Below, piece by piece: positions 1 through 64,000 of a stretch of 64,000 bases of DNA. The translations under genes were made by a program, and so were the position numbers. The stretch spans positions 186,001-250,000 of the forward strand of contig NZ_JAHXPQ010000003.1 in assembly GCF_019391655.1 (NCBI RefSeq), given 5' to 3'. The DNA comes from Mucilaginibacter rivuli. Its GTDB lineage: Bacteria > Bacteroidota > Bacteroidia > Sphingobacteriales > Sphingobacteriaceae. Below the pieces are notes generated by a model that was not told where the DNA came from, ran no database searches, and saw only the letters and a list, made by a program, of their open reading frames with translations. Every line of letters begins with the position of its first letter. Position 1 is the stretch's first letter.

Positions 1-2
1 GT

Positions 3-335
3 GTAATGGTGTTGATAGACAGCCGAGTGCCGCCGCAAAAAATAGATATTCAGTTTTGTAATTGGTTAGGCGAAAAAGGGTTATCATTCGTTCTGATATT
101 TACCAAAGCGGATAAACAATCGAGCATTAAAACCGACCAAACTATCGCGGCCTTTAAAAAAGAACTGTTAAAAACTTTTGAAGAAGTACCGCAGGTGTTC
201 ATCACATCTGCCGAAGAGCATACAGGACGCGAGGAAGTGTTGGGATTTATTGGTTCGATAAATGCCCAATTCGACCCAAAAGCTGCCGCCGCAGTTTATG
301 AGGATTATAAAAATTCGATAGAAAATAACACATAG
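3..335 (+). CDS. engB: Ribosome biogenesis GTP-binding protein EngB/YihA (3' part only)
   Basis: The reading frame is open from the left window edge, so this is the C-terminal ~110 residues of a ~200-residue GTPase. The segment after the G3 region (VLIDSRVPPQKID) and the G4 guanine-specificity motif TKAD (residues 33-36 of the visible part) identify the TrmE-Era-EngA-EngB-Septin class; the G5-like SAEEHTG follows. EngB assists maturation of the large ribosomal subunit in the cytoplasm. The G1 P-loop lies outside the window. In related genomes I recall this gene directly preceding the UbiA prenyltransferase found here at 831; here a DUF559 cassette lies between them. Confidence 0.88.
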   Translation, partial: VMVLIDSRVPPQKIDIQFCNWLGEKGLSFVLIFTKADKQSSIKTDQTIAAFKKELLKTFEEVPQVFITSAEEHTGREEVLGFIGSINAQFDPKAAAAVYEDYKNSIENNT

Positions 336-356
336 GTAAGGCCTTGAGCGATGGGC

Positions 357-384
357 TCCCCTCTTGAGAGGGGCAGGGGTGTGT
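357..384 (+). repeat. Left inverted repeat of the DUF559 cassette
   Basis: It reads TCCCCTCTTGAGAGGGG, then C, then AGGGGTGTGT. The reverse complement of 789-817 is the same except that TT replaces the single C, so 27 positions match around one small indel. Within the arm, CCCCTCT and AGAGGGG can form a 7-bp stem with a 2-nt loop. Confidence 0.85.
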
Positions 385-402
385 AAGCCAACGGATAGGA
401 AA

Positions 403-822
403 ATGAAACGCAAGATCATTCCATACAACAGTAAATTAAAACAACTTGCAAGAAGCTTAAGAAACGATAGCACATTAGGCGAAATATTATTATGGAAAGA
501 GTTAAACAACAAACAGTTTTATAGTCAGGATTTTCATCGTCAAAAACCATTACTTAATTATATTGTAGATTTTTATTGCTATGAGTTGAATTTGGTGATC
601 GAGATAGATGGAATGTATCACAATCATGAAGAAAAAAACAACTCCGATATTTTACGTGATAAAGAATTAGAATCATTTGGATTAACAGTTATTCGTTTTA
701 CAGAAAAAGAAGTGCGACAGGATATGATAAATATTATACGAACGCTTGAGGATTACTATTTAACATTTATAGAAAAGCACGCAGAAGAACACACCCCTAA
801 CCCCTCTCAAGAGGGGAACTAA
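403..822 (+). CDS. DUF559 family endonuclease-like protein
   Basis: A 139-residue protein starting at ATG 403 (MKRKIIPYNSKLK). A TTG start at 364 is possible but would translate the left repeat. DUF559 proteins share the fold of Vsr-type very-short-patch-repair endonucleases. Visible signs are an Arg-rich helix (LARSLRNDSTLGE), an FHRQKPL segment, then D of IVDFY and the E-x-D of VIEIDG, the usual PD-(D/E)XK-like acidic set, followed by a His. The last residues HTPNPSQEGN are encoded by the right inverted repeat at 789-817, so the C-terminus is repeat-derived. Substrate unknown. The gene interrupts an engB-ubiA arrangement and is followed after 8 nt by ubiA. Confidence 0.8.
   Translation: MKRKIIPYNSKLKQLARSLRNDSTLGEILLWKELNNKQFYSQDFHRQKPLLNYIVDFYCYELNLVIEIDGMYHNHEEKNNSDILRDKELESFGLTVIRFTEKEVRQDMINIIRTLEDYYLTFIEKHAEEHTPNPSQEGN
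789..817 (-). repeat. Right inverted repeat of the DUF559 cassette
   Basis: It reads ACACACCCCTAA followed by CCCCTCTCAAGAGGGGA, the reverse complement of the left arm except for one small indel. It overlaps the 3' end of the DUF559 coding sequence, which stops at 820-822. Confidence 0.85.
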
Positions 823-830
823 AATTCGAT

Positions 831-1685
831 ATGAAAAAATACCTTTCATTAGTTACCTTTTCGCATACTATTTTTGCCATGCCATTCGCTTTTATCGGCT
901 TCTTTTTGGCAATAACTACCACAACCCACGCTTTTGAATGGCAAAAGCTTTTAATGATGGTGATGTGTATGGTATTTGCCCGTAACTCGGCTATGGCATT
1001 TAACCGTTATTTGGATAAAGATATTGATGCCAAAAACCCACGCACTAAAGTACGCGATATACCTGCAGGCAGGTTAACGGCAAAGGCAGCTTTAACATTT
1101 ACTTTGGTTAACTGCGCGTTGTTTATTCTCACTACATGGTTCATCAACACGCTGTGCTTTTACTTATCACCTGTAGCTTTATTTGTAGTGCTGGGCTATA
1201 GCTTTACCAAGCGTTTTACCGCGCTTTGCCATTTGGTTTTAGGTTTAGGCTTGTCGCTTGCCCCTATTGGCGCTTATTTAGTGGTAACAGGCGAGTTTGC
1301 TCTATTACCCATCTTTTTCTCGCTATCGGTACTATGCTGGGTAAGCGGGTTTGATATTATTTATGCTTTGCAGGATGAAGACTTTGACCGTGCCGAAAAC
1401 CTGCACTCTATACCAGCTTATTTAGGCAAGGTTAACGCGCTCCGTTTATCTACAGCGCTACATGTACTATCGGCTATTTTTATTGCATTACCAACCATCT
1501 ACACACATGTAGGCTGGCCTTACTATGTTGGGATACTATTCTTCTGTAGTATGCTCATATATCAGCACAGACTGGTTAAGCCTAATGACTTGAGCCGTGT
1601 AAACTTCGCTTTTATGACCACTAACGGAATTGCCAGCGTAGTATTCGCAGTATTCTTTCTGATAGACAGGCTTTGGGTGCGATAG
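831..1685 (+). CDS. UbiA-family polyprenyltransferase (menaquinone-type)
   Basis: A 284-residue integral membrane prenyltransferase with about eight hydrophobic helices. Both Mg-diphosphate motifs are visible: N58-xxx-D62-xxx-D66 in FNRYLDKDID, and D182-xxx-D186 in LQDEDFD. The family transfers a polyprenyl chain to an aromatic acceptor in quinone synthesis. The length and the RTKVRDIPAGRL segment resemble the UbiA-like (MqnP-type) branch rather than MenA; Bacteroidota make menaquinone, so a ubiquinone role is unlikely. ATG at 831 follows 8 nt after the DUF559 stop, so the two are probably co-transcribed downstream of engB. Confidence 0.85.
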   Translation: MKKYLSLVTFSHTIFAMPFAFIGFFLAITTTTHAFEWQKLLMMVMCMVFARNSAMAFNRYLDKDIDAKNPRTKVRDIPAGRLTAKAALTFTLVNCALFILTTWFINTLCFYLSPVALFVVLGYSFTKRFTALCHLVLGLGLSLAPIGAYLVVTGEFALLPIFFSLSVLCWVSGFDIIYALQDEDFDRAENLHSIPAYLGKVNALRLSTALHVLSAIFIALPTIYTHVGWPYYVGILFFCSMLIYQHRLVKPNDLSRVNFAFMTTNGIASVVFAVFFLIDRLWVR

Positions 1686-1686
1686 T

Positions 1687-2733
1687 TTAGTTAAACAGGT
1701 TATCGCTTTTAAAGCCAACCAACTTTTTACGGCCCAAATCATATATCACCCTAAAAGCCTGCTGGCTATCGCCATAAAAACCCGGGCTCTGGTGAAAGCT
1801 GAATATGAACTGTCCTTTTAAACGTTTAAATACAAAAGGCGAATAAATAACATCAAGCCTGTTATACACCGTCTTCTCATAAAATGAGTCGCCGTAGTTA
1901 ATATGGCTGCCTTTACCGGCGTAAAACTCATCGTACAAAGCGATTCGATGATAGCTCAAATAAGCGCTTGCTACAACACCTGCTGGTGTTTGCCAGCCAT
2001 CAACACCACGTACACGTTCTAAGGATACCATAGCGCCAACGTCAAACTTAAGGCTATCAAACCCGGTATGGCGGTGACTATAATCAACGCCAAACCGCAC
2101 CTGTACCACGCCGTTATCGGCAATATGATCATTTGGTAGCAGTATCTCTGCTCCTGCATCATGCATCAGGTAAAAATAGTGCGAGATAAAAAATGCTTTC
2201 GCAGGATCGGGCTGATAAGTACCCAGGGCTCCAAAAAGAAATTGCTCCCTGTCGGTTTGGGTTTGGCGGCTTACCCAGTCAATCCAGATGGTTTCGAAAC
2301 CATGCTTGTAGCGAACGCTGGTCAGCATCCCTTCCACATTCGGGCGGTAATAACGTAAAGTGTCATTCAACATGGCACGCGGGTATTGCGTTAACAGGCC
2401 TTCACGCGGGAACTCGCCAATGTTGAATGTCCATTTTTTACTTTCAAAATGATAGTATGCAATCGGGTCAACCTTTAAAAAGTATGGATGCGCGCCAAAC
2501 TCATGTATCCCGTTTGCGCCAAAAATAAAATGGTTTAAGCTGTCGAGGTTAACACCCAGATCGAGCGCTATACGTGTTCCCGAATATGTACGCGATCGTG
2601 GTACAAAGGCAGAATATTCCCGGTTGTCCATAAATCCCAAACCGTTGAAATGGATATCGAGGCTCCCCTGCGCAAACAGGCCGGTGCTTAACAATAATAG
2701 TAGCGAAAACAGGCAGGTTATTTTTTTGATCAT
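1687..2733 (-). CDS. Predicted outer-membrane beta-barrel protein of unknown function
   Basis: About 348 residues from the Met at 2733 (MIKKITCLFSLLLLLSTG), which gives a clean signal peptide cleaved near LFAQG. A longer start at 2763 would put ten residues before it. The mature protein is rich in alternating aromatic and polar strands ending in aromatics, and resembles a barrel of about 14-16 strands. I do not recognise a named family. It ends 2 nt from the convergent ubiA stop. It lies downstream of the terminator of the DUF2723 gene, so it probably has its own promoter. Confidence 0.65.
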   Translation of the reverse strand: MIKKITCLFSLLLLLSTGLFAQGSLDIHFNGLGFMDNREYSAFVPRSRTYSGTRIALDLGVNLDSLNHFIFGANGIHEFGAHPYFLKVDPIAYYHFESKKWTFNIGEFPREGLLTQYPRAMLNDTLRYYRPNVEGMLTSVRYKHGFETIWIDWVSRQTQTDREQFLFGALGTYQPDPAKAFFISHYFYLMHDAGAEILLPNDHIADNGVVQVRFGVDYSHRHTGFDSLKFDVGAMVSLERVRGVDGWQTPAGVVASAYLSYHRIALYDEFYAGKGSHINYGDSFYEKTVYNRLDVIYSPFVFKRLKGQFIFSFHQSPGFYGDSQQAFRVIYDLGRKKLVGFKSDNLFN

Positions 2734-2784
2734 TCTGGCGCAAGGATACAAAAAAGCGGGCAAAAGTTTGGCAAGAGCATATCA

Positions 2785-2822
2785 CAAAAAAAATCCGGGC
2801 CCATATTAAATAAGCCCGGATT
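2785..2822 (-). terminator. Intrinsic terminator of the DUF2723 gene
   Basis: Inverted repeat AATCCGGGC (2792-2800) with GCCCGGATT (2814-2822), followed on the minus strand by a T-run corresponding to 2786-2793. It lies 21 nt beyond the stop codon at 2843. Confidence 0.85.
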
Positions 2823-2842
2823 GTATGTTTTTATTGATATGA

Positions 2843-5800
2843 TTAACGACTGGCTATTACGCCTGCAAACTTATTTTTATAATCGTTAAACTGAGCTTCA
2901 AATTTTTTATGCAGTGCATCCTGATGGTATTTGGCAGTAATGTCAACCATATCATTCAATACTGATAAACCGTATTGGATATCACGCTGGCTCATTCCGT
3001 CACCATTTTTATCCTGCAGTAAATAAGCATTGTATTTTAACTGATCTACAAGGAAATTGTCAATACTGCTCAGTATCTTGTTACCTAACTGTATATTATT
3101 TACCTGGTAAGCCAGTTGCGCAATATAGTTTTTGATGAGCGCCTCTTCCATTTCAGGGTAAATATCAGGCATTACCTCGTCATATTTAGCCAATGCCTTA
3201 GCAGCAAGGTCAGGATGACCTTCCATTATCAGGCTTTGAGATAAATTACCAAATAACCTGATGATAAGCGGGTAAAACATGGTGGTAGATTCATGATCAA
3301 GGTAGCTGGCCTTTTTCATATTACCCCATTTAAACTTGGTCATCACGTTATTGTACATCACCAGGGTGTTTGATTTATCCTGATCTCTGGCTGCTGCCGA
3401 TGTATCTACCTTAAATGGCATCAGGTGGTACGCGAAGCCCTCTTTATACAGGTACTTTTGCAAGCCCATCATGTTATCGTTACCAACGGTAATGGCAAAA
3501 TAAACCGGCCTTTTCCAGTTATTATGTGCAAGGATATCTATCATCGCTAAATTATCCTTGGTTACATAGTTTGAGGTGTATTTCCACTCCATAACCGGGG
3601 CTATGCTATCCCTTTTTGATGCCGGTATAACGCCGTTTTTAATTACCTCATCAGCGTTAACGGTCATTTTAAAGTTTTTGGTTGGCAGGTAGTTTTCATA
3701 AGAACCTTGCTCATATTGTACTTTGGTACGAACATCGTCCGATGTGATGAAATCAAAAATATCTTTCAATTCAACCGATCCCGCTATTTTGGTATCGTTA
3801 AAATAGATCACATCCCTAACCCCCAACTGGAATTTTTCGTCGGGCATTGATATAGGTAATGGCTCAGATTCGTTCATCTTATGCTTCATGCCACGGATAT
3901 ACCAATCTGTGCCCAATAAGCTCAGGTTTACAATGCGTACATCGGGGCGTATACCTTCTACTTCCTGATCATACCATAGTGAGTAGGTATCATTATCCCC
4001 ATAGGTAAATAAAATGGCATTAGGTGCACAGGATATGAGGTAGTTGTAAGCCATATCGTGCGGCGTAAACTTCTCCGACCTGTCATGAGCTTTCCATTCT
4101 TTACAAGCCATTAATACTGGCGCAGCTAACAAACACAATACGGTAGCTATAATACCTGCGGTTTTAGGGTTGAGTTTTTTTATACCCTGCCCTAACAGAT
4201 CGGCTATACCCAATACCCCCAGCCCTATCCATATGGCAAAGGCATAAAACGAGCCTACGTAAGAGTAATCACGCTCGCGTGGCTGTAATGGTGTTTGGTT
4301 AAGGTAAAGCACAATACCCAGTCCCATAAAAAAGTACAGCAAGGCAACTATGGTAGCGTGTTGCTTGTTTTTACGGAAATGATAGATGGCACCTATTAAA
4401 CCAATAATAAGCGGCAAAGCATATAAAGGCGTATAGGTTTTACCCTGTAAAGTATTTTGCGGGATGTTACTGTTTAATAGGCCGGTTGTAGCCTGTCCGT
4501 CAAAACCCTGGTTGCTTTGGCCGTCAAGGTCATTGTATCGTCCCACAAAGTTCCAGAAGAAATAGCGGAAATACATGTGCCCTATTTGCCAACTGAACAT
4601 AAACTTAGGGTTATCTATAAACGTAGGGCTCTCGCCTTCGGCTAAGTGCAGCCATTGCCTGTAAAAGGTAGGGTGATCTCCCTCCTGGTCAAAAACACGC
4701 GGGAACCAGGTATTTTTATCGTAAGGGATACTGTATTTACGGCTTGCTTCTTCATACTTGGTTTTACCTTTACGGTAAATGATGCTTCCATTCGCTTTCA
4801 GGTCTGAGGCTTCTTCTGGCGTCATTTCCTTTTGCTTCGAATCAAAATACTGACCGTACAGCAATGGCCTGTCGCCATATTGTTCACGGTTCAGGTAGCT
4901 TTGCATGGCGAAAGCGTTGTTCGGATCGCTATTGTTCAGGTTCGGATCTGCCTTTGCCCTGATGATGATCATGGCGAATGAACTATATCCTACATAAATA
5001 AACACGATGCACAGGAACGCAAGGTTCATGGTAGGTTTGTTTTTTATGATGGAATACCTTACCCCATAAATAAGCCCCGCTACCAGCATAACTAAAAAGA
5101 ATGTTGCACCGCTGCCAAAACCCAGGCCTAAGGTGTTCACAAAAAACAACTCGAAATAACCTGCGAATTTTACTGTGTATTGGATGATACCATATTGTAC
5201 CAAACCTAACAACACAATACCACATAATACCGCGATAATGGTGCTTTTGGTGGTAATGTTTTTATACCTGCGGAAGTAGTATACCAAAGCGATAGCCGGT
5301 ATAGTAAGTAAGTTTAGTAAGTGGATACCTATAGAAAGGCCCATTACGTAAGCTATGAATATGATCCAGCGGTCGGCACCCTGCTCGTCGGCATGTGCAT
5401 CCCATTTCATGATACCCCATATTACCAGCGCGGTACATAATGACGACCACGCGAATACGATAGTTTCAACAGCCGAAAACCAGAAAGTATCAGTAAAGAT
5501 AAATGCTGTAGCACCTACCAAACCCGATCCCATAATTAATACCAACTGGGTTGATGTAGCTTCTTCGCCCCTTTTTACCAATAGCTTTTTAGCCATGGCG
5601 GTAATGATCCAGAACAAAAGCATAATTGCCGCTGCACTTGCCAAGGCAGAGCCCATATTAGTGTAAAACGGCACTTTAGCGTTATTGCCCATTGATAACA
5701 GCGAGAACGCCTTACCTATCATGGCAAACAGCGGGTAACCCGGCTGGTGCGAAATTTGTAAACGGAACGCGCAGGAGATAAACTCGCCGCAATCCCAAAA

Positions 5801-5893
5801 ACTTACCGATGGCTCTAAAGTTAAAATGTAGGTAACTGACGCTACTAAGAAGCACAGCCATCCCAATAGATTGTTGATCTTGTTGTATTGCAT
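2843..5893 (-). CDS. DUF2723 membrane protein (GT117 / protein O-mannosyltransferase-like)
   Basis: A 1016-residue polytopic protein. The N-terminal half has about ten hydrophobic helices and begins with the family signature around TLEPSVSFWDCGEFIS (residues ~25-40), whose acidic residues are at the place of the catalytic Asp in GT-C enzymes. A second helix cluster lies near residues 495-600 and is followed by a soluble C-terminal domain with helical-repeat character. DUF2723 proteins are found mainly in Bacteroidota and are assigned to GT117; a lipid-linked sugar donor and transfer to exported proteins are family-level inference. It is transcribed from the tatA side. Confidence 0.82.
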   Translation of the reverse strand: MQYNKINNLLGWLCFLVASVTYILTLEPSVSFWDCGEFISCAFRLQISHQPGYPLFAMIGKAFSLLSMGNNAKVPFYTNMGSALASAAAIMLLFWIITAMAKKLLVKRGEEATSTQLVLIMGSGLVGATAFIFTDTFWFSAVETIVFAWSSLCTALVIWGIMKWDAHADEQGADRWIIFIAYVMGLSIGIHLLNLLTIPAIALVYYFRRYKNITTKSTIIAVLCGIVLLGLVQYGIIQYTVKFAGYFELFFVNTLGLGFGSGATFFLVMLVAGLIYGVRYSIIKNKPTMNLAFLCIVFIYVGYSSFAMIIIRAKADPNLNNSDPNNAFAMQSYLNREQYGDRPLLYGQYFDSKQKEMTPEEASDLKANGSIIYRKGKTKYEEASRKYSIPYDKNTWFPRVFDQEGDHPTFYRQWLHLAEGESPTFIDNPKFMFSWQIGHMYFRYFFWNFVGRYNDLDGQSNQGFDGQATTGLLNSNIPQNTLQGKTYTPLYALPLIIGLIGAIYHFRKNKQHATIVALLYFFMGLGIVLYLNQTPLQPRERDYSYVGSFYAFAIWIGLGVLGIADLLGQGIKKLNPKTAGIIATVLCLLAAPVLMACKEWKAHDRSEKFTPHDMAYNYLISCAPNAILFTYGDNDTYSLWYDQEVEGIRPDVRIVNLSLLGTDWYIRGMKHKMNESEPLPISMPDEKFQLGVRDVIYFNDTKIAGSVELKDIFDFITSDDVRTKVQYEQGSYENYLPTKNFKMTVNADEVIKNGVIPASKRDSIAPVMEWKYTSNYVTKDNLAMIDILAHNNWKRPVYFAITVGNDNMMGLQKYLYKEGFAYHLMPFKVDTSAAARDQDKSNTLVMYNNVMTKFKWGNMKKASYLDHESTTMFYPLIIRLFGNLSQSLIMEGHPDLAAKALAKYDEVMPDIYPEMEEALIKNYIAQLAYQVNNIQLGNKILSSIDNFLVDQLKYNAYLLQDKNGDGMSQRDIQYGLSVLNDMVDITAKYHQDALHKKFEAQFNDYKNKFAGVIASR

Positions 5894-5942
5894 GGCTTGT
5901 TAAGAAATTAGAAATATCATGTTTAGGTTTATGAATATGATG

Positions 5943-6362
5943 TTATAAAGGTGTTTCGCGTGGGTGGTGTACCTCGGGTGTTTCAGTGTGTGTTATTACT
6001 GTATTTGCTGCAGGCTCGGTAGCATGTGTTTCCGGAGCGGCAGGGTCTGCATGAAAATTAGTATCTTGTATCGGCATTGCTCCAGGGTGGTTATTCACCG
6101 GTGCCGATGGGTCGGGCGTTAAAGTTGTTGTTTCTGATGGCGCCGGTGTCGAACTTTTTACTTCGGCCTTTTCTACTTCTTTATTTATCTGATCCTGGAT
6201 GTCTCTTTTCACCCCTTCGGATGCGTCTTTAAACTCGCGGATGCCCTGGCCAAGGCCACGGGCCAATTCAGGCAGTTTTTTGCCACCAAATAAAAATAAA
6301 GCAACAACTAAAATAACAATAGTGTCTTGCCCGCTTATAAACAACAATGTTGAACTTAACAT
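5943..6362 (-). CDS. tatA: Twin-arginine translocase subunit TatA/TatE
   Basis: A 139-residue protein with one N-terminal transmembrane helix (~12-25), the hinge FGGKKLPELARGLGQG (~25-40) and an amphipathic helix ending near residue 65. This is the classical TatA plan; TatA oligomers form the pore for folded Tat substrates. The tail from ~70 onward is a long Pro/Thr/Glu/His-rich low-complexity region, longer than in E. coli TatA. tatC is not in the window. The DUF2723 gene follows 49 nt downstream on the same strand. A TATCTTTG element lies upstream at 6421-6428. Confidence 0.9.
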   Translation of the reverse strand: MLSSTLLFISGQDTIVILVVALFLFGGKKLPELARGLGQGIREFKDASEGVKRDIQDQINKEVEKAEVKSSTPAPSETTTLTPDPSAPVNNHPGAMPIQDTNFHADPAAPETHATEPAANTVITHTETPEVHHPRETPL

Positions 6363-6420
6363 AACATTTTTTTTAATTAAACATCAAATTGGCCCGGCTT
6401 TACAGGCCATTATATCAAAG

Positions 6421-6428
6421 CAAAGATA
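6421..6428 (-). promoter_or_regulatory. -7 element of the tatA promoter
   Basis: On the minus strand this reads TATCTTTG, an exact match to the Bacteroidota -7 consensus TAnnTTTG, about 58 nt before the tatA start. No clear -33 TTTG is seen at the usual distance. Confidence 0.55.
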
Positions 6429-6526
6429 TGCTAAAAAACAAAGTATCCGAATAGGATTTACATTTTGAAAAGCATTACTTTTTACTTTAACGAAATTTGA
6501 TCACAAACAAATATAACAAGGCCTTT

Positions 6527-6569
6527 AGTTAAATAGTGTTAAGGTGAGTTGCTTTAACACTATTTAACT
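6527..6569. repeat. 16-bp perfect palindrome with 11-nt loop
   Basis: AGTTAAATAGTGTTAA (6527-6542) is exactly complementary to TTAACACTATTTAACT (6554-6569). No T-run follows on either strand, so it does not look like a terminator. It sits between tatA and the next rightward gene. Confidence 0.85.
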
Positions 6570-6918
6570 ATCTGCACATATTTAATTAAAGAGGGAGTTT
6601 CTTAATTCTGGTACATCCGGCAAAAATCATGTCCTGTTAAGAGCTGATCATACGCGAATTTACAATCATTAAATAACTACAAATACAAACATTTATCGCA
6701 AAAACCGGCGCTACTCATTACAAAAACGACGACACACCAACCTTAAGCGTCAATAAAATCAATCAAAATCAATCATTTTTTCACAAAACAATATCAAAAC
6801 AGGTATAAAAAATCAAATAAAATGCTTGTTTTTGACACAATTATCAAAAAATTGATAATTATTTTAAGAAATTTTAAATTTTCTTAGCATTTATTACAAA
6901 ACATACCTATTTTTAGGC
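6570..6918. other. AT-rich non-coding stretch with two small hairpins
   Basis: I find no convincing gene here. It has a perfect inverted repeat AATTATCAA/TTGATAATT at 6839-6860 and, directly after it, TAAGAAA/TTTCTTA around 6874-6895, both just before the GTG of the next gene. The region probably holds the promoter and 5' untranslated part for that gene. Confidence 0.5.
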
Positions 6919-7272
6919 GTGTTATATAAAATATTCAAATCAAGTTTAATCTTTTTGCTGGTTTTTGGCTTTAACGCCAACAGCAATACTATTGAACATG
7001 CTTTTGTAAAACACGAGGCACGGCAACACACATTAACTGACGTACCCAAGCAAGATGCCACCAACAACATTAAAAACTTTTTCGAAATTGTTGGCGTAGC
7101 TCAAATAACAACCCAAACTTACAAGGTTGTAAATTATATTAAATATACTCCATTTGCCGGGCAAAACTGTGCACCCGGCAGCAATTACTCCATCCTTTCA
7201 TACCGAAGCGGAATTGAATTACATTCGCTTTTCAGAAAGCTGATACTGTTTCCCTTTCATGCGTTTTGGTAA
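6919..7272 (+). CDS. Small exported protein of unknown function (tentative)
   Basis: A 117-residue frame from GTG 6919; no in-frame ATG is available. The start LYKIFKSSLIFLLVFGFNA looks like a signal peptide, followed by a polar ~90-residue mature part with one Cys and a hydrophobic, aromatic C-terminus (KLILFPFHAFW). I do not recognise the family. In its favour are the signal-like N-terminus and its place directly upstream of amt on the same strand. Against it are the GTG start and lack of any family signature. It may instead be a leader or chance frame. Confidence 0.4.
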   Translation: MLYKIFKSSLIFLLVFGFNANSNTIEHAFVKHEARQHTLTDVPKQDATNNIKNFFEIVGVAQITTQTYKVVNYIKYTPFAGQNCAPGSNYSILSYRSGIELHSLFRKLILFPFHAFW

Positions 7273-7415
7273 TAGTTAAGCGTAGCCATATATAACTTAC
7301 CGGTTATAATTTCACGTCTTAATTTATTTGTTTAATCAATCACCCACTCAGCCATTAGCTTATATATGGCTTTGGCTGGCATTGTTATTAACTATTAACT
7401 CAACAAACAATCATC

Positions 7416-8723
7416 ATGAAAAAAATACTACCATTCGCGACACTCGTTGTCGTATTAATACTTGCACTTGTTTTCCCATCGGTAGATGCCGTAAATGTTC
7501 CCGGAAATAAAATTGATACAGGTGATACTGCCTGGCTGCTTACCTCAACAGCATTAGTATTATTGATGACACCAGGCCTGGCTTTCTTTTACGGCGGTAT
7601 GGTGAGCAAAAAAAACGTACTCTCCACCATGATGCAAAGCTTTGTATGTATGGGCGTAATTACCGTGATATGGGTAGTATTTGGCTTTAGCTTAGCTTTC
7701 GGCGATTCTATCAATGGTATCATCGGTAACCCATCAACCTTTTTTATGATGAAAGGCATGCTTGGCAACGCCACATGGAAACTGGCCCCTACGGTACCTT
7801 TAGTATTGTTTGCCATGTTCCAGTTAAAATTCGCGGTAATTACCCCGGCCCTTATTACCGGTGCATTTGCTGAGCGTATCCGTTTTAACTCTTATCTTAT
7901 TTTCCTTTGCTTATTCTTAATTTTTATATACGCGCCGCTTGCCCACTCTACCTGGCACCCGGATGGTTTGATGTTTAAATTTGGCGTACTTGATTTTGCA
8001 GGCGGTACCGTAGTACACATGTCGGCAGGCTGGGCAGCTTTAGCATCAGCTTTATATCTTAAAAAACGTAACGAAGTAGCGCACGCTCCGGCACGTATCA
8101 GCTATGTATTATTAGGTACAGGCTTATTATGGTTTGGCTGGTTCGGTTTCAACGCAGGTTCGGCATTAGGCGCGGGTCCATTAGCTGCTACCGCGTTAGG
8201 CACAACTACTACAGCATCAGCCGCAGCGGCAATGTCATGGTTGTTTTTCGATATCATGTTAGGTAAAAAACCATCAGTAATGAACGCTTGTATAGGCGCC
8301 GTTGTTGGTTTGGTTGCCATTACACCGGCTGCAGGCTTTGTAAGCATTTCACACTCCTTAATTATTGGTATAGTTGCCGCTGTGGTAAGTAACCTGGTAG
8401 TTATGTGGCGCTCACGTACATCTATTGATGATACTTTAGATGTATTCCCTTGCCACGGTGTTGGCGGTATGGTAGGTATGCTGTTAACAGGTGTATTTGC
8501 CAACACAAACGTAAACAGTGCCAATACTACTGGTAATGGTTTATTCTTTGGCGAAACCCACTTGTTTCTGGTACACCTTTGCGCTTTAGCCGCGGTATCA
8601 GCATTCGCGTTCTTTGGCTCTTTTGTATTGTTAAAAATAACAGATATGATAAGCCCGCTGCGTGTATCTACCGAGGATGAATTGATCGGTCTGGATATCA
8701 GTCAGCACGGCGAAGAACTTTAG
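7416..8723 (+). CDS. amtB: Ammonium transporter (Amt/MEP/Rh family)
   Basis: A 435-residue protein with a first hydrophobic segment resembling a signal (LVVVLILALVFPSVDA) and then eleven membrane helices. Family signatures include DTAWLLTSTALVLLMTPGLA near the start, FAGGTVVHMSAG with the first pore His, and DVFPCHGVGGMVG with the second. It passes ammonium or ammonia across the inner membrane. Unusually for Amt operons, no glnK (P-II) gene lies beside it. A strong terminator follows the stop. Confidence 0.95.
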   Translation: MKKILPFATLVVVLILALVFPSVDAVNVPGNKIDTGDTAWLLTSTALVLLMTPGLAFFYGGMVSKKNVLSTMMQSFVCMGVITVIWVVFGFSLAFGDSINGIIGNPSTFFMMKGMLGNATWKLAPTVPLVLFAMFQLKFAVITPALITGAFAERIRFNSYLIFLCLFLIFIYAPLAHSTWHPDGLMFKFGVLDFAGGTVVHMSAGWAALASALYLKKRNEVAHAPARISYVLLGTGLLWFGWFGFNAGSALGAGPLAATALGTTTTASAAAAMSWLFFDIMLGKKPSVMNACIGAVVGLVAITPAAGFVSISHSLIIGIVAAVVSNLVVMWRSRTSIDDTLDVFPCHGVGGMVGMLLTGVFANTNVNSANTTGNGLFFGETHLFLVHLCALAAVSAFAFFGSFVLLKITDMISPLRVSTEDELIGLDISQHGEEL

Positions 8724-8756
8724 TTTGAATATTTGATAAGTGTTTTAAACTGAAAA

Positions 8757-8790
8757 GGCTCCTGCCCCTTATTGGGGGCGGGGCTTTTTT
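8757..8790 (+). terminator. Terminator of amtB
   Basis: GC-rich hairpin GCCCC (8764-8768) with GGGGC (8775-8779 or 8780-8784), directly followed by TTTTTT, 40 nt after the amtB stop. Confidence 0.8.
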
Positions 8791-8799
8791 CAGATAATA

Positions 8800-9546
8800 T
8801 TAATTTTTAACCAGTGCGGTTGGTTTAGTTATCACTTTAAATATGCCGTACTTAACTTCCCAATCCCTATCCGGCTCCATGTTTCGGATAACATGCGGCA
8901 ATATTTGCTCAATGGTGAACATGATGCCATCTTTTGTAAAGGCGTACTGACGGGTAAAATCTTCGACGGTTAGTTCGTCTATCCTTTCATTCATCATATT
9001 AACGGTACTGGTATCCATTTCTGCACCAAAGTCTTTCTTGTCTGCCAATATCCTTTTTTTCATTAACGCTTTATAATTACCTAAAGCCCAGGTTAAACCA
9101 CCGGGCGTAAGCTGGTCTGAAAGTAAATAAGGTTTCCCTGTATGGATATTTAATACAATATACTTTGTATACTGATCCGGATGCGCACCCATGCTTTCGT
9201 AATTAAGTGTGATTGACAGAATATCTTTGTTTAGAAACGTAATGTCATAATTTAAACTTGTAATACCGCAGCCACACTTTCTATATTCTTTTACGAGTTC
9301 GGAAACCGATTCGCCAAATAACTCATCTTCAGAAAGCGCCTTTTGCAATTGAGGATATGCCGAGGAGGCAATAGGTATGACAAGTGTATCTATTTGGCCC
9401 TTATAAGCAAGGGCGACGGTTTTTGATGAGATGATGCCGGCTACAACCCTGCGTGGTTTATCCTGTGCAAAGCAGTTTATTGAAAAAACAAGGCTGATGA
9501 ACAGTAAGATGTTCAGCCTTTTATTGAATAAAGATTTAATGGCCAT
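8800..9546 (-). CDS. Exported DUF3298-like protein
   Basis: A 248-residue protein with an N-terminal signal peptide (LNILLFISLVFSINCFAQ). The middle (NYDITFLNKDILSITLNYES, then GAHPDQYTKY and NIHTGKPYLLSDQL) follows the pattern of DUF3298/RsiV-type extracellular domains, in which a strand pair precedes a G-A-H turn and a LSDLF-like helix. A Cys pair, CGCG, lies near residue 92. Function unknown: DUF3298 occurs in lysozyme-responsive anti-sigma factors and in deacetylases, but neither partner domain is present. It ends 9 nt from the amtB terminator and is convergent with amtB. Confidence 0.6.
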   Translation of the reverse strand: MAIKSLFNKRLNILLFISLVFSINCFAQDKPRRVVAGIISSKTVALAYKGQIDTLVIPIASSAYPQLQKALSEDELFGESVSELVKEYRKCGCGITSLNYDITFLNKDILSITLNYESMGAHPDQYTKYIVLNIHTGKPYLLSDQLTPGGLTWALGNYKALMKKRILADKKDFGAEMDTSTVNMMNERIDELTVEDFTRQYAFTKDGIMFTIEQILPHVIRNMEPDRDWEVKYGIFKVITKPTALVKN

Positions 9547-9565
9547 TGAAGCAGGATGGTTATTC

Positions 9566-10636
9566 CTACTCCGAAATTAGAACTTCTTCCTTCAAATTAC
9601 AAACAGTCTTTTTGCCTTCCACATAAGGTTTATGATATTGCTCCATAAAATCCTTTTTGCTGTCGCGATACGAGGTAACCGCGCCTATCATACTTAAAAA
9701 CTTAATATAATACCATGCAAAATCAACCTGGTATGCTTTAAAGCCCGAGCGCGCGCTTTTAGGATACAGGTGATGGTTATTATGCCACTCCCCTGCCACA
9801 AAACCCGGCCATAGCTGGTTTATTGACATATCTTCGCGGTTGTAATCGTTACCTTCTTTACGCTTATCTTTACCCTGGCCGTGGCCATCATAATTAAAAG
9901 TACGTACGCCTACCGCCCAAAAACCGGCAGCGCCAAATAAAGTACAGGCCAAAGCATGGCCACCAAGCAGGTAAAATATACCATACCATATCCCCCAGTT
10001 TACTATCCATGATAATACTGACCCTAACGGACTTGCCATAGAACCCCATTTTTGGTATTCGGCAAACGAGTTGGTTTTAACCCCAGTATGTTTCATCAGG
10101 TTCGTTGCTTTGGCGTAATCGGCCTCACTCAGGTTCTGGTTCATGGGTTGATGGTTCACATCGGCTAAAAAGCAATATAAAAAACCACCTTGGGCATTAT
10201 ACGGATCGCCGGGCTGATCTGATTTTGCGTGGTGTACATGGTGCGATACCACATATATTTCTTCAGGGATGATCTGCAGCGTAAGGTTGTGCGTAATGAA
10301 GCGCCAAAAGTTATTTTTAAAAGTATAAGCGCCATGTGTACAATACCTGTGATACCATATGGTGCCGTGTGTGCCCATAACTATCATACTGTATACAAAG
10401 GCCGCTAAGAGCATCCACAGGCTAAAAAACTTAAAAATAAAAAGAAAGAAGAACGGGATAAGACAGATAACCTTCATCCAGCTAAAAAAAGCCAGCCAGT
10501 TTTTACGGTTTTTAAAAACATTCAGTCTCGAAAAAAATTCTGCGAATATTTGCTTTGGGGTAGGTTTAACCAGGTCGCCGTTCTCGTGTTTCCAGCCATA
10601 AGCTGGCGGTTGCAATACGTAGTCTAAAAATGCCAT
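9566..10636 (-). CDS. Fatty acid desaturase (acyl-CoA desaturase type)
   Basis: A 356-residue membrane di-iron desaturase. All three histidine boxes are present: H96-RYCT-H101, H132-H-V-H135-H136 and H285-NN-H288-H289. Hydrophobic segments at ~55-90 and ~205-245 flank them as in stearoyl/delta-9 desaturases. It probably introduces a cis double bond in membrane acyl chains. Next to it on the same strand, 19 nt downstream, is the DUF3298-like gene; a functional link is not evident. Confidence 0.9.
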   Translation of the reverse strand: MAFLDYVLQPPAYGWKHENGDLVKPTPKQIFAEFFSRLNVFKNRKNWLAFFSWMKVICLIPFFFLFIFKFFSLWMLLAAFVYSMIVMGTHGTIWYHRYCTHGAYTFKNNFWRFITHNLTLQIIPEEIYVVSHHVHHAKSDQPGDPYNAQGGFLYCFLADVNHQPMNQNLSEADYAKATNLMKHTGVKTNSFAEYQKWGSMASPLGSVLSWIVNWGIWYGIFYLLGGHALACTLFGAAGFWAVGVRTFNYDGHGQGKDKRKEGNDYNREDMSINQLWPGFVAGEWHNNHHLYPKSARSGFKAYQVDFAWYYIKFLSMIGAVTSYRDSKKDFMEQYHKPYVEGKKTVCNLKEEVLISE

Positions 10637-10782
10637 TCGGTTCTAATTAGGGTATCGGCCAAATATTTGCTATCTAAAAGCAGCGCATTTTTTAACTTAT
10701 ACAACGCTAAGGTATCAATAAATAATTGTCAGCGAAATGTCAACCAATAGTTTTTCTAAATAAGAACCTGTTGATTTACAAT

Positions 10783-12036
10783 CTAATTAACAAAACTGAT
10801 GGTAAAACTATGATAGGATTGCGTATACCCATATTCCAGGCTAAATTTATAGTTATCGCAAATTTGTTTTGACAGCGTTAACCCAAGGCCGGTACCTTCG
10901 GAGTTTTTGGCCTTATTAAATCGCTTATAAATATCAGCGGGCACCAAAGCGGTATCTGCGCCTGTATTTTTTATGGCAAGATGATGGTTTGTTAGTACAA
11001 TATCAATTACACCACCTGTGTGGTTATGCCTGATGGCATTGCTTAATAAATTATTCAGTAAAATATCAATGAGGTACTTACTCACATTTATTTGTTTATC
11101 CTGCAAAGCTGTAGTTATTTTTATATCCTTATCGTTAAACAACTCTTTAAACTGCACTAACTTTTCTTCTATCAACAGTTTTAAATCAACATCCTGCTCA
11201 TCGGTAACCAGGCGGTTCTCAATTTTAACCAACAATAAAAGCGATTGGTTCAATCGCGTTAAACGCGATACGGCATCGTAAACATCGGTTAGTAATTTAC
11301 TTTGCGGCTCATCATAATCGCCGGCCTGAATGAGCGAGTCGAGTTTCGAGTTGATAACCGCGATGGGGGTTAACAACTCATGAGATGCATTTTCGGTAAA
11401 GGTTTTCAGGTCCCGGTAATCATTTTTAACACGCGATGCCATGGCTGTTACTGCATCATTCAACTCGGTAAACTCATCAATTTTAGTTACCGATCCTGTA
11501 ATTTCGTTCTGGTCTGTTAACCTGAATGTTTTTAATTGCTGCAGTATATGATAAAATGGCTGCCAGATACGATTGAGGATAAATCTGTTTGTAATAAACA
11601 AGATCAACAGCAAAAACAGGATAAGCGCAATGGTAATATAAAAAATGAGCCTGATCAGGTCTTCGGTCTCCACTTTCGATTCGGCAATCACTATCTTATG
11701 GTTTACTCCATTTACATTGGCCGAAGTAACCAATGCGCGGCCCGCTTCATACTCGCCTTCTTTTTTATTGTAAAAAGTGGTATCAGTAAACCTTCGCTTT
11801 TGCGGATATGCGGTATTGTAGTAACTAACTTTCTGATCTTTATAATCAACCTCGGGCGGCAGCTTACCATATTTGCTTAAATAACTAATTACCTCCTGCT
11901 CTTCAATGCTGATCTCTTTATCAACCTGATTATTTAAAATATAGCTGATAGCACCATAGTAAACGCCACCTGTAATAAATAAGATAATTACAGTAACAAC
12001 TAAGTTAATACGGTTATAACGGGCTAATAATTTCAT
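10783..12036 (-). CDS. Sensor histidine kinase
   Basis: A 417-residue kinase with two membrane helices (~11-34 and ~130-150) enclosing a ~95-residue periplasmic domain, a HAMP-like linker, the H-box ASHELLTP with phosphorylated H219, N-box LLNNLLSNAIRHN, and a G-box ending NSEGTGLGLTLSK. Its start overlaps the stop of the upstream response regulator by 4 nt, so the two are translationally coupled. The signal is unknown. This is a short, single-sensor kinase of the QseC/PhoR type. Confidence 0.92.
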   Translation of the reverse strand: MKLLARYNRINLVVTVIILFITGGVYYGAISYILNNQVDKEISIEEQEVISYLSKYGKLPPEVDYKDQKVSYYNTAYPQKRRFTDTTFYNKKEGEYEAGRALVTSANVNGVNHKIVIAESKVETEDLIRLIFYITIALILFLLLILFITNRFILNRIWQPFYHILQQLKTFRLTDQNEITGSVTKIDEFTELNDAVTAMASRVKNDYRDLKTFTENASHELLTPIAVINSKLDSLIQAGDYDEPQSKLLTDVYDAVSRLTRLNQSLLLLVKIENRLVTDEQDVDLKLLIEEKLVQFKELFNDKDIKITTALQDKQINVSKYLIDILLNNLLSNAIRHNHTGGVIDIVLTNHHLAIKNTGADTALVPADIYKRFNKAKNSEGTGLGLTLSKQICDNYKFSLEYGYTQSYHSFTISFVN

Positions 12037-12710
12037 TGATCGGTTAGCTTATAACCCATGCCATAGGTTGCCTTAATGTAATCTTTACAACCGGCTTCTT
12101 CCAATTTTTTGCGAACGTTTTTAATGTGAGAGTATATAAAGTCGAAGTTATCGGCAATGTCTATCCCGTCGCCCCATAAATGTTCGGCAATCGCATTTTT
12201 TGATACTACCTTGCCTTTGTTGGCTAAAAAGTACATCAGCAACATATACTCTTTACGGGTAAACTTAAGGCTGTTGTTATTTACTTTAACTTCTTTGGCC
12301 ATCATATCAATAGTAATTTCGTTAAACACCATAATATTACTGCCATTAAATGATTTACGCCTGATAATAGCCATCACCCTCGCTTTTAACTCAGACAGGT
12401 GAAACGGTTTTACCAAATAGTCATCCGCGCCGATATCCAAACCGGTTAATTTATCATCCAATGAGTTTTTTGCCGATATAATCAATATACCTGCCTGGTT
12501 ATCCTGTTGCTTAAGGTATTTCAAAATATCAAGGCCATTACCATCGGGTAACGAAATATCAAGCAAAATACAATCGTAATTATATAAGGACACTTTAGCC
12601 ATAGCCGCTGAATAACTATTGGCGTACTCGCAAATATTACCATCTTCCGAAAAGTACCCTACTATGCTTTCGCATAAGCCCTGCTCATCTTCAATTATTA
12701 AAATTTTCAT
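12033..12710 (-). CDS. OmpR-family response regulator
   Basis: A 225-residue protein: receiver domain with acidic pocket (EDE at 7-9), phosphorylated D51 in LLDISLPDGNG, and K in LVKPFHL; then a winged-helix DNA-binding domain from ~130 with RKEYMLLMYF and KATYGMGYKL. It is the first gene of the pair with the kinase at 10783. Upstream lies a long AT-rich gap shared with the divergent outer-membrane/gld-like operon, which could be a target. Confidence 0.93.
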   Translation of the reverse strand: MKILIIEDEQGLCESIVGYFSEDGNICEYANSYSAAMAKVSLYNYDCILLDISLPDGNGLDILKYLKQQDNQAGILIISAKNSLDDKLTGLDIGADDYLVKPFHLSELKARVMAIIRRKSFNGSNIMVFNEITIDMMAKEVKVNNNSLKFTRKEYMLLMYFLANKGKVVSKNAIAEHLWGDGIDIADNFDFIYSHIKNVRKKLEEAGCKDYIKATYGMGYKLTDQ

Positions 12711-13269
12711 TATAGTATAAAGATGGTGCGATTTTTTGTAGAAAAACTGAATTTAGGACAACTAATTAAAAAAGACCTCTTTGATCAGGCTTCAATTAAA
12801 TTACAATTTTTCATTAAACCTGATGTTTTTTTACTAATTTGCACGCATGTTTTTATCAACACATAAAATTTTGTAAACAATTATTCGCCCCGGAATAATA
12901 TTACATACTATTATTTAACACAATATATTAAAATACACACCCGGTAATAACAAGAATTAATAATTTGCATTTAACATGTCAATTATTAACTAACTGTGCC
13001 AGATTAGTAATATTACCAATACCCCGATTGGTCAGGATTTCAGTATTAAAATAAAGTAACGCATTAATTTATTTTAACTTAAAAAAATTAACCCGATAAC
13101 TTTGCGCAAAAAGCCGAGTAGTGGTAAAACGAGCAATGCATATAAATATACTTTATATTAAGATATTATTACTAAAACACGCTAAAAATTTTATTTTGAA
13201 TACTAAATAGGCAAATAGTTTGTATTAATTAAATTTTTTATATTTTTACAAGGCGAAAAAAATCTACGT
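12711..13269. other. Long AT-rich intergenic region between divergent operons
   Basis: About 560 nt without a supported gene. It must contain the promoters of the leftward two-component pair and the rightward outer-membrane/gld-like operon. Near the right end, TTTG at 13219-13222 and TATATTTT at 13239-13246 could be a weak promoter pair (short spacing, last base of the -7 differs from consensus). Confidence 0.5.
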
Positions 13270-14025
13270 ATGAAAATAAATGCAATGAGTTTTTTTAAAC
13301 ATAAAAAATACTTATTTTCAACCTTATTGGTGTTATCTTCTGTTATTTTTGCAATTAAACCTGCATTCAGCCAGATAGACTATAGCTATGGCCTTAACAA
13401 AAAAGGACTGAGGTTTAGTTTAGGCCTGGGCGCTAATACATTGCAAACCACATGGACACAAACTCCTGTAGGCTATACAGTTTTAGGCGGCCTTAGTTAC
13501 GACATGAGTAATTACTTTAGTATTGTTGTAGAAGGGCAATACGGCAGTATGAGTGGTGCCGACATTACCAATACACGGTATTATGGTAAAACAGTTGTAT
13601 TGTATACAAGCATAAGCGGCAATCTGCGCTTCGCGTTGGGCCTGTTAAGTGACTTCCAATCACAAAATGGTTTCACTGATGCTATTAAAAGAAGTTATAT
13701 TGGTTTGGGTTATGGCCAGATATTTGATAGGGTAACTTTAACTGATGGAAACACCACAGTAGTACAAGGAGCAAAAGTGGCTACATTCGACCAAACTTCA
13801 AATACACATAAAAGTACAAAAACCAATGCTTTTGGCGTTGTTCCCATTAGTATAGGGACTAACATTGCACTTCCCGGCGTTTGGGGATCGGATGTGGTAG
13901 AGCTTAATCCTAATATCCAGTATGGTTTATTTTTAGATGCCGGTACTGATGGTTACCAGCCAAGCCCTACCAGTGGGAATGGCGGTTATATGGTAATATC
14001 TATGAATTTCCGATTCAAATTTTAA
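13270..14025 (+). CDS. Outer-membrane beta-barrel protein
   Basis: A 251-residue protein, signal peptide ending near IKPAFSQ (residue ~35). The rest consists of short amphipathic strands (KGLRFSLGLGAN, YTVLGGLSYDM, YFSIVVEGQYG) and a C-terminal strand ending in Phe (VISMNFRFKF), as expected for an 8- to 10-strand barrel inserted by BamA. It is the first gene of a likely operon with the GldK-like and GldN-like genes; the gaps are 56 and 43 nt. A role together with those two at the outer membrane is inferred from position only. Confidence 0.75.
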   Translation: MKINAMSFFKHKKYLFSTLLVLSSVIFAIKPAFSQIDYSYGLNKKGLRFSLGLGANTLQTTWTQTPVGYTVLGGLSYDMSNYFSIVVEGQYGSMSGADITNTRYYGKTVVLYTSISGNLRFALGLLSDFQSQNGFTDAIKRSYIGLGYGQIFDRVTLTDGNTTVVQGAKVATFDQTSNTHKSTKTNAFGVVPISIGTNIALPGVWGSDVVELNPNIQYGLFLDAGTDGYQPSPTSGNGGYMVISMNFRFKF

Positions 14026-14081
14026 CAACTTAAACAGATAAATAAATCCTAATTCAAAAAATACAATTGATAACGACAAAT

Positions 14082-15473
14082 ATGAGTACGAACTACACAA
14101 AAATAGCTCTAATTGCAGCATGTACGCTTCTTGGTGCTTGTAAAAGCGCAAAAAAAGTATACGAAGTACCGCAGGACACGCGTGCTTACAAAGGTAAAGC
14201 ACCTGCTGCGCCCCCGGGAATGGTTTACATACCTGCAGGAACGATATTTGAACGTGCCCCACATACCGATTCAACTGATATTGATACTGCATCAACAAGA
14301 AGGGTAAGTTTAACTGCATTCTTCATTGATGCTACAGAAGTAAGCAACAGGCAATACCGCAAATTTGTTGATTGGGTAGCCGATTCGGTTGCTGTTGTTG
14401 ATTATATTAAAGACCCGAAATTGTTTATCGAAACAAAAATAAAAGCTAAAGGTAAGGGCGGTAAAGATACTACCATCAAAAAAATTAACTGGAGTAAAAT
14501 TGAATTAGGTGGTAAAATACCATTTTGGCAAAACCCTGAGTACCTGCCTAAATTAGCATCTTTGGTAAAAGATGTTGCCGGCAAAAAACAACTTACCAGC
14601 AAACTGGTTAGGTTTACTTACCGCCACGTTCAGGCCGGTGGCCCTAACGAAGGAAAAAGTGTAGTTGATACTGTTGAAGTTATGCCTGATAACAATGTTT
14701 GGGCTCAGGATTTCCCGAACTCACAATCAGATATTTACGTAAATAACTACTTTACAAATAAAGCTTTTGATAATTACCCTGTTGTAGGTGTAACCTGGAA
14801 ACAGGCCCGTGCTTACTCCAACTGGAGGGGTATCATATCAGGATCACAGGATGCTAACATTAAAGATTTCGGTTTGAAATTTAACTTACCAACCGAAGCA
14901 CAATGGGAATATGCAGCATCGGGTGGCGAAAACAATGCTGAAAGCATTGTTGGAAACGTAGCTTCAAGAACCGACATTAACGTTGTACCTTCATACATTA
15001 ACAAAAAGAGCAAAAAGAATTTGGCTTTAGCTAACTTTAAACAAGGCGAAGGTAGTTATACAAAAGATGGTGCTACTTATACCCTACCTGTAAAATCATA
15101 CGCGCCAAACGTTTTTGGCTTGTACAATATGCAAGGTAATGTTGCCGAGTGGACATTAGATGCTTACAGCCCATCGGCACGTGAGTTTGTTGAAGATAAC
15201 GACCCTGTATTATTATATGATGCACCGGATGATGATGTTGATGTAATGAAACGTAAAGTTGTACGTGGCGGATCATGGAAAGATAATGCAGGCGAGTTAA
15301 ATACTGCTACCCGTAACTATGAAACTCAAAACACCGCACACTCGTATATAGGCTTCAGGTGCGCAATGTCGGCCCCTGATATATTAACAGATCAAGTGAG
15401 AACAAGAGCAAGGATTGCTCCTAAGAAAGAGAAAGCTAAAAAAGCTGCGAAAGTGACAGCATCTGCTAATTAA
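14082..15473 (+). CDS. GldK-like lipoprotein with formylglycine-generating-enzyme fold
   Basis: 463 residues from ATG 14082; a TTG at 14067 would add five residues. The lipobox LLGAC predicts lipidation at Cys ~20. The FGE-sulfatase domain runs from PPGMVYIPAGTIFE (~46) through FFIDATEVSNRQYRKFV, LPTEAQWEYAASGG, GNVAEWTLDAY and KVVRGGSWKD to YIGFRCAM. In type IX secretion, GldK/PorK forms a ring with GldN/PorN under the outer membrane. The usual MGQ-type loop after IPAG is replaced by ERAPHTDSTDIDTAS. GldJ is an alternative name, but the adjacent gldN-like gene favours GldK. Confidence 0.8.
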   Translation: MSTNYTKIALIAACTLLGACKSAKKVYEVPQDTRAYKGKAPAAPPGMVYIPAGTIFERAPHTDSTDIDTASTRRVSLTAFFIDATEVSNRQYRKFVDWVADSVAVVDYIKDPKLFIETKIKAKGKGGKDTTIKKINWSKIELGGKIPFWQNPEYLPKLASLVKDVAGKKQLTSKLVRFTYRHVQAGGPNEGKSVVDTVEVMPDNNVWAQDFPNSQSDIYVNNYFTNKAFDNYPVVGVTWKQARAYSNWRGIISGSQDANIKDFGLKFNLPTEAQWEYAASGGENNAESIVGNVASRTDINVVPSYINKKSKKNLALANFKQGEGSYTKDGATYTLPVKSYAPNVFGLYNMQGNVAEWTLDAYSPSAREFVEDNDPVLLYDAPDDDVDVMKRKVVRGGSWKDNAGELNTATRNYETQNTAHSYIGFRCAMSAPDILTDQVRTRARIAPKKEKAKKAAKVTASAN

Positions 15474-15516
15474 ACTATTATACATTAAACTCAATTACAC
15501 GATAGCAATATATATC

Positions 15517-16608
15517 ATGAAAAAGACGCTCATATTTGCTTTATTGGTAGTACTAACGGCAACCTCAACCGTTATGGCACAAACCAAAAAGAAAAAGAAA
15601 ACACCTGCTAAAAAGCCTGCTACTACTAAAATAGTAACACCTAAAGATACTACGCCTATAGTGGTTCAAAACCCTGTAATGCCTCCGGATACTTCAAAAA
15701 AGCTTGCCATAGTTCCTGATTCGGATGATGGTTATTATAAAAGCGTTGTAATGACGAAGGCAAGGCCGTTCCCTATATTAGAGCCCGACAAAAACAACAT
15801 CAAATTTTACCACCGTTATTGGAGAGATATTGATTTGAAGGACCCTAAAAATCAAAAATTTAATACCCCTGGTTCTACTTTGATAGATGCTTTACTACAA
15901 GGTATGCAAGATGGCAGGATAACTCCATATGATGCTACCCCTGGCAATGCAGCTAACCCAACCGGCGATGGTTTTACAGTTCCGTTAACTTACGCTCAAT
16001 TAATGGGTAAGTTAAGAGATACTGCTACAGTTGACAAGTTTGACCCTGCAACAGGTGCTAAAATTGGTTCGGAAAGAAAGGTGAACGATTTTAACGCCAA
16101 CAAAATTGTTGGTTACCGCATTAAAGAAGACGTTTATTTGGATAAACGCCGCGAAAGAGTTGAAACCAGGATAATTGGTATTGCTCCATTAGTAAGAATT
16201 ACCCTTACCAGCGGTGATACCGTAGGTACACAGCCAATATGCTGGTTAAAATTTAAACAATGCCGTTTGGTATTTGCTACGATGGACCTTTCTGATCCTG
16301 ACAAAAACTTATATGACGTGAGCATGGACGATATGTTTTTACAGCGCCAATTCAACGCCAAGATCATTGAAGAATCAAACCCATTGGGTCGTCGTATAAA
16401 AGATTACATTACTGACCCTATTGAGCAGGATAAAGAATCGGCCCGTATTGAGAAAAAACTGGCCGACTATAAAAATAATCTCTGGAAATATACCACCAGC
16501 GAAACTGTTTCGGCAGCACCTGCAAAAGGCAGCAAAACCCCAACACCTAAAAAGACCCCGGCCGCACCTCCGGTTAGTAATAGTGGCGGCGCCCCGGTTA
16601 AACAATAA
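15517..16608 (+). CDS. GldN/PorN-like type IX secretion protein
   Basis: A 363-residue secreted protein with a signal peptide cleaved after VMAQ, a Lys/Pro/Thr-rich linker (~22-65), and a conserved GldN region (KFYHRYWRDIDLKDPKNQKF to MDDMFLQRQFNAKI and GRRIKDYI). GldN is a periplasmic ring partner of GldK, needed for secretion of proteins with type IX C-terminal signals. The C-terminal ~40 residues are Pro/Lys/Ala-rich and not typical. It follows gldK directly; gldL and gldM, normally between them, are absent here. Confidence 0.85.
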   Translation: MKKTLIFALLVVLTATSTVMAQTKKKKKTPAKKPATTKIVTPKDTTPIVVQNPVMPPDTSKKLAIVPDSDDGYYKSVVMTKARPFPILEPDKNNIKFYHRYWRDIDLKDPKNQKFNTPGSTLIDALLQGMQDGRITPYDATPGNAANPTGDGFTVPLTYAQLMGKLRDTATVDKFDPATGAKIGSERKVNDFNANKIVGYRIKEDVYLDKRRERVETRIIGIAPLVRITLTSGDTVGTQPICWLKFKQCRLVFATMDLSDPDKNLYDVSMDDMFLQRQFNAKIIEESNPLGRRIKDYITDPIEQDKESARIEKKLADYKNNLWKYTTSETVSAAPAKGSKTPTPKKTPAAPPVSNSGGAPVKQ

Positions 16609-16627
16609 AAGCATTATATATATTGCA

Positions 16628-16662
16628 AAGGCCTCCTGGTAATACCCGGAGGCCTTTTTTGT
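16628..16662 (+). terminator. Terminator of the gldK/gldN-like operon
   Basis: Stem AAGGCCTCC (16628-16636) with GGAGGCCTT (16648-16656), loop of 11 nt, then a T-run, 20 nt after the gldN-like stop. Confidence 0.88.
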
Positions 16663-16710
16663 TTATGGCATGCTTTGTGTCAGTTTAATAGCATATAAAG
16701 TATATTACTA

Positions 16711-16741
16711 TTGTATATTAAAAAAATTATGCCCTATTTTG
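16711..16741 (+). promoter_or_regulatory. Candidate promoter of the arginine operon
   Basis: TTG at 16711-16713 and TATTTTG at 16735-16741 are separated by 21 nt, close to the Bacteroidota arrangement (-33 TTTG, -7 TAnnTTTG, with one base fewer in the spacer of the -7). Transcription would begin near 16748, giving a leader of about 270 nt before the first operon gene. Confidence 0.5.
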
Positions 16742-16776
16742 CAGGAAATTTTTAGAGATAAAAAACTTTAAATAAA

Positions 16777-16902
16777 ATGAACAAACAAAGCATATTTACG
16801 CCTACAACCAGAGCAACAATTGCTCGGGTGGCTTGCGCTTTGGTGTCAACAGTTTTTGCTCCATCTCTTCTCCGACGAAGACTTTTTATATCAAGACTTT
16901 GA
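16777..16902 (+). CDS. Candidate Arg-rich leader peptide of the arginine operon
   Basis: A 41-codon ORF from ATG 16777 to TGA 16900, preceded by an A-rich stretch as usual for starts in this phylum. Six codons are Arg: positions 12, 17, 33, 34, 35 and 40; 33-35 are CGA CGA AGA in a row, and CGA looks uncommon in the neighbouring genes. The run lies in a small stem (TCTTC 16866-16870 with GAAGA 16877-16881). The ORF lies between a likely promoter and an operon that makes arginine, and stem-forming sequences follow. I infer a ribosome-mediated attenuator; no family is recognised and chance is not excluded. Confidence 0.45.
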   Translation: MNKQSIFTPTTRATIARVACALVSTVFAPSLLRRRLFISRL

Positions 16903-16951
16903 TCTGTAAGATCACACTTGAAAACCACCCGAAAAGGATGCATCTCCTTTT
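16824..16951 (+). promoter_or_regulatory. Candidate attenuator structures in the arginine leader
   Basis: Within the leader ORF, TCGGGTGG (16824-16831) is complementary over 8 bases to CCACCCGA (16925-16932) beyond its stop codon. Directly next to it, AAAAGGA (16932-16938) and TCCTTTT (16945-16951) form a perfect 7-bp stem whose 3' side is U-rich. GATCT/AGATC (16900-16912) forms another small stem. A ribosome held at the Arg run (16873-16881) would lie between the two halves of the long-range pair. Structure is read by eye; no folding was run. Confidence 0.4.
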
Positions 16952-17018
16952 ACCCAAACTATTTGTTTTAACTAAGGCTTAGGCCTGTAATCCCAGGTTA
17001 ATATTACTCGTTTTTAAA

Positions 17019-17660
17019 ATGACCATACAAGATTTTGATATAAGCGTTGCAGGCGGTCAGCATGTTGAATATGCGCAGCAAATATGTGATGAGATGGCCG
17101 AATCTGCAAAAGCTCGCGGAACGGGTATAGCTAAGCGCTCGCCCCAATATGTTGCCGATAAAATGCTGGAAGGTAAAGCTGTAATAGCTTTACATAAAGA
17201 TGGCACATGGGCAGGTTTTTGTTATATAGAAACCTGGAGCCATGGCGATTTTGTAGCTAACTCGGGCCTGATCGTTAATCCGGAGTTTAGGAAGGTTGGC
17301 CTGGCTAAAGCGATAAAAGAAAAAGTTTTCGAGCTATCACGCATAAAATTCCCTACCTCAAAAATATTTGGATTAACCACCGGTTTAGCAGTAATGAAGA
17401 TCAACTCTGATCTGGGTTACGAGCCGGTAACCTACTCTGAACTTACGCAGGATGAGGATTTTTGGAAAGGTTGCAAAAGCTGCGTGAACTACGATATTTT
17501 GATGAGTAAAGACAGGAAGAACTGTATGTGTACCGCTATGCTATTTGACCCGGCCGAAAAGCAAAAGGAGTACGAAGACAAAATGAGAAAGATAACGCAT
17601 AAGGCCACCCTGCTTGAGCGTATTGAAAACGCACTAAAAAAAATAGGCCACGAACAATAG
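17019..17660 (+). CDS. GNAT acetyltransferase at the head of the arginine operon
   Basis: A 213-residue protein with a GNAT core: SGLIVNPEFRKVGLAKAIKEKVF (~82-104) includes the acyl-CoA binding turn, and FGLTTGLAVMKINSDLGYEPV follows. It is the first gene before argG-argC-argD-argF', and no argA or argJ is seen, so it is a good candidate for acylating glutamate at step one. Given the succinyl-type transcarbamylase, succinyl-CoA rather than acetyl-CoA may be the donor (inference). C152-x2-C155 and C169-x-C171 form a Cys cluster not typical of GNATs that may bind a metal. Confidence 0.75.
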   Translation: MTIQDFDISVAGGQHVEYAQQICDEMAESAKARGTGIAKRSPQYVADKMLEGKAVIALHKDGTWAGFCYIETWSHGDFVANSGLIVNPEFRKVGLAKAIKEKVFELSRIKFPTSKIFGLTTGLAVMKINSDLGYEPVTYSELTQDEDFWKGCKSCVNYDILMSKDRKNCMCTAMLFDPAEKQKEYEDKMRKITHKATLLERIENALKKIGHEQ

Positions 17661-17679
17661 GCCGCTAATAACATATACA

Positions 17680-18873
17680 ATGAAGAAAAAAGTAGTATTG
17701 GCTTACAGCGGGGGTTTAGATACCTCATTTTGCTGTATCTATTTAACGCAAGACCTTGGTATGGAAGTTCACTCGGTTATTGTGAACACAGGCGGTTTTA
17801 GCGAAGAAGAATTAAAAGGTGTTGAAGAACGCGCTTACAAAATGGGCGTAACCAGTCACCATGTTGTTGATGAAACCGTTGATTTTTATAACGATTGTAT
17901 CCGCTACCTGATATATGGTAATGTGTTAAAAAATAACACTTACCCCCTATCGGTTAGTGCCGAACGTGTGAGCCAGGCTACAGCTATTGCCAACTACGCA
18001 AAAGAAATTGGTGCCGAATATGTTGCCCACGGCAGCACCGGCGCCGGTAACGACCAGGTTAGGTTTGATATGATATTTAATATCCTTGTGCCGGAAGTTA
18101 AAATATTGACACCCATACGCGACCTGAAACTAAGCCGCGAAGAAGAGATACAATACCTAAAGGACCATGGTGTGGTGATGAACTTTGAGAAAAACAAATA
18201 CTCTATCAACAAAGGTATTTGGGGTACATCGGTTGGTGGTAAAGAAACTTTAACATCGCACCAAGGCCTGCCTGAAGATGCCTGGCCAACTCAGGTAACT
18301 GAAACAGCGCCAAAACAACTAACCCTTACTTTTGAAAAAGGCGAGTTTGTTGCTATTGACGGCGAACGTTATAAACACCCTACCCAGGCTATACAAGCTT
18401 TACAAGCTATTGCACAACCTTATGGCATTGGCCGTGACATTCACGTTGGTGATACCATTATTGGTATTAAGGGCCGTGTAGGCTTTGAAGCCGCGGCGCC
18501 TATCATCATCATTAAAGCGCACCATACTTTAGAGAAACACGTATTAACCAAATGGCAATTATCGTGGAAAGACCAACTATCTACCTTCTACGGCAACTGG
18601 TTGCACGAAGGGCAGTTTCACGACCCTATTATGCGCAACATCGAGGCATTCCTTACGGATACACAGAAAGCTGTTAGCGGTAAAGTTTTTGTTGAACTGA
18701 ACGCATATCGTTTCCAGGTGATCGGTATCGAATCGGACCATGATTTGATGTCGAACAAGTTTGGCACTTATGGCGAGATGAACAACTCGTGGAGTGGCGA
18801 GGATGTAAAAGGCTTCTCGAAAATATTCGGTAACCAGGTAATGATATACCACAAAGTTAACGGGCAATCATAA
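17680..18873 (+). CDS. argG: Argininosuccinate synthase
   Basis: A 397-residue enzyme joining citrulline and aspartate with ATP. The N-terminal PP-loop AYSGGLDTS (8-16) is the ATP-pyrophosphatase signature; AHGSTGAGNDQVRF and the GIWGTSVGG segment are conserved in the family. Length is normal. It follows the GNAT gene by 19 nt and precedes the cupin gene by 22 nt. argH, the next step, is not in the window. Confidence 0.96.
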   Translation: MKKKVVLAYSGGLDTSFCCIYLTQDLGMEVHSVIVNTGGFSEEELKGVEERAYKMGVTSHHVVDETVDFYNDCIRYLIYGNVLKNNTYPLSVSAERVSQATAIANYAKEIGAEYVAHGSTGAGNDQVRFDMIFNILVPEVKILTPIRDLKLSREEEIQYLKDHGVVMNFEKNKYSINKGIWGTSVGGKETLTSHQGLPEDAWPTQVTETAPKQLTLTFEKGEFVAIDGERYKHPTQAIQALQAIAQPYGIGRDIHVGDTIIGIKGRVGFEAAAPIIIIKAHHTLEKHVLTKWQLSWKDQLSTFYGNWLHEGQFHDPIMRNIEAFLTDTQKAVSGKVFVELNAYRFQVIGIESDHDLMSNKFGTYGEMNNSWSGEDVKGFSKIFGNQVMIYHKVNGQS

Positions 18874-18895
18874 TCCCGAAAAGGAAATATATAAA

Positions 18896-19291
18896 ATGGA
18901 TAACGACCAGAGCAACGAAAATAATCTTACTATATCCCCCCTGTTAGGCGCGGTATCAAAATCGAACTGCCTGAACCAATATACCTGGGGCGATGGTTGC
19001 TACGGATGGAATTTTGTTGATAGCGAAGCGTTATCCATTAAACAGGAACTGATGCCGCCCGATACTACCGAACAATTACACTATCACGACAAGGCAAACC
19101 AGTTCTTTTTTATACTAACGGGCAGGGCCAACTTTACCATTGATGGTGTTGAACATATTTTAAAGCCCAACGAAGGTATCGAGATAAAGGCCGGCCAAAA
19201 GCATTATATCAGCAATAAAAATGCCGCCGACCTCGAGTTTATTCTCTATTCGCAGCCATCAACAAAAAACGACAGGATAAACCTGCACTAA
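18896..19291 (+). CDS. Small cupin-domain protein within the arginine operon
   Basis: A 131-residue single cupin. Motif 1 reads HYHDKANQFFFILTG, giving His, His and a Gln where most metal cupins have Glu. Motif 2, KAGQKHYISN, keeps the His and Asn but has Lys for Pro. It probably binds a metal or small ligand. It lies between argG and argC with gaps of 22 and 13 nt, so is co-transcribed. No known arginine enzyme is a cupin; a regulatory or scavenging role is open. Confidence 0.75.
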   Translation: MDNDQSNENNLTISPLLGAVSKSNCLNQYTWGDGCYGWNFVDSEALSIKQELMPPDTTEQLHYHDKANQFFFILTGRANFTIDGVEHILKPNEGIEIKAGQKHYISNKNAADLEFILYSQPSTKNDRINLH

Positions 19292-19304
19292 AAACTAATA
19301 AGCA

Positions 19305-20369
19305 ATGAGCAGTAACCAGATCATACAGGAAAGTCTTACTTTATCCCCCCCTGCCGGCCAGGTTAAAGTTGGTATTATTGGCGGCGCGGGATATACCGGT
19401 GGCGAGTTATTGCGTATTTTGATCAACCACCCTAACGTAGAGATTGCTTTTGTGAATAGCAGCAGTAATGCCGGTAATTACATTTACCAGGTGCACACCG
19501 ACCTGTTTGGCGATACCGACCTGAAATTCAGCAGCGACCTGCACGATGATATTGACGTGTTGTTTTTATGCGTGGGCCATGGCGATGCCAAAAAGTTTTT
19601 GGATGCCAACCCGGTAGCGGCCAAGGTAAAGATCATCGATCTGAGCCAGGACTTTAGGCTAACTCAAAATTCAAAATTCAAAAATCCGCATATCACTGCC
19701 GATCCGGAACCTGCGTTCCGTGAGTTTGTTTATGGTTTGCCGGAACTGAATCGCGAAAGCATAAAAACTGCTAAAAACATTGCTAACCCGGGTTGTTTTG
19801 CCACCTGTTTGCAATTGGGCCTGTTACCACTTGCTGCGAAAGGTTTATTGACCAACGAGGTACATATTACCGCAACAACAGGCTCGACAGGTGCCGGGCA
19901 AAAAGCTACAGACACAACACATTTTACCTGGAGGAATGATAACCTGTCGGTATACAAAGTGTTCGATCATCAACATTTAAATGAGATAGGCGAATCGTTA
20001 GCACAACTGCAACCCAATGGCGTTGGCGAACTAAACTTTGTGCCATACCGTGGTGATTATACCCGTGGTATTATTGCTTCGATGTACACAGAAAGTGATT
20101 TGAGCGAAGAAGAAGCATTGAAGTTGTATAGCGATTATTACGCTTCGCACCCGTTCACCCATGTTACGAGCAGGAATATTGATTTGAAGCAGGTGGTGAA
20201 TACCAATAAATGCTTTATACAGGTGAAGAAACATGGCAATAAGCTGTTCATCCTTTCGATAATAGATAATTTGACGAAAGGTGCATCGGGCCAGGCAGTT
20301 CAGAATATGAATCTGGTGTTTGGCTTAGAAGAAACAACGGGATTAAAACTGAAAGCGGTAGCTTTTTAG
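19305..20369 (+). CDS. argC: N-acyl-glutamyl-phosphate reductase
   Basis: 354 residues. A ~20-residue extension precedes the NAD(P)-binding start KVGIIGGAGYTGGELLRIL (~21-40). The catalytic Cys is in NIANPGCFATCL, and the conserved HITATTGSTGAG and TPHxxx-equivalent regions follow. It reduces acyl-glutamyl phosphate to the semialdehyde. The substrate is annotated as acetyl in most species; here succinyl is possible. A short A-rich tract (QNSKFKN) around 19665 looks like a small insertion. argD follows after a palindromic repeat. Confidence 0.94.
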   Translation: MSSNQIIQESLTLSPPAGQVKVGIIGGAGYTGGELLRILINHPNVEIAFVNSSSNAGNYIYQVHTDLFGDTDLKFSSDLHDDIDVLFLCVGHGDAKKFLDANPVAAKVKIIDLSQDFRLTQNSKFKNPHITADPEPAFREFVYGLPELNRESIKTAKNIANPGCFATCLQLGLLPLAAKGLLTNEVHITATTGSTGAGQKATDTTHFTWRNDNLSVYKVFDHQHLNEIGESLAQLQPNGVGELNFVPYRGDYTRGIIASMYTESDLSEEEALKLYSDYYASHPFTHVTSRNIDLKQVVNTNKCFIQVKKHGNKLFILSIIDNLTKGASGQAVQNMNLVFGLEETTGLKLKAVAF

Positions 20370-20383
20370 TTAAAATAATAAAG

Positions 20384-20467
20384 CGTCATTGCGAGGCACG
20401 AAGCAATCCTCGATAGAACGGTTTGCGACATACAAAGTTTATGGTTGCTTCGTTCCTCGCAATGACG
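20384..20467. repeat. Dispersed palindromic repeat, copy 1
   Basis: The left arm begins CGTCATTGCGAGGCACGAAG and the right arm, GCTTCGTTCCTCGCAATGACG reversed, is its complement with one mismatch. The 84-bp unit sits between argC and argD inside the operon, so it is transcribed and could fold as a long hairpin. Three further copies are in the window. Confidence 0.88.
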
Positions 20468-20501
20468 AGATGGAAATAGTTAATACTTAACCTCAACACA
20501 T

Positions 20502-21653
20502 ATGAAGTTATTCGATGTATACCCTATCAACCCCATTAACATTGTTAAAGGGCAAGGCAGTTTAGTTTGGGATGACAAAGGTCAGGAGTACCTTGACCTT
20601 TATGGCGGTCATGCCGTTATTTCCATTGGTCACACGCACCCGCACTACGTGAAGCGATTGGAAGATCAATTGCATCAGATCGGCTTTTACTCAAACTCGA
20701 TAGAAATACCTTTGCAGGTTGAACTGGCTACCAAATTGGGCCATGTTTCGGGTAAGGAAGACTATCAGTTGTTTTTGGTTAACTCGGGCGCCGAGGCTAA
20801 TGAGAACGCGCTGAAACTGGCTTCGTTTTATAATGGCCGTAAAAAGGTGGTGGCTTTCCGTAAGGCTTTCCATGGCCGTACTTCGCTGGCTGTTGCGGTT
20901 ACCGATAACCCGAAGATAGTAGCCCCGATAAACGAGACCGACAATGTGATATTTTTACCATGGTGCGATGAGGCTGCTTTAGAGCAGGCTTTCGCCGAAC
21001 AAGGCGATCAAATATCATCCGTAATTATTGAAGGTATACAAGGCGTTGGCGGTATACAGGTGGCTACCGAAAGCTTCCTGCAAAAGATACGTTCGCTTTG
21101 CGACAAATATAACGCGGTATTTATTGCCGACTCGGTACAATGCGGCTATGGCCGTACAGGCAAGTTTTACTCGCAGGATTTTGCGGGTGTTGATGCCGAT
21201 ATTTATAGCATGGCTAAGGGTATGGGCAACGGCTTCCCGATAGGCGCTATATCCATCGCGCCGAAAATAAAACCGGCTTACTTTATGCTGGGTACCACTT
21301 TTGGTGGTAACCACCTGGCTTGCGCCGCGGCTTTGGCTGTGCTGGAAGTAATGGAGCAGGATAAGCTGATGCAAAACGCTGCTACCGTTGGCGGTTACTT
21401 GATAGAAGAGCTTAAAAAATTCCCGCAAGTGAAAGAAGTGCGTGGCCGTGGTTTGATGATAGGTATTGAATTGCCCGAAGAACTGGCCCATGCTAAAAAA
21501 GACCTGTTGTTTAAACACCACATCTTTACCGGTGAAGCCAAGCCAAACGTGATCAGGTTATTACCGGCACTTAACTTAAGCAAAACTCACGCCGATAGAT
21601 TTTTAGACGCTTTTACCAGCGTATTAAAATCAAGCGAGGTTGTAGCACATTAA
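20502..21653 (+). CDS. argD: Acyl-ornithine aminotransferase (class III)
   Basis: A 383-residue PLP enzyme. NSGAEANENALKLA (~94-107) binds the cofactor phosphate, FIADSVQCGYGRTG carries the Asp to the pyridine nitrogen, and K239 in YSMAKGMGNG is the Schiff-base lysine. It converts acyl-glutamate semialdehyde to acyl-ornithine; GABA or lysine transaminases are related, but the operon position settles the role. The spacing from argC (132 nt) is filled by the palindromic repeat. Confidence 0.92.
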   Translation: MKLFDVYPINPINIVKGQGSLVWDDKGQEYLDLYGGHAVISIGHTHPHYVKRLEDQLHQIGFYSNSIEIPLQVELATKLGHVSGKEDYQLFLVNSGAEANENALKLASFYNGRKKVVAFRKAFHGRTSLAVAVTDNPKIVAPINETDNVIFLPWCDEAALEQAFAEQGDQISSVIIEGIQGVGGIQVATESFLQKIRSLCDKYNAVFIADSVQCGYGRTGKFYSQDFAGVDADIYSMAKGMGNGFPIGAISIAPKIKPAYFMLGTTFGGNHLACAAALAVLEVMEQDKLMQNAATVGGYLIEELKKFPQVKEVRGRGLMIGIELPEELAHAKKDLLFKHHIFTGEAKPNVIRLLPALNLSKTHADRFLDAFTSVLKSSEVVAH

Positions 21654-21712
21654 TAAACATATACCAGATAACAATGCTTTAAGCTTTATGCTTTAAGTCT
21701 TATGCTAAAAGA

Positions 21713-22663
21713 ATGAAACTATTCTCATCCGTAAACGACGTTACCGACATTAAACAATTAGTTGCCGATGCGCTGCATTTAAAGCAAAACCCTTATGCCC
21801 ACAAGCATTTGGGCGAGAACCGCACCCTTGGCCTTATGTTTTTAAACCCGAGCCTGCGCACACGCTTAAGCACGCAAAAAGCGGCTGCCAACTTGGGAAT
21901 GAATGTAATGGTGATGAACGTTGATAAGGAAGGCTGGGCATTGGAGTTTAATGATAATGTGATAATGAACGGCACCACCGTTGAGCACATACGCGAAGCG
22001 GCCGGTGTAATGGGCCAGTACCTGGATATTTTAGGTATCCGCTCCTTCCCGGGCTTAAAAGATCGTGAATTGGATTACAGCGAAGAGATTTTCAATAAGT
22101 TTGTTGAATTTAGCAAGATTCCGGTGGTTAGCCTTGAATCGGCAACGCGCCACCCGTTGCAAAGCCTGGCCGATCTGGTTACCATTGAAGAATTAAAAAC
22201 CCGCCCATGGCCAAAAGTAGTGCTTACTTGGGCACCACATGTTAAAGCGTTGCCGCAAGCTGTACCCAACTCCTTTGCCGAATGGATGTGCAAAGCCGAG
22301 GTTGATTTTGTAATAGCACACCCTAAAGGTTACGAGCTTTGCGAAGATTTTACCAAAGGCGCAACCATTACCCATAACCAGGAAGAAGCTTTAACCGATG
22401 CTGATTTTATTTATGTGAAGAACTGGTCGGCATATGAGCCTTACGGACAAGTAATAAGCGGCCATGATGACTGGATGCTCACTAACGATAAGCTAACCAA
22501 TACTAACGATGCCAAAGTAATGCACTGCCTCCCGGTACGGCGCAATTTAGAGCTCTCTGCCGAGGTATTAGACGGCCCGAACTCATTGGTGGCACACGAA
22601 GCGGGGAACCGTGTGTGGGCCGCGCAGGCGGTATTGAAGCAGATGCTGGAAGGATTGCAGTAG
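21713..22663 (+). CDS. argF': N-succinylornithine-type carbamoyltransferase
   Basis: A 316-residue transcarbamylase. Carbamoyl-phosphate motif S47-L-R-T-R51, RHPLQ with H147 and Q150, and HCLPVRR near 270 are present. By alignment in my head with the Bacteroides fragilis enzyme, the specificity position that is Pro90 there and Glu92 in the Xanthomonas acetylornithine enzyme is Val90 here (NGTTVEH). Published mutants with Pro, Ser, Val or Ala at this place use succinylornithine, so this enzyme most likely does too. Ordinary ornithine carbamoyltransferase is unlikely. Confidence 0.88.
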   Translation: MKLFSSVNDVTDIKQLVADALHLKQNPYAHKHLGENRTLGLMFLNPSLRTRLSTQKAAANLGMNVMVMNVDKEGWALEFNDNVIMNGTTVEHIREAAGVMGQYLDILGIRSFPGLKDRELDYSEEIFNKFVEFSKIPVVSLESATRHPLQSLADLVTIEELKTRPWPKVVLTWAPHVKALPQAVPNSFAEWMCKAEVDFVIAHPKGYELCEDFTKGATITHNQEEALTDADFIYVKNWSAYEPYGQVISGHDDWMLTNDKLTNTNDAKVMHCLPVRRNLELSAEVLDGPNSLVAHEAGNRVWAAQAVLKQMLEGLQ

Positions 22664-22694
22664 CATTGCAGTTTATATGATTTAGTATATCCCG

Positions 22695-23300
22695 ATGTAT
22701 ATCCCAAAACACTTTCAAAATACTGATAATGCTTCGATACTCGAATTTATCCGGAAGTATAGTTTTGGAACTCTTATCACATCGCAAGATAATATACCCG
22801 TGGCTACCCACCTGCCCTTTTTGGTTGAGGAACGCGATGGGGAACTTATTCTGGTATCACATCTGGCGAAAGCTAACCCGCAGGAAAAGCAGTTACCAGC
22901 CGGTGAAGCATTAGTGATATTTACCGAACCGCATGCTTATATCTCGCCCAAACATTACGAGAAAGAACAAAGCGTACCTACCTGGAACTACATAGCGGTA
23001 CACGCTTATGGCAAGGCAACTATTATTGAAGCGGAGGATGAACTATTGGCCATGATGGAGAAAATGATAACCCAGTATGATACCGCTTACCTTAACCAAT
23101 GGAATAACCTTCCCGCCGAATTTAAGACGAGGATGTTTAAGGGCATTGTAGCTTTCGAGATCAAAGTAACATCGCTGCAGGCTAAAAATAAACTCAGCCA
23201 AAACCGCAGCGAAACTGAGCGAAAGAGCATTATTGAATCTTTTGAAAAGAGTGATGATACTAATGAAGTGGAGATAGCGAAGTATATGAAGAAAGGCTAA
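22695..23300 (+). CDS. paiB: PaiB-family FMN-binding protein
   Basis: A 201-residue protein with a PaiB/FMN-binding split-barrel plan: MYIPKHF start, GTLITSQDNIPVATHLPFLV, then SHLAKANPQ, and PTWNYIAVHAYG. In Bacillus, PaiB is a negative regulator of sporulation and degradative enzymes, but most homologues are simply FMN-binding proteins. It follows argF' by 31 nt on the same strand and may be read through from the arginine operon, without evidence for a role there. Confidence 0.85.
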   Translation: MYIPKHFQNTDNASILEFIRKYSFGTLITSQDNIPVATHLPFLVEERDGELILVSHLAKANPQEKQLPAGEALVIFTEPHAYISPKHYEKEQSVPTWNYIAVHAYGKATIIEAEDELLAMMEKMITQYDTAYLNQWNNLPAEFKTRMFKGIVAFEIKVTSLQAKNKLSQNRSETERKSIIESFEKSDDTNEVEIAKYMKKG

Positions 23301-23309
23301 TAATAACCC

Positions 23310-24062
23310 TTACAAAAACCTCTTTACAATTCTTAGTGTATGCGTATATTTCTTTAGCTCATCCGAGTAAATGCCCTGGTTATCTATACGATCTATCTTC
23401 ACTTTGCCCGATGCATGAATGATACGATCGTTGCCCAGCATCATACCCACATGGATAATACGGCCTTCGGCATTATCAAAAAAGGCAAGGTCGCCGGCTT
23501 GGGCAGCCTGTAAAAAATCAACAACATTACCCTGCCCTGCCTGCTGCCAGGCATCGCGTTGCAGGTTTACGCCTTGTGTGCGCATAAGCGCCTGTACATA
23601 ACCCGAGCAATCAATACCCGCATGTGTACGGCCGCCCCAAACATATGGTGCATTTAAAAATGCCCGGGCAATATTGACAAGGTTATTCGGATGATTTTGT
23701 AGCTCAATATGGTATTCTTCGTTGCCAATAGTACATTTACCATCTTCAAAAAATGGCAGCGAGCTACCAAAAGGAATGTAGATCTTCGATTGGTCGGACA
23801 GTTTAACTGCTTCGGTAATAATATCATTAGTAATTACCGATGGTTTGCCGGTAACCAGTTGATAGCCATCAAGAGCAGCAAATTGCAGGTCGCTTATCCA
23901 GCCATGGTAGCCATCAAAGGTAGTAACTACGCGTACCCAGTTATCAACGCGCTCCAGCAGCTCAAAGGTTTCGCCAAATAGCAGTTGCGATACCATTTCA
24001 CTTTGATGCCTTGGTTCGGCCCTTAGCGGGATCATACCCAAATTACAGATACCATATTCCAT
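23310..24062 (-). CDS. NlpC/P60 (C40) dipeptidyl-peptidase with SH3 domains
   Basis: A 250-residue cytoplasmic-type peptidase with no signal peptide. Residues ~1-65 form a bacterial SH3 domain and a second lies at ~66-120. The C40 domain has Cys152 in GIDCSGYV, His204 in RIIHVGMM and His216. The nearest type is gamma-D-glutamyl-diamino-acid dipeptidyl-peptidase (YkfC/DPP VI), which recycles cell-wall peptides. The MEYGICNL start is conserved in relatives as I recall them. It is convergent with paiB, with stops 9 nt apart. Confidence 0.87.
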   Translation of the reverse strand: MEYGICNLGMIPLRAEPRHQSEMVSQLLFGETFELLERVDNWVRVVTTFDGYHGWISDLQFAALDGYQLVTGKPSVITNDIITEAVKLSDQSKIYIPFGSSLPFFEDGKCTIGNEEYHIELQNHPNNLVNIARAFLNAPYVWGGRTHAGIDCSGYVQALMRTQGVNLQRDAWQQAGQGNVVDFLQAAQAGDLAFFDNAEGRIIHVGMMLGNDRIIHASGKVKIDRIDNQGIYSDELKKYTHTLRIVKRFL

Positions 24063-24066
24063 AACA

Positions 24067-24074
24067 CAAATTTA
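24067..24074 (-). promoter_or_regulatory. -7 element just upstream of the NlpC gene
   Basis: On the minus strand TAAATTTG matches TAnnTTTG exactly and lies only 4 nt before the ATG at 24062, so the transcript would begin at or next to the start codon (leaderless). Confidence 0.4.
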
Positions 24075-24165
24075 TCACAAACTTTTGTTTTGGCGGGCAT
24101 ATATCTGGTCACAAAAAACACATATCGCCTACAAACCATTCCGCACATTTTGGGTTTACACTTTT

Positions 24166-24717
24166 ATGGAAACCAACAGATTATCACCTACACTTGCACA
24201 AGCCTTGAACGATCAGATGACCAACGAGGCACACAATGCCCAGATATACCTTGCGTACGCCTCATGGGCGGCTGATAAGGGTTACGATGGCATATCAAAC
24301 TTCCTGTTTCGCCACGCCAACGAAGAGCGCAACCATATGATGAAGTTTTTGGAGTACATCCTTAAACGAGGCGGAAAAGTAGTGGTTACAGCCATACCTG
24401 CCCCCGGCCCCGATCCGGTTAGTGTGAACGACTGCTTTGAAAAAGTATTTAAATCGGAAGTGGAGAACACGGCCAAGATATACGACATTGTAAACATGAG
24501 CATGGCCGAAAAAGACTGGGCCACCTGGAATTTTATGCAATGGTTTGTTAAAGAGCAAACCGAAGAAGAAACCCTGGCTATGGACCTGCTATCAAAAATA
24601 AAGGTAGCCGGCGGTGAGAATGCCAAGGATACTGCACTTTACAACCTGGATAGAGATATGGCTACAAAACCCGATGATGCTACCTTAGCACAGGATGCTA
24701 CGGTTGATAATCCCTAA
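24166..24717 (+). CDS. ftn: Bacterial non-haem ferritin
   Basis: 183 residues from ATG 24166 (METNRLSPTL); a longer frame from 24085 has no ferritin character before this Met. The ferroxidase ligands are visible as E in QMTNEAHNAQIY, then EERNH and later E in KEQTEEE. It oxidises and stores iron in a 24-subunit cytoplasmic shell. The C-terminal ~20 residues after LYNLDRDM are a polar tail. It is divergent from the NlpC gene and convergent with the ferredoxin gene across a shared terminator. Confidence 0.93.
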   Translation: METNRLSPTLAQALNDQMTNEAHNAQIYLAYASWAADKGYDGISNFLFRHANEERNHMMKFLEYILKRGGKVVVTAIPAPGPDPVSVNDCFEKVFKSEVENTAKIYDIVNMSMAEKDWATWNFMQWFVKEQTEEETLAMDLLSKIKVAGGENAKDTALYNLDRDMATKPDDATLAQDATVDNP

Positions 24718-24723
24718 CAACAA

Positions 24724-24755
24724 AAAAGGCTCCCGGAATATCACGGGAGCCTTTT
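24724..24755. terminator. Bidirectional terminator between ferritin and ferredoxin
   Basis: Perfect 12-bp stem AAAAGGCTCCCG (24724-24735) with CGGGAGCCTTTT (24744-24755); A-run on the left and T-run on the right serve both strands. Confidence 0.88.
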
Positions 24756-24774
24756 AAATATTTAAAACGAAATA

Positions 24775-25128
24775 TTATTCGTTCATGTGCAGCCAATCTT
24801 TTTTGGCTAACAGTTCTTCTTTTGTTTCGCGAACGTCTTCGTCATCTACACAGCAATCAACCGGGCAAACGGCAGCACATTGAGGCTCATCGTGAAAACC
24901 TACACACTCGGTACATTTATCAGGAACTATGTAGTAAACTTCGTCGTTTATCGCAGCCTGTGCTTCTTCTGCGTTTAAGGTAACACCGTCACCAAAGTCG
25001 ATAACTCCTTTTAAACCGGTACCATCTGAAAAACGCCATGAAGCGCCTGCATCGTAAATAGCGTTGTTCGGGCATTCCGGCTCACAAGCGCCGCAATTGA
25101 TGCATTCGTCAGTGATTATAATTGCCAT
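24775..25128 (-). CDS. 2[4Fe-4S] ferredoxin
   Basis: A 117-residue protein. The first cluster motif is C9-x2-C12-x2-C15-x3-C19P; the second set is C-x2-C with a long insert before C-x3-CP and a C-C pair (CPVDCC). Between them is a ~60-residue insert, as in the YfhL/Allochromatium-type ferredoxins with an elongated loop. The C-terminus is acidic and helical. It is divergent from the LuxC-type reductase 103 nt away. The electron partner is unknown. Confidence 0.93.
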
Positions 25129-25157
25129 GTTTTATAAAAATATATTTCCTAAAAAAT

Positions 25158-25165
25158 TACCTTTG
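25158..25165 (+). promoter_or_regulatory. -7 element for the acyl-CoA reductase gene
   Basis: TACCTTTG matches TAnnTTTG exactly and faces the reductase start at 25232. Confidence 0.5.
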
Positions 25166-25183
25166 CCTTTCGGCTTTATCCTG

Positions 25184-25191
25184 CAAAGATA
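25184..25191 (-). promoter_or_regulatory. -7 element for the ferredoxin gene
   Basis: On the minus strand TATCTTTG matches TAnnTTTG exactly, 56 nt from the ferredoxin start. The two divergent -7 elements overlap in reach, so the two transcripts compete for the same 100 bp. Confidence 0.55.
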
Positions 25192-25231
25192 ACAAAAAAT
25201 CCGCTTTGCAGTTACACACCGTGCCATAAAT

Positions 25232-26278
25232 ATGTCAAAAGCAAAAAATATATACTTAATCGGTCGTCTTTCTGAACTGGGTACTAAATTATTAAACCCT
25301 GATGCCGCCTTACTTGATATCATTGAAAGCGAGCATCTTTACAATGCCTGGTTCACGCCCGAAAGTACGGCAAATGCCGTTAAAGCTATTGGCAGGATGT
25401 TGAATGAAGCTGAATTGACTAAATGGTTAAGTCAGGAGTCAGGAGTAAAAAGTGTTGAGCCAAAAGAAAAGACTCACAACTCACTCAAAGTTGGCTTAAT
25501 CCTTGCGGGTAATATCCCATTGGTTGGTTTTCACGATGTGCTTTGTGTTATCGCATCTGGGCATCACGCATTGATCAAAGCCTCATCAAATGATGCCCGG
25601 CTCATCAAATATATCCTCGGCCTGTTTATTGAGATAGCCCCCGAATATGCCAACAGCTACAGTTTTGTTGACCGCCTTGCAGATTTTGATGCCGTAATAG
25701 CCACAGGCAGCAACAATACCTCGCGCTATTTTGAGTATTACTTTGGTAAAGTGCCAAATATCATCCGCAAAAACCGCAACAGCATTGCCTTGCTAACCGG
25801 TAAAGAAAGCCGTGAAGATCTGTTTAAACTCGGCCATGATATTTTTGATTATTTTGGTTTAGGATGTCGCAATGTATCCAAACTATTGGTACCAAAAGGA
25901 TATGATTTTGTGCCTTTCTTTGAATCCATTGAGCCGCACCAACCTATCATCAACCATCACAAATACAACAACAATTACGATTACAACAAATCAATATACC
26001 TGGTAAACGGCGATAAGCACCTTGATAATGGTTTTTTACTGGTGAAAGAAGACGAGCGACTGGCCTCGCCCCTTGCGGTTTTGTATTTTGAGTATTATGA
26101 TGACCTTGACGATGCACAGATACGCCTGGCTGAATTGAGCGATAACATCCAATGCATTGTGAGTGACATACCGCTAAACCAAAGCAACCAGGTAGTGGGT
26201 TTTGGAGAAAGCCAAAAGCCTAAACTTTGGGATTATGCAGATGGTGTGGATACCCTGGCGTTTTTAAATGAATTATAA
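25232..26278 (+). CDS. LuxC-type acyl-CoA reductase
   Basis: A 348-residue member of the aldehyde-dehydrogenase-like LuxC family. VGLILAGNIPLVGFHDVLCV (~92-111) is the nucleotide-binding region, ATGSNNTSRYFEYYF follows, and the catalytic Cys is in FGLGCRNVSKL. It reduces an acyl-CoA or acyl thioester to an aldehyde with NADPH. The luminescence partners luxD/AB are absent. Widespread in Bacteroidota beside a ferredoxin; substrate unknown. An unusual short stretch (SQESGVKSVEPKEKT) at ~66-80 comes from a small direct repeat in the DNA near 25430. Confidence 0.85.
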   Translation: MSKAKNIYLIGRLSELGTKLLNPDAALLDIIESEHLYNAWFTPESTANAVKAIGRMLNEAELTKWLSQESGVKSVEPKEKTHNSLKVGLILAGNIPLVGFHDVLCVIASGHHALIKASSNDARLIKYILGLFIEIAPEYANSYSFVDRLADFDAVIATGSNNTSRYFEYYFGKVPNIIRKNRNSIALLTGKESREDLFKLGHDIFDYFGLGCRNVSKLLVPKGYDFVPFFESIEPHQPIINHHKYNNNYDYNKSIYLVNGDKHLDNGFLLVKEDERLASPLAVLYFEYYDDLDDAQIRLAELSDNIQCIVSDIPLNQSNQVVGFGESQKPKLWDYADGVDTLAFLNEL

Positions 26279-26321
26279 AGTAGCTATCTTTAATTACCGG
26301 TGCCCTCTGCCAAATATGCGA

Positions 26322-27413
26322 TCATAGCCCTTTGCTAATATACTCTTCCAAATTATTATAATAAACGTCGTTCATTTCGGGGCCATTGTAAATTATCTTA
26401 CCCTGTTTGTCAACAATGAGGTATACCGGTACCGCATTTACCGCATACTGGCTCGCTATTTTACTATCCTGCCAATTTACACCTTCAGATACATTTATCC
26501 AGTCAAGTTTATTTTCTCTGATATGTTTTTTCCATTTAACTGCATTACCATCCAAATTAAAATAGACTACTTTTAAACCCTGTGGTCTGTATTTATGATA
26601 CAATACAAGCATTTTCTTTTGAACTATTTGACAAGGAACACACCATGTTGCCGAAAAAACGATAACGTAGGCACTACCTTTCAAACTGCTGTTAGTAAAC
26701 GTTTTCCCTTTGTCTGTCGCCACACTAAATAATGGCGCTGGCATGCCAACTTTTGTGGAACTATATTTATCCATCGCAGCCGCGAATGGCTTACCAAGAA
26801 ACGAGCTTTTTACCGACGGACTAAATGAATTAAACACTTTTAAAGCTAAATCTTTATTACCCATATGTCGGGAAATCCGGTCGAGTTCAAATACACTGCA
26901 ATCATCGTTTGGATAGTTCATCAATAATGTCAGTTGTTCCTTTTGTATCAGTTGTTGTTTGTTGTCTTTTGTATTTCGATCCTGTAAGGCCAGTTCTACA
27001 CTATCAAGTTGTTGATGTATATAATTAGGCCGTGAGTTAACAATCCCCGCTTTCGAAAACTTATTATTGAAATGCTTTTCGTTCGGATAAACTTCCTGAG
27101 CAACAAATTGATTTTCTTTGGCTTCCAATACAACATTCACACTCCATCTGTTACCCTTTTTGTCTGTTGCCAAAATATCTGCAACGGTGTAGGGCTTGCT
27201 CATTGTACCTTTAATAGTAAAACTTCCGTTACTAACTATAGCAACATTAGCGTCCGATCCTAAACTAACACCCGAACTTACATCAAACAAAACTAATTCA
27301 ACTTTTTGTCCGTTAAGGCTTTGCGGCACTTTACCGGTAACCGTAAAGTTTTGCTGGCCATAAACATGGCCAAAGCACAAAATAGCAAGACAATTAAAGA
27401 TCAAAGGTTTCAT
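26322..27413 (-). CDS. TlpA-like thioredoxin-fold protein, exported
   Basis: 363 residues from the Met at 27413 (MKPLIFNCLAILCFGHVYG), which begins the signal peptide; the Met at 27452 is less likely. Residues ~20-120 are a beta-sandwich (DUF4369-like: FTVTGKVPQSLNGQKVELVL). A helical spacer leads to a thioredoxin domain with the motif W-C-V-P-C in SATWCVPCQ. The cis-Pro region is AVNAVPVYLIVD. It is a periplasmic thiol-disulphide reductase of the Bacteroidota type. Stands alone. Confidence 0.85.
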   Translation of the reverse strand: MKPLIFNCLAILCFGHVYGQQNFTVTGKVPQSLNGQKVELVLFDVSSGVSLGSDANVAIVSNGSFTIKGTMSKPYTVADILATDKKGNRWSVNVVLEAKENQFVAQEVYPNEKHFNNKFSKAGIVNSRPNYIHQQLDSVELALQDRNTKDNKQQLIQKEQLTLLMNYPNDDCSVFELDRISRHMGNKDLALKVFNSFSPSVKSSFLGKPFAAAMDKYSSTKVGMPAPLFSVATDKGKTFTNSSLKGSAYVIVFSATWCVPCQIVQKKMLVLYHKYRPQGLKVVYFNLDGNAVKWKKHIRENKLDWINVSEGVNWQDSKIASQYAVNAVPVYLIVDKQGKIIYNGPEMNDVYYNNLEEYISKGL

Positions 27414-27620
27414 AACGGCTGCGGTTAGGTTATCAAATATAGGTATTCGCAAAACATATTGAAAAGGGTGGTATTTTCAACTTTTTCTCACACCCAACCA
27501 ACTTTCTATTTATTGCCATTTTTGCAACCACATATCCACCGAACGGGTGATGATTACGGGAACGGAAAGATATTGGAGCAGTATGTGCCAATCCTAAACT
27601 GTAAGGTGACAATGCCAGAC

Positions 27621-27762
27621 CGTCCTTGCGGGACACGAAGCAATCCTAAACTGTTAAGGTAATAAACTATTACAGTAGCCATTGCAAAACGACAACAAGA
27701 TTTTTGCGATGATATCCTGAATGAATAACATGGTTAGGATTGCTTCGTGCCTCGCAATGACG
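27621..27762. repeat. Dispersed palindromic repeat, copy 2 (long form)
   Basis: Left arm CGTCCTTGCGGGACACGAAG and right arm ending CCTCGCAATGACG are complementary with three or four mismatches. The ~142-bp unit has a longer centre than the other copies. It lies between the TlpA-like gene and the ftsE pair, ending 44 nt before the small gene at 27807. Confidence 0.82.
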
Positions 27763-27806
27763 CGATGGAGAAACAAATCCGAAATCAATTTACTACCTTT
27801 ACATCC

Positions 27807-28010
27807 ATGTATGTGATCAAAGTTAAAGGCGTTGCCAAAATACCCGACTACGTACAATTGCGCGATGAGAAATTCACCCTGCTGGCTTATTTCAGGGTTG
27901 ACAGGCCTGATAAATCGCTTGACAAAATTGGCCTTGGCGACAAAGCGGACTATATAATGAATGTGGTAAAGGACCTTCCTTTCGGGCAGATCTTAAAATT
28001 GGAACTATGA
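27807..28010 (+). CDS. Small conserved-looking protein before ftsE
   Basis: 67 residues from ATG 27807 (MYVIKVKGVAKIPDYVQL); an earlier GTG frame would read the palindromic repeat and is rejected. It has no signal or membrane segment and looks like a small alpha/beta fold. Its stop codon overlaps the ftsE start (ATGA at 28007), which argues that it is translated and coupled to ftsE. I do not recognise the family. Confidence 0.7.
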   Translation: MYVIKVKGVAKIPDYVQLRDEKFTLLAYFRVDRPDKSLDKIGLGDKADYIMNVVKDLPFGQILKLEL

Positions 28011-28690
28011 TAGGTAACTCGGTAATAAAATTAGATGGCGTTGATGTTTTTCAACAAAAACACCTGGTACTCAGCAATGTAAACCTGCATGTAGATAAAG
28101 GCGATTTTGTTTGGCTGATAGGCCAAACGGGGTCGGGTAAGAGCAGTTTGCTAAAAATTATTTACGGCGACCTGCATATTAACAGCGGCCAGGGCCATGC
28201 CTGCGGCTACGACCTAAAAACACTATCGACCAAGGAAGTGCCTTTTTTGCGCCGTAAACTGGGCATTGTTTTCCAGGATTTTCAGTTACTGACCGACCGT
28301 ACCGTTGCCCAAAACCTGGAGTTTGTAATGAAAGCTACCGGCTGGAAAGAAAAAAACCTGATAGCCGAACGCACCCGTGATGTACTGGAAAAAGTTGGCC
28401 TGCGCTCTAAAATGAACAAAATGCCACATGAGCTTTCCGGTGGCGAGCAGCAACGCGTGGTAGTTGCCCGTGCTTTACTTAACGACCCTGAAATTATACT
28501 GGCAGATGAACCAACCGGTAACCTTGACCCGGAAACATCCGAAGACCTGATCATGTTGCTAAAACAGATCAGTCAGAACGGCACCGCGGTACTGGTTGCC
28601 ACGCATGATTACCAGATCATTCGCGCCTTCCCTTCGCGCATTATTAAGTGCGATAACGGGAAAGTTTTGGAAGATGTGCAGATAGCGTAG
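28007..28690 (+). CDS. ftsE: Cell-division ABC ATPase FtsE
   Basis: A 227-residue ATPase: Walker [13 protein letters not shown] (~41-52), Q-loop VFQDFQLL, signature [15 protein letters not shown], Walker [16 protein letters not shown], and H-loop ATHDY. FtsE with FtsX controls peptidoglycan hydrolases at the septum. ftsX is not next to it; in Bacteroidota the two genes are often apart. Other LolD/MacB-type ATPases are similar, so the name rests on closeness to FtsE (length and N-terminus). Confidence 0.85.
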
Positions 28691-28695
28691 GATTA

Positions 28696-28721
28696 GTGAG
28701 TGGTGAATTGTGAGCGGTGAG
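28696..28721 (+). repeat. Short degenerate tandem repeat
   Basis: GTGAGTGGTGAA (28696-28707) and GTGAGCGGTGAG (28710-28721) repeat with a 14-nt period just after the ftsE stop. Confidence 0.6.
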
Positions 28722-28795
28722 TAGTTGAAAAAAACTGCCACTGCTGTCTTGATTTCCGCTAATGCGGACAAAAAATCTTAGAAAATTTAATTTTA

Positions 28796-28837
28796 CTGTC
28801 AGCTTGTCGCGATATAGCGAATGGCAGGATACTTGTT
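28796..28837 (+). promoter_or_regulatory. Candidate heat-shock control region of grpE
   Basis: TGGCAGGATACTTGTT (28822-28837) fits the sigma-54 pattern TGGCACGRNNNTTGCW at 14 of 16 places, though one mismatch hits the important -12 GC. It overlaps an imperfect inverted repeat, CTGTCAGCTTGTCGC (28796-28810) with GCGAATGGCAG (28817-28827), which could be an operator. Transcription would begin near 28847. Confidence 0.4.
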
Positions 28838-28852
28838 TTGCCCGATATACTT

Positions 28853-29476
28853 ATGAAGTTTAACGACATGTTAAAGAAGAAAAAACAAGAGCCGGCAGCA
28901 GCTCCCGAAGATTTGAATGAACTTATGGACGAGATACAAGATGTAAACGAAGCCCGCCAGAACATGGAGCTTGATAATGAGAACGAAGAGCAGGAAGCGC
29001 AACCACAGGCGGCAGCCGAAGCGGAACTAAGTGCCGAAGAGAAACTAAAAGATCAACTGGTACAGGCCAATGATAAATACCTGCGCTTGTATGCCGAGTT
29101 TGATAACTTCCGCCGCCGTACAGCTAAAGAGCGCCAGGAGTTGTTATTGAGTGGTGGTAAAGATGTTTTGGCAGCCTTATTACCTGTTGCCGATGATTTT
29201 GAGCGTGCGCTTAAAGCCATGGAAACCGCTACGGATATTATCCCCGTTAAGGAAGGCGTTGCTTTGATACAAAACAAGCTAAAACATATTTTAACAGGTA
29301 AAGGCGTAAAAGAAATGGAAACCAAAGGCCAAACCTTTGATGCCGATATACATGAAGCCATTACTAACATACCCGCCGGCGATGAAATGAAAGGTAAAGT
29401 AGTTGATGAGCTGGAAAAGGGTTATTATTTGAACGACAAAGTGTTACGCTTTGCGAAGGTAGTAGTAGGTGGATAA
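28853..29476 (+). CDS. grpE: Nucleotide exchange factor GrpE
   Basis: 207 residues from ATG 28853. A TTG at 28838 is also in frame; ATG 28868 (MLKKKK) would suit a start of transcription near 28847 better. A charged, disordered N-terminus (~1-60) leads into a long coiled coil (LKDQLVQANDKYLRLYAEFDNFRRR) and the C-terminal beta domain (GQTFDADIHEAITNIPA). GrpE releases ADP from DnaK. dnaJ follows 99 nt downstream; dnaK is elsewhere. Confidence 0.93.
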   Translation: MKFNDMLKKKKQEPAAAPEDLNELMDEIQDVNEARQNMELDNENEEQEAQPQAAAEAELSAEEKLKDQLVQANDKYLRLYAEFDNFRRRTAKERQELLLSGGKDVLAALLPVADDFERALKAMETATDIIPVKEGVALIQNKLKHILTGKGVKEMETKGQTFDADIHEAITNIPAGDEMKGKVVDELEKGYYLNDKVLRFAKVVVGG

Positions 29477-29495
29477 GAAATGGATCGATTTATTG

Positions 29496-29565
29496 AATGA
29501 TTGATTTATTGAGTGTGAAAGCATTAAAAAAATCAATCAATCGATAAATCACTAAATCAATCATT
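29496..29565. repeat. Inverted repeat between grpE and dnaJ
   Basis: AATGATTGATTTA (29496-29508) is exactly complementary to TAAATCAATCATT (29553-29565); the loop contains further ATCAATCAATC-type units. No T-run, so not a clear terminator. Confidence 0.7.
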
Positions 29566-29575
29566 AAAAAGATAC

Positions 29576-30736
29576 ATGTCAAAAAGAGATTACTACGATG
29601 TGCTTGGTGTAGCGAAGGGTTCGTCGGCAGATGAGATAAAAAAAGGCTACCGTAAAATGGCCATTAAATATCACCCGGATAAAAACCCGGATGATAAGGC
29701 TGCCGAGGAAAGTTTTAAAGAAGCTGCCGAGGCTTACGAAGTGTTGAGCAACCCCGAAAAACGCCAGCGGTACGATCAGTTTGGCCATGCGGCTAATGCC
29801 TCATCGGCAAGTGGTGGCGGCTATGGTGGTGGTGGCATGGATATGAACGACATATTCAGCCAGTTTGGCGATATTTTTGGCGGCGGCAGTCCGTTTGAAG
29901 GTTTCTTTGGCGGCGGGGGTCAGCAGCGCGGCGGAAGGCGTGTTGTTAAAGGTACTAACCTGCGTATTAAGGTGCGTTTAAGCCTGGAAGAAATTGCCAA
30001 CGGCGCCGAGAAGAAGATAAAGGTAAATAAGCAAGTGCTTTGTGGCACCTGCGATGGTACGGGCGCTAAAGATAAATCATCTTTCCAAACCTGTAAAACA
30101 TGTGGTGGCCAGGGTGCCGTGCGCCGTGTTACCAATACCATTTTGGGCCAGATGCAAACTACCAGCACCTGCCCTACCTGTAACGGCGAAGGCACACAGA
30201 TCACATCAAAATGTAATACCTGCCATGGCGATGGCGTAGTGCGCGGCGAAGAAACTATCAGCATCAACATCCCTGCAGGTGTTAGCGAAGGCATGCAGCT
30301 GAGTATGAGCGGCAAAGGTAACGCTGCCCCGCGCGGCGGCGTACCCGGCGACCTTATCATATTAATTGAAGAGATACCTCACGAAACGCTTAAACGCGAT
30401 GGCAACAATGTAATATACGACCTGCACATCAGCTTTATTGATGCCGCTTTAGGTACCAGCATTGAGATACCAACCATTGACGGAAAAGCCAAAATTAAGA
30501 TAGACCCCGGAACACAAGGCGGCCGCATATTGCGCTTAAAAGGCAAAGGTGTACCCGAAGTAAACTCGTACCACCGCGGCGATCAGCTCATCCACATTAA
30601 CGTGTGGACACCAAAAGCCCTAAGCAAAGACGAGCGCGAGCTACTGGAGAAACTCCAAAACTCACCCAACTTTAAACCCAACCCGGGAAAGAACGAGAAA
30701 AGCTTTTTCGAGCGGATGAAGGAGTATTTTGAGTAA
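29576..30736 (+). CDS. dnaJ: Chaperone DnaJ
   Basis: A 386-residue type-I J protein. The J domain has HPD at 33-35, then a Gly/Phe-rich linker (~75-125), four zinc repeats CxxCxGxG ([32 protein letters not shown]) and the substrate-binding domains. It presents unfolded proteins to DnaK. It is the second gene of a grpE-dnaJ unit and is followed by a terminator. Confidence 0.97.
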
Positions 30737-30775
30737 CTCCGAAGACTGAGGTCAGAAGTTAGATGAATGATATTT

Positions 30776-30808
30776 AAAAGCTCAGAACCTATGGTTTTGG
30801 GCTTTTTT
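30776..30808 (+). terminator. Terminator of dnaJ
   Basis: Imperfect stem AAAAGCTCAGAACC (30776-30789) with GGTTTTGGGCTTTT (30793 onward), using one or two G-U pairs, then a T-run, 40 nt beyond the stop. Confidence 0.7.
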
Positions 30809-30816
30809 ATTTAAGC

Positions 30817-30915
30817 CGTCATTGCGAGGCACGAAGCAACCTCTGCGCGACAGGTCTCCGATTGGCATCATCGATTAGCATGTGTAGAGGTTGCTTCGCT
30901 ATCGCTCGCAATGAC
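30817..30915. repeat. Dispersed palindromic repeat, copy 3
   Basis: Begins CGTCATTGCGAGGCACGAAG and ends with the complementary CGCTCGCAATGAC. It lies between the dnaJ terminator and the convergent gene at 30923, ending 8 nt from that gene's stop codon. Confidence 0.86.
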
Positions 30916-30922
30916 TCGGTAG

Positions 30923-31579
30923 TTATTTCTCCGACGGATTCCTCTTCCCTCCTAACAGCATCTCCACCATCTTCACCAATCTTGCATCGCGGGTTTTTTG
31001 TTGTTTGGCGGTAAGTATCCACATGATGTATTCTTTACGGTGCGAGTAGGCTAATTTGTTATAGTTTATCAAAGCTGTTGGTTCAGCTTCCAAAACTTGC
31101 TGCACATCCGGTGGCAGGTTGATGAGTTTTTTGTCCACATCAATGTATTCGCCGTAAGCGTTGTCTCGTATCTCATCTACGCATACACCGCTCTTTTTAG
31201 CCAAACCTTCGCGGCGGATGCGTACGCAGCTCCATTGTTCGTCAAAAGCGACGGCAGCAACAACTTCTACACCAAACGGTGCAAGCATATCCCACTCCAT
31301 CATGGCAAGGTCGGTAGGTATTTTTGAACTTTTCTTAGGATAACAAACCCAGGCTATGGTATCTGTTTTGATAAGCGGTGCTAAAACTACCAGTTGCTTC
31401 ACCATTTCATCGCGCCAGCTACTGAAAAACAATATCCCATCAAAACTACCCGGTGCTTCAAACGAAGCTGTTACGCCTTCGGCCAATGGAGATAGCAATT
31501 CCATCTTTTCCGGAGGTACATTGTAAAACAACCAGTTGGTATTTGGCTTGATGAAGAGTTTTTTGGCAAGGGTATTCAT
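30923..31579 (-). CDS. DUF3052-like / YdeI (OmpD-associated) two-domain protein
   Basis: 218 residues. The N-terminal part (AKKLFIKPNTNWLFYNVPP to IAWVCYPKKSSKI) resembles DUF3052. The C-terminal part (LPPDVQQVLEAEPTALINYNKL, then SHRKEYIMWILTAK and RLVKMVEML) fits the YdeI/OmpD-associated family. Function is unknown for both. Its start is 4 nt from the stop of the TrmH-type gene on the same strand, so they are co-transcribed from galK onward. Confidence 0.75.
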   Translation of the reverse strand: MNTLAKKLFIKPNTNWLFYNVPPEKMELLSPLAEGVTASFEAPGSFDGILFFSSWRDEMVKQLVVLAPLIKTDTIAWVCYPKKSSKIPTDLAMMEWDMLAPFGVEVVAAVAFDEQWSCVRIRREGLAKKSGVCVDEIRDNAYGEYIDVDKKLINLPPDVQQVLEAEPTALINYNKLAYSHRKEYIMWILTAKQQKTRDARLVKMVEMLLGGKRNPSEK

Positions 31580-31583
31580 AACC

Positions 31584-32123
31584 TTAGGATTTAAGGTTCA
31601 ATTTATAAAAAAAGTCCCACAAAATAATACCCTGCGAAACAGAGATATTAAAAGAATGCTTGGTGCCAAACTGCGGTATCTCAATACAGGCATCAATATG
31701 CTGCATCACTTCATCATCTACACCATTTACTTCGTTGCCAAAAATAAGGGCGTATTTTTTACCCTTTTCGGGAATGAACTCGTGCAGCATCACGCTATTC
31801 TCTGCCTGCTCTATGGCTATAATGATATAGCCGCTTTCGCGGAGATGAACCACAGCATCCATAGTAGTAGCAAAATGATTCCAGGTAACAGATTGTGTTG
31901 CACCCAATGCCGTTTTCTCTATCTCGCGGTTTGGCGGCGTACCGGTTATCCCGCAAAGGCAAACCTGCTCTACGGCAAACGCATCCGATGTACGAAAGAT
32001 AGAGCCCACATTATGCAAACTGCGCACATTATCGGCAACTATGGCAACAGGTAGTTTATCCTGTTGCCTAAATTCATCAACCGTTGCCCGGTTCAGTTCA
32101 TCCAGTTTTAACTTGCGGATCAT
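31584..32123 (-). CDS. TrmH/SpoU-family RNA methyltransferase
   Basis: 179 residues from the Met at 32123 (MIRKLKLDEL), which overlaps the galK stop; a longer frame from 32264 would lie inside galK. SPOUT motif 1 is NVGSIFRTSDAF, motif 2 FGNEVNGVDDEV, motif 3 IPQFGTKHSFNISVSQGI. It 2'-O-methylates a ribose in tRNA or rRNA; the RNA target cannot be told from sequence. The short N-terminus lacks the extra RNA-binding domain of 23S rRNA methylases. Confidence 0.88.
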   Translation of the reverse strand: MIRKLKLDELNRATVDEFRQQDKLPVAIVADNVRSLHNVGSIFRTSDAFAVEQVCLCGITGTPPNREIEKTALGATQSVTWNHFATTMDAVVHLRESGYIIIAIEQAENSVMLHEFIPEKGKKYALIFGNEVNGVDDEVMQHIDACIEIPQFGTKHSFNISVSQGIILWDFFYKLNLKS

Positions 32124-33295
32124 CCGTTCTCCAATTCGCAAACGCCGGTGCCTATCAGCGAGCTGTATACAGCCGGCGCATAACCTATCTTCTCTTCGTA
32201 ATACAAGGTAAATTTGGTAATAAAGCTTTCCAGGCTGTCCTTTTTCACTATCGCTATACCGCAACCACCAAAGCCGGCACCCGTCATACGGGCTCCAATT
32301 ACGTTCGGGTCGGTCTTGCCATATTCGGCAATGGTATCCAGTTCTTTTCCGCTTACTTCGTACAGGTTCTTTAATGAATCATGACTGGCGTACATCAGTT
32401 GGCCAAACTCTTCAAGGTTGTTGCTTGCCAATGCTTTCGCAGCAAGCTTAACACGCTCGTTCTCGTACACCACGTGAGTGGCACGGTTCAATACTATTGG
32501 GTCGGTAATTAAGTGTTTATGTAACTCAAACGTCGCGCTGTCAAGGTCGCAGAGGTTGGCAATATCCAGTTCCTGTTGCAATTGTTTCAAAGCCGTTTGG
32601 CATTCGGTAACACGCTCGTTGTACTTAGATTCGGCCAGTTTACGCAGTTTATTGGTGTTAATGATAGCCAATAGATAATCGCCCAGGTTGCTGTCAACAG
32701 CCTCATAATCCAAAGTATCACAATTCAATACCAATGCTTTATCCTTTTCACCAAATGCCACCGCAAACTGATCCATAATACCGCTATTCACGCCGATAAA
32801 CTCGTTCTCTACTCGTTTTGAAATCAGCACCAATTCAAGCTTGCTAAGGCCGCAGTTAAATAGTTCGTTCAATGCGAAAGCCGTAACTACTTCAATAGAT
32901 GCTGATGATGAAAGCCCGGAACCTATCGGGATATCGCCATAATACAGCATATCCAAACCTTGCAATTCTTTACCACCTTCAATAAAATAATTGATTACAC
33001 CCAAAGGGTAGTTATACCATTCCTCTCCCGACTTGGTGTAAGTATCCTGCAAAGGTATTTCCAACGCATCATCAAAATTTACACTTTTAAAACGGAACAC
33101 TTTATCATCGTTCTTCGCGATAAGCATATAAGTACCGGGTGTAATGGCGCAAGGCATTACAAGGCCGCCGTTATAATCAATATGCTCGCCTATCAGGTTT
33201 ACCCTTCCCGGCGAAAAAAATGTATTTGTAGCTGTTTTGCCGTATCGTTTTTTAAAATCCTCGTGTAGTTGTGCTTTCATTTGGTTGTATTTCAC
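32120..33295 (-). CDS. galK: Galactokinase
   Basis: A 391-residue GHMP kinase; the real start may be the second Met at 33280 (MKAQLHEDF). Galactose-binding GRVNLIGEHIDYNGG (~29-43), ATP-binding PIGSGLSSSASIEV and the C-terminal RMTGAGFGGCGIA are all present. It phosphorylates galactose in the Leloir pathway. galT and galE are absent nearby. It leads a run of three leftward genes (galK, TrmH-type, YdeI-type). Confidence 0.95.
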   Translation of the reverse strand: MKYNQMKAQLHEDFKKRYGKTATNTFFSPGRVNLIGEHIDYNGGLVMPCAITPGTYMLIAKNDDKVFRFKSVNFDDALEIPLQDTYTKSGEEWYNYPLGVINYFIEGGKELQGLDMLYYGDIPIGSGLSSSASIEVVTAFALNELFNCGLSKLELVLISKRVENEFIGVNSGIMDQFAVAFGEKDKALVLNCDTLDYEAVDSNLGDYLLAIINTNKLRKLAESKYNERVTECQTALKQLQQELDIANLCDLDSATFELHKHLITDPIVLNRATHVVYENERVKLAAKALASNNLEEFGQLMYASHDSLKNLYEVSGKELDTIAEYGKTDPNVIGARMTGAGFGGCGIAIVKKDSLESFITKFTLYYEEKIGYAPAVYSSLIGTGVCELENG

Positions 33296-33442
33296 TCATT
33301 TTCAATTAGTTTTAATAATGAGTACAGGTTTTATTATGAGCATCAAATATGCTTAAAAAAAATTAATATTGTATAAAGTACACTTACTACAAAAACAAAA
33401 ATCGTAGTATTGAATTATACTTAAAACCAATTCAACAATACC

Positions 33443-33745
33443 ATGAAGCAATACATCATCACCGGGTACGACCATACCGACGAAGGCGCTCAAAAACGCC
33501 GTGCAGACGTACGCCCCCACCACCTTGACGGGGCGCGTGAACTAAAAGCCAATAACAACTATGTAATGGGCGGCGCTATTTTAGATGACGAAGGCAAAAT
33601 GATTGGCTCGGTAATGGTACTGCAATTTGAAACCGAAGAAGAACTGGAAGCATGGAAAATGAAGGAAATATACATAACCGCCGGCGTTTGGGAAACCGTG
33701 GATGTGAAACCGTTTAAGGTAGCGTTTTCGGTGCAACAAAATTAA
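33443..33745 (+). CDS. YciI-family protein
   Basis: A 100-residue single-domain protein with a dimeric ferredoxin-like fold: YIITGYDHTDEGAQKRRADV, then RPHHLDGARELKANNNYVMGGAIL with the conserved His-Asp pair. YciI proteins are related to muconolactone isomerases; role unknown. It is divergent from galK across a 147-nt AT-rich gap, and is followed by a palindromic repeat. Confidence 0.85.
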   Translation: MKQYIITGYDHTDEGAQKRRADVRPHHLDGARELKANNNYVMGGAILDDEGKMIGSVMVLQFETEEELEAWKMKEIYITAGVWETVDVKPFKVAFSVQQN

Positions 33746-33752
33746 AAAAGAT

Positions 33753-33849
33753 CGTCATTGCGAGGCACGAAGAAATCCTCGATAGAAAGGTATGCGACAT
33801 GCACGATGCTAATGAATAGTTTAGGATTGCTTCGTTCCTCGCAAAGACG
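33753..33849. repeat. Dispersed palindromic repeat, copy 4
   Basis: Begins CGTCATTGCGAGGCACGAAG with the right arm ending CCTCGCAAAGACG. It starts 7 nt after the YciI stop and ends 18 nt before the carboxylase remnant. Confidence 0.86.
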
Positions 33850-33867
33850 TGATGGTTAAATCAAAAA

Positions 33868-33924
33868 TCAAGTCTGCATTATCCCAACATTAAAAGCTCC
33901 CTCAACAGACGCGTGATTAGGCGC
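33868..33924 (-). pseudogene. Displaced 3' end of an acyl-CoA carboxylase beta gene
   Basis: On the minus strand this reads APNHASVEGAFNVGIMQT and a TGA stop. It matches the last 18 residues of the complete carboxylase at 34848, AANHAPIEKAFNVGVIQT, at 12 residues, with most other changes conservative; the 54 nt are about 76% identical. It directly follows the stop codon of the TPR gene with no base between. It has no start of its own and is a remnant of a second, diverged carboxylase gene. Confidence 0.85.
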
Positions 33925-34842
33925 TTACAATTCAGTTATCAAACGGTAAAGTGGCAATCGGCGAAATTGCTGCAACATCTGTTCTTTTGTAAAAAAGAAA
34001 TTCTTTTTTGATTCTAATTCATTCTTTCGCAAAAGAACACTACCATTAGCCACCGTTATGGTTGATCCATAAAACTGTATTTTGCAGGTCAGGCTCTTTT
34101 CAAAATAAGTCGAATCATTTTTCGTTGGTTTAAGGTCTTCAATATACTGATAGGATCCTTCGGCTTTCTTTAACTCTTTCTTTATATTTTTGTTACTATA
34201 CTGATGCTTAAGTAATGTTAAATACCGCATACAAACGCTATCATGCTTTAGCGAGTCTTTTAGATTAACCGGCTCAGGGAAAAACTTAAACAAATATCCT
34301 AATTGCCTGTAAGTACTAAAAATATAAGGCGTTAAAACAACAACCGCGCTGTCTTTAAGCTTTAAACCTTCATAACATTTTGATAGCGCAATAGCCCGGT
34401 AGTAATTAACTTCAAATTGATTAATATCAGAAAAATGCGCGTGCGACCATGCACCATCATGCATGGCATAGTAATACAATGCCTTCCTGAAATTTTTTTC
34501 TTTTAAATATATCTCCGCAAGGTTACCACGCGCATTCTCTTGCAATGACAAGTCATAACCTGTAACAGGTTTTTCGGGAGAAACGATTTGAGTCAGGATT
34601 TTTTTTGCCTGTTCCAAACTATCTAACCTGGTATAACATGTTGAAAGCATTAATTCGGAATAAGATGAATGATAACGTAGCTTCTTTTCAGATGCAATTA
34701 ATTGATGATACAAATTTATGGCTTGTGAGTAATGCCCATTATGAAAAGCACTGAATGCCGTATCGCTCAAACTGATTGATTGAGCCATAGTATATTTAAA
34801 GGGCATTAATAAAAAGAGTGTAAATATTATCTTGAATCTCAT
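33925..34842 (-). CDS. Exported tetratricopeptide protein of unknown function
   Basis: 305 residues with a signal peptide (IIFTLFLLMPFKYTMAQ). Residues ~25-170 have TPR-like helix pairs (AFSAFHNGHYSQAINLYHQL; NLAEIYLKEKNFRKALYYYA). It begins 5 nt after the carboxylase stop and ends exactly where the carboxylase remnant begins, so it appears to be an insertion or replacement in a gene end. No family name is supported. Confidence 0.7.
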   Translation of the reverse strand: MRFKIIFTLFLLMPFKYTMAQSISLSDTAFSAFHNGHYSQAINLYHQLIASEKKLRYHSSYSELMLSTCYTRLDSLEQAKKILTQIVSPEKPVTGYDLSLQENARGNLAEIYLKEKNFRKALYYYAMHDGAWSHAHFSDINQFEVNYYRAIALSKCYEGLKLKDSAVVVLTPYIFSTYRQLGYLFKFFPEPVNLKDSLKHDSVCMRYLTLLKHQYSNKNIKKELKKAEGSYQYIEDLKPTKNDSTYFEKSLTCKIQFYGSTITVANGSVLLRKNELESKKNFFFTKEQMLQQFRRLPLYRLITEL

Positions 34843-34847
34843 AAATC

Positions 34848-36476
34848 CTAAGTCTGTATCACCCCCACATTAAACGCCTTCTCAATCGGCGCGTGATTAG
34901 CTGCCTCTATCCCCATCGAAATCACTTTACGGGTTTCCAGCGGGTCGATGATTCCATCAACCCATAAGCGTGCGGCGGCGTAGTATGGTGTGGTTTGGGT
35001 GTTGTAGCGGTCGGTAATTTCTTTGAGCAATTCGTCTTCCTGTTCTTTGCTAATCACTTCCCCTTTTGCTACCATGCCCGATGTGCGCATCTGCAGCAGC
35101 GTTTTAGCCGCTTGCGAACCACCCATTACCGCCAGTTTGGCCGATGGCCAGGCGTATATCAATCGTGGATCATAAGCTTTGCCACACATGGCATAATTGC
35201 CCGCGCCGTAGCTGTTGCCTATGATGAAGGTGAATTTAGGCACCACGGAGTTTGCCACCGCGTTCACCATTTTGGCGCCGTCTTTTATAATTCCCCCCTG
35301 TTCTGAGCGGCTGCCTACCATAAAGCCGGTAACATCCTGCAAAAACACCAGTGGTATTTTCTTTTGGTTACAGTTCATGATAAAGCGTGTGGCTTTATCC
35401 GCCGAATCAGAATAGATCACACCGCCAAACTGCATCTCCCCCTTTTTGCTTTTGAGTACAATGCGCTGGTTGGCCACAATACCTACCGCCCAGCCATCCA
35501 CACGGCCCAGGCCACAGATGATGGATTGACCGTAACCATCTTTATATTCCTCAAATTCTGACTCATCTACTAACCGTTTGATGATCTCCATCATATCGTA
35601 AGGCTTTTCGCGATTTTCAGGAATGATGCCGTAAATATCTTCCTGTTTCAGTGCGGGTAATTTAGGCTTAACACGATCGAAACCCGCTTTGTTGTAATCG
35701 CCTACCTTATCCATTATATTGCGTATAGCATCTAAGCAAGCGGCATCATTGGGCATTTTATAATCGGTAACGCCGGATATTTCGCAGTGGGTAGTAGCGC
35801 CGCCGAGGGTTTCGTTATCCACATCTTCCCCTATGGCCGACTTAACGAGATACGATCCCGCAAGGAAAACTGAACCCGTACCATCTACGATCATGGCCTC
35901 ATCACTCATAATGGGCAGGTAAGCGCCACCCGCCACGCATGAGCCCATAATGGCCGATATCTGGATGATACCGCTGCTGCTCATGATGGCATTATTTCGA
36001 AATATCCTTCCAAAGTGCTCCTTGTCGGGAAATATCTCATCCTGCAAAGGCAAAAATACACCGGCCGAGTCAACAAGATAGATAATAGGCAAACGGTTTT
36101 CCATGGCTATCTCCTGCGCGCGCAGGTTTTTCTTGGCCGTCATCGGGAACCAGGCACCAGCCTTTACCGTGGCATCATTAGCCACAATAACACATTGCCT
36201 GCCCGATACATAACCAATACCACAAACCACACCTGCAGATGGGCAGCCGCCGTACTCGGCATACATGCCTTCGGCAGCGAGTGCGCCTACTTCCAGCCAG
36301 GGTTTATCTTTATCGATTAAATAAGCAACACGCTCACGGGCCAGCATTTTGCCTTTTTCCTTTTGTTTGGCGGCCGCCTTTTCGCCCCCACCAACAAATA
36401 CCTTTTTGAGTTTGGTTTTAAGGTCATAAACTAACTGTTTATTGATGTCTTCGTTCTTATTAAAATCGATGTTCAT
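34848..36476 (-). CDS. Acyl-CoA carboxylase, carboxyltransferase (beta) subunit
   Basis: About 542 residues from the Met at 36476; the one at 36488 adds four. Crotonase-fold carboxyltransferase with VDSAGVFLPLQDEIFPD, MGSCVAGGAYLPIMSDEA, the acyl-CoA oxyanion region, and QDVTGFMVGSRSEQGGIIK in the C-terminal half. Nearest in type to methylcrotonyl-CoA or propionyl-CoA carboxylase beta. The biotin-carrying alpha subunit is not nearby. Its C-terminal 18 residues exist again at 33868 in diverged form. Confidence 0.9.
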   Translation of the reverse strand: MNIDFNKNEDINKQLVYDLKTKLKKVFVGGGEKAAAKQKEKGKMLARERVAYLIDKDKPWLEVGALAAEGMYAEYGGCPSAGVVCGIGYVSGRQCVIVANDATVKAGAWFPMTAKKNLRAQEIAMENRLPIIYLVDSAGVFLPLQDEIFPDKEHFGRIFRNNAIMSSSGIIQISAIMGSCVAGGAYLPIMSDEAMIVDGTGSVFLAGSYLVKSAIGEDVDNETLGGATTHCEISGVTDYKMPNDAACLDAIRNIMDKVGDYNKAGFDRVKPKLPALKQEDIYGIIPENREKPYDMMEIIKRLVDESEFEEYKDGYGQSIICGLGRVDGWAVGIVANQRIVLKSKKGEMQFGGVIYSDSADKATRFIMNCNQKKIPLVFLQDVTGFMVGSRSEQGGIIKDGAKMVNAVANSVVPKFTFIIGNSYGAGNYAMCGKAYDPRLIYAWPSAKLAVMGGSQAAKTLLQMRTSGMVAKGEVISKEQEDELLKEITDRYNTQTTPYYAAARLWVDGIIDPLETRKVISMGIEAANHAPIEKAFNVGVIQT

Positions 36477-36536
36477 AAAGGCGGTCAATTGGAAAATATA
36501 AAATTGATGAAAAATTATGGGATTAGGTATGCAATA

Positions 36537-37103
36537 CTAATGCATACATCCCATATAAATATCCGCTTTAAGAACAAACGAGCTGGCAGATGTTTTTTTA
36601 AGAAGTACTAAAGCGCTATCGGCACTACTTTTCTTTTCGTAAATACCTGATAACAAAGCCATCATTTTTTCATTTGACGAGCCCTTATATGCATTCAAAT
36701 ATTCAATGCTCAGGCTTTCACCTTCACCACGCCGTAAAAAGTAATCACCCGCATAAATTTCGTCGGGGTCATTATCTGGTAGCTGTATTAAGTTTTTTTT
36801 GGGGTTATAAAACCGGCCGAGGGTATCTATTTTAATTTTGAGGGGTTTATTAATGGATATCATTTTTTGATGAAGTACATCATAATTTAAACCGGTATCG
36901 GCAATTACAATATAATATGGCAGTATTTCCGATTCCGCGTTATCATCTGTAGTGGCTTTATAACTTTGAGTTACATGGGTCACCTTTTTAGTATGCAGCG
37001 GAGCCGTACTAAACTTGGTTTGCAGTTCACCGGCTTTGCCTCGGTCACCCGAGTGGCATGCGGGTAACAGTGCAACACACAACAATAAAAAAGCTTTATT
37101 CAT
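36537..37103 (-). CDS. Putative lipoprotein of unknown function
   Basis: 188 residues. MNKAFLLLCVALLPAC is a signal with lipobox (Cys16). The mature part is polar with no motif I recognise; the tail MALLSGIYEKKSSADSALVLLKK resembles one helical repeat. 23 nt before it on the same strand is the LprI-like gene, so they may be co-transcribed. Confidence 0.65.
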   Translation of the reverse strand: MNKAFLLLCVALLPACHSGDRGKAGELQTKFSTAPLHTKKVTHVTQSYKATTDDNAESEILPYYIVIADTGLNYDVLHQKMISINKPLKIKIDTLGRFYNPKKNLIQLPDNDPDEIYAGDYFLRRGEGESLSIEYLNAYKGSSNEKMMALLSGIYEKKSSADSALVLLKKTSASSFVLKADIYMGCMH

Positions 37104-37126
37104 TACACTAATATAACCTTACAGGT

Positions 37127-37687
37127 TTAATTATACAACCCGGCGTAATACTTCCATAATTTAAGTGCTCTTTCTTTTATTAGCTCCATATAATGCGATG
37201 ACCGAAAGTTTGATTGAATTGTACCACCACCGGAGTACTCATCCTGGGTAAGCATGCCGTAAAGTTTCAACTCATTATCGCGATAAGCCAGCCAGCTGCG
37301 CTGTGCTGTCAATAAAACAGCTTTGTCTTTTGGTTTTAATTTGGCCGATAACAGTTTGTAATATTTGTTCATCAGTACATCGTATTTGGCGGCCGCATCA
37401 TAAACTATCTTATTCATGCCGGTTGTTGAATAATCGTAATCCATCGCTTTATTCAAAAAACGCTCTATCTTAAAGGTATCCGTACAAAACTTTACCGATT
37501 CATCAAACTTATCGGTCCGCTCCTGCGTTTCCTTTTCCAGTTTTACCAAAAACACGGGTATTTCCTTTTCAATTTCAGCATTTATCTTCTTTTCTATAGC
37601 GGGGGTTATGGGTGTAGGTCCATCGTGCTTTTGTGCAAAAGTAAGAGTCGAAAAAAGCAATATCACCGGCAGCAAATAGTATTTCAT
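37127..37687 (-). CDS. Exported LprI-like (DUF1311) protein
   Basis: 186 residues from the Met at 37687 (MKYYLLPVILLFSTLTFAQ), a signal peptide; the frame before it overlaps the divergent GH5 start region. The C-terminal domain has YKLLSAKLKPKDKAVLLTAQRSWLAYRDNE, characteristic of DUF1311, the family of the lysozyme inhibitor LprI. The N-terminal ~70 residues are charged helix. Envelope protection is possible from family membership only. Confidence 0.75.
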   Translation of the reverse strand: MKYYLLPVILLFSTLTFAQKHDGPTPITPAIEKKINAEIEKEIPVFLVKLEKETQERTDKFDESVKFCTDTFKIERFLNKAMDYDYSTTGMNKIVYDAAAKYDVLMNKYYKLLSAKLKPKDKAVLLTAQRSWLAYRDNELKLYGMLTQDEYSGGGTIQSNFRSSHYMELIKERALKLWKYYAGLYN

Positions 37688-37721
37688 TTTATCGTTATAA
37701 TTGTAATACAATATTACAGCT

Positions 37722-39077
37722 ATGCGTTCACCCTGCAAAACCCATCAACTTAAAAGGTTTACCTGTGCTCTTGTTTTTTTCACCTTTTCGGGGATGACAG
37801 CCTTTGCTCAACACGTGTATGTGCGTGCGCTGGAGCACCACTTTATAATTGGCAGCAAAATCTACCAATATATTGGTGCAAACTACTGGTACGGTGGTTT
37901 GCTAAGCGTTGTAAAAGGCGAATCGGGCAAGAGGCGTATACAAACCGAGCTTGACTTCCTGAAAAACAATGGCGTAACCAACCTACGCGTTATGGTTGGC
38001 GCCGAAGGTTTAAGTACATACCCTTTCCGCGTGCCGGAATCCAACCAACCTGAGCAAGGGGTTTATGACGACAAGCTGATGATCGGCCTGGATTACCTGC
38101 TGCAGGAAATGGGCAAACGCAAAATGAAAGCCGTACTGTTTTTAACCAATACCTGGGAATGGAGCGGCGGCTTTGGCCAATACCTGCAATGGAACGGCTA
38201 CGGCCCACAGCCCCTGCCAAAAACACCCGAATATAGCTGGGATAAATCAAAAGCATACATTACCCAATTTTTTAACTGCGATAACTGCAAGGCCGCACTG
38301 GATAGGTACATCAAACATATTATTACCCGCAAAAATACCTTCAGTGGTTTTAAATATGCGGACGACCCTGCAATTATGGCCTGGGAGCTCTGCAACGAGC
38401 CACGACCAATGGGTACGGCGAATACGCCTTTATATGTGCAATGGATAAGCCACACGGCGGCGCTCATTAAATCTATAGATAAAAACCACCTTGTAACCAC
38501 CGGCAGTGAGGGTGATATTGCTACGGATAATAACATGGATGTTTACCAGGCCGTGCATGCCGATAAAAATATTGATTACCTTACCATCCACATCTGGCCA
38601 AAAAACTGGCAGTGGTTTAAGGATACATCGATAATTGCCGGCATGCCAACCATTATTAGCAACACAAAAAACTATATTGATAAACACGTAGCAGTTGCCC
38701 GAAAACTAAATAAGCCTTTAGTGATAGAGGAGTTTGGCCTGCCCAGGGATAAACATTCATTCGATATTAAATCGAGCACCAATTCGCGCGATGGCTATTA
38801 TACCTATTTGCTGATGCAATGGCTGCAAAGTAAAAACAATCATGATGTAATAAACGGACTAAATTTTTGGGCCTTCGGCGGAATAGCAAGGCCTATACCC
38901 GGCCAATTATTCTGGAAACCAGGCGATGATTACATGGGCGACCCACCACAGGAAGAACAAGGGCTGAACGCTGTATTCGATTCGGATGTCTCGACGTGGA
39001 AGATCATCAGAGGTGCAGCGGGTATAAAAAGCAAGCCTGTTGTGGCAAGGCACGGCAACAAAAAAGCCTTTCGATAA
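37722..39077 (+). CDS. GH5 endo-beta-1,4-mannanase (subfamily 7-like)
   Basis: A 451-residue secreted enzyme with a signal peptide (CALVFFTFSGMTAFAQ). GH5 fold: YQYIGANYWYGGLLS start, NLRVMVGAEGLS, acid/base Glu in AWELCNEPR, and nucleophile Glu in LVIEEFGLPR. LTIHIWPKNW is typical of mannanases. It probably cleaves plant or fungal mannan outside the cell or in the periplasm. No susCD pair is adjacent, so it stands outside a polysaccharide locus. The stop codon lies inside the terminator stem. Confidence 0.88.
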   Translation: MRSPCKTHQLKRFTCALVFFTFSGMTAFAQHVYVRALEHHFIIGSKIYQYIGANYWYGGLLSVVKGESGKRRIQTELDFLKNNGVTNLRVMVGAEGLSTYPFRVPESNQPEQGVYDDKLMIGLDYLLQEMGKRKMKAVLFLTNTWEWSGGFGQYLQWNGYGPQPLPKTPEYSWDKSKAYITQFFNCDNCKAALDRYIKHIITRKNTFSGFKYADDPAIMAWELCNEPRPMGTANTPLYVQWISHTAALIKSIDKNHLVTTGSEGDIATDNNMDVYQAVHADKNIDYLTIHIWPKNWQWFKDTSIIAGMPTIISNTKNYIDKHVAVARKLNKPLVIEEFGLPRDKHSFDIKSSTNSRDGYYTYLLMQWLQSKNNHDVINGLNFWAFGGIARPIPGQLFWKPGDDYMGDPPQEEQGLNAVFDSDVSTWKIIRGAAGIKSKPVVARHGNKKAFR

Positions 39078-39092
39078 AATATCGAAAGGCTT
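39064..39092. terminator. Bidirectional terminator between GH5 and trxB
   Basis: Perfect 13-bp stem AAGCCTTTCGATA (39064-39076) with TATCGAAAGGCTT (39080-39092), 3-nt loop. It includes the last codons and TAA of the GH5 gene. Confidence 0.85.
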
Positions 39093-39113
39093 GCTAATTT
39101 TATATTGACTTAC

Positions 39114-40070
39114 TTAGGCTGTTACCACATGCTCTTTAGCAGCCAGGTAACGCTCGGCTTCCAGGGCTGCCATACAACCTGTACCGGCAGCTGTAATGGC
39201 CTGGCGGTAAATATGGTCTTGCGCATCGCCGCAGGCAAATACACCTTCAACATTGGTTTGGGTAGAATCGGGATGGGTGATGATGTACCCGGTTTCGTCC
39301 ATTTTAATCCAGCCTTTAAAAATATCAGTGTTAGGTTTGTGGCCAATGGCTACAAAGAAGCCCGTTACATCCAATACCTTTTCTTCCTGTGTTTTGTTGT
39401 TGAGGATACGTACACCTGTTACGCCGGTATCATTGCCGATGATCTCGGTGGTTTCACTGTTGTAAATGATCTCGATGTTTTTGGTGTGCTGCACACGGTG
39501 AACCATCGCTTTTGAAGCACGGAACTCATCGCGCCTAACCAGCATATATACTTTACGGCATAATTTGGCTAAATAGGTAGCTTCTTCGGCGGCGGTGTCG
39601 CCTGCTCCTACTATCGCCACATCTTGTCCGCGGAAAAAGAAACCATCGCAAACAGCACATGCCGAAACACCAAATCCATTATATTTTTGCTCCGAATCCA
39701 AACCTAACCATTTAGCAGATGCGCCGGTTGAGATGATCACCGTATCGGCAGTAATGGTTTTAGACTCATCAACTACAACCTTGTGTGGTAAGGATGAAAA
39801 ATCGACCGAGCTAACATAGCCATACCGGATATCGGTGCCAAAACGTTCGGCTTGCTTGCGCAGGTCTTCCATCATTTCGGGGCCCATGATACCGTTGGGG
39901 TAACCCGGAAAATTATCTACATCGGTAGTTTGGGTAAGCTGGCCACCGGCAAGCAAACCTGTATAAACAACAGGTTTCATATCAGCGCGCGCAGCGTAAA
40001 TAGCAGCAGTATATCCCGCCGGACCGGAGCCTATAATAAGGCATTTAATATGTTCAATTTCTTCAGACAT
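39114..40070 (-). CDS. trxB: Thioredoxin reductase
   Basis: 318 residues from the Met at 40070 (MSEEIEHIKCLIIGSGPAGYTAA); upstream residues of the longer frame are not family-like. FAD site GSGPAGYTAAIYAAR (~14-28), redox pair C-A-V-C in SACAVCDGFFF (~135-145), NADPH site AIVGAGDTAAEEATYL, and C-terminal GVFACGDAQD. It keeps thioredoxin reduced with NADPH. It stands alone between a terminator and the TonB-receptor gene. Confidence 0.95.
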   Translation of the reverse strand: MSEEIEHIKCLIIGSGPAGYTAAIYAARADMKPVVYTGLLAGGQLTQTTDVDNFPGYPNGIMGPEMMEDLRKQAERFGTDIRYGYVSSVDFSSLPHKVVVDESKTITADTVIISTGASAKWLGLDSEQKYNGFGVSACAVCDGFFFRGQDVAIVGAGDTAAEEATYLAKLCRKVYMLVRRDEFRASKAMVHRVQHTKNIEIIYNSETTEIIGNDTGVTGVRILNNKTQEEKVLDVTGFFVAIGHKPNTDIFKGWIKMDETGYIITHPDSTQTNVEGVFACGDAQDHIYRQAITAAGTGCMAALEAERYLAAKEHVVTA

Positions 40071-40180
40071 TCTATTCGGATATAATGGGTACAAAGCTAC
40101 ATTTTTAACACCAGCAAGCCAATAGGTATTAGTCAACATAGTGACATTAATAGCTTACATGTTATCAACAAATGGAGCGT

Positions 40181-42340
40181 TTATAACACTTTTATTCTGA
40201 TACCCGCGTTAACCACTACCCCATCCAGCGGCGCATAAATATCCCGGAAAACCGGACGCGTTATACTACCGGTATAAATGTTGTCCCAACGCGTTTGGCG
40301 GCGGTCGGTAAGGTTTTCGCAATTCACATAGATATCCAGGTGTTTCCACATTTTTTGAATAAGTAAGCCAAATGTGAGATAGTCCTTACCGATAGTACCA
40401 TCATTCAATAATTGTTGCCCGGTGTAAAAAGCTTCCGCTCCTGCTCTAAAGCTGCCTTCAACCTCGTAGGTCAAATCAAAACTCACACGATTTTCTGGCG
40501 TTAATGGCTGTGTGGATGTGATGCCATTGTAATGCAGTTTGGTATCCGTATAGGTATAGCCAAGATAAATACCCAACCCATCGGCAGTAAGCTTGATATT
40601 GGTTTCGCCACCCCGGGTGTAAATATTACCGGGAGCATTAATAAACGTATTGTTTACCAAAAGGATGGGATGATCTACATAGGTGTAAAAAAACAACTGG
40701 TTAAAAGTAAGGTAGCAATCGCCAAGAGGGCCACGGTAAGTAACATCAGCATTGGCACCGTATGATTGCTCGGCTTTGGTTTGGGTGAATGATATGGGTT
40801 GGATATGTTGATAGCCATCGGCCTCGCTTACATCGTTAAATAAGGCTGGCATTTTATAGCCAAGGCCCCCACCTATTCGGCTGGTAAAATGCTCATTTAT
40901 CTTAAACAAGGCATTAACGCGTGGTAAAACAAATATACCTTTGCCTTCTGCCGGGCTATTATAGTCCACACGCAAACCACTTTCTAATGAGAAAACATTA
41001 TTTGCCTTAAAATTATTTTGACCGAAAACACCCAAAGTAGTTAAATTATAATTAAGATTATTGAGGGGTGCCTGTGCAGAAAAAATGTCGGTCAACAGGT
41101 TTACACCTGTTACCCAATTAGCTTTTTTACCGTTCCTTACGTAATTCACCTCGCTAAAGGACGACCATTGCGTACCCTTAAAAACAGAGCCGGGTTCCGC
41201 CAAACGGCGATCAAAATAACCAATGGTATTTTTTAAATTAATGCTGGCAGCAGCATCTATTGTATGGGTAAAGGATAGTTGTGTGCTGCTGCGATAGCTT
41301 TCATTCCGTTCAAAGTATTGGTGAGTATTATCGGCATTGCCGTTAATAAGCTGCACATCGCCGCCAAAACGGTTCTCGTAAGTGGTATTAAAACCTATCC
41401 AGCCTTTGTTATTGTCATCCAAATACAAAAACAGTTTTGGATTAACCGTGAATCGATTTGTTTGCGGGATAGCCGTAAAACCCGTTGCAGAAGGATCATA
41501 AGCACCATTATAGTTATACGAACCGAATACCGTTACCCCCGTATGCTTCCATTTTTGCGAGTAAAATACACTGGCATCTGCACCATTGGCACTGGTGCCA
41601 TTCAATAAAAAAGTAAGCTCAGGTTTGGCAACGGGTGTTTTGCTGATGAGGTTTACGAGGCCCGCTATAGCGCCGCCACCGTATAGTGTTGATGCCGAGC
41701 CTTTAATGTACTCCACCTGTTTCAGATCCAGCGGACTGATCTGCAACAAACTCAAGCCACCCGAAAAGCCCTGGTACATGGGCATACCGTCTTTTAATAG
41801 TTGGGTATAGCGGCTATCCAAACCCTGTATGCGCACATTGGCCGAGCCGCTTACCGCGGATGTGGCCTGAACGGCAATACCCGTACTTTCCTGCAGCAGC
41901 ATCTTGATATCTCCCGGGCGCATAGTTCCTTTTTCATCAAGCTCTTCGGCAGGCAGGGCTTCTATGCGTGTGGCAATATCGCTAAGGTTTTGGTTGGTAC
42001 GTGTAGTTTGAATGGTTACTTCGGCCAGTTCGCCACCCTGTGGTTCAAGGTATATTTCGGTAACGCTATCCGGGTTTTTCATTGGGAATGTAATTCCCTT
42101 ATCGGTTTTGCTATACCCGATATATGAAAAAACGATTTCGAAGTTCCCGTTAGGTACACTCAGTGTGAGGTGGCCTGTTGTATCGGTTGTAGTGCCGAGT
42201 TTTAGTGCGGCTATGTAAGCGCTGGCACCAATTAATGGCTGTTTGGTTTTATCATCGCGGATGATGGCGCGGAACGTGTTTTGGCCATAAGCCATAGTAA
42301 TATATAGCAATGCGGGTAACAGCAATAGTAGCTTCTTCAT
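40181..42340 (-). CDS. TonB-dependent receptor
   Basis: 719 residues. Signal peptide to YGQ (~20), carboxypeptidase-regulatory-like domain (~22-108), plug domain (LPAEELDEKGTMRPGDIKMLLQ; VRIQGLDSRYTQLLKDGMPMY; SASTLYGGGAIAGLVNLISK), then a ~500-residue 22-strand barrel with C-terminal GIRIKVL. It imports a scarce ligand over the outer membrane. The His-rich protein encoded just upstream suggests a metal or metal chelate; no SusD is present. Confidence 0.9.
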   Translation of the reverse strand: MKKLLLLLPALLYITMAYGQNTFRAIIRDDKTKQPLIGASAYIAALKLGTTTDTTGHLTLSVPNGNFEIVFSYIGYSKTDKGITFPMKNPDSVTEIYLEPQGGELAEVTIQTTRTNQNLSDIATRIEALPAEELDEKGTMRPGDIKMLLQESTGIAVQATSAVSGSANVRIQGLDSRYTQLLKDGMPMYQGFSGGLSLLQISPLDLKQVEYIKGSASTLYGGGAIAGLVNLISKTPVAKPELTFLLNGTSANGADASVFYSQKWKHTGVTVFGSYNYNGAYDPSATGFTAIPQTNRFTVNPKLFLYLDDNNKGWIGFNTTYENRFGGDVQLINGNADNTHQYFERNESYRSSTQLSFTHTIDAAASINLKNTIGYFDRRLAEPGSVFKGTQWSSFSEVNYVRNGKKANWVTGVNLLTDIFSAQAPLNNLNYNLTTLGVFGQNNFKANNVFSLESGLRVDYNSPAEGKGIFVLPRVNALFKINEHFTSRIGGGLGYKMPALFNDVSEADGYQHIQPISFTQTKAEQSYGANADVTYRGPLGDCYLTFNQLFFYTYVDHPILLVNNTFINAPGNIYTRGGETNIKLTADGLGIYLGYTYTDTKLHYNGITSTQPLTPENRVSFDLTYEVEGSFRAGAEAFYTGQQLLNDGTIGKDYLTFGLLIQKMWKHLDIYVNCENLTDRRQTRWDNIYTGSITRPVFRDIYAPLDGVVVNAGIRIKVL

Positions 42341-42388
42341 TAAAATGATTTAAAGTGTAAAACGAAATTTAATTAATTCAGGATGTGC

Positions 42389-42784
42389 TTAACTGAGTGG
42401 AGGCCTGAACAATTCGTTTTGATAATCGGAGGTGTGGATGTTTTCGCGCTGCAACGGAAAAATTTTAAAGATAACCGGAAGGTGCAGCGCTATGGCATGA
42501 AGGCTAAAAAACACAATAGTAAGCGAAGTTGCCTGGTGTTGAAATTGTAAACCCGATTCGTCATGCGGGGAAGCATCGTGCTTATTATGCCCGAACAGCT
42601 CTTTGCCGTGCAGCAGGTAATCGCCAATAAAATCAATAACATCAGGGTCTTCCTTCACCACTTTGGTGTAGGTTTGGTACATACCCGGCAGATCAGCCGC
42701 GAGCGAGAAATCGCCCAAGGGCAATAACGTGCTACCTGCTAAAAACAGGCATGTTAACATTAAGCAGGCAACGCGGGTGAACAT
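42389..42784 (-). CDS. Small His-rich envelope protein before the TonB receptor
   Basis: 131 residues; N-terminal signal-like helix (LMLTCLFLAGSTLLPLGDFS), a central segment with several His (HNKHDASPHDESGLQFQHQ, ~73-91), then a hydrophobic helix (TIVFFSLHAIALHLPVIFKIF). It precedes the TonB-receptor gene by 48 nt on the same strand. The His-rich loop and this context suggest metal handling; no named family. Confidence 0.7.
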   Translation of the reverse strand: MFTRVACLMLTCLFLAGSTLLPLGDFSLAADLPGMYQTYTKVVKEDPDVIDFIGDYLLHGKELFGHNKHDASPHDESGLQFQHQATSLTIVFFSLHAIALHLPVIFKIFPLQRENIHTSDYQNELFRPPLS

Positions 42785-42823
42785 GGCGACAAATCTACTC
42801 AGACTTTCTGTAAAAAAGCTGAT

Positions 42824-44170
42824 CTATTTGGCTTGTTCCAATAGATTTCCTTTTTCGCTAAAAAGCAGGTATTGGCCGTTAAATATATCATCCCGCTGCT
42901 TTTTCAATATATCATCAGGAATATTTGCAGCTTCATCGCCGCTATGGGCAAGTAATACCAACTTATTATCGGTTAATAACAACCAATGGCTTTCGCACAA
43001 TAGTCCGGGTTTGTGATGTACTACCTCGAAATATATGGCCTGGGTAAGATCGTACCCTTTCAATTGATGAAGGTGATCGTGAACATATTTGTCATCTAAC
43101 CAGGATGTTGTATTGAAAAAATATTGCCACGGAAAAATAATAGTAACGCCTTCCTTGTTGATACAATGGTCGAAAACAAAATTATGCCTGCCAACATACA
43201 TTGCGATGGAGTCGCGGTGACGGATGAGCCTTTCTATGCTTTTCTCATCCTCAATATTAACCACCGCTTTTAAAAACATATTTTGGGGTAGCAACGTGCT
43301 CGATAAATAGCATTCATCGCCTCCATTGGCATTGTGCTGGGAAAAGGTAACACCAAAATTAGCTTTCAAAAAAGCTAAATTAACCGGATGATCATGAAAC
43401 CAGTTATCATATTCGAATATATTCTTGGCAAATTTTGTATATATATAATTGGTAACCAGTTGAGGAAAATAGGTACCCTTCATACGCAGTCGGTTTGAAT
43501 AATATAAACCGGGGTCGGTAACCTCAACAAAAAAGTTGGTGATCGACATGTCGTAGCTCTCAACTTTATTTACTTTCCAGGGCAGCATATAGTACACTTG
43601 CCTGTAACTTTCTATTTTAACAGTATCATTGTTTTTTCCAATGATGTGTATACCGCAAAAAGGGCCGTCGTCAGTCCAGCTATCATGCTGTAAAGCCTCT
43701 ATGGCAACTTTAATTGTGCTATCAGAATAATATTTTTCAAATCTCCCTTTCCATTTTTTTGGCACCCACCCCGCGTGCAATGAAGTATCGTTATACGTTA
43801 TAAGTGTTTGGGCAGATATATTAAAGTCTTTCCAGTTCAATCGTGGTTTAATATGTTGCGCACTCATCAATAACGATTGCAAAACATCCAGACTCACTTT
43901 TTTAATATACTTATGGCTTATTGCCATTTCTTTTTTAGCGTCGTCCTCGTGTTTATCGTGCCACATTGAACTTAACGAAAAATATTCCCGGTAACATATC
44001 CAATTACCGCCTTCGTTAAAAATACTATATTTAGCTTCGTGACCACCGCCCAAGCCGCCGCCCCGGTCAATCAGGTCGATCTTTTTTACATTATTAAGAA
44101 CCAGTGTTTGTTGTGCAAAGCAAATAGTACTAATAAATAAGCACAGTATAAACAGGAATCTAAAGCGCAT
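42824..44170 (-). CDS. Large exported protein of unknown function
   Basis: 448 residues with signal peptide LFILCLFISTICFAQ. A Gly/His patch GGGLGGGHEAKY follows at ~40-50. Many Trp, Tyr and His are spread through the protein. I find no repeat, membrane helix after the signal, or motif I can name. It ends 39 nt from the His-rich protein start on the same strand, so may be co-transcribed with it and the receptor. Confidence 0.65.
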   Translation of the reverse strand: MRFRFLFILCLFISTICFAQQTLVLNNVKKIDLIDRGGGLGGGHEAKYSIFNEGGNWICYREYFSLSSMWHDKHEDDAKKEMAISHKYIKKVSLDVLQSLLMSAQHIKPRLNWKDFNISAQTLITYNDTSLHAGWVPKKWKGRFEKYYSDSTIKVAIEALQHDSWTDDGPFCGIHIIGKNNDTVKIESYRQVYYMLPWKVNKVESYDMSITNFFVEVTDPGLYYSNRLRMKGTYFPQLVTNYIYTKFAKNIFEYDNWFHDHPVNLAFLKANFGVTFSQHNANGGDECYLSSTLLPQNMFLKAVVNIEDEKSIERLIRHRDSIAMYVGRHNFVFDHCINKEGVTIIFPWQYFFNTTSWLDDKYVHDHLHQLKGYDLTQAIYFEVVHHKPGLLCESHWLLLTDNKLVLLAHSGDEAANIPDDILKKQRDDIFNGQYLLFSEKGNLLEQAK

Positions 44171-44223
44171 ATTTTTGAAGTTTACATAAAGATACTTTCA
44201 GATATTATATTCCATAAAAAATC

Positions 44224-45330
44224 TTAAAATAACTCTAACTGCCCGTCAAACTTCTCCGGCCTTTGCCTTGGCATCACATCACCAAAATTAGAAGTTGAAA
44301 CACCCAACAAACGCACCTGTTGCCCTTCTTTAAACGATGCTTCCATGAGTTTTTTGGCTGTTGCCGAAATAGTTTCAAGATCATCAATTGGCATTGGGAA
44401 TGATTGACTACGGGTAATCTGTTTAAAATCGTGGTATTTTACTTTGAGCGTTACCGTACGCGCTTTTAGTTGGTTTTTAGTGATGCGATTGAACACGATG
44501 AGGGCTATTTTATCCAGTTCGGAGTTCATTTCTTCCAAAGTGGTAAGGTCATAAGCAAAAGTATCTTCGGCCCCGATAGATTTAGTTTCCTGATCGGGTT
44601 TAACAGCGCGGTCATCAATGCCGCGAACGATCTTGTAATAGAACCTGCCCGATTTGCCAAAACTACTTACTAATTCTTCTTCTGTCAGTCGTTTCAGATC
44701 TGCCCCGGTGTGCAGGCCCATGTTGCGCATTTTTTCGGCGGTCACCTTACCTACGCCGTAAAACTTCTCCACCGGCAAGGTTTCCATAAAGGCTTCGATA
44801 CCTGAAGGGCCGATGAATTTGAGACCGTCGGGTTTGTTCATGTCCGAAGCTATTTTGGCTACAAACTTGTTTACCGACACGCCGGCCGAAGCGGTGAGGT
44901 TCAACTCATCTTTTATAGCTTGCTTAATCGCTTTGGCGATATCGATAGCCGAACCGATGCCCAGCTTATCGTTAGTTACATCAAGGTAAGCCTCATCCAG
45001 CGAAAGCGGTTCGATCAAATCGGTGTAGCGGCTGAATATTTCCCTTATTTTAACAGAAACCTCTTTATAGGCAACAAAACGCGGGAACACAAATATGGCA
45101 TGCGGACAAAGCTGATAGGCTTTTTTAGATGGCATGGCAGAGCGGATACCAAATTTACGTGCCTCATAACTGGCGGTGGCCACAACCCCGCCCCTGCCTT
45201 GGTATGAACCACCTACAACAATGGGCTTGCCGCGATACTCCGGGTTATCCCGCTGCTCCACCGACGCGTAAAAAGCATCCATATCAATATGGATGATCTT
45301 TCGGAGAATGCTTTGTTGTTCGGTTTCCAT
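44224..45330 (-). CDS. dinB: DNA polymerase IV
   Basis: A 368-residue Y-family polymerase: IIHIDMDAFYASVEQRDNP with the first catalytic Asp residues, the steric/finger region YEARKFGIRSAMPSKKAYQLCP, and EPLSLDEAYLDV with the second acidic pair. The thumb HhH and little-finger domains follow. The C-terminus ends QLELF, consistent with a beta-clamp-binding motif. It copies past lesions. SOS control (LexA box) is not apparent upstream. Confidence 0.95.
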   Translation of the reverse strand: METEQQSILRKIIHIDMDAFYASVEQRDNPEYRGKPIVVGGSYQGRGGVVATASYEARKFGIRSAMPSKKAYQLCPHAIFVFPRFVAYKEVSVKIREIFSRYTDLIEPLSLDEAYLDVTNDKLGIGSAIDIAKAIKQAIKDELNLTASAGVSVNKFVAKIASDMNKPDGLKFIGPSGIEAFMETLPVEKFYGVGKVTAEKMRNMGLHTGADLKRLTEEELVSSFGKSGRFYYKIVRGIDDRAVKPDQETKSIGAEDTFAYDLTTLEEMNSELDKIALIVFNRITKNQLKARTVTLKVKYHDFKQITRSQSFPMPIDDLETISATAKKLMEASFKEGQQVRLLGVSTSNFGDVMPRQRPEKFDGQLELF

Positions 45331-45404
45331 AACAGCTTGTTCAAATATACAAGCTGAGTGGCTATTTATTCATCATCAGCCAATCATAAATTAGTAAACC
45401 TCTT

Positions 45405-45438
45405 AAACAAAAAATGCCCCCATTACCTGGGAGCATTT
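45405..45438 (-). terminator. Terminator of gltA
   Basis: On the minus strand AAATGCTCCC pairs with GGGGCATTT (plus-strand 45412-45420 and 45429-45438), followed by a T-run. It is 20 nt past the gltA stop. Confidence 0.8.
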
Positions 45439-45457
45439 AATTATCTAAAGATATGGA

Positions 45458-46744
45458 TTATCGTTTTTCAATATCAACATAATCCTGGTCAACAGCACCA
45501 ACGTAAATTTGACGTGGGCGGCCAATTGGCTCTTTGTTTTCTTTCATTTCTTTCCACTGTGCAATCCATCCCGGTAAACGGCCTAATGCAAACAGTACGG
45601 TAAACATCTCGGTAGGGAAGCCTAAAGCGCGGTAAATGATGCCTGAGTAAAAATCAACGTTTGGATATAATTTACGCTCGATGAAGTAAGGGTCTTTAAG
45701 CGCAACTTCTTCTAAACGCTTGGCTATTTCCAACACCTCATCATCAATACCTAATTTCTCTAAAATATCATCGCAAGCTTTTTTGATGATCTTGGCGCGC
45801 GGATCAAAGTTTTTATACACACGGTGACCAAAGCCCATCAGGCGGAACGGATCGTTCTTATCTTTCGCTTTGGCTATCCATTTATCTGTATCGCCGCCAT
45901 CTGCTTTAATTTTCTCCAGCATCTCAATAACAGCCTGGTTAGCACCGCCATGCAACGGGCCCCACAGTGCAGATATACCTGCAGAAACTGATGAATATAA
46001 ATTAGCTTCGGACGAACCTACAATACGCACGGTTGATGTAGAGCAGTTTTGCTCATGATCTGCATGCAGTATCAACAACACATTCATGGCATCAACAACA
46101 ACCGGATCGATCACTACATCTTCGGTACGCTGACCGAACGTCATGTGCAGGTAATTGGTAACGTAATCGTATTTATTTTGCGGATAAATTACCGGGTGGC
46201 CTAATGATTTTTTATAGATCCACGATACGATGGTCGTCATCTTAGCCAACAACTTGATAATAGTCAGATCAACATCTTCTTTAGATTGTACCGAGTTTAA
46301 CGATTCAGGGTAAAATGCCGATAATGAACTGATCAAAGCTGTTAACTGCCCCATCGGGTGAGAGTTTGACGGGAAGCCATCAAAAAACTTCTTCATATCC
46401 TCGTGAATGAGGGTATGATGGTTGATCTTGGCTTGAAAATCTTTGATCTGATCTTTGCTGGGCAATGCACCATAGATTAAAAGATAAGCCACTTCTAAGA
46501 AAGAAGACTGTCCGGCTAATTGTTCTATGGGGTAACCTCTGTATTTCAAAATGCCAACCTCGCCGTCTAAAAACGTAATAGCGCTTTTAGTTGCACCTGT
46601 GTTTTTATAGCCAATATCCAAAGTAACATAACCTGTAAGGTCACGCAGTTTTGAAATGTCAATAGCCTTTTCATCTTCCGTACCTGTAATTACAGGCAGT
46701 TCATAGGTTTTGTTATCAATAATTAGTTGTACTGTTTGCGACAT
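45458..46744 (-). CDS. gltA: Citrate synthase (type II)
   Basis: 428 residues from the Met at 46744 (MSQTVQLIIDNKTYELP); a Met 21 nt earlier is too close to the promoter. Key residues sit in LILHADHEQNCSTSTVR, GPLHGGANQAVI and MGFGHRVYKNFDPRA. The N-terminal beta domain and length match the hexameric NADH-sensitive class. It begins the TCA cycle by joining oxaloacetate and acetyl-CoA. Promoter at 46763. Confidence 0.96.
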   Translation of the reverse strand: MSQTVQLIIDNKTYELPVITGTEDEKAIDISKLRDLTGYVTLDIGYKNTGATKSAITFLDGEVGILKYRGYPIEQLAGQSSFLEVAYLLIYGALPSKDQIKDFQAKINHHTLIHEDMKKFFDGFPSNSHPMGQLTALISSLSAFYPESLNSVQSKEDVDLTIIKLLAKMTTIVSWIYKKSLGHPVIYPQNKYDYVTNYLHMTFGQRTEDVVIDPVVVDAMNVLLILHADHEQNCSTSTVRIVGSSEANLYSSVSAGISALWGPLHGGANQAVIEMLEKIKADGGDTDKWIAKAKDKNDPFRLMGFGHRVYKNFDPRAKIIKKACDDILEKLGIDDEVLEIAKRLEEVALKDPYFIERKLYPNVDFYSGIIYRALGFPTEMFTVLFALGRLPGWIAQWKEMKENKEPIGRPRQIYVGAVDQDYVDIEKR

Positions 46745-46762
46745 AGAAGTTGTTTGTATTCG

Positions 46763-46770
46763 CAAATGTA
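46763..46770 (-). promoter_or_regulatory. -7 element of the gltA promoter
   Basis: On the minus strand TACATTTG matches TAnnTTTG exactly, 18 nt before the chosen start codon. Confidence 0.6.
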
Positions 46771-46883
46771 AATAAATCTGTGTATTTTTAAAGATTACTA
46801 CAATTGGATTTGTAAAAATTTAATCGTTTTTTTACATGCCCTAAAAATAAACTGTTTTTTACACCAAATATTTCTGACTTTGC

Positions 46884-49800
46884 ATGTTTTTAAACACAGA
46901 TAAACTATCAAAAGCGCCCGATGACAGGGACTTTTACAGGTTATTTTTTATTATACTGTGCTTTGTTAACCTTGCATTTCATTACCTTTTTTTAAGTTTC
47001 ACCCCACAATCTATCGATCCGCTTTGGCTGCGCGGGTTTAGCTGTTTAATTTGCCTTACCACTATCGGCGTTTCATACTTTGATGATAAGCGCGTTTACT
47101 TCATTAATGCTTACTTTTCTATCGCAGTTTTCCTGCTGGTAAATAACTGTTACCTGCTGGGTTTAAATAATTTTGTTGGCGAGTATTACCTCGGCTCGCT
47201 GGTATGTATTTTACTGGTCAGCTTTTTTTGCAGGCGCACTTACGAGTTTATTGCATTTAGCTGCCTGGTAGCCGTATGCTTTGCGGGTGGGTTCGCATTT
47301 AATATTGTACATGTTGATGCCCCCATATTGGTACCTGCCGTTATTATATTTTTAGCATTAACCTACATTTTATTTTACTATAGGCGAACGTATATAGTAA
47401 GGGGCATATTAATGCGCAATGATGTTCAATTACAAAAAGAAGAGCTTGAACAAGCCTATGTTAATTTGCATCAAAAAGTTTTAAACTTACAAAACCTCAT
47501 CAGCGCGAACAGTAGTATTGTTTTGGCCTATGGTGAAGACAGGGTATGTAAAGATGTGTGGTACCCAAGCAATAACGTTTTAGAAAAAGATTTGGTTAGT
47601 ATTATTGGTACTAATATTGATACCCTTGGCATACCACAAATAGCCAGTTACTTTAAAACTGCTGCAAAAACTTTAAGGCAAACGCAGTTTGAGTTTAATT
47701 CGTTTTTTAACAATAACCGTTGGTATACGGTTACCATTAACCCGGTTTTAGGCGAGGATAATAAACACAACGGCCATATTACCATTACACTGGATGATGT
47801 TACCGATGTAAAAGTAAGCGCTGCCAAGGTAAAAGAAAACGAACTGGTACTTTACAACGAACAAGTGGTTGCCAAAATGGGCAGTTGGTGGACGGATATT
47901 AACGGCCGCGATATCCATTGGTCTAACAACTTATTTTCAATACTGGAAGTAACCGATATCCCGGCAGAAAAATCAAAGCTGAATTATTATATCAGCCTGA
48001 TACACCCCGAAGACCGCGACCATGCGCAGCATTACTTTAACACGTTGGCCAATAACCCGCTTAATGAGTTAGAACATCGCTCCATTACACCGAAAGGAAA
48101 TCTTAAATATTTTAAGGTAGTTAGCGGTTATCCAGTAAAGGATGATAAGGGTAAAATTGTAAAAGTTGCCGGCATTGTGCAGGATGTTACCGAAAGTAAA
48201 ATAGCCAATAAACTAATACGCCAAAGTCAGGCCGAATTGATGGAAGTACAGGCTATTGCAAAAATTGGTGGTTGGAAATGGGATATTACCTTGAACGATA
48301 TTCAATGGAGTGATGAGATATACCATATTTATGAGTTTGACAAAGACGAGGTAAGGCATGACGACCACTTTAAGCTATTACTATCGCAAGTACACCCCGG
48401 CGATAAAGCGATGCTTGCCGCAGCGTTTAAAAACCCGCTTAAACTTACCCGGGCAGTAGTTGAGTATCGCATAATTACCAAAGCTGGCAAAATAAAATAC
48501 CTTAACCTTATTATAGGTAAAACGCTTAAAAAAGACGGTATTATTAAAAAGATAATTGGCACGCTGCAAGACATGACGGAGCGTAAGAAAATTGAATTTG
48601 ATTTTGAACGTGCCGAAAACAAATACAAAAACGTATTAGAAACCATTAACCTGGCCGCGGTTACCCTAAATAAAAACGGCGATATTGTATTTTGCAACAA
48701 GCACCTTGCTGATATTGTAGGGTACGAGCGCAGCGAGCTGCTGGGCATGAACTGGGTTGGAAACTTTGTTCCCGAAATTTTGCGCGCACAATTCAGGGGA
48801 TGGTTAGAGACTGATAATTTTTACGCGCAGCATACCAGCCCTATTCTTTGCCGTAATGGTAAACAGCGCGTTATTAACTGGAAAAACACAGTTACCCACG
48901 ATGAGTTTGGGACCATTACCGAAACCACCAGCATTGGCGAGGATATTACCGAAATTAAGAAAGCGCGCGAAGCCTTAATTATGGCAAAAGAGAATGCCGA
49001 AAAATCATCACGGTTTAAATCGGAGTTCCTGTCCATCATGAGCCATGAGATACGTACACCAATGAACGCGGTTATTGGTACCACTAACCTACTATTGCAA
49101 GACAATCCTGCTCCAAACCAGTTGGAATACCTGCACACTTTACAATTTTCGAGCAATAACCTGCTCGAACTGATTAACGATATTTTAGATTATAATAAGA
49201 TAGAGGCCGGTAAACTGGAGTTGTATAAACTGCCATTTAACATTAGTAAGTTAAGCAGCAACCTGCTCAACTCGTTCAGTACAAGGGCCGAAGAGAACGA
49301 TACTAACCTTGAACTGGTTTTTGATAAAAATATACCCGTTAACCTTATTGGCGATCAATTGCGCCTGGGCCAGGTACTTAATAATTTATTAAGCAACGCG
49401 GTTAAATTCACCAAAAATGGTACAGTTTACTTAAAGCTGGAATCGCAGCAGGTTAAGTTTGATAAAGTGCAGGTTAAATTCACCATTGCAGATACCGGCA
49501 TTGGCATAGCTCCTGAAAACCTCGAGAAAATATTCGATCCGTTTACGCAGGAGTTTCAAAGTACCCAGAGCGATTATGGGGGCACCGGGCTGGGCCTTGC
49601 CATTACCAAGCGCCTGGTTGAATTGCATAACAGTACCATAAACATTGTAAGCGTACCCGGCGAAGGCACCGAATTTAGCTTTACCATTGTATTTGAAAAA
49701 GCAAATGTGGATGAGCACACTGAAAGTGAAGCTCAATCAGCCAAATCACAGGAAGATAGCAACCTGAAGGGTATGCGCGTGCTGCTGGTTGATGATAATA

Positions 49801-50141
49801 AAATGAACCTGCTGATAGCTACCAAATTTTTAAAGAACTGGCAAGCCAACGTAGAACATGCATCGAATGGTAAAATTGCTGTAGAGATGGCAATGGCAAC
49901 TAACTACGATGTTATTATTATGGACCTGCAGATGCCGGTTATGGATGGCTTTGAGGCAGCATCCATTATTAAGCAAACCCAACCCGAAATACCTATTATA
50001 GCGTTAAGCGCGGATGCGATGCCCGAAACACACTTAAAAGCAGTTAAGTACGGCATGGAAGATTACCTCACCAAACCTTTTGTACCCGAAATACTCTTCA
50101 GCAAAATAATGAAGCATTATAAAGGGTATGAAGTGAATTGA
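46884..50141 (+). CDS. Multi-PAS hybrid histidine kinase/response regulator
   Basis: 1085 residues. About five or six membrane helices (~20-170), then a coiled coil and four PAS/PAC units (~205-320, ~325-430, ~440-560, ~570-690). HisKA has FLSIMSHEIRTPMNAVIG (phospho-His), HATPase NNLLSNAVKFTK, DTGIGIAPE and GGTGLGLAITKRL; a receiver domain with D in YDVIIMDLQMPVMDG ends the protein. No partner regulator or Hpt gene is adjacent. It resembles redox/energy sensors by its PAS content. The -7-like TGACTTTG at 46874 is 2 nt before ATG, hinting at a leaderless start. Confidence 0.92.
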   Translation: MFLNTDKLSKAPDDRDFYRLFFIILCFVNLAFHYLFLSFTPQSIDPLWLRGFSCLICLTTIGVSYFDDKRVYFINAYFSIAVFLLVNNCYLLGLNNFVGEYYLGSLVCILLVSFFCRRTYEFIAFSCLVAVCFAGGFAFNIVHVDAPILVPAVIIFLALTYILFYYRRTYIVRGILMRNDVQLQKEELEQAYVNLHQKVLNLQNLISANSSIVLAYGEDRVCKDVWYPSNNVLEKDLVSIIGTNIDTLGIPQIASYFKTAAKTLRQTQFEFNSFFNNNRWYTVTINPVLGEDNKHNGHITITLDDVTDVKVSAAKVKENELVLYNEQVVAKMGSWWTDINGRDIHWSNNLFSILEVTDIPAEKSKLNYYISLIHPEDRDHAQHYFNTLANNPLNELEHRSITPKGNLKYFKVVSGYPVKDDKGKIVKVAGIVQDVTESKIANKLIRQSQAELMEVQAIAKIGGWKWDITLNDIQWSDEIYHIYEFDKDEVRHDDHFKLLLSQVHPGDKAMLAAAFKNPLKLTRAVVEYRIITKAGKIKYLNLIIGKTLKKDGIIKKIIGTLQDMTERKKIEFDFERAENKYKNVLETINLAAVTLNKNGDIVFCNKHLADIVGYERSELLGMNWVGNFVPEILRAQFRGWLETDNFYAQHTSPILCRNGKQRVINWKNTVTHDEFGTITETTSIGEDITEIKKAREALIMAKENAEKSSRFKSEFLSIMSHEIRTPMNAVIGTTNLLLQDNPAPNQLEYLHTLQFSSNNLLELINDILDYNKIEAGKLELYKLPFNISKLSSNLLNSFSTRAEENDTNLELVFDKNIPVNLIGDQLRLGQVLNNLLSNAVKFTKNGTVYLKLESQQVKFDKVQVKFTIADTGIGIAPENLEKIFDPFTQEFQSTQSDYGGTGLGLAITKRLVELHNSTINIVSVPGEGTEFSFTIVFEKANVDEHTESEAQSAKSQEDSNLKGMRVLLVDDNKMNLLIATKFLKNWQANVEHASNGKIAVEMAMATNYDVIIMDLQMPVMDGFEAASIIKQTQPEIPIIALSADAMPETHLKAVKYGMEDYLTKPFVPEILFSKIMKHYKGYEVN

Positions 50142-50180
50142 GGTGCCGGGCGCATAGCGTTTGTTAGATAAAAAGTAGTT

Positions 50181-50978
50181 TTACAAATCCAAAGCTCCGG
50201 GTAACATCAGTAAGAAAAGTAAGGCTTTATCGTAGTCTAACTCAGGATATTCCAAACCTAAAGCCCTTAAATTATTGTAATACGTTTGGTGCTGCTGGTA
50301 ATAATTTTTTTCTGATTGGATAAACCATGCTTTATCACCTAACTTTTGTGCGAGGAACCATTTTTCGATCAGGCGGCCTGTGCGTCCGTTCCCATCATTA
50401 AAAGGGTGTATCTTAACAAAAACCAAATGGATAAGGCTGGCAAAGAAAAACACTTCCTATATGTCCATTGGAGTAGATAGCAATAACGCAACATCAGCAT
50501 AGAATTTCTCCATTTCTACAGGTACCTGGTACGGTGTAGCTGCTACATATTCAATTCTACCATCGGCAGTGGATACATACATATTGTGCACACGCATTTT
50601 ACCTTGCTGATGCTTGGCTACAATATGCTTACTCAATAACTTGTGAGCATATTCAATATTGGCCTGGTTTAAAGTATTGCTTTTGGCAAATGTATAGGCA
50701 TTGTACAGGTCGTCAATTTTTCGGGTATAATCAGGCAAAAACTCGATGCCAAATTTCTTGTGCTTGATGTACGAATCAAGTTCAATTTCCTCCCCTTCTA
50801 TCTTGCTCGAAAAAACAGATGATACCGAAGTATAAAAGCTAAACGTATCCGTTGATATTTCGGCATCATGTAAAGCATCAAACTTCTGTTGCAGACCGTT
50901 ATTTACCTGCTGCCGGTACTCATGCAGTAAGGTAACAGGTATTATCTGAAGTTGATCTTTAATAGCTTCGCCGAACAT
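50181..50978 (-). pseudogene. Fic-family AMPylase split by an in-frame amber codon
   Basis: The first 173 codons run from ATG 50978 to a TAG at 50459-50457; the reading continues in the same frame (GAA GTG ...) to the stop at 50181. The N-terminal part has the inhibitory motif S57-S-K-I-E61-G, as in Fic proteins with an N-terminal inhibitory helix. The part after the stop holds HPFNDGNGRTGR, the catalytic Fic motif. Without the TAG it would be a normal ~265-residue protein adding AMP to target proteins. Both halves are otherwise intact, so the event is recent, or the TAG is read through. Confidence 0.85.
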
Positions 50979-51115
50979 AGTTTCGCTTTACGTTGATGCC
51001 AAATCTAACTAAAAGCCGTTGCTATGGCAAGCTGTTCGGTCATGGGGCAAACTTACACGCCATCAAAATAAAACTCATAGTGCGTCATCGTTCTTGAGTT
51101 CATTAAATATGGATT

Positions 51116-52366
51116 CTAATTTGTTCTGATGGCTTCCACCGGATCCAACCGTGCCGCAAACCATGCGGGTACAATACCGGCAATAATACCAATAGAAACC
51201 GAAGCACTTACGCCAAAAATAATGTTTTTCAGGTAAAGGTTTATTTGCAGGTCCCAGGCTGATTTTACCGCGAAGGTACCGGCATAAACCAATATAATAC
51301 CCAACACCCCTCCCATTACACATAGCGATATGGCTTCGAACAGGAACTGGAACAGTATAAAATAGTTTTTAGCGCCTAATGATTTTTGGATACCGATAAT
51401 ATTAGTACGCTCTTTAACTGATACGAACATGATGTTGGCTATCCCAAAACCACCTACCAAAATAGAGAAAAGACCAATGATAAAACCCACGGTATGTAAT
51501 ACTTTAAACACCTGGTCAAATTGGTCTGATATCATCGTGCTTTTATTGATCGCGAAATTATCCTCCTGATTGGGTTGTATGCGGCGAATAGAACGCATTG
51601 CACCTTCAAGTTCACTCTCTACAGCTGCTTCAGATATGCCTTCGTGACCTTTTACAACGATCTGAGAGTCGTACCTATCACTTTCCACATCAATCAACTG
51701 CTGTGCAAAGTTAATGGGCAGTGTTATCACATTGTCGTGCGAAATGCCCAGCGGATCATCACCCTCTTTAACATACACACCCACCACCCTAACATTGCGC
51801 CCAAATATTTTTATCATTTTACCTTCGGCAAGTGATGCATCAAGGAACAGGCCCTCAGCAACAGCATGCCCTATCATTGCCACGGGTGCGCCCCCGCGCG
51901 ATTCGTTATCGGTAAAATACCGGCCTTCCTGAAACTCGAGCGGGCGTGTTTTATTATAGTTAATAGATACTGCTGTAATGGTTACATTATCAACACTTTT
52001 ACTTTCATATTTTATAGTCCGGTTTGCTAACCACGATTGATAATATATACCTTGTGCAGTTTGCATGCGGTTTTCCAGCTCTTCCATATCGCGTATTTTT
52101 AATGCGGGGCGCTGGTTATATTTCCACCACGGAAAATCGTCCTCAAATATCCATGGCATTTTTTGTATAAATATGGTATTACTGCCAAGCTTGCTTACGC
52201 TTTTGTTGAGGTTATCACTCAATGTATCAACTGCCGAAAACACCGCTATAATACTGAATATACCAATGGTTATACCCAATAATGATAAGGTTGTACGTAG
52301 TTTGTTTTGTCTTAGCGCATCCATCGCAAACACAAAACTTTCGGCAAAAAGCTTTAAAAATATCAT
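51116..52366 (-). CDS. MacB/FtsX-like ABC transporter permease
   Basis: 416 residues from the Met at 52366 (MIFLKLFAESFVFAMDALRQNKLRT); an upstream Met at 52435 is less likely. First membrane helix with TTLSLLGITIGIFSIIAVFS, a ~220-residue periplasmic domain (MacB_PCD), and three C-terminal helices with GAKNYFILFQFLFEAI. This class works as a mechanical transducer rather than a pore, with a separate ATPase and often an adaptor; neither is adjacent. Confidence 0.9.
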   Translation of the reverse strand: MIFLKLFAESFVFAMDALRQNKLRTTLSLLGITIGIFSIIAVFSAVDTLSDNLNKSVSKLGSNTIFIQKMPWIFEDDFPWWKYNQRPALKIRDMEELENRMQTAQGIYYQSWLANRTIKYESKSVDNVTITAVSINYNKTRPLEFQEGRYFTDNESRGGAPVAMIGHAVAEGLFLDASLAEGKMIKIFGRNVRVVGVYVKEGDDPLGISHDNVITLPINFAQQLIDVESDRYDSQIVVKGHEGISEAAVESELEGAMRSIRRIQPNQEDNFAINKSTMISDQFDQVFKVLHTVGFIIGLFSILVGGFGIANIMFVSVKERTNIIGIQKSLGAKNYFILFQFLFEAISLCVMGGVLGIILVYAGTFAVKSAWDLQINLYLKNIIFGVSASVSIGIIAGIVPAWFAARLDPVEAIRTN

Positions 52367-52586
52367 ACTAACAGTTAGACAAATTATCTTCTGTAACGTT
52401 ACAGCAACAGGCAAATATTTATTTTGAAGGAACAATTATCTCCCGATTGTAAAAATCATTAAAAGCATCCGATCTCATTAATTTTTTTTCATTTAAATTA
52501 TTGATTATGAGATAATATACTTGTAACTTTATTATGCAAGCATAATAAATGATATTTATTTAATCACACCTAAATTAAATACAATT

Positions 52587-53024
52587 ATGGAAACCCTCAA
52601 TCCATCTCCCCAAGCCCTTGTTCACGATGAAATGATGGCTAATTTATATACCTTAAACAAACAATGGACATCGGAAGTAGACTTTCTTAATGATGAAATG
52701 AAATTCATGGCCGATTTGCTCGACAGGTTTTTTATTAACCTGATAAAAGAAGAGCATGTTAACCGTATCCAGCTTATCAAAATGCACCTTGGTTCGCTTG
52801 GTATAGTAAGGAATAACATCAAACAGGATATTTTAAAACACCAGGCAAACATCGAAGAAAAGATAAACAACCTATCATCAAAAAGCGATGCCTTTTTACA
52901 GTTGGAAGATGAGCGGGTGGACGATGAGCTGAAGGATCTGAACAGGAGTTTCAAAACCTTAAAAAAAGAAATTTTCGATATTACCAGTGTACTGCTACAT
53001 AATAATAAAGCATCGCAAAACTAA
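52587..53024 (+). CDS. Small helical (coiled-coil) protein of unknown function
   Basis: 145 residues, no signal, mostly charged helix: EVDFLNDEMKFMADLLDRFF, then heptad-like KQDILKHQANIEEKINNL and ERVDDELKDLNRSFKTLKK. I recognise no family. It follows a 220-nt AT-rich gap and has its own terminator, which supports a real, singly transcribed gene. Confidence 0.7.
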   Translation: METLNPSPQALVHDEMMANLYTLNKQWTSEVDFLNDEMKFMADLLDRFFINLIKEEHVNRIQLIKMHLGSLGIVRNNIKQDILKHQANIEEKINNLSSKSDAFLQLEDERVDDELKDLNRSFKTLKKEIFDITSVLLHNNKASQN

Positions 53025-53031
53025 AACACAA

Positions 53032-53065
53032 AAAAATCCCTCCATTGTTAAATGAAGGGATTTTT
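53032..53065. terminator. Terminator after the coiled-coil protein gene
   Basis: AAAATCCCTCCATT pairs with AATGAAGGGATTTT with one mismatch; T-run to the right and A-run to the left, so it can also serve the convergent gene at 53084. Confidence 0.82.
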
Positions 53066-53083
53066 ATTTTCAAGCAAAATATA

Positions 53084-53452
53084 TTAATAGTTTACTGTTT
53101 TTACCGTAGTAGTTGTTGTAACTGTTTTGGGTTTTGCAGTAGTAGTTGAAGTAGTATAATGATGCACCGGGTGCGCACGGCGATAAGCTGCTTTTCTTTC
53201 CGCCTCCTTTTTAAGTTTTTTCCTGCGGATGGCATCGCCAACTATATAACCACCACCGGCGCCTATTGCTGTTCCTATTATTGCACCTTTAACATTATGA
53301 CCTATTAAACCGCCTGCAACAGCACCTGCTGCACCACCAACAATGGCACCTTTTGCCTGATCACTTACCGGGCGCGATTGTGCCTGTGCTGAATTATTTA
53401 TTGAAATTACTGTTAAAATTAACAGTGTTGCTGAAAGAATGATTTTTTTCAT
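53084..53452 (-). CDS. Glycine-zipper envelope protein
   Basis: 122 residues from the Met at 53452 (MKKIILSATLLILTVISINN), signal peptide to AQAQ. Two glycine-zipper stretches: GAIVGGAAGAVAGGLIG and GAIIGTAIGAGGGYIVGD (~50-85), then a Lys/Arg helix and a Thr-rich tail (STTTAKPKTVTTTTTVKTV). Proteins of this kind associate with membranes and are often stress induced; role unknown. Confidence 0.75.
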   Translation of the reverse strand: MKKIILSATLLILTVISINNSAQAQSRPVSDQAKGAIVGGAAGAVAGGLIGHNVKGAIIGTAIGAGGGYIVGDAIRRKKLKKEAERKAAYRRAHPVHHYTTSTTTAKPKTVTTTTTVKTVNY

Positions 53453-53648
53453 GACAATTGTGTTTTGATGATAGCTTAGTACAAATGAAATACTCAAATT
53501 GTATTTAACATACTGCAAAACCTTTGCCAATATCACAATACTTAATTGTATACTCATTTATGCCTGTTATGGCCGTTTAGTACGTTAAATACACAAAACA
53601 CCTGTACTGAATACTGTACAAGTTTTTTAATTTTATATAAAAAACAGA

Positions 53649-54098
53649 TTAAACCTCAAATTGACTCAGGTGATGCTCAAGGTGTTTGGTTATCAATTTA
53701 TCCCACTCCATTGTGGTTAAATGTCCAAAAAATGTATGAGGGTATTTATTCACGTCTTTACCCTTTGTAGCGGTGTAATGTTCGATCAAGGCAATGAGGT
53801 GTTCTTTTTCTGCTTCAAAATCATACTCGCCTTTGGCTAAAAATGCTTTAGCTGTTGGCAAGCCTTTACCAAAAGGCTGGTCGCTTAATATCTTTTTTTT
53901 AGCTATCCAGCCAAATAAATAGCCAGATAGTACCCGCTCCTGCTTTACTTCGCCTAAAGCGGCATTGAAAAAAGCATTTAAATGGGCCAGCATTTGATCG
54001 ACCCTCATTTTACCCCACAGGGCTGCCGAAGATGGTGTTAAACGGTTTATCCGTTCTATCATCTCCTTACTGTAAACAGGATTTAGTAAGCTTTTCAT
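53649..54098 (-). CDS. DUF1569-like (DinB-superfamily) protein
   Basis: 149 residues from the Met at 54098 (MKSLLNPVYSKEMIERINRL); a longer frame continues upstream but crosses the divergent promoter region. Four-helix DinB-like plan: KMRVDQMLAHLNAFF and later HTFFGHLTTMEWDKLITKHLEHHLSQF, with His residues at positions used for metal in DinB/YfiT proteins. Enzyme activity unknown. Confidence 0.75.
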   Translation of the reverse strand: MKSLLNPVYSKEMIERINRLTPSSAALWGKMRVDQMLAHLNAFFNAALGEVKQERVLSGYLFGWIAKKKILSDQPFGKGLPTAKAFLAKGEYDFEAEKEHLIALIEHYTATKGKDVNKYPHTFFGHLTTMEWDKLITKHLEHHLSQFEV

Positions 54099-54229
54099 TT
54101 TGGTTATACTGAGGCAAATTACTAAATATATAATGATTGTAAAACTAAAATGTTTTAAATACACTGTATTACAGCTACAGCCTTTATAATAATTTCTAAT
54201 TTTACAATTAAAAGTAATAAACCAACCGT

Positions 54230-54595
54230 ATGATGATAAATTATGAACGTATTGACCATGTTTACGTATGTGTACCGCCGGGTAAAGAACACGAGGCAAA
54301 TCAGTTTTATATCAGCGTGATGGGCTTTGAACCTAAAATCCGCCCTGCCGATCTGGATGGATCAAGCGGTTATTGGTACCAGCTACCCAACATGGAACTA
54401 CATATAGGCACAGAGTTGGGCCCAAATAACTCCAAAAGGCATTTTGCCATGCAGGTTACTGATCTGGCTGCGGCAAGGCAGCATTTAGAAAAACATGGCA
54501 TCAATATAATTGAAGAGGTGCCTATACAGGGCCGGGACCGCTTTACTTTTCACGACCCATACGGTAACCGCATGGAATTTTTAGCCTACCATTAA
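54230..54595 (+). CDS. VOC-family (glyoxalase/bleomycin-resistance fold) protein
   Basis: 121 residues. Two beta-alpha-beta-beta-beta units: ERIDHVYVCVPPGKEHEANQF with metal-ligand His, LHIGTEL, HFAMQVTDLAAARQHLEKHG, and DPYGNRMEFLAYH with the terminal Glu. Small VOC proteins may be dioxygenases, isomerases or resistance proteins; the substrate is unknown. It is divergent from the DUF1569-like gene and precedes the dipeptidase by 37 nt. Confidence 0.85.
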   Translation: MMINYERIDHVYVCVPPGKEHEANQFYISVMGFEPKIRPADLDGSSGYWYQLPNMELHIGTELGPNNSKRHFAMQVTDLAAARQHLEKHGINIIEEVPIQGRDRFTFHDPYGNRMEFLAYH

Positions 54596-54632
54596 AACAG
54601 GGTGGTACGAATTTATTTAGTATCTTAACCTA

Positions 54633-55781
54633 ATGAAAAAATCGCTACTGCTTTTGCCCCTCCTGTTTTGCTTAACTGCAAAAGCCCAGCTATTGGTTGA
54701 TACCCACAATGATGTGATATCAAACCAACTCATCACCAAATTTGACCTTGGTAAATTACAAAACAGTGGCAATTTTGATTTGGTGAGGGCAAAAGCCGGT
54801 GGCCTTAACGCACAGGTATTTTCAATATGGTGTGGCGAGCAATATGGTACAGGCACGGCATATAAGATGGCTAATCGCGAAATCGATTCGCTTTACGCGC
54901 TCATTAAACGTTATCCTAAACAAATAACATTGGTACACAACGCCGCCCAGCTTAAACAGGCGGTAAACAAGCACCGGCTTGCCGCGATGATAGGCGTTGA
55001 AGGCGGGCACATGATAGAAGGGCGAATGGATTACATAGATTCGCTGACCAAACGGGGCATGCGTTACCTTACCCTCACCTGGAACAACAGTACCGCATGG
55101 GCAACATCCGCCCGGGATGAAACGCGCAATACAGATACCACAAAGCATCTTGGCCTTACCGCTTACGGCAAACAAATTGTGCGCCACCTCAATGAGCTTG
55201 GCGTGATGATAGATGTATCGCACGTGGGCGAAAAAACTTTTTACGATGTAATAGCCACATCTAAAAAACCCATCATCGCATCGCATAGCTGCGTGTACAG
55301 CCTGGCACCTAACCGGCGTAATTTAAAGGATGCACAATTAAAAGCTATCGCCAAAAACGGGGGTGTTGTTTTTATAAATTTTTACAGCGCATTTATTGAT
55401 AGCACATTTGATAAAAAAGACAACATTTTTCTGCGTAAGCATATAAAAGAGAGGGATTCTCTTTTTACCATATATCATGATGAAACGCTGGCCAACATCA
55501 GGCTGAACAATATCTATAAATCGGAAACCGACCCTATGCGACCACCATTAAGCCTGTTGGTTAAACATATTGATTACATAGTTAAGCTGATAGGTATTGA
55601 CCATGTAGGCATCGGATCTGATTTTGATGGTTCAGAATCGTACCCTTTAGGAATGGACAGCGTTGCCGATTATCCAAAACTATTTAACGCTTTGCGCAAA
55701 ATTGGTTATACCGAGGTTGCCATCAATAAAATAAAAGGCGGCAATTTTTTACGGGTGCTGTTGGCTAATACGGGTAAATAA
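54633..55781 (+). CDS. Membrane dipeptidase (peptidase M19)
   Basis: 382 residues with a signal peptide (LLLLPLLFCLTAKAQ). Zinc site: VDTHNDVI with the H-x-D, E in GVEGGHMIE, and two His in MIDVSHVG and ASHSCVYSLAPNRRN; GIGSDFDGSE follows. M19 enzymes split dipeptides, including D-amino-acid ones. Probably periplasmic, taking part in peptide scavenging. Confidence 0.92.
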   Translation: MKKSLLLLPLLFCLTAKAQLLVDTHNDVISNQLITKFDLGKLQNSGNFDLVRAKAGGLNAQVFSIWCGEQYGTGTAYKMANREIDSLYALIKRYPKQITLVHNAAQLKQAVNKHRLAAMIGVEGGHMIEGRMDYIDSLTKRGMRYLTLTWNNSTAWATSARDETRNTDTTKHLGLTAYGKQIVRHLNELGVMIDVSHVGEKTFYDVIATSKKPIIASHSCVYSLAPNRRNLKDAQLKAIAKNGGVVFINFYSAFIDSTFDKKDNIFLRKHIKERDSLFTIYHDETLANIRLNNIYKSETDPMRPPLSLLVKHIDYIVKLIGIDHVGIGSDFDGSESYPLGMDSVADYPKLFNALRKIGYTEVAINKIKGGNFLRVLLANTGK

Positions 55782-55795
55782 ACCGGCGAGGCCTA

Positions 55796-56167
55796 TCACC
55801 ACTTTTTAAATATCACAAATACAGCAAGTACAATAAGGCCAAACCCTGCAAAGTGGTTCCAGCCCAATCGCTCATTCTTAAAAAAAAGCACACTAAATAT
55901 CATAAACACAGTTAAGGTAATTGCCTCTTGTATGGTTTTTAGCTGCACCAGCGTAAAGGGGCCACCATCGCCTTTAAAGCCTGCTTTGTTTGCAGGCACC
56001 TGGAATACATATTCAAAAAATGCGAGGCCCCAGCTTATCAGTATAACTGTAAACAGCCCCATGCTTTTACCCCAGCTATACTCCTTAAATTTGAGGTGCC
56101 CGTACCAGGCAAACGTCATAAAAGTATTTGATATGATCAGGAAGATAATGGTTTTCAATCCACGCAT
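55796..56167 (-). CDS. DUF486 small membrane protein
   Basis: 123 residues with four membrane helices (~5-25, ~32-50, ~78-95, ~102-118) and the conserved FEYVFQVPANKAG loop after helix two. Fold related to small multidrug resistance/DMT transporters; function unknown. It begins 3 nt after the SRPBCC gene on the same strand. Confidence 0.85.
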   Translation of the reverse strand: MRGLKTIIFLIISNTFMTFAWYGHLKFKEYSWGKSMGLFTVILISWGLAFFEYVFQVPANKAGFKGDGGPFTLVQLKTIQEAITLTVFMIFSVLFFKNERLGWNHFAGFGLIVLAVFVIFKKW

Positions 56168-56170
56168 GTG

Positions 56171-56665
56171 TTATGTTGTTGTTTGAGATAAATATTGGTC
56201 TGTTACGTTTTGCCCGGATTCAGCTGTGGTTTTTATGATCTCATTACGCTTAACCAGCAATTTTTCCATATAGCGGGTTAAAAATAATTGATTTGCAAGT
56301 ATACCCAGCCAACCCAAAGGCGATTCAAAGTTAAAAATATCGGTCATCAATGTTTGGCCATGTTCTGCCGGAATAAAGTAATGCTCGTGCTTAAACGCTT
56401 TAAAAGCGCCGCTAACCATCTCATCTACAAATAGAACAGGCCGGTCCATCCTTGTTATTTTTGAGGTTAAAGTTTGCCATACAAAAAAGTGCCTGGCGCG
56501 CCAGCTTACGGTTTCATTCAATTCAATTAAGCCGCTGGTACGCCCTGCTACTGCACGCTCGCCGGTATGCCGTGTTGATGCCACATGCATATCTATGCTT
56601 CTGGACAGATCGAAACAAACCCCGACAGGTGCGTTTATCAATGTTTCTATACGGATAACGGGCAT
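56171..56665 (-). CDS. SRPBCC (START-like) ligand-binding protein
   Basis: 164 residues from the Met at 56665 (MPVIRIETLINAPVGVCFDL). The opening strand, FDLSRSIDMH, RHFFVWQTLTSKI and the later HEHYFIPAEHGQTLMTDIF fit the SRPBCC hydrophobic-pocket fold. It is often annotated as a cell-division inhibitor in this phylum, without proof. Co-transcribed with DUF486. Confidence 0.82.
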   Translation of the reverse strand: MPVIRIETLINAPVGVCFDLSRSIDMHVASTRHTGERAVAGRTSGLIELNETVSWRARHFFVWQTLTSKITRMDRPVLFVDEMVSGAFKAFKHEHYFIPAEHGQTLMTDIFNFESPLGWLGILANQLFLTRYMEKLLVKRNEIIKTTAESGQNVTDQYLSQTTT

Positions 56666-56711
56666 GGCTTTCTTTTTATGTACCGCGGCTAAATTAAAAA
56701 ATAACAAGGTT

Positions 56712-56748
56712 TAAAAACAAAAAAGCTCCCCGGTATGCCGGGAAGCTT
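56712..56748 (-). terminator. Terminator of the DUF1573 gene
   Basis: On the plus strand AAGCTCCCCGG (56723-56733) and CCGGGAAGCTT (56737-56747) are complementary with one mismatch; the A-run at 56713-56724 gives T residues on the minus strand. Confidence 0.78.
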
Positions 56749-56774
56749 AAAATACTTTACAAATTAGTTTTTAC

Positions 56775-57191
56775 TTATTTACTGCCATTGGTGCTTGCCG
56801 GAGCCGCTGCCGCAGCAACAACCTCGCCCGATATTACCAATACCTTTTGTGGTGTTTTGGCATTTGATGTTACTACAATGCTTTTGTTAAACACACCCGG
56901 CACCGCAGCGTTGTAAGTAATTTTGATAGTACCTTTATCACCTTTTTTAATCGGGGTTTTGGTATAGTCAGCAATTGTACAACCACATGTTGGCCTAACT
57001 TCGGTTAGTATCAATGGCTCTTCGCCAATGTTTGTAAACTCAAAATTGGTAGTAACAGGTTTAGCCTGAGGTACTTTACCAAAATCATACTTCTCCGAAG
57101 CAAATTTAAATTCAGATTTTGTATCAGTTTGTGCAGAAGCAGTAATTGTAAAACCTAAAATTACCGCACATAAAATCATTAATTTTTTCAT
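56775..57191 (-). CDS. DUF1573 exported protein
   Basis: 138 residues with signal peptide ending ITASAQ. Ig-like DUF1573 domain: KYDFGKVPQAKPVTTNFEFTN, GEEPLILTEVRPTCGCTI with the C-G-C pair, then KGDKGTIKITYN and KVLVISGEV. The tail is Ala-rich. A common periplasmic protein in Bacteroidota with unknown role. Its promoter contains a 25-bp tandem duplication. Confidence 0.9.
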   Translation of the reverse strand: MKKLMILCAVILGFTITASAQTDTKSEFKFASEKYDFGKVPQAKPVTTNFEFTNIGEEPLILTEVRPTCGCTIADYTKTPIKKGDKGTIKITYNAAVPGVFNKSIVVTSNAKTPQKVLVISGEVVAAAAAPASTNGSK

Positions 57192-57210
57192 ATTCTTGTG
57201 TTGTGTATTA

Positions 57211-57218
57211 CAAATATA
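57211..57218 (-). promoter_or_regulatory. -7 element of the DUF1573 promoter
   Basis: On the minus strand TATATTTG matches TAnnTTTG exactly, 20 nt before the start. TTG on the minus strand at 57235-57237 could be the -33, spacing 16 nt. Confidence 0.6.
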
Positions 57219-57265
57219 AGTAATTATTCAATATCAATTAATAAGTAATTATTCAATATCAATTA
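57216..57265. repeat. Perfect 25-bp tandem duplication
   Basis: 57216-57240 and 57241-57265 are identical, beginning ATAAGTAATTATTCAATATC. The unit carries the candidate -33 element of the DUF1573 promoter. Confidence 0.92.
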
Positions 57266-57325
57266 AACTATAAAAAAATGTAATGGTTTAGTTGATAAGT
57301 ATAATGTTAGCAAAATAGAATTTTA

Positions 57326-57333
57326 TATTTTTG
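57326..57333 (+). promoter_or_regulatory. -7 element before the E1 dehydrogenase gene
   Basis: TATTTTTG matches TAnnTTTG, 20 nt before the ATG; no clear -33. Confidence 0.5.
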
Positions 57334-57353
57334 CTGAATAAACCAAATTTTAT

Positions 57354-59786
57354 ATGCCGGATACTGGGTTTAACGCTACCGACGATATTGATGTTTCGCA
57401 ATTAAGCTTTGACGCTTTTAAGGCCCTGGTAATTAATGATTACCGGATAGCTTATGAAAGCCGACAGGCCAGCCTGATAGGGCGCCGCGAAGTGCTTACC
57501 GGCAAAGCCAAGTTTGGCATATTTGGCGATGGCAAAGAAGTAGCGCAACTGGCTATGGCCAAGGCATTTCGCAAAGGCGACTGGCGCGCGGGCTATTACC
57601 GCGACCAAACTTTTATGTTTGCTACCGGCATGAGCAACTTAAAGGAGTTTTTTGCCCAGTTATACGCCATCCCCGATGTTGAAAAAGACCCCGCATCTGC
57701 CGGAAGGCAAATGAACTGCCACTTTGCTACACGTACTATTGACGAGAATGGCGAATGGTACGACCTGACACAGACGATGAACTGTGCATCGGATATATCA
57801 ACCACGGGCGGGCACATGCCACGTTTGCTGGGGCTGGCATACGCGTCAAAACTATACCGCCAAAACAAAGAGCTTGCCTACCTTGATAAATTTTCGGTTA
57901 GCGGTAACGAGGTTGCTTTTGGTACCATAGGCAATGCATCAACAACCGAAGGCTTGTTTTTTGAGGCATTTAACGCGGCTGGCGTTTTACAGGTACCTAT
58001 GGCTATTTCCATTTGGGATGATGCTTATGGCATATCTGTACCGGCAAAATACCAAACTACAAAAGAAGATATATCCGAAATATTAAAAGGCTTTCAGCGC
58101 GAAGAGGGTACTAACGGGTACGAGATATTTAAAGTACGCGGCTGGGATTATGTTGGCCTGTGCGAAACTTACGAAAACGCTATTAAAGTGTGCCGCGAAG
58201 AGCATGTACCTGTATTGATACACGTTACCGAGATGACGCAGCCGCAAGGGCACTCCACCTCCGGATCGCATGAGCGTTACAAATCAAAAGAGCGATTGGC
58301 ATGGGAAGATGAGCACGACTGCCTTGTACAAATGCGCAAATGGATGCTCGAAACAGCCATAGCCACCGGCCCCGAATTGGATGAACTTGAGGAGGTTGCC
58401 AAAAAGTATGTACGTGAGTGCCAGCGCGAAGTATGGGGTACACTGGATAAAAGCATTAAAGCAGAACTGAATGATGCCGCTGTACTGATAGAAGATATCG
58501 CGGCAACATCATTAGCTGGCGAACAATTGCTCGAAATTGCTGCTAAACTAAAGGCAGAGGTTGACCCGGGCAGGCATAATGTAATGGCTGCTGCCCGTAA
58601 AACATTATTGCTTACGGTAAATGAAGCATCAGACCAGCGCTTTGCTTTGCTGGACTGGCTAAAACAGGAGAACGCGAAAAATAAAGAACGATATAATTCG
58701 AAACTATTTAGCGAAACACATTATACTCCGCTGAATGTACCGGTTAGCCCGGCCAATTATGATGAGGCTGCCCGTTTGATAGATGGCCGTGAGATACTTA
58801 ATGCTTGCTTTGAAGAAAACTTTAACCGCGATAAAAGTATAGTTGCCTTTGGTGAAGATGTTGGCGCTATTGGCGATGTTAACCAGGGCTTTGCAGGCTT
58901 ACAACTAAAATTTGGCGATCTGCGCATTACCGATACCGGGATACGTGAAGCAACCATTATTGGCCAGGGAATGGGCTTAGCCATGCGTGGCCTCCGCCCT
59001 ATTGCCGAAATACAATACCTGGATTACCTGATGTACGCCATGAACGTGCTGAGCGATGACCTGGCAAGCTTAAGCTACCGTACTTACGCGGGGCAAAAGG
59101 CGCCGCTTATTATTCGTACCCGTGGCCACAGGCTCGAAGGGATATGGCACTCAGGCTCGCCCCTGGGCTTTATATTGAACGCTTTGCGCGGGCTATATAT
59201 TTGCGTACCCCGAAACATGACTCAGGCTGCAGGGCTTTATAATACCCTTTTACGCGGTGATGAGCCTGCCCTTGTTATTGAGTGCCTTAACGGGTACCGT
59301 TTAAAAGAAAAACTCCCAACTAACGTAGGTGATTTTACTGTACCGCTTGGCAAGGCCGAAATATTACGCCAAGGCAGTGATGTAACCATCGTATCATACG
59401 GTTCAACATTGCGTATTGTTGAGGAAGCAGCTGCTGCTTTAGAGGCCACAGGCATCTGCATCGAGATCATCGATCCGCAAACATTATATCCTTTTGATAC
59501 TGAGCATATTTGCGCTGCTTCGTTAAAGAAAACAAACAAGCTCCTTATTGTTGATGAGGATGTTCCCGGAGGCGCTTCGGCATACATACTGCAACATATT
59601 GTTGAAGAACAGAACGGATATTACAGCCTGGATAGCCAGCCACGTACCCTAACTGCCAAGCAACACCGCCCTGCTTATGGGTCGGATGGGGATTACTTCA
59701 GCAAACCATCGCACGAAGATATTGTTGAGGCTGTTTATGGTATGATGAGCGAAAGCAACCCGGTTAAGTATCCGCCGATATATTGA
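57354..59786 (+). CDS. Fused E1 alpha-beta 2-oxoacid dehydrogenase
   Basis: 810 residues. The first ~400 form the alpha part: RREVLTGKAKFGIFGDGKEVAQLA, the TPP-binding region with GNEVAFGTIGNASTTEGLFFEAFNAA and IWDDAYGISV, and HSTSGSHERYKSKER. The second ~330 form the beta part: VAFGEDVGAIGDVNQGFAGLQLKFG, YLDYLMYAMNVLSDDLASLSYR and VDEDVPGGASAYI. Most likely branched-chain ketoacid dehydrogenase E1. The two subunits are in one chain, as in several Bacteroidota. E2 and E3 genes are not adjacent. Confidence 0.88.
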   Translation: MPDTGFNATDDIDVSQLSFDAFKALVINDYRIAYESRQASLIGRREVLTGKAKFGIFGDGKEVAQLAMAKAFRKGDWRAGYYRDQTFMFATGMSNLKEFFAQLYAIPDVEKDPASAGRQMNCHFATRTIDENGEWYDLTQTMNCASDISTTGGHMPRLLGLAYASKLYRQNKELAYLDKFSVSGNEVAFGTIGNASTTEGLFFEAFNAAGVLQVPMAISIWDDAYGISVPAKYQTTKEDISEILKGFQREEGTNGYEIFKVRGWDYVGLCETYENAIKVCREEHVPVLIHVTEMTQPQGHSTSGSHERYKSKERLAWEDEHDCLVQMRKWMLETAIATGPELDELEEVAKKYVRECQREVWGTLDKSIKAELNDAAVLIEDIAATSLAGEQLLEIAAKLKAEVDPGRHNVMAAARKTLLLTVNEASDQRFALLDWLKQENAKNKERYNSKLFSETHYTPLNVPVSPANYDEAARLIDGREILNACFEENFNRDKSIVAFGEDVGAIGDVNQGFAGLQLKFGDLRITDTGIREATIIGQGMGLAMRGLRPIAEIQYLDYLMYAMNVLSDDLASLSYRTYAGQKAPLIIRTRGHRLEGIWHSGSPLGFILNALRGLYICVPRNMTQAAGLYNTLLRGDEPALVIECLNGYRLKEKLPTNVGDFTVPLGKAEILRQGSDVTIVSYGSTLRIVEEAAAALEATGICIEIIDPQTLYPFDTEHICAASLKKTNKLLIVDEDVPGGASAYILQHIVEEQNGYYSLDSQPRTLTAKQHRPAYGSDGDYFSKPSHEDIVEAVYGMMSESNPVKYPPIY

Positions 59787-59829
59787 TATCCGGAAAACAA
59801 TTTTAACTGCTTATATCTTTTAAGCACGG

Positions 59830-59864
59830 TTATACTGTATTTTTAAAAAGAGATAACAGTATAA
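59830..59864. promoter_or_regulatory. Inverted repeat before the response-regulator gene
   Basis: TTATACTGT (59830-59838) and ACAGTATAA (59856-59864) are perfect complements with 17 nt between, 24 nt before the ATG. It may be an operator or a leader hairpin. Confidence 0.5.
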
Positions 59865-59888
59865 AACTGTGTTTTTACAAATTACCCA

Positions 59889-60575
59889 ATGGCTATATTA
59901 TTAGTTGAGGATGAGCCCAATATTGTATCGGCCATAAAGCGTGGCCTTGCCGATTTTGGCTTTGAAATAAGCGTTGCTACCGATGGGCTGACAGCGTTGC
60001 AAATGGCAACCGACCATAAGTTTGACCTTATTATATTGGATGTGATGCTGCCATCGATGGATGGGATACAGCTATGCCGCCATATCCGCGAAAGCGATGC
60101 CCTCATCCCTATACTGATGCTTACCGCGCTCGACTCGACAGAGAACATTGTAACCGGCCTTAACAGTGGTGCGGATGATTACATGGTTAAACCTTTTAAA
60201 ATGGCTGAGCTTGCGGCACGTTTAAAAACACTACTACGCCGTGCCGGGGGCAATACCACAATACAAAATAAAAACACCTACCGCATTGCCGACCTGGAAC
60301 TGGATGCCGATGCTAAAATAGCCAGCATAAACCAGGTGCCCCTAAACCTTACCGCTACCGAATACCGCTTATTAGAACATTTTATAAAAAACCAGCGCAA
60401 GGTATTATCGCGCATACAATTATTGGAAAGTGTTTGGGATATTGATTTTAACCTGGGCACCAACGTGGTTGATGTATACATTAATTACCTGCGTAAAAAA
60501 TTGGATAAGCAAAACCCCGGTAAATATATCCAAACTGTTTTTGGGATGGGTTATATGATGAAAGAGGGCGACTAA
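59889..60575 (+). CDS. OmpR-family response regulator
   Basis: 228 residues. Receiver domain with EDEPN (7-11), D in LIILDVMLPSMDG (~D51), and K in YMVKPFKMAEL; winged-helix domain with TATEYRLLEHFIKNQRKVLSR and FGMGYMM. The kinase gene begins at the next base after the stop. Likely targets are the stress protein and bestrophin genes downstream (tandem repeats at 61918). Confidence 0.93.
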   Translation: MAILLVEDEPNIVSAIKRGLADFGFEISVATDGLTALQMATDHKFDLIILDVMLPSMDGIQLCRHIRESDALIPILMLTALDSTENIVTGLNSGADDYMVKPFKMAELAARLKTLLRRAGGNTTIQNKNTYRIADLELDADAKIASINQVPLNLTATEYRLLEHFIKNQRKVLSRIQLLESVWDIDFNLGTNVVDVYINYLRKKLDKQNPGKYIQTVFGMGYMMKEGD

Positions 60576-61919
60576 ATGAAAATTCAAACTAAAATAACCT
60601 TACTCTTTTTAGCCCTTTCAATAGCTATATTACTATTGCTCAATGCTTTCATTTTTTACTTTGAATACCAGTTTAACTACCAGGATTTTTACAAGCGCCT
60701 GCAAGCCCGTGTAAACCTGGCTGCGCAAATAAGGCTACAGCCCGGCGAAAAAAGCGATGCCTACCAGGAGGTGCGGAACAAGTACCTCGAAAAGTTAGAA
60801 GCCGAAAAAGAGCAAATATTTAAGGCAGACTCATCGGGGAAGTTTGCTAACCACGGTTTACCAATTGAGTTTTTTAACAGCATAATAGCCACCGGAAATG
60901 ACACCTATAAACAGGGTAACCAGTTTTTTGCCGGAAAATTAGTAAGCATAGGCAAGCAAAAGTATTTGGTTATTGTTTCGGCCTCCAATCCTTCGGGGCT
61001 ACAGGAAATACAGGAGCTAAAGAAAATACTGGTGCTTGGGTTTTTCGGTTCGCTTATCGTGGTGTTTTTTGCAGGTAAATTGTTCTCGTACTATACCTTT
61101 ATCCCTGTGCGTAAGCTCACCGATAAGGTAAAGAGTATTACATCAAATAACCTGCACCTGCGCCTGGAGCCTTTAGGGAAAGATGAGATAGCGGAGTTAT
61201 CCAACACCTTTAATGATATGCTTAACCGGCTTGAAACGGCCTTTGAAACACAAAATAATTTTGTGAGCAATGCCTCGCACGAGCTACGTACCCCTCTCAC
61301 CATTATCAACAGCGAGGTAGAGATAGCTTTAAAACGTGGGGTTGCCGATATTAGCTTATTGAACACCATACATGCCGAAAGCGATAAACTGACACAGATA
61401 CTAAACAGCCTGTTGTTATTGGCCCAGTCGGGCTATGATGGCAAAAAGCAAAGCTGGCAAAAGATCAGGATTGACGAATTGATATGGACGGCTGTTGAAT
61501 CGGTTAAAAAAATACATCCCGAAAGTAACATCAAAGTTGATTTTTCGGCTTTGCCCGATAATGATGAAGCTTTAAACATCCTGGGTAACGGTAATTTATT
61601 AAACCTCGCGATAAGCAACATTATCAATAACTCCTGCAAATACTCGCAAAACAAACTGGTGGTTATCAAGCTGTCCGTTCAAAATAAAAGTGTGGTTATT
61701 GCTATTACCGATAAAGGCATTGGCATACCAACTACCGAGCTACAGCATATCTTCGAGCCCTTCTTTCGTGCATCAAACACACACGATTATAACGGGCATG
61801 GCGTAGGTTTGCCTTTAGCGCTAAATATCATCCGCTTACACAAAGGCTCTATCGGTATCCGCTCCGAAGTTAATATCGGTACCGAGATACAGGTATTCCT
61901 GCCTTCGGCGGCAGTGTAA
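60576..61919 (+). CDS. Sensor histidine kinase with HAMP domain
   Basis: 447 residues. First helix LLFLALSIAILLLLNAFIFYF, a ~120-residue periplasmic sensor, second helix (VLGFFGSLIVVFFAGKLFSYY), HAMP (~177-228) with YYTFIPVRKLTDKVK, H-box SNASHELRTPLTII, N-box ISNIINNSCKYSQN, and G-boxes ITDKGIGIP and YNGHGVGLPLALNII. It starts directly after the regulator. The signal is unknown. Confidence 0.93.
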   Translation: MKIQTKITLLFLALSIAILLLLNAFIFYFEYQFNYQDFYKRLQARVNLAAQIRLQPGEKSDAYQEVRNKYLEKLEAEKEQIFKADSSGKFANHGLPIEFFNSIIATGNDTYKQGNQFFAGKLVSIGKQKYLVIVSASNPSGLQEIQELKKILVLGFFGSLIVVFFAGKLFSYYTFIPVRKLTDKVKSITSNNLHLRLEPLGKDEIAELSNTFNDMLNRLETAFETQNNFVSNASHELRTPLTIINSEVEIALKRGVADISLLNTIHAESDKLTQILNSLLLLAQSGYDGKKQSWQKIRIDELIWTAVESVKKIHPESNIKVDFSALPDNDEALNILGNGNLLNLAISNIINNSCKYSQNKLVVIKLSVQNKSVVIAITDKGIGIPTTELQHIFEPFFRASNTHDYNGHGVGLPLALNIIRLHKGSIGIRSEVNIGTEIQVFLPSAAV

Positions 61920-61939
61920 ATTCTAATCAAATTCTAATA
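61918..61939 (+). promoter_or_regulatory. Tandem 11-bp repeats, candidate regulator binding site
   Basis: AAATTCTAATC (61918-61928) is followed without a gap by AAATTCTAATA (61929-61939). An 11-bp period is what OmpR-family dimers use. It overlaps the kinase stop codon and lies 33 nt before a TACTCTTG element (61971-61978), a 7/8 match to the -7 consensus, and 80 nt before the stress-protein start. Confidence 0.5.
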
Positions 61940-62018
61940 ACTCTCTTATAGGTTACTAATTATTGGGCGCTACTCTTGTATCAAACAAAAGCAGTTCAAC
62001 ATAAAATAATTAATAACC

Positions 62019-62525
62019 ATGAAAACTATCCTCATTCCAACAGATTTTAAACCGGAGTCGCTTAATTGTATTGCCGAGCTTGTAAAAAAGGTTTATCCCG
62101 AAAAGCTGAATATCATTATGGTACATCTGTTAAAGATAACCGACTCTGAGCAGGAGTTACTTATGCTGGCAAGGCGCTCAACTGAATACAATTATATCTC
62201 GCCGGGGTTTTACAAGGCATACGTTCAGGCAAAAAACAATTATGCAGACAGGATAAATAAGATCAGCATCGAGTTCTTTTTCGGCAGTACCGTTGCTGCA
62301 TTCAGAAACTTCTTAGATGCCCACCAGGTTGATTCGATCGTTTTATTAGACGATTACCAGTACGAAAGCATCAGTAAAGACAGCGTTGACCCTTTGGCAT
62401 TCATTAACCGCAGTAAAACGCACGTTATCCATTTGAATTGCAACCCGGCTATTCAATACACTTTACCAAAATTAAAACCTTCGGCAGTACCGGCCGATCT
62501 CGAATTATCTAACAGCATCGGTTAA
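62019..62525 (+). CDS. Universal stress protein-like (UspA fold)
   Basis: 168 residues. KTILIPTDFKPESLNCIAELV gives the first strand, nucleotide loop and helix; HLLKITDSEQELLM follows. The G-x2-G-x9-G(S/T) ATP motif is not visible, so ATP binding is doubtful. The C-terminal ~35 residues are unstructured. It follows the kinase by 99 nt and precedes the bestrophin gene by 15 nt, so is probably in the controlled unit. Confidence 0.75.
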   Translation: MKTILIPTDFKPESLNCIAELVKKVYPEKLNIIMVHLLKITDSEQELLMLARRSTEYNYISPGFYKAYVQAKNNYADRINKISIEFFFGSTVAAFRNFLDAHQVDSIVLLDDYQYESISKDSVDPLAFINRSKTHVIHLNCNPAIQYTLPKLKPSAVPADLELSNSIG

Positions 62526-62540
62526 TAAACTCAAAAGCTT

Positions 62541-63467
62541 ATGTTACTCAAAAAGAATATCCCCATTAGTTATGTGTTCGGCAAAATAAAGTTAGAGATC
62601 ACTTTATTAACTGTTTACTCAGTCGCGGTATACATTGCGCATACCTATTTCGGCTTCCCGGGAGTATCTATTCCCATTGCTGTGCCGGGCATTTTAGGTA
62701 CCATTATCTCATTGTTACTGGCATTTCGCTCAAACCAGGCGTATGACAGGTGGTGGGAGGCCCGTACCTTATGGGGTGCCATCGTTAACGATTCGCGCTC
62801 GTTTGCAAGGCAGGTATTAACTTTTGTAGATAACTCCTATGATCAGCTTGATAAAAGCGCGTTAAAAGAACGCATCATCAGGCGGCAAATGGCCTGGTGC
62901 TATAGCTTAAGCTGCCACCTGCGCAATCAGGATGCCCATAATTGTGTAGGCAAGTATATTACCGAAGATGAAAAGAAGCATATAGACCGCCAAAAGCATG
63001 TTCCCCTTGCATTAATGGAGCAGCATGGTAATGATTTGCGCCTGTTGTTACGCATGGGCTGGATAAGTGAATACCAGCAGGTTGCCATGGATGAAACGTT
63101 AACCCGTTTCTCCAACGCGATGGGTGGTTGCGAGCGTATTAAAAATACGGTGTTCCCGGTAACGTATAGCTTTTACGTTCATATACTGGTATTGCTTTTT
63201 GTGTTGATGCTGCCTTTCAGCCTGATAGAGTTATTCGGTGTGTTCCAGGTGCCTTTGGTAGTGGCAATTTCGTCATCTTTCTTTTTGATAGAAAAAATGG
63301 CTATACACCTGCAGGACCCTTTTGAGAACAAACCTACCGATACGCCCACTACGGCCATCAGCTTTAAAATTGAGCAGGACCTGAAGCAGCTGTTATCCGA
63401 AGAGCCGCCAAAAGAAGAAGCACAAACCAAGGTACAGAACCAAGGCATGATATATTACATTTTATAA
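62541..63467 (+). CDS. Bestrophin-family (UPF0187) anion channel
   Basis: 308 residues. Helices at ~15-45, ~47-65, ~210-235 and ~237-255; RSNQAYDRWWEARTLWGAIVNDSRSFARQ is the family signature, and PFENKPTDTPTTAISF matches the conserved acidic/Asp-Pro segment. Bacterial bestrophins are pentameric ion channels in the inner membrane. Co-transcribed with the stress protein; control by the upstream two-component system is inferred. Confidence 0.9.
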   Translation: MLLKKNIPISYVFGKIKLEITLLTVYSVAVYIAHTYFGFPGVSIPIAVPGILGTIISLLLAFRSNQAYDRWWEARTLWGAIVNDSRSFARQVLTFVDNSYDQLDKSALKERIIRRQMAWCYSLSCHLRNQDAHNCVGKYITEDEKKHIDRQKHVPLALMEQHGNDLRLLLRMGWISEYQQVAMDETLTRFSNAMGGCERIKNTVFPVTYSFYVHILVLLFVLMLPFSLIELFGVFQVPLVVAISSSFFLIEKMAIHLQDPFENKPTDTPTTAISFKIEQDLKQLLSEEPPKEEAQTKVQNQGMIYYIL

Positions 63468-63491
63468 TTTGTTAGCTTGTTTTAAACCGGG

Positions 63492-63517
63492 GCCCCGCAC
63501 TATTGCGGGGCTTTTTT
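63492..63517 (+). terminator. Terminator of the bestrophin gene
   Basis: Stem GCCCCGCA (63492-63499) with TGCGGGGC (63504-63511) and T-run, 24 nt after the stop. Confidence 0.88.
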
Positions 63518-63563
63518 AGTTTTATATTTATGGCTATTGTTATCTTTGGGCAATTACACAAGC

Positions 63564-64000
63564 ATGATCGCAGATATATTCCCTATTGTAACTTCCGTTA
63601 TTAAAACCAGGCGAACTACCAAACCGCCCGAAATGAATGGTAAAAAGATAAGTGACCAGCAAGTAAGCTCACTGTTAGAACTTGCCGACTGGGCGCCTAC
63701 ACATGCCAATACTGAGCCCTGGCGTTTTGTTGTTTATAGCGACCCGCAGATTTTTTGCCACCAACATGCCGAGTTGTACAAAGCCAATACCCCTGCCGAT
63801 AAATTTATGCAGCTTACTTACGATAAACTTTATTACATGGGCGACAAGGCTTCGCATGTTATCATTGCCATTATGAAACGTGGCGATTTGCCTAAGATAC
63901 CTGTTATCGAAGAAATATCGGCCACAGCATGTGCCATGCAAAACATTTTGCTTGGTGCCACAGCAGCAGGCATAGCATCGTACTGGGGCACGGGCGGCAT
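63564..64000 (+). CDS. Nitroreductase-family protein (5' part)
   Basis: 145 codons from ATG 63564 to the window edge. FMN-binding start RRTTKPPEMNGKKISDQQ, LLELADWAPTHANTEPWRFVV, and later SATACAMQNILLGATAAGIASYWGTGG are typical of NAD(P)H-dependent nitroreductases. Substrate unknown; the C-terminal ~50 residues lie outside. Confidence 0.9.
   Translation, partial: MIADIFPIVTSVIKTRRTTKPPEMNGKKISDQQVSSLLELADWAPTHANTEPWRFVVYSDPQIFCHQHAELYKANTPADKFMQLTYDKLYYMGDKASHVIIAIMKRGDLPKIPVIEEISATACAMQNILLGATAAGIASYWGTGG

Follow-up and report, generated by a model that had tools for sequence, protein, structure and literature searches.

Dispersed short palindromes are common repeats of bacterial genomes, and the partners described for them are the RAYT transposases. 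In the so-called REPtrons the palindromes carry a GTAG tag at one end, while for the CGTC class of repeats a dedicated transposase is said to be apparently missing (PMC3733652), and co-diversification of gene and repeat has been proposed for REPIN and RAYT (PMC3116915). Palindromic elements are described in Rickettsia as well, some of them being translated in frame within genes (PMC10969869). From another side, the DUF559 domain is carried by VsrA of Caulobacter, and a DUF559 protein of this bacterium is required in the DNA damage response of a methyltransferase mutant (PMC12907096), a requirement in agreement with action on DNA in cells. No paper joining DUF559 with palindromic repeats was found in open-access full text, outside of which most subscription papers and bioRxiv preprints lie.

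In this study, we analysed a window of 64,000 nucleotides from Mucilaginibacter rivuli (the window being the whole stretch of DNA that was examined), in which a DUF559 gene lies between two inverted copies of a palindrome. We consider it probable that this locus belongs to a REP/REPIN-like mobile system in which a PD-(D/E)XK nuclease replaces the tyrosine transposase and likely cuts or nicks DNA at the palindromes cognate to it, whereupon repair would carry copies of the elements to new sites.

The whole unit spans positions 321..820 on the plus strand, its exact ends being deduced from one relative (G029) by comparison of L068 with L071 together with the direct repeat. Two plus-strand copies of the 11-nt direct repeat AAAATTCGATA bracket it, at 310..320 (part of a 22-nt repeat, 82% identical) and at 821..831, both supported by the repeat comparison and again by L068 against L071. 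The left arm (357..384, plus strand) consists of a palindrome at 358-373 followed by CAGGGGTGTGT and reads TCCCCTCTTGAGAGGGGCAGGGGTGTGT; its inverted copy, the right arm, lies at 789..817 on the minus strand with the gene in between. Both arms are based on CCCCTCTTGAGAGGGG. Their outer parts (357-373 and 801-817, 17 nt) are 100% complementary and their inner parts (370-384 and 789-803) 87%, and the comparison bears out the initial annotation, which had described 28-29 bp inverted repeats with one small indel around a single gene. The 16-nt palindrome core has two sites in the window, both at the DUF559 gene, where 0.02 are expected. Each arm was also rightly called a near-palindrome, with a predicted 6-bp stem and 4-nt loop, and the fold stability of the single arms is unexceptional (z -0.8 and -2.0). 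The plus strand of the right arm codes the last ten residues of the protein, HTPNPSQEGN, as had been noticed and as can be read directly from the sequence; since the proteins of L148, L159 and L117 stop earlier and do not have this arm-coded tail, it is a read-through and no conserved part of the protein. The unit separates two reading frames, at 3..335 (plus strand, 3' part only, stop at 333-335) and at 831..1685 (plus strand), in keeping with the reported position of the cassette between two genes, which we take to be engB and ubiA after the names given by the initial annotation. At a threshold of E <= 0.001, 99 of the 100 congeners have a match to the right neighbour.

The gene itself occupies 403..822 on the plus strand, with ATG at 403 and its stop at 820-822, an upstream TTG at 364 being also open, and codes for 139 residues. 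Its product hits the profile PF04480 (DUF559) at 7.4e-30 with 103.5 bits against a cut-off of 20.6, and an AlphaFold model finds its closest folds in the PDB in 3hrl, a homing endonuclease and Vsr, 3hrl matching by sequence too (7e-19). Profile and predicted fold both fit membership in the DUF559/Vsr-like family, and the product is predicted to be a Vsr-fold PD-(D/E)XK nuclease. Pairwise dN/dS amounts to 0.02-0.11 in the 6 of 11 pairs with unsaturated dS (dS is saturated in the other five), which points to strong purifying selection on the gene. No cytosine methyltransferase stands next to it within window positions 1-2400. As a defence system it was rejected, the PADLOC matches being weak (best 1.3e-5, to a methyl-directed restriction enzyme; a homing endonuclease model at 7e-4) and NCBIfam giving one match far under its cut-off; cargo of plasmids or phages was likewise set aside, with relatives in 38 of 72,556 plasmid records and 2 of 50,697 phage records, all below 60% identity.

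When the genome was searched with the arm, as had been proposed, the 4.58 Mb assembly in 14 contigs gave 31 exact sites of the palindrome pattern against 0 for the reversed control pattern, together with a single DUF559 gene. Twenty-four of these sites form 12 pairs with starts 60-89 bp apart; among the other seven, two are those of the window unit and five stand alone, one with a decayed partner adjacent, so that solo arms, which were also to be looked for, do exist, as do gene-less pairs. In all but one of the 12 pairs the two arms point towards each other, in the order palindrome, GGGGTGTGT (degenerate in some), short middle, ACACACCCC, palindrome; the exception is L025, where they point outward. 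One gene-less pair folds into a single hairpin of -35.1 kcal/mol (z -8), equalled by 0 of 200 shuffles. With 12 such short pairs in the genome, the gene-bearing unit has many gene-less short counterparts, and these gene-less pairs are REPIN-like elements. A separate observation concerns L288:2825-4833 (G000:C1), where two short elements enclose a reading frame of 657 codons. Sequence matching this stretch is located elsewhere in G063, G049 and G008, its outer flanks are near each other in G063 and G049, and transport or exchange of the 657-codon gene by the two elements is a possibility.

Junctions of engB and ubiA that lack the unit, which the initial annotation had suggested looking for, were found among the relatives, measuring 34, 36 and 61 nt in L088, L095 and L074. 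In L079 the same junction has one arm alone, in L096 a DUF559 gene with a damaged frame but both arms intact, and in L068 (this genome), L072, L089 and L097 the unit. In G029 engB and ubiA overlap (..AAAAACTCGATATGAAAAAATACC) and one repeat copy only is present (AAAACTCGATA), whereas in this genome the unit parts two copies; an insertion with duplication, or a precise loss in G029, would each give this difference. Four relatives (G029, G049, G007 and G063) lack the short element that this genome has at C1:118291-118389, their flanks being at most 12 nt apart or overlapping, and in this genome GAAATAG (7 nt) stands on both of its sides. Flanking direct repeats of at least 7 nt accompany 14 of 24 paired A elements against 36% expected, a weak signal from which we draw no general rule of target duplication. 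At the junction in L078 and L082, CGTCATTGCGAGGAACGAAGCAATCTC repeats are seen where other species carry the DUF559 unit.

Across the genus, a survey of 100 genomes gave a DUF559 match in at least 87 and the A palindrome in 77, and 80 small DUF559 loci with flanks were taken from among the matches listed, a part of those existing. Four arm families occur at these 80 loci: A, as in the window; B, CCCTCCC-nn-GGGAGGG followed by AGGGAGGGGTTT; C, CCCTCTCT...AAAGAGGG plus a second small hairpin; and D, CCCCCTTTAGGGGG. When 110 DUF559 rows were placed on a tree, their arm labels (A 23, B 11, C 26, D 12, none 38) needed 12 changes against a mean of 61.0 for shuffled labels, with 0 of 200 shuffles as low, the labels being not independent of these loci in that the arm patterns were drawn up after reading them. 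Mixed arm types at one locus were seen 0 times in the stretch scanned for the 110 rows, and B nests inside A. Judged from sequences, DUF559 subfamily and arm family co-diversify. The 38 rows without a label comprise 22 of family E, 8 of an armless subclade and 8 with variant or decayed repeats (L098, L102, L104, L106, L108, L121, L138 and L157), which score 29-84 for inverted repeats apart from L108 with just 23, near chance. As to location, clade A loci occupy the ubiA position (13 rows including the window) and up to seven other positions, four of them single loci with flanks matching no other; the clade A tree, which is weakly resolved, requires 7 position changes, and its well-supported branches force just 2 for the ubiA label. 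The armless subclade (L119, L135, L139, L153, L161, L162, L168 and L169) shares a downstream neighbourhood in 6 of its 8 loci and has possibly been domesticated.

A pattern-free measure was also applied, namely an inverted-repeat score across the gene with a threshold of 30 and shuffles as the null. The 80 small loci were reduced to 67 for it (L152 had no match, L177 went to family E, 8 were armless, and the 70 left over included 3 whose flanks were too short), and 58 of the 67 reach the threshold against 0 of 268 shuffles. The ubiA control loci reach it in 2 of 30 cases and the armless subclade in 0 of 8. For a further 80 named loci, 4 of which were dropped for short flanks, the figures are 59 of 76 against 1 of 304 shuffles. 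Bacteroidota apart, the titles of the positive records include Ignavibacteriae, Acidobacteria, Pseudanabaena, Nitrospirae, Deltaproteobacteria, Alphaproteobacteria, Thiocystis, Brevinematales, Calditrichaeota and Magasanikbacteria, while among the 17 of 76 below 30 there are titles such as Phormidium, Neomarinimicrobiota and a Patescibacteria group. The pairing of DUF559 with arms is real and extends to other phyla. Many arms that were read follow a common plan, in which a palindrome opening on a C-run and closing on a G-run is followed, after a few spacer bases or another hairpin, by a second G-run, and stems vary with pairing kept (CCCCTCT/AGAGGGG, CCCTCCC/GGGAGGG, GTCCCC/GGGGAC). Because the second G-run is a repeat of the stem's 3' strand, the C-run could pair with either of the two, and in the centroid fold of L127 it pairs with the outer G-run. 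In a MAFFT alignment of 16 arms the C-runs are out of place, and we use it for display only. One arm pattern was searched in eight genomes of other groups; a Brevinematales genome yields 18 sites and each of the other seven 0-4, so that outside this genus dispersal over whole genomes would be no more than a possibility. This result counts against our explanation, as do the armless subclade and the 17 named loci below 30.

A fifth subfamily, family E, carries its own arms (GCCTCACCCCGGCCCTCTCCAAAGGAGAGGG and variants) and lies in large reading frames, and its inverted-repeat score reaches 30 in 19 of 21 rows, L177 apart. The hosts, judged from their sequences, are presumably a helicase of the Lhr type (4 rows), a fused CoA mutase (14) and leucyl-tRNA synthetase (3), and in L177 the unit sits at the C-terminus of what we take to be a tRNA pseudouridine synthase. 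The host frame stays open past the unit in 20 of 21 rows and ends soon after it in L061. Family E arms are translated, for example, as LTPALSKGEG and SFGEGRGEA, and D units such as L050 and L099 continue in frame into the downstream gene, presumably hisF; since several arm families lack stops when translated, units can lie in frame inside proteins. An explanation of the DUF559 rows with frames of about 900-1400 aa as helicase fusions was rejected, as they have arms of their own and several host genes. At the in-frame CoA-mutase site, which could be read in 19 of 27 loci (the region was not obtained from the other 8), 7 are empty, this genome included, 1 is solo-armed, 1 pair-armed and 10 full. 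In a second loop of the CoA mutase, peptides encoded by A arms are present in L342 (this genome), L335 and L328, and peptides encoded by E arms in L319, L320, L322, L324, L326 and L327. In this genome's gene, presumably the CoA mutase, the in-frame A-type arm is KHTPNTSQEGNYF at G000:C10:369986-370001 (L035, L342). Other repeat peptides in the same loop, e.g. ETQSIASLQ, are seen in L331, L333, L334, L336 and L338 and suggest a further in-frame repeat family. In L051, L054 and L057 the DUF559 unit is in frame within what we take to be leucyl-tRNA synthetase, an essential enzyme.

Genes and arms also go together from genome to genome. All 34 genomes that have a clade A gene contain at least 5 A sites, against 23 of the 66 that have none (Fisher 9e-12, kinship ignored), and at least 5 B sites are present in 26 of 33 genomes with a B gene against 21 of 67 without (p 7e-6, kinship ignored). 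Crossing the two gives a much weaker relation, 0.02 for A sites and the B gene and 0.01 for B sites and the A gene; the gene lists behind these counts were made by hand from identity bands among the matches listed, with damaged and partial copies (e.g. G011, G025) counted as present. Pattern C is present in 82 of 100 genomes. Among the 23 genomes that have A arms although they lack a clade A gene are G013 with 109 sites and G073 with 103, G013 having a damaged DUF559 copy adjoining ubiA; the arms may persist after the gene is lost, or they may depend on a different gene. Relatives with the same gene at the same place and no arms were not found among the loci compared, nor was the combination of arms unrelated to the gene with a lack of empty sites, either of which was to speak against the original proposal, yet those 23 of 66 genomes do have arms in number. 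Of that proposal, the pairing of DUF559 with a REP-like palindrome stands, by subfamily-arm match, co-occurrence and empty sites; the further part, that the protein is the agent, is what we infer, namely that DUF559 cuts and moves the arms.

The same 23 genomes can be claimed for a different explanation, in which DUF559 is a passenger, a gene merely lying between two palindromes that are moved by a RAYT or another enzyme. It could call further on the Y1 transposase, matched in at least 91 of 100 congeners and, by a single weak match (4.9e-7), in this genome. Among the best 30 Y1 transposase loci of a larger set, searched up to 1.5 kb on each side, the A, B and C palindromes appear at 0 and the D palindrome at 1, and neither the co-occurrence of gene and arm (34/34 against 23/66) nor the companionship of distinct DUF559 subfamilies with distinct arm families would be expected of a passenger, which we regard as unlikely. 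RAYT-type and DUF559-type systems rather share the genus, because 12 of 27 Y1 loci (L178-L207) score 30 or more with inverted repeats of their own. Rather unlikely, too, is a DUF559 protein which keeps or polices the arms and does not spread them, by processing extruded hairpins, or whose gene needs the arms for expression or stability. The strong purifying selection on the gene would suit such a keeper, as would the need for the Caulobacter protein in the DNA damage response (PMC12907096), but taken alone it leaves unexplained why one site occurs in empty, solo-armed and full states and why units lie in frame inside enzymes.

A plain homing endonuclease, whose gene spreads to a fixed target and whose arms are scars or binding sites, would find that target uninterrupted in relatives, and this is seen at the mutase site of family E; clade A units, however, sit at other positions besides ubiA, and most arm copies are gene-less and away from such targets, which makes this explanation improbable. 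We give almost no credence to arms that are ordinary hairpins such as terminators, or that arose by chance. The arms are indeed GC-rich and a single arm is unexceptional in its fold (z -0.8 and -2.0), but two matched inverted copies, 31 genome sites against a control of 0, inverted repeats that reach the threshold at 58 of 67 loci and in none of 268 shuffles, and in-frame copies in an enzyme all speak against it.

For a mobile system driven by the DUF559 nuclease, a mechanism may be sketched as follows. The protein would recognise the hairpin of its own arm and cut or nick beside it; the cut would start a copying repair event, as with a homing endonuclease, by which the hairpin-bounded stretch would be copied to a new site. 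Vsr-type enzymes nick or cut DNA, and we know of no strand transfer by them; since their chemistry is a cut and not strand transfer, the copying must come from host repair, which would be the weakest step of the mechanism. Gene-less pairs would be non-autonomous derivatives, the counterpart of REPINs, moved in trans, solo arms would be remnants of gene-less pairs, and stop-free arms would let insertions in surface loops survive. A wider proposition, on which we are evenly divided, is that DUF559 marks a class of selfish palindromic elements present bacteria-wide and moved by a PD-(D/E)XK nuclease, with a hairpin recognised by each nuclease subfamily as its own, gene-less pairs spread in trans, and whole units in frame in essential enzymes and translated along with them, like inteins that do not splice.

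If the DUF559-driven system is true, a second and unrelated enzyme family would have its cognate repeats, which would suggest more than one origin of this way of life, and a domain listed as of unknown function would gain a role. Repeat mobility would become testable with a protein of 139 residues, and the in-frame units in what are presumably leucyl-tRNA synthetase, CoA mutase and helicase would provide naturally occurring insertion mutants in conserved enzymes.

Compared with other known systems, the MITEs of DDE insertion sequences are alike in that short gene-less inverted-repeat pairs stand beside a longer gene-bearing form, and unlike in that here there is no DDE transposase and each arm is itself palindromic. 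A target duplication of constant length marks such elements; the direct repeats here measure 11 nt around the window unit and 7 nt around a single short element, and over 24 short elements they lie weakly above the null. The palindromic elements of Rickettsia are alike as palindromic repeats that are in part in frame, but their arm sequences differ from ours, as do those of the CGTC-tagged REPs. A link of DUF559 to the latter was rejected: CGTCATTGCGAG, the one sequence form scanned, lies near 1 of 159 DUF559 loci (L136), so that DUF559 gives no explanation for that repeat. Unlike the Vsr-like homing endonucleases (I-Bth0305I), the window unit has no evident intron or intein, and to our knowledge homing endonuclease genes come neither with matched palindromic arms nor with short derivatives that lack the gene. 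Vsr and other DUF559 proteins (3hrl; Caulobacter VsrA) share the domain; Vsr repairs T:G mismatches and has no described link to dispersed repeats in the literature examined, whereas the DUF559 of the window is paired with dispersed palindromes. From the REPtron of REP and RAYT our system differs in having a gene of the PD-(D/E)XK-fold DUF559 family, and no Y1 HUH tyrosine transposase, between the palindromes, in the lack of GTAG at the palindrome end of both A arms of the window, and in units that are also in frame inside enzymes. With REP/REPIN and RAYT (TnpA-REP) it has in common a cognate single-copy gene bracketed by palindromes, and short palindromes that are dispersed over the genome, mostly (24 of 31 sites) as inverted pairs forming one long hairpin.
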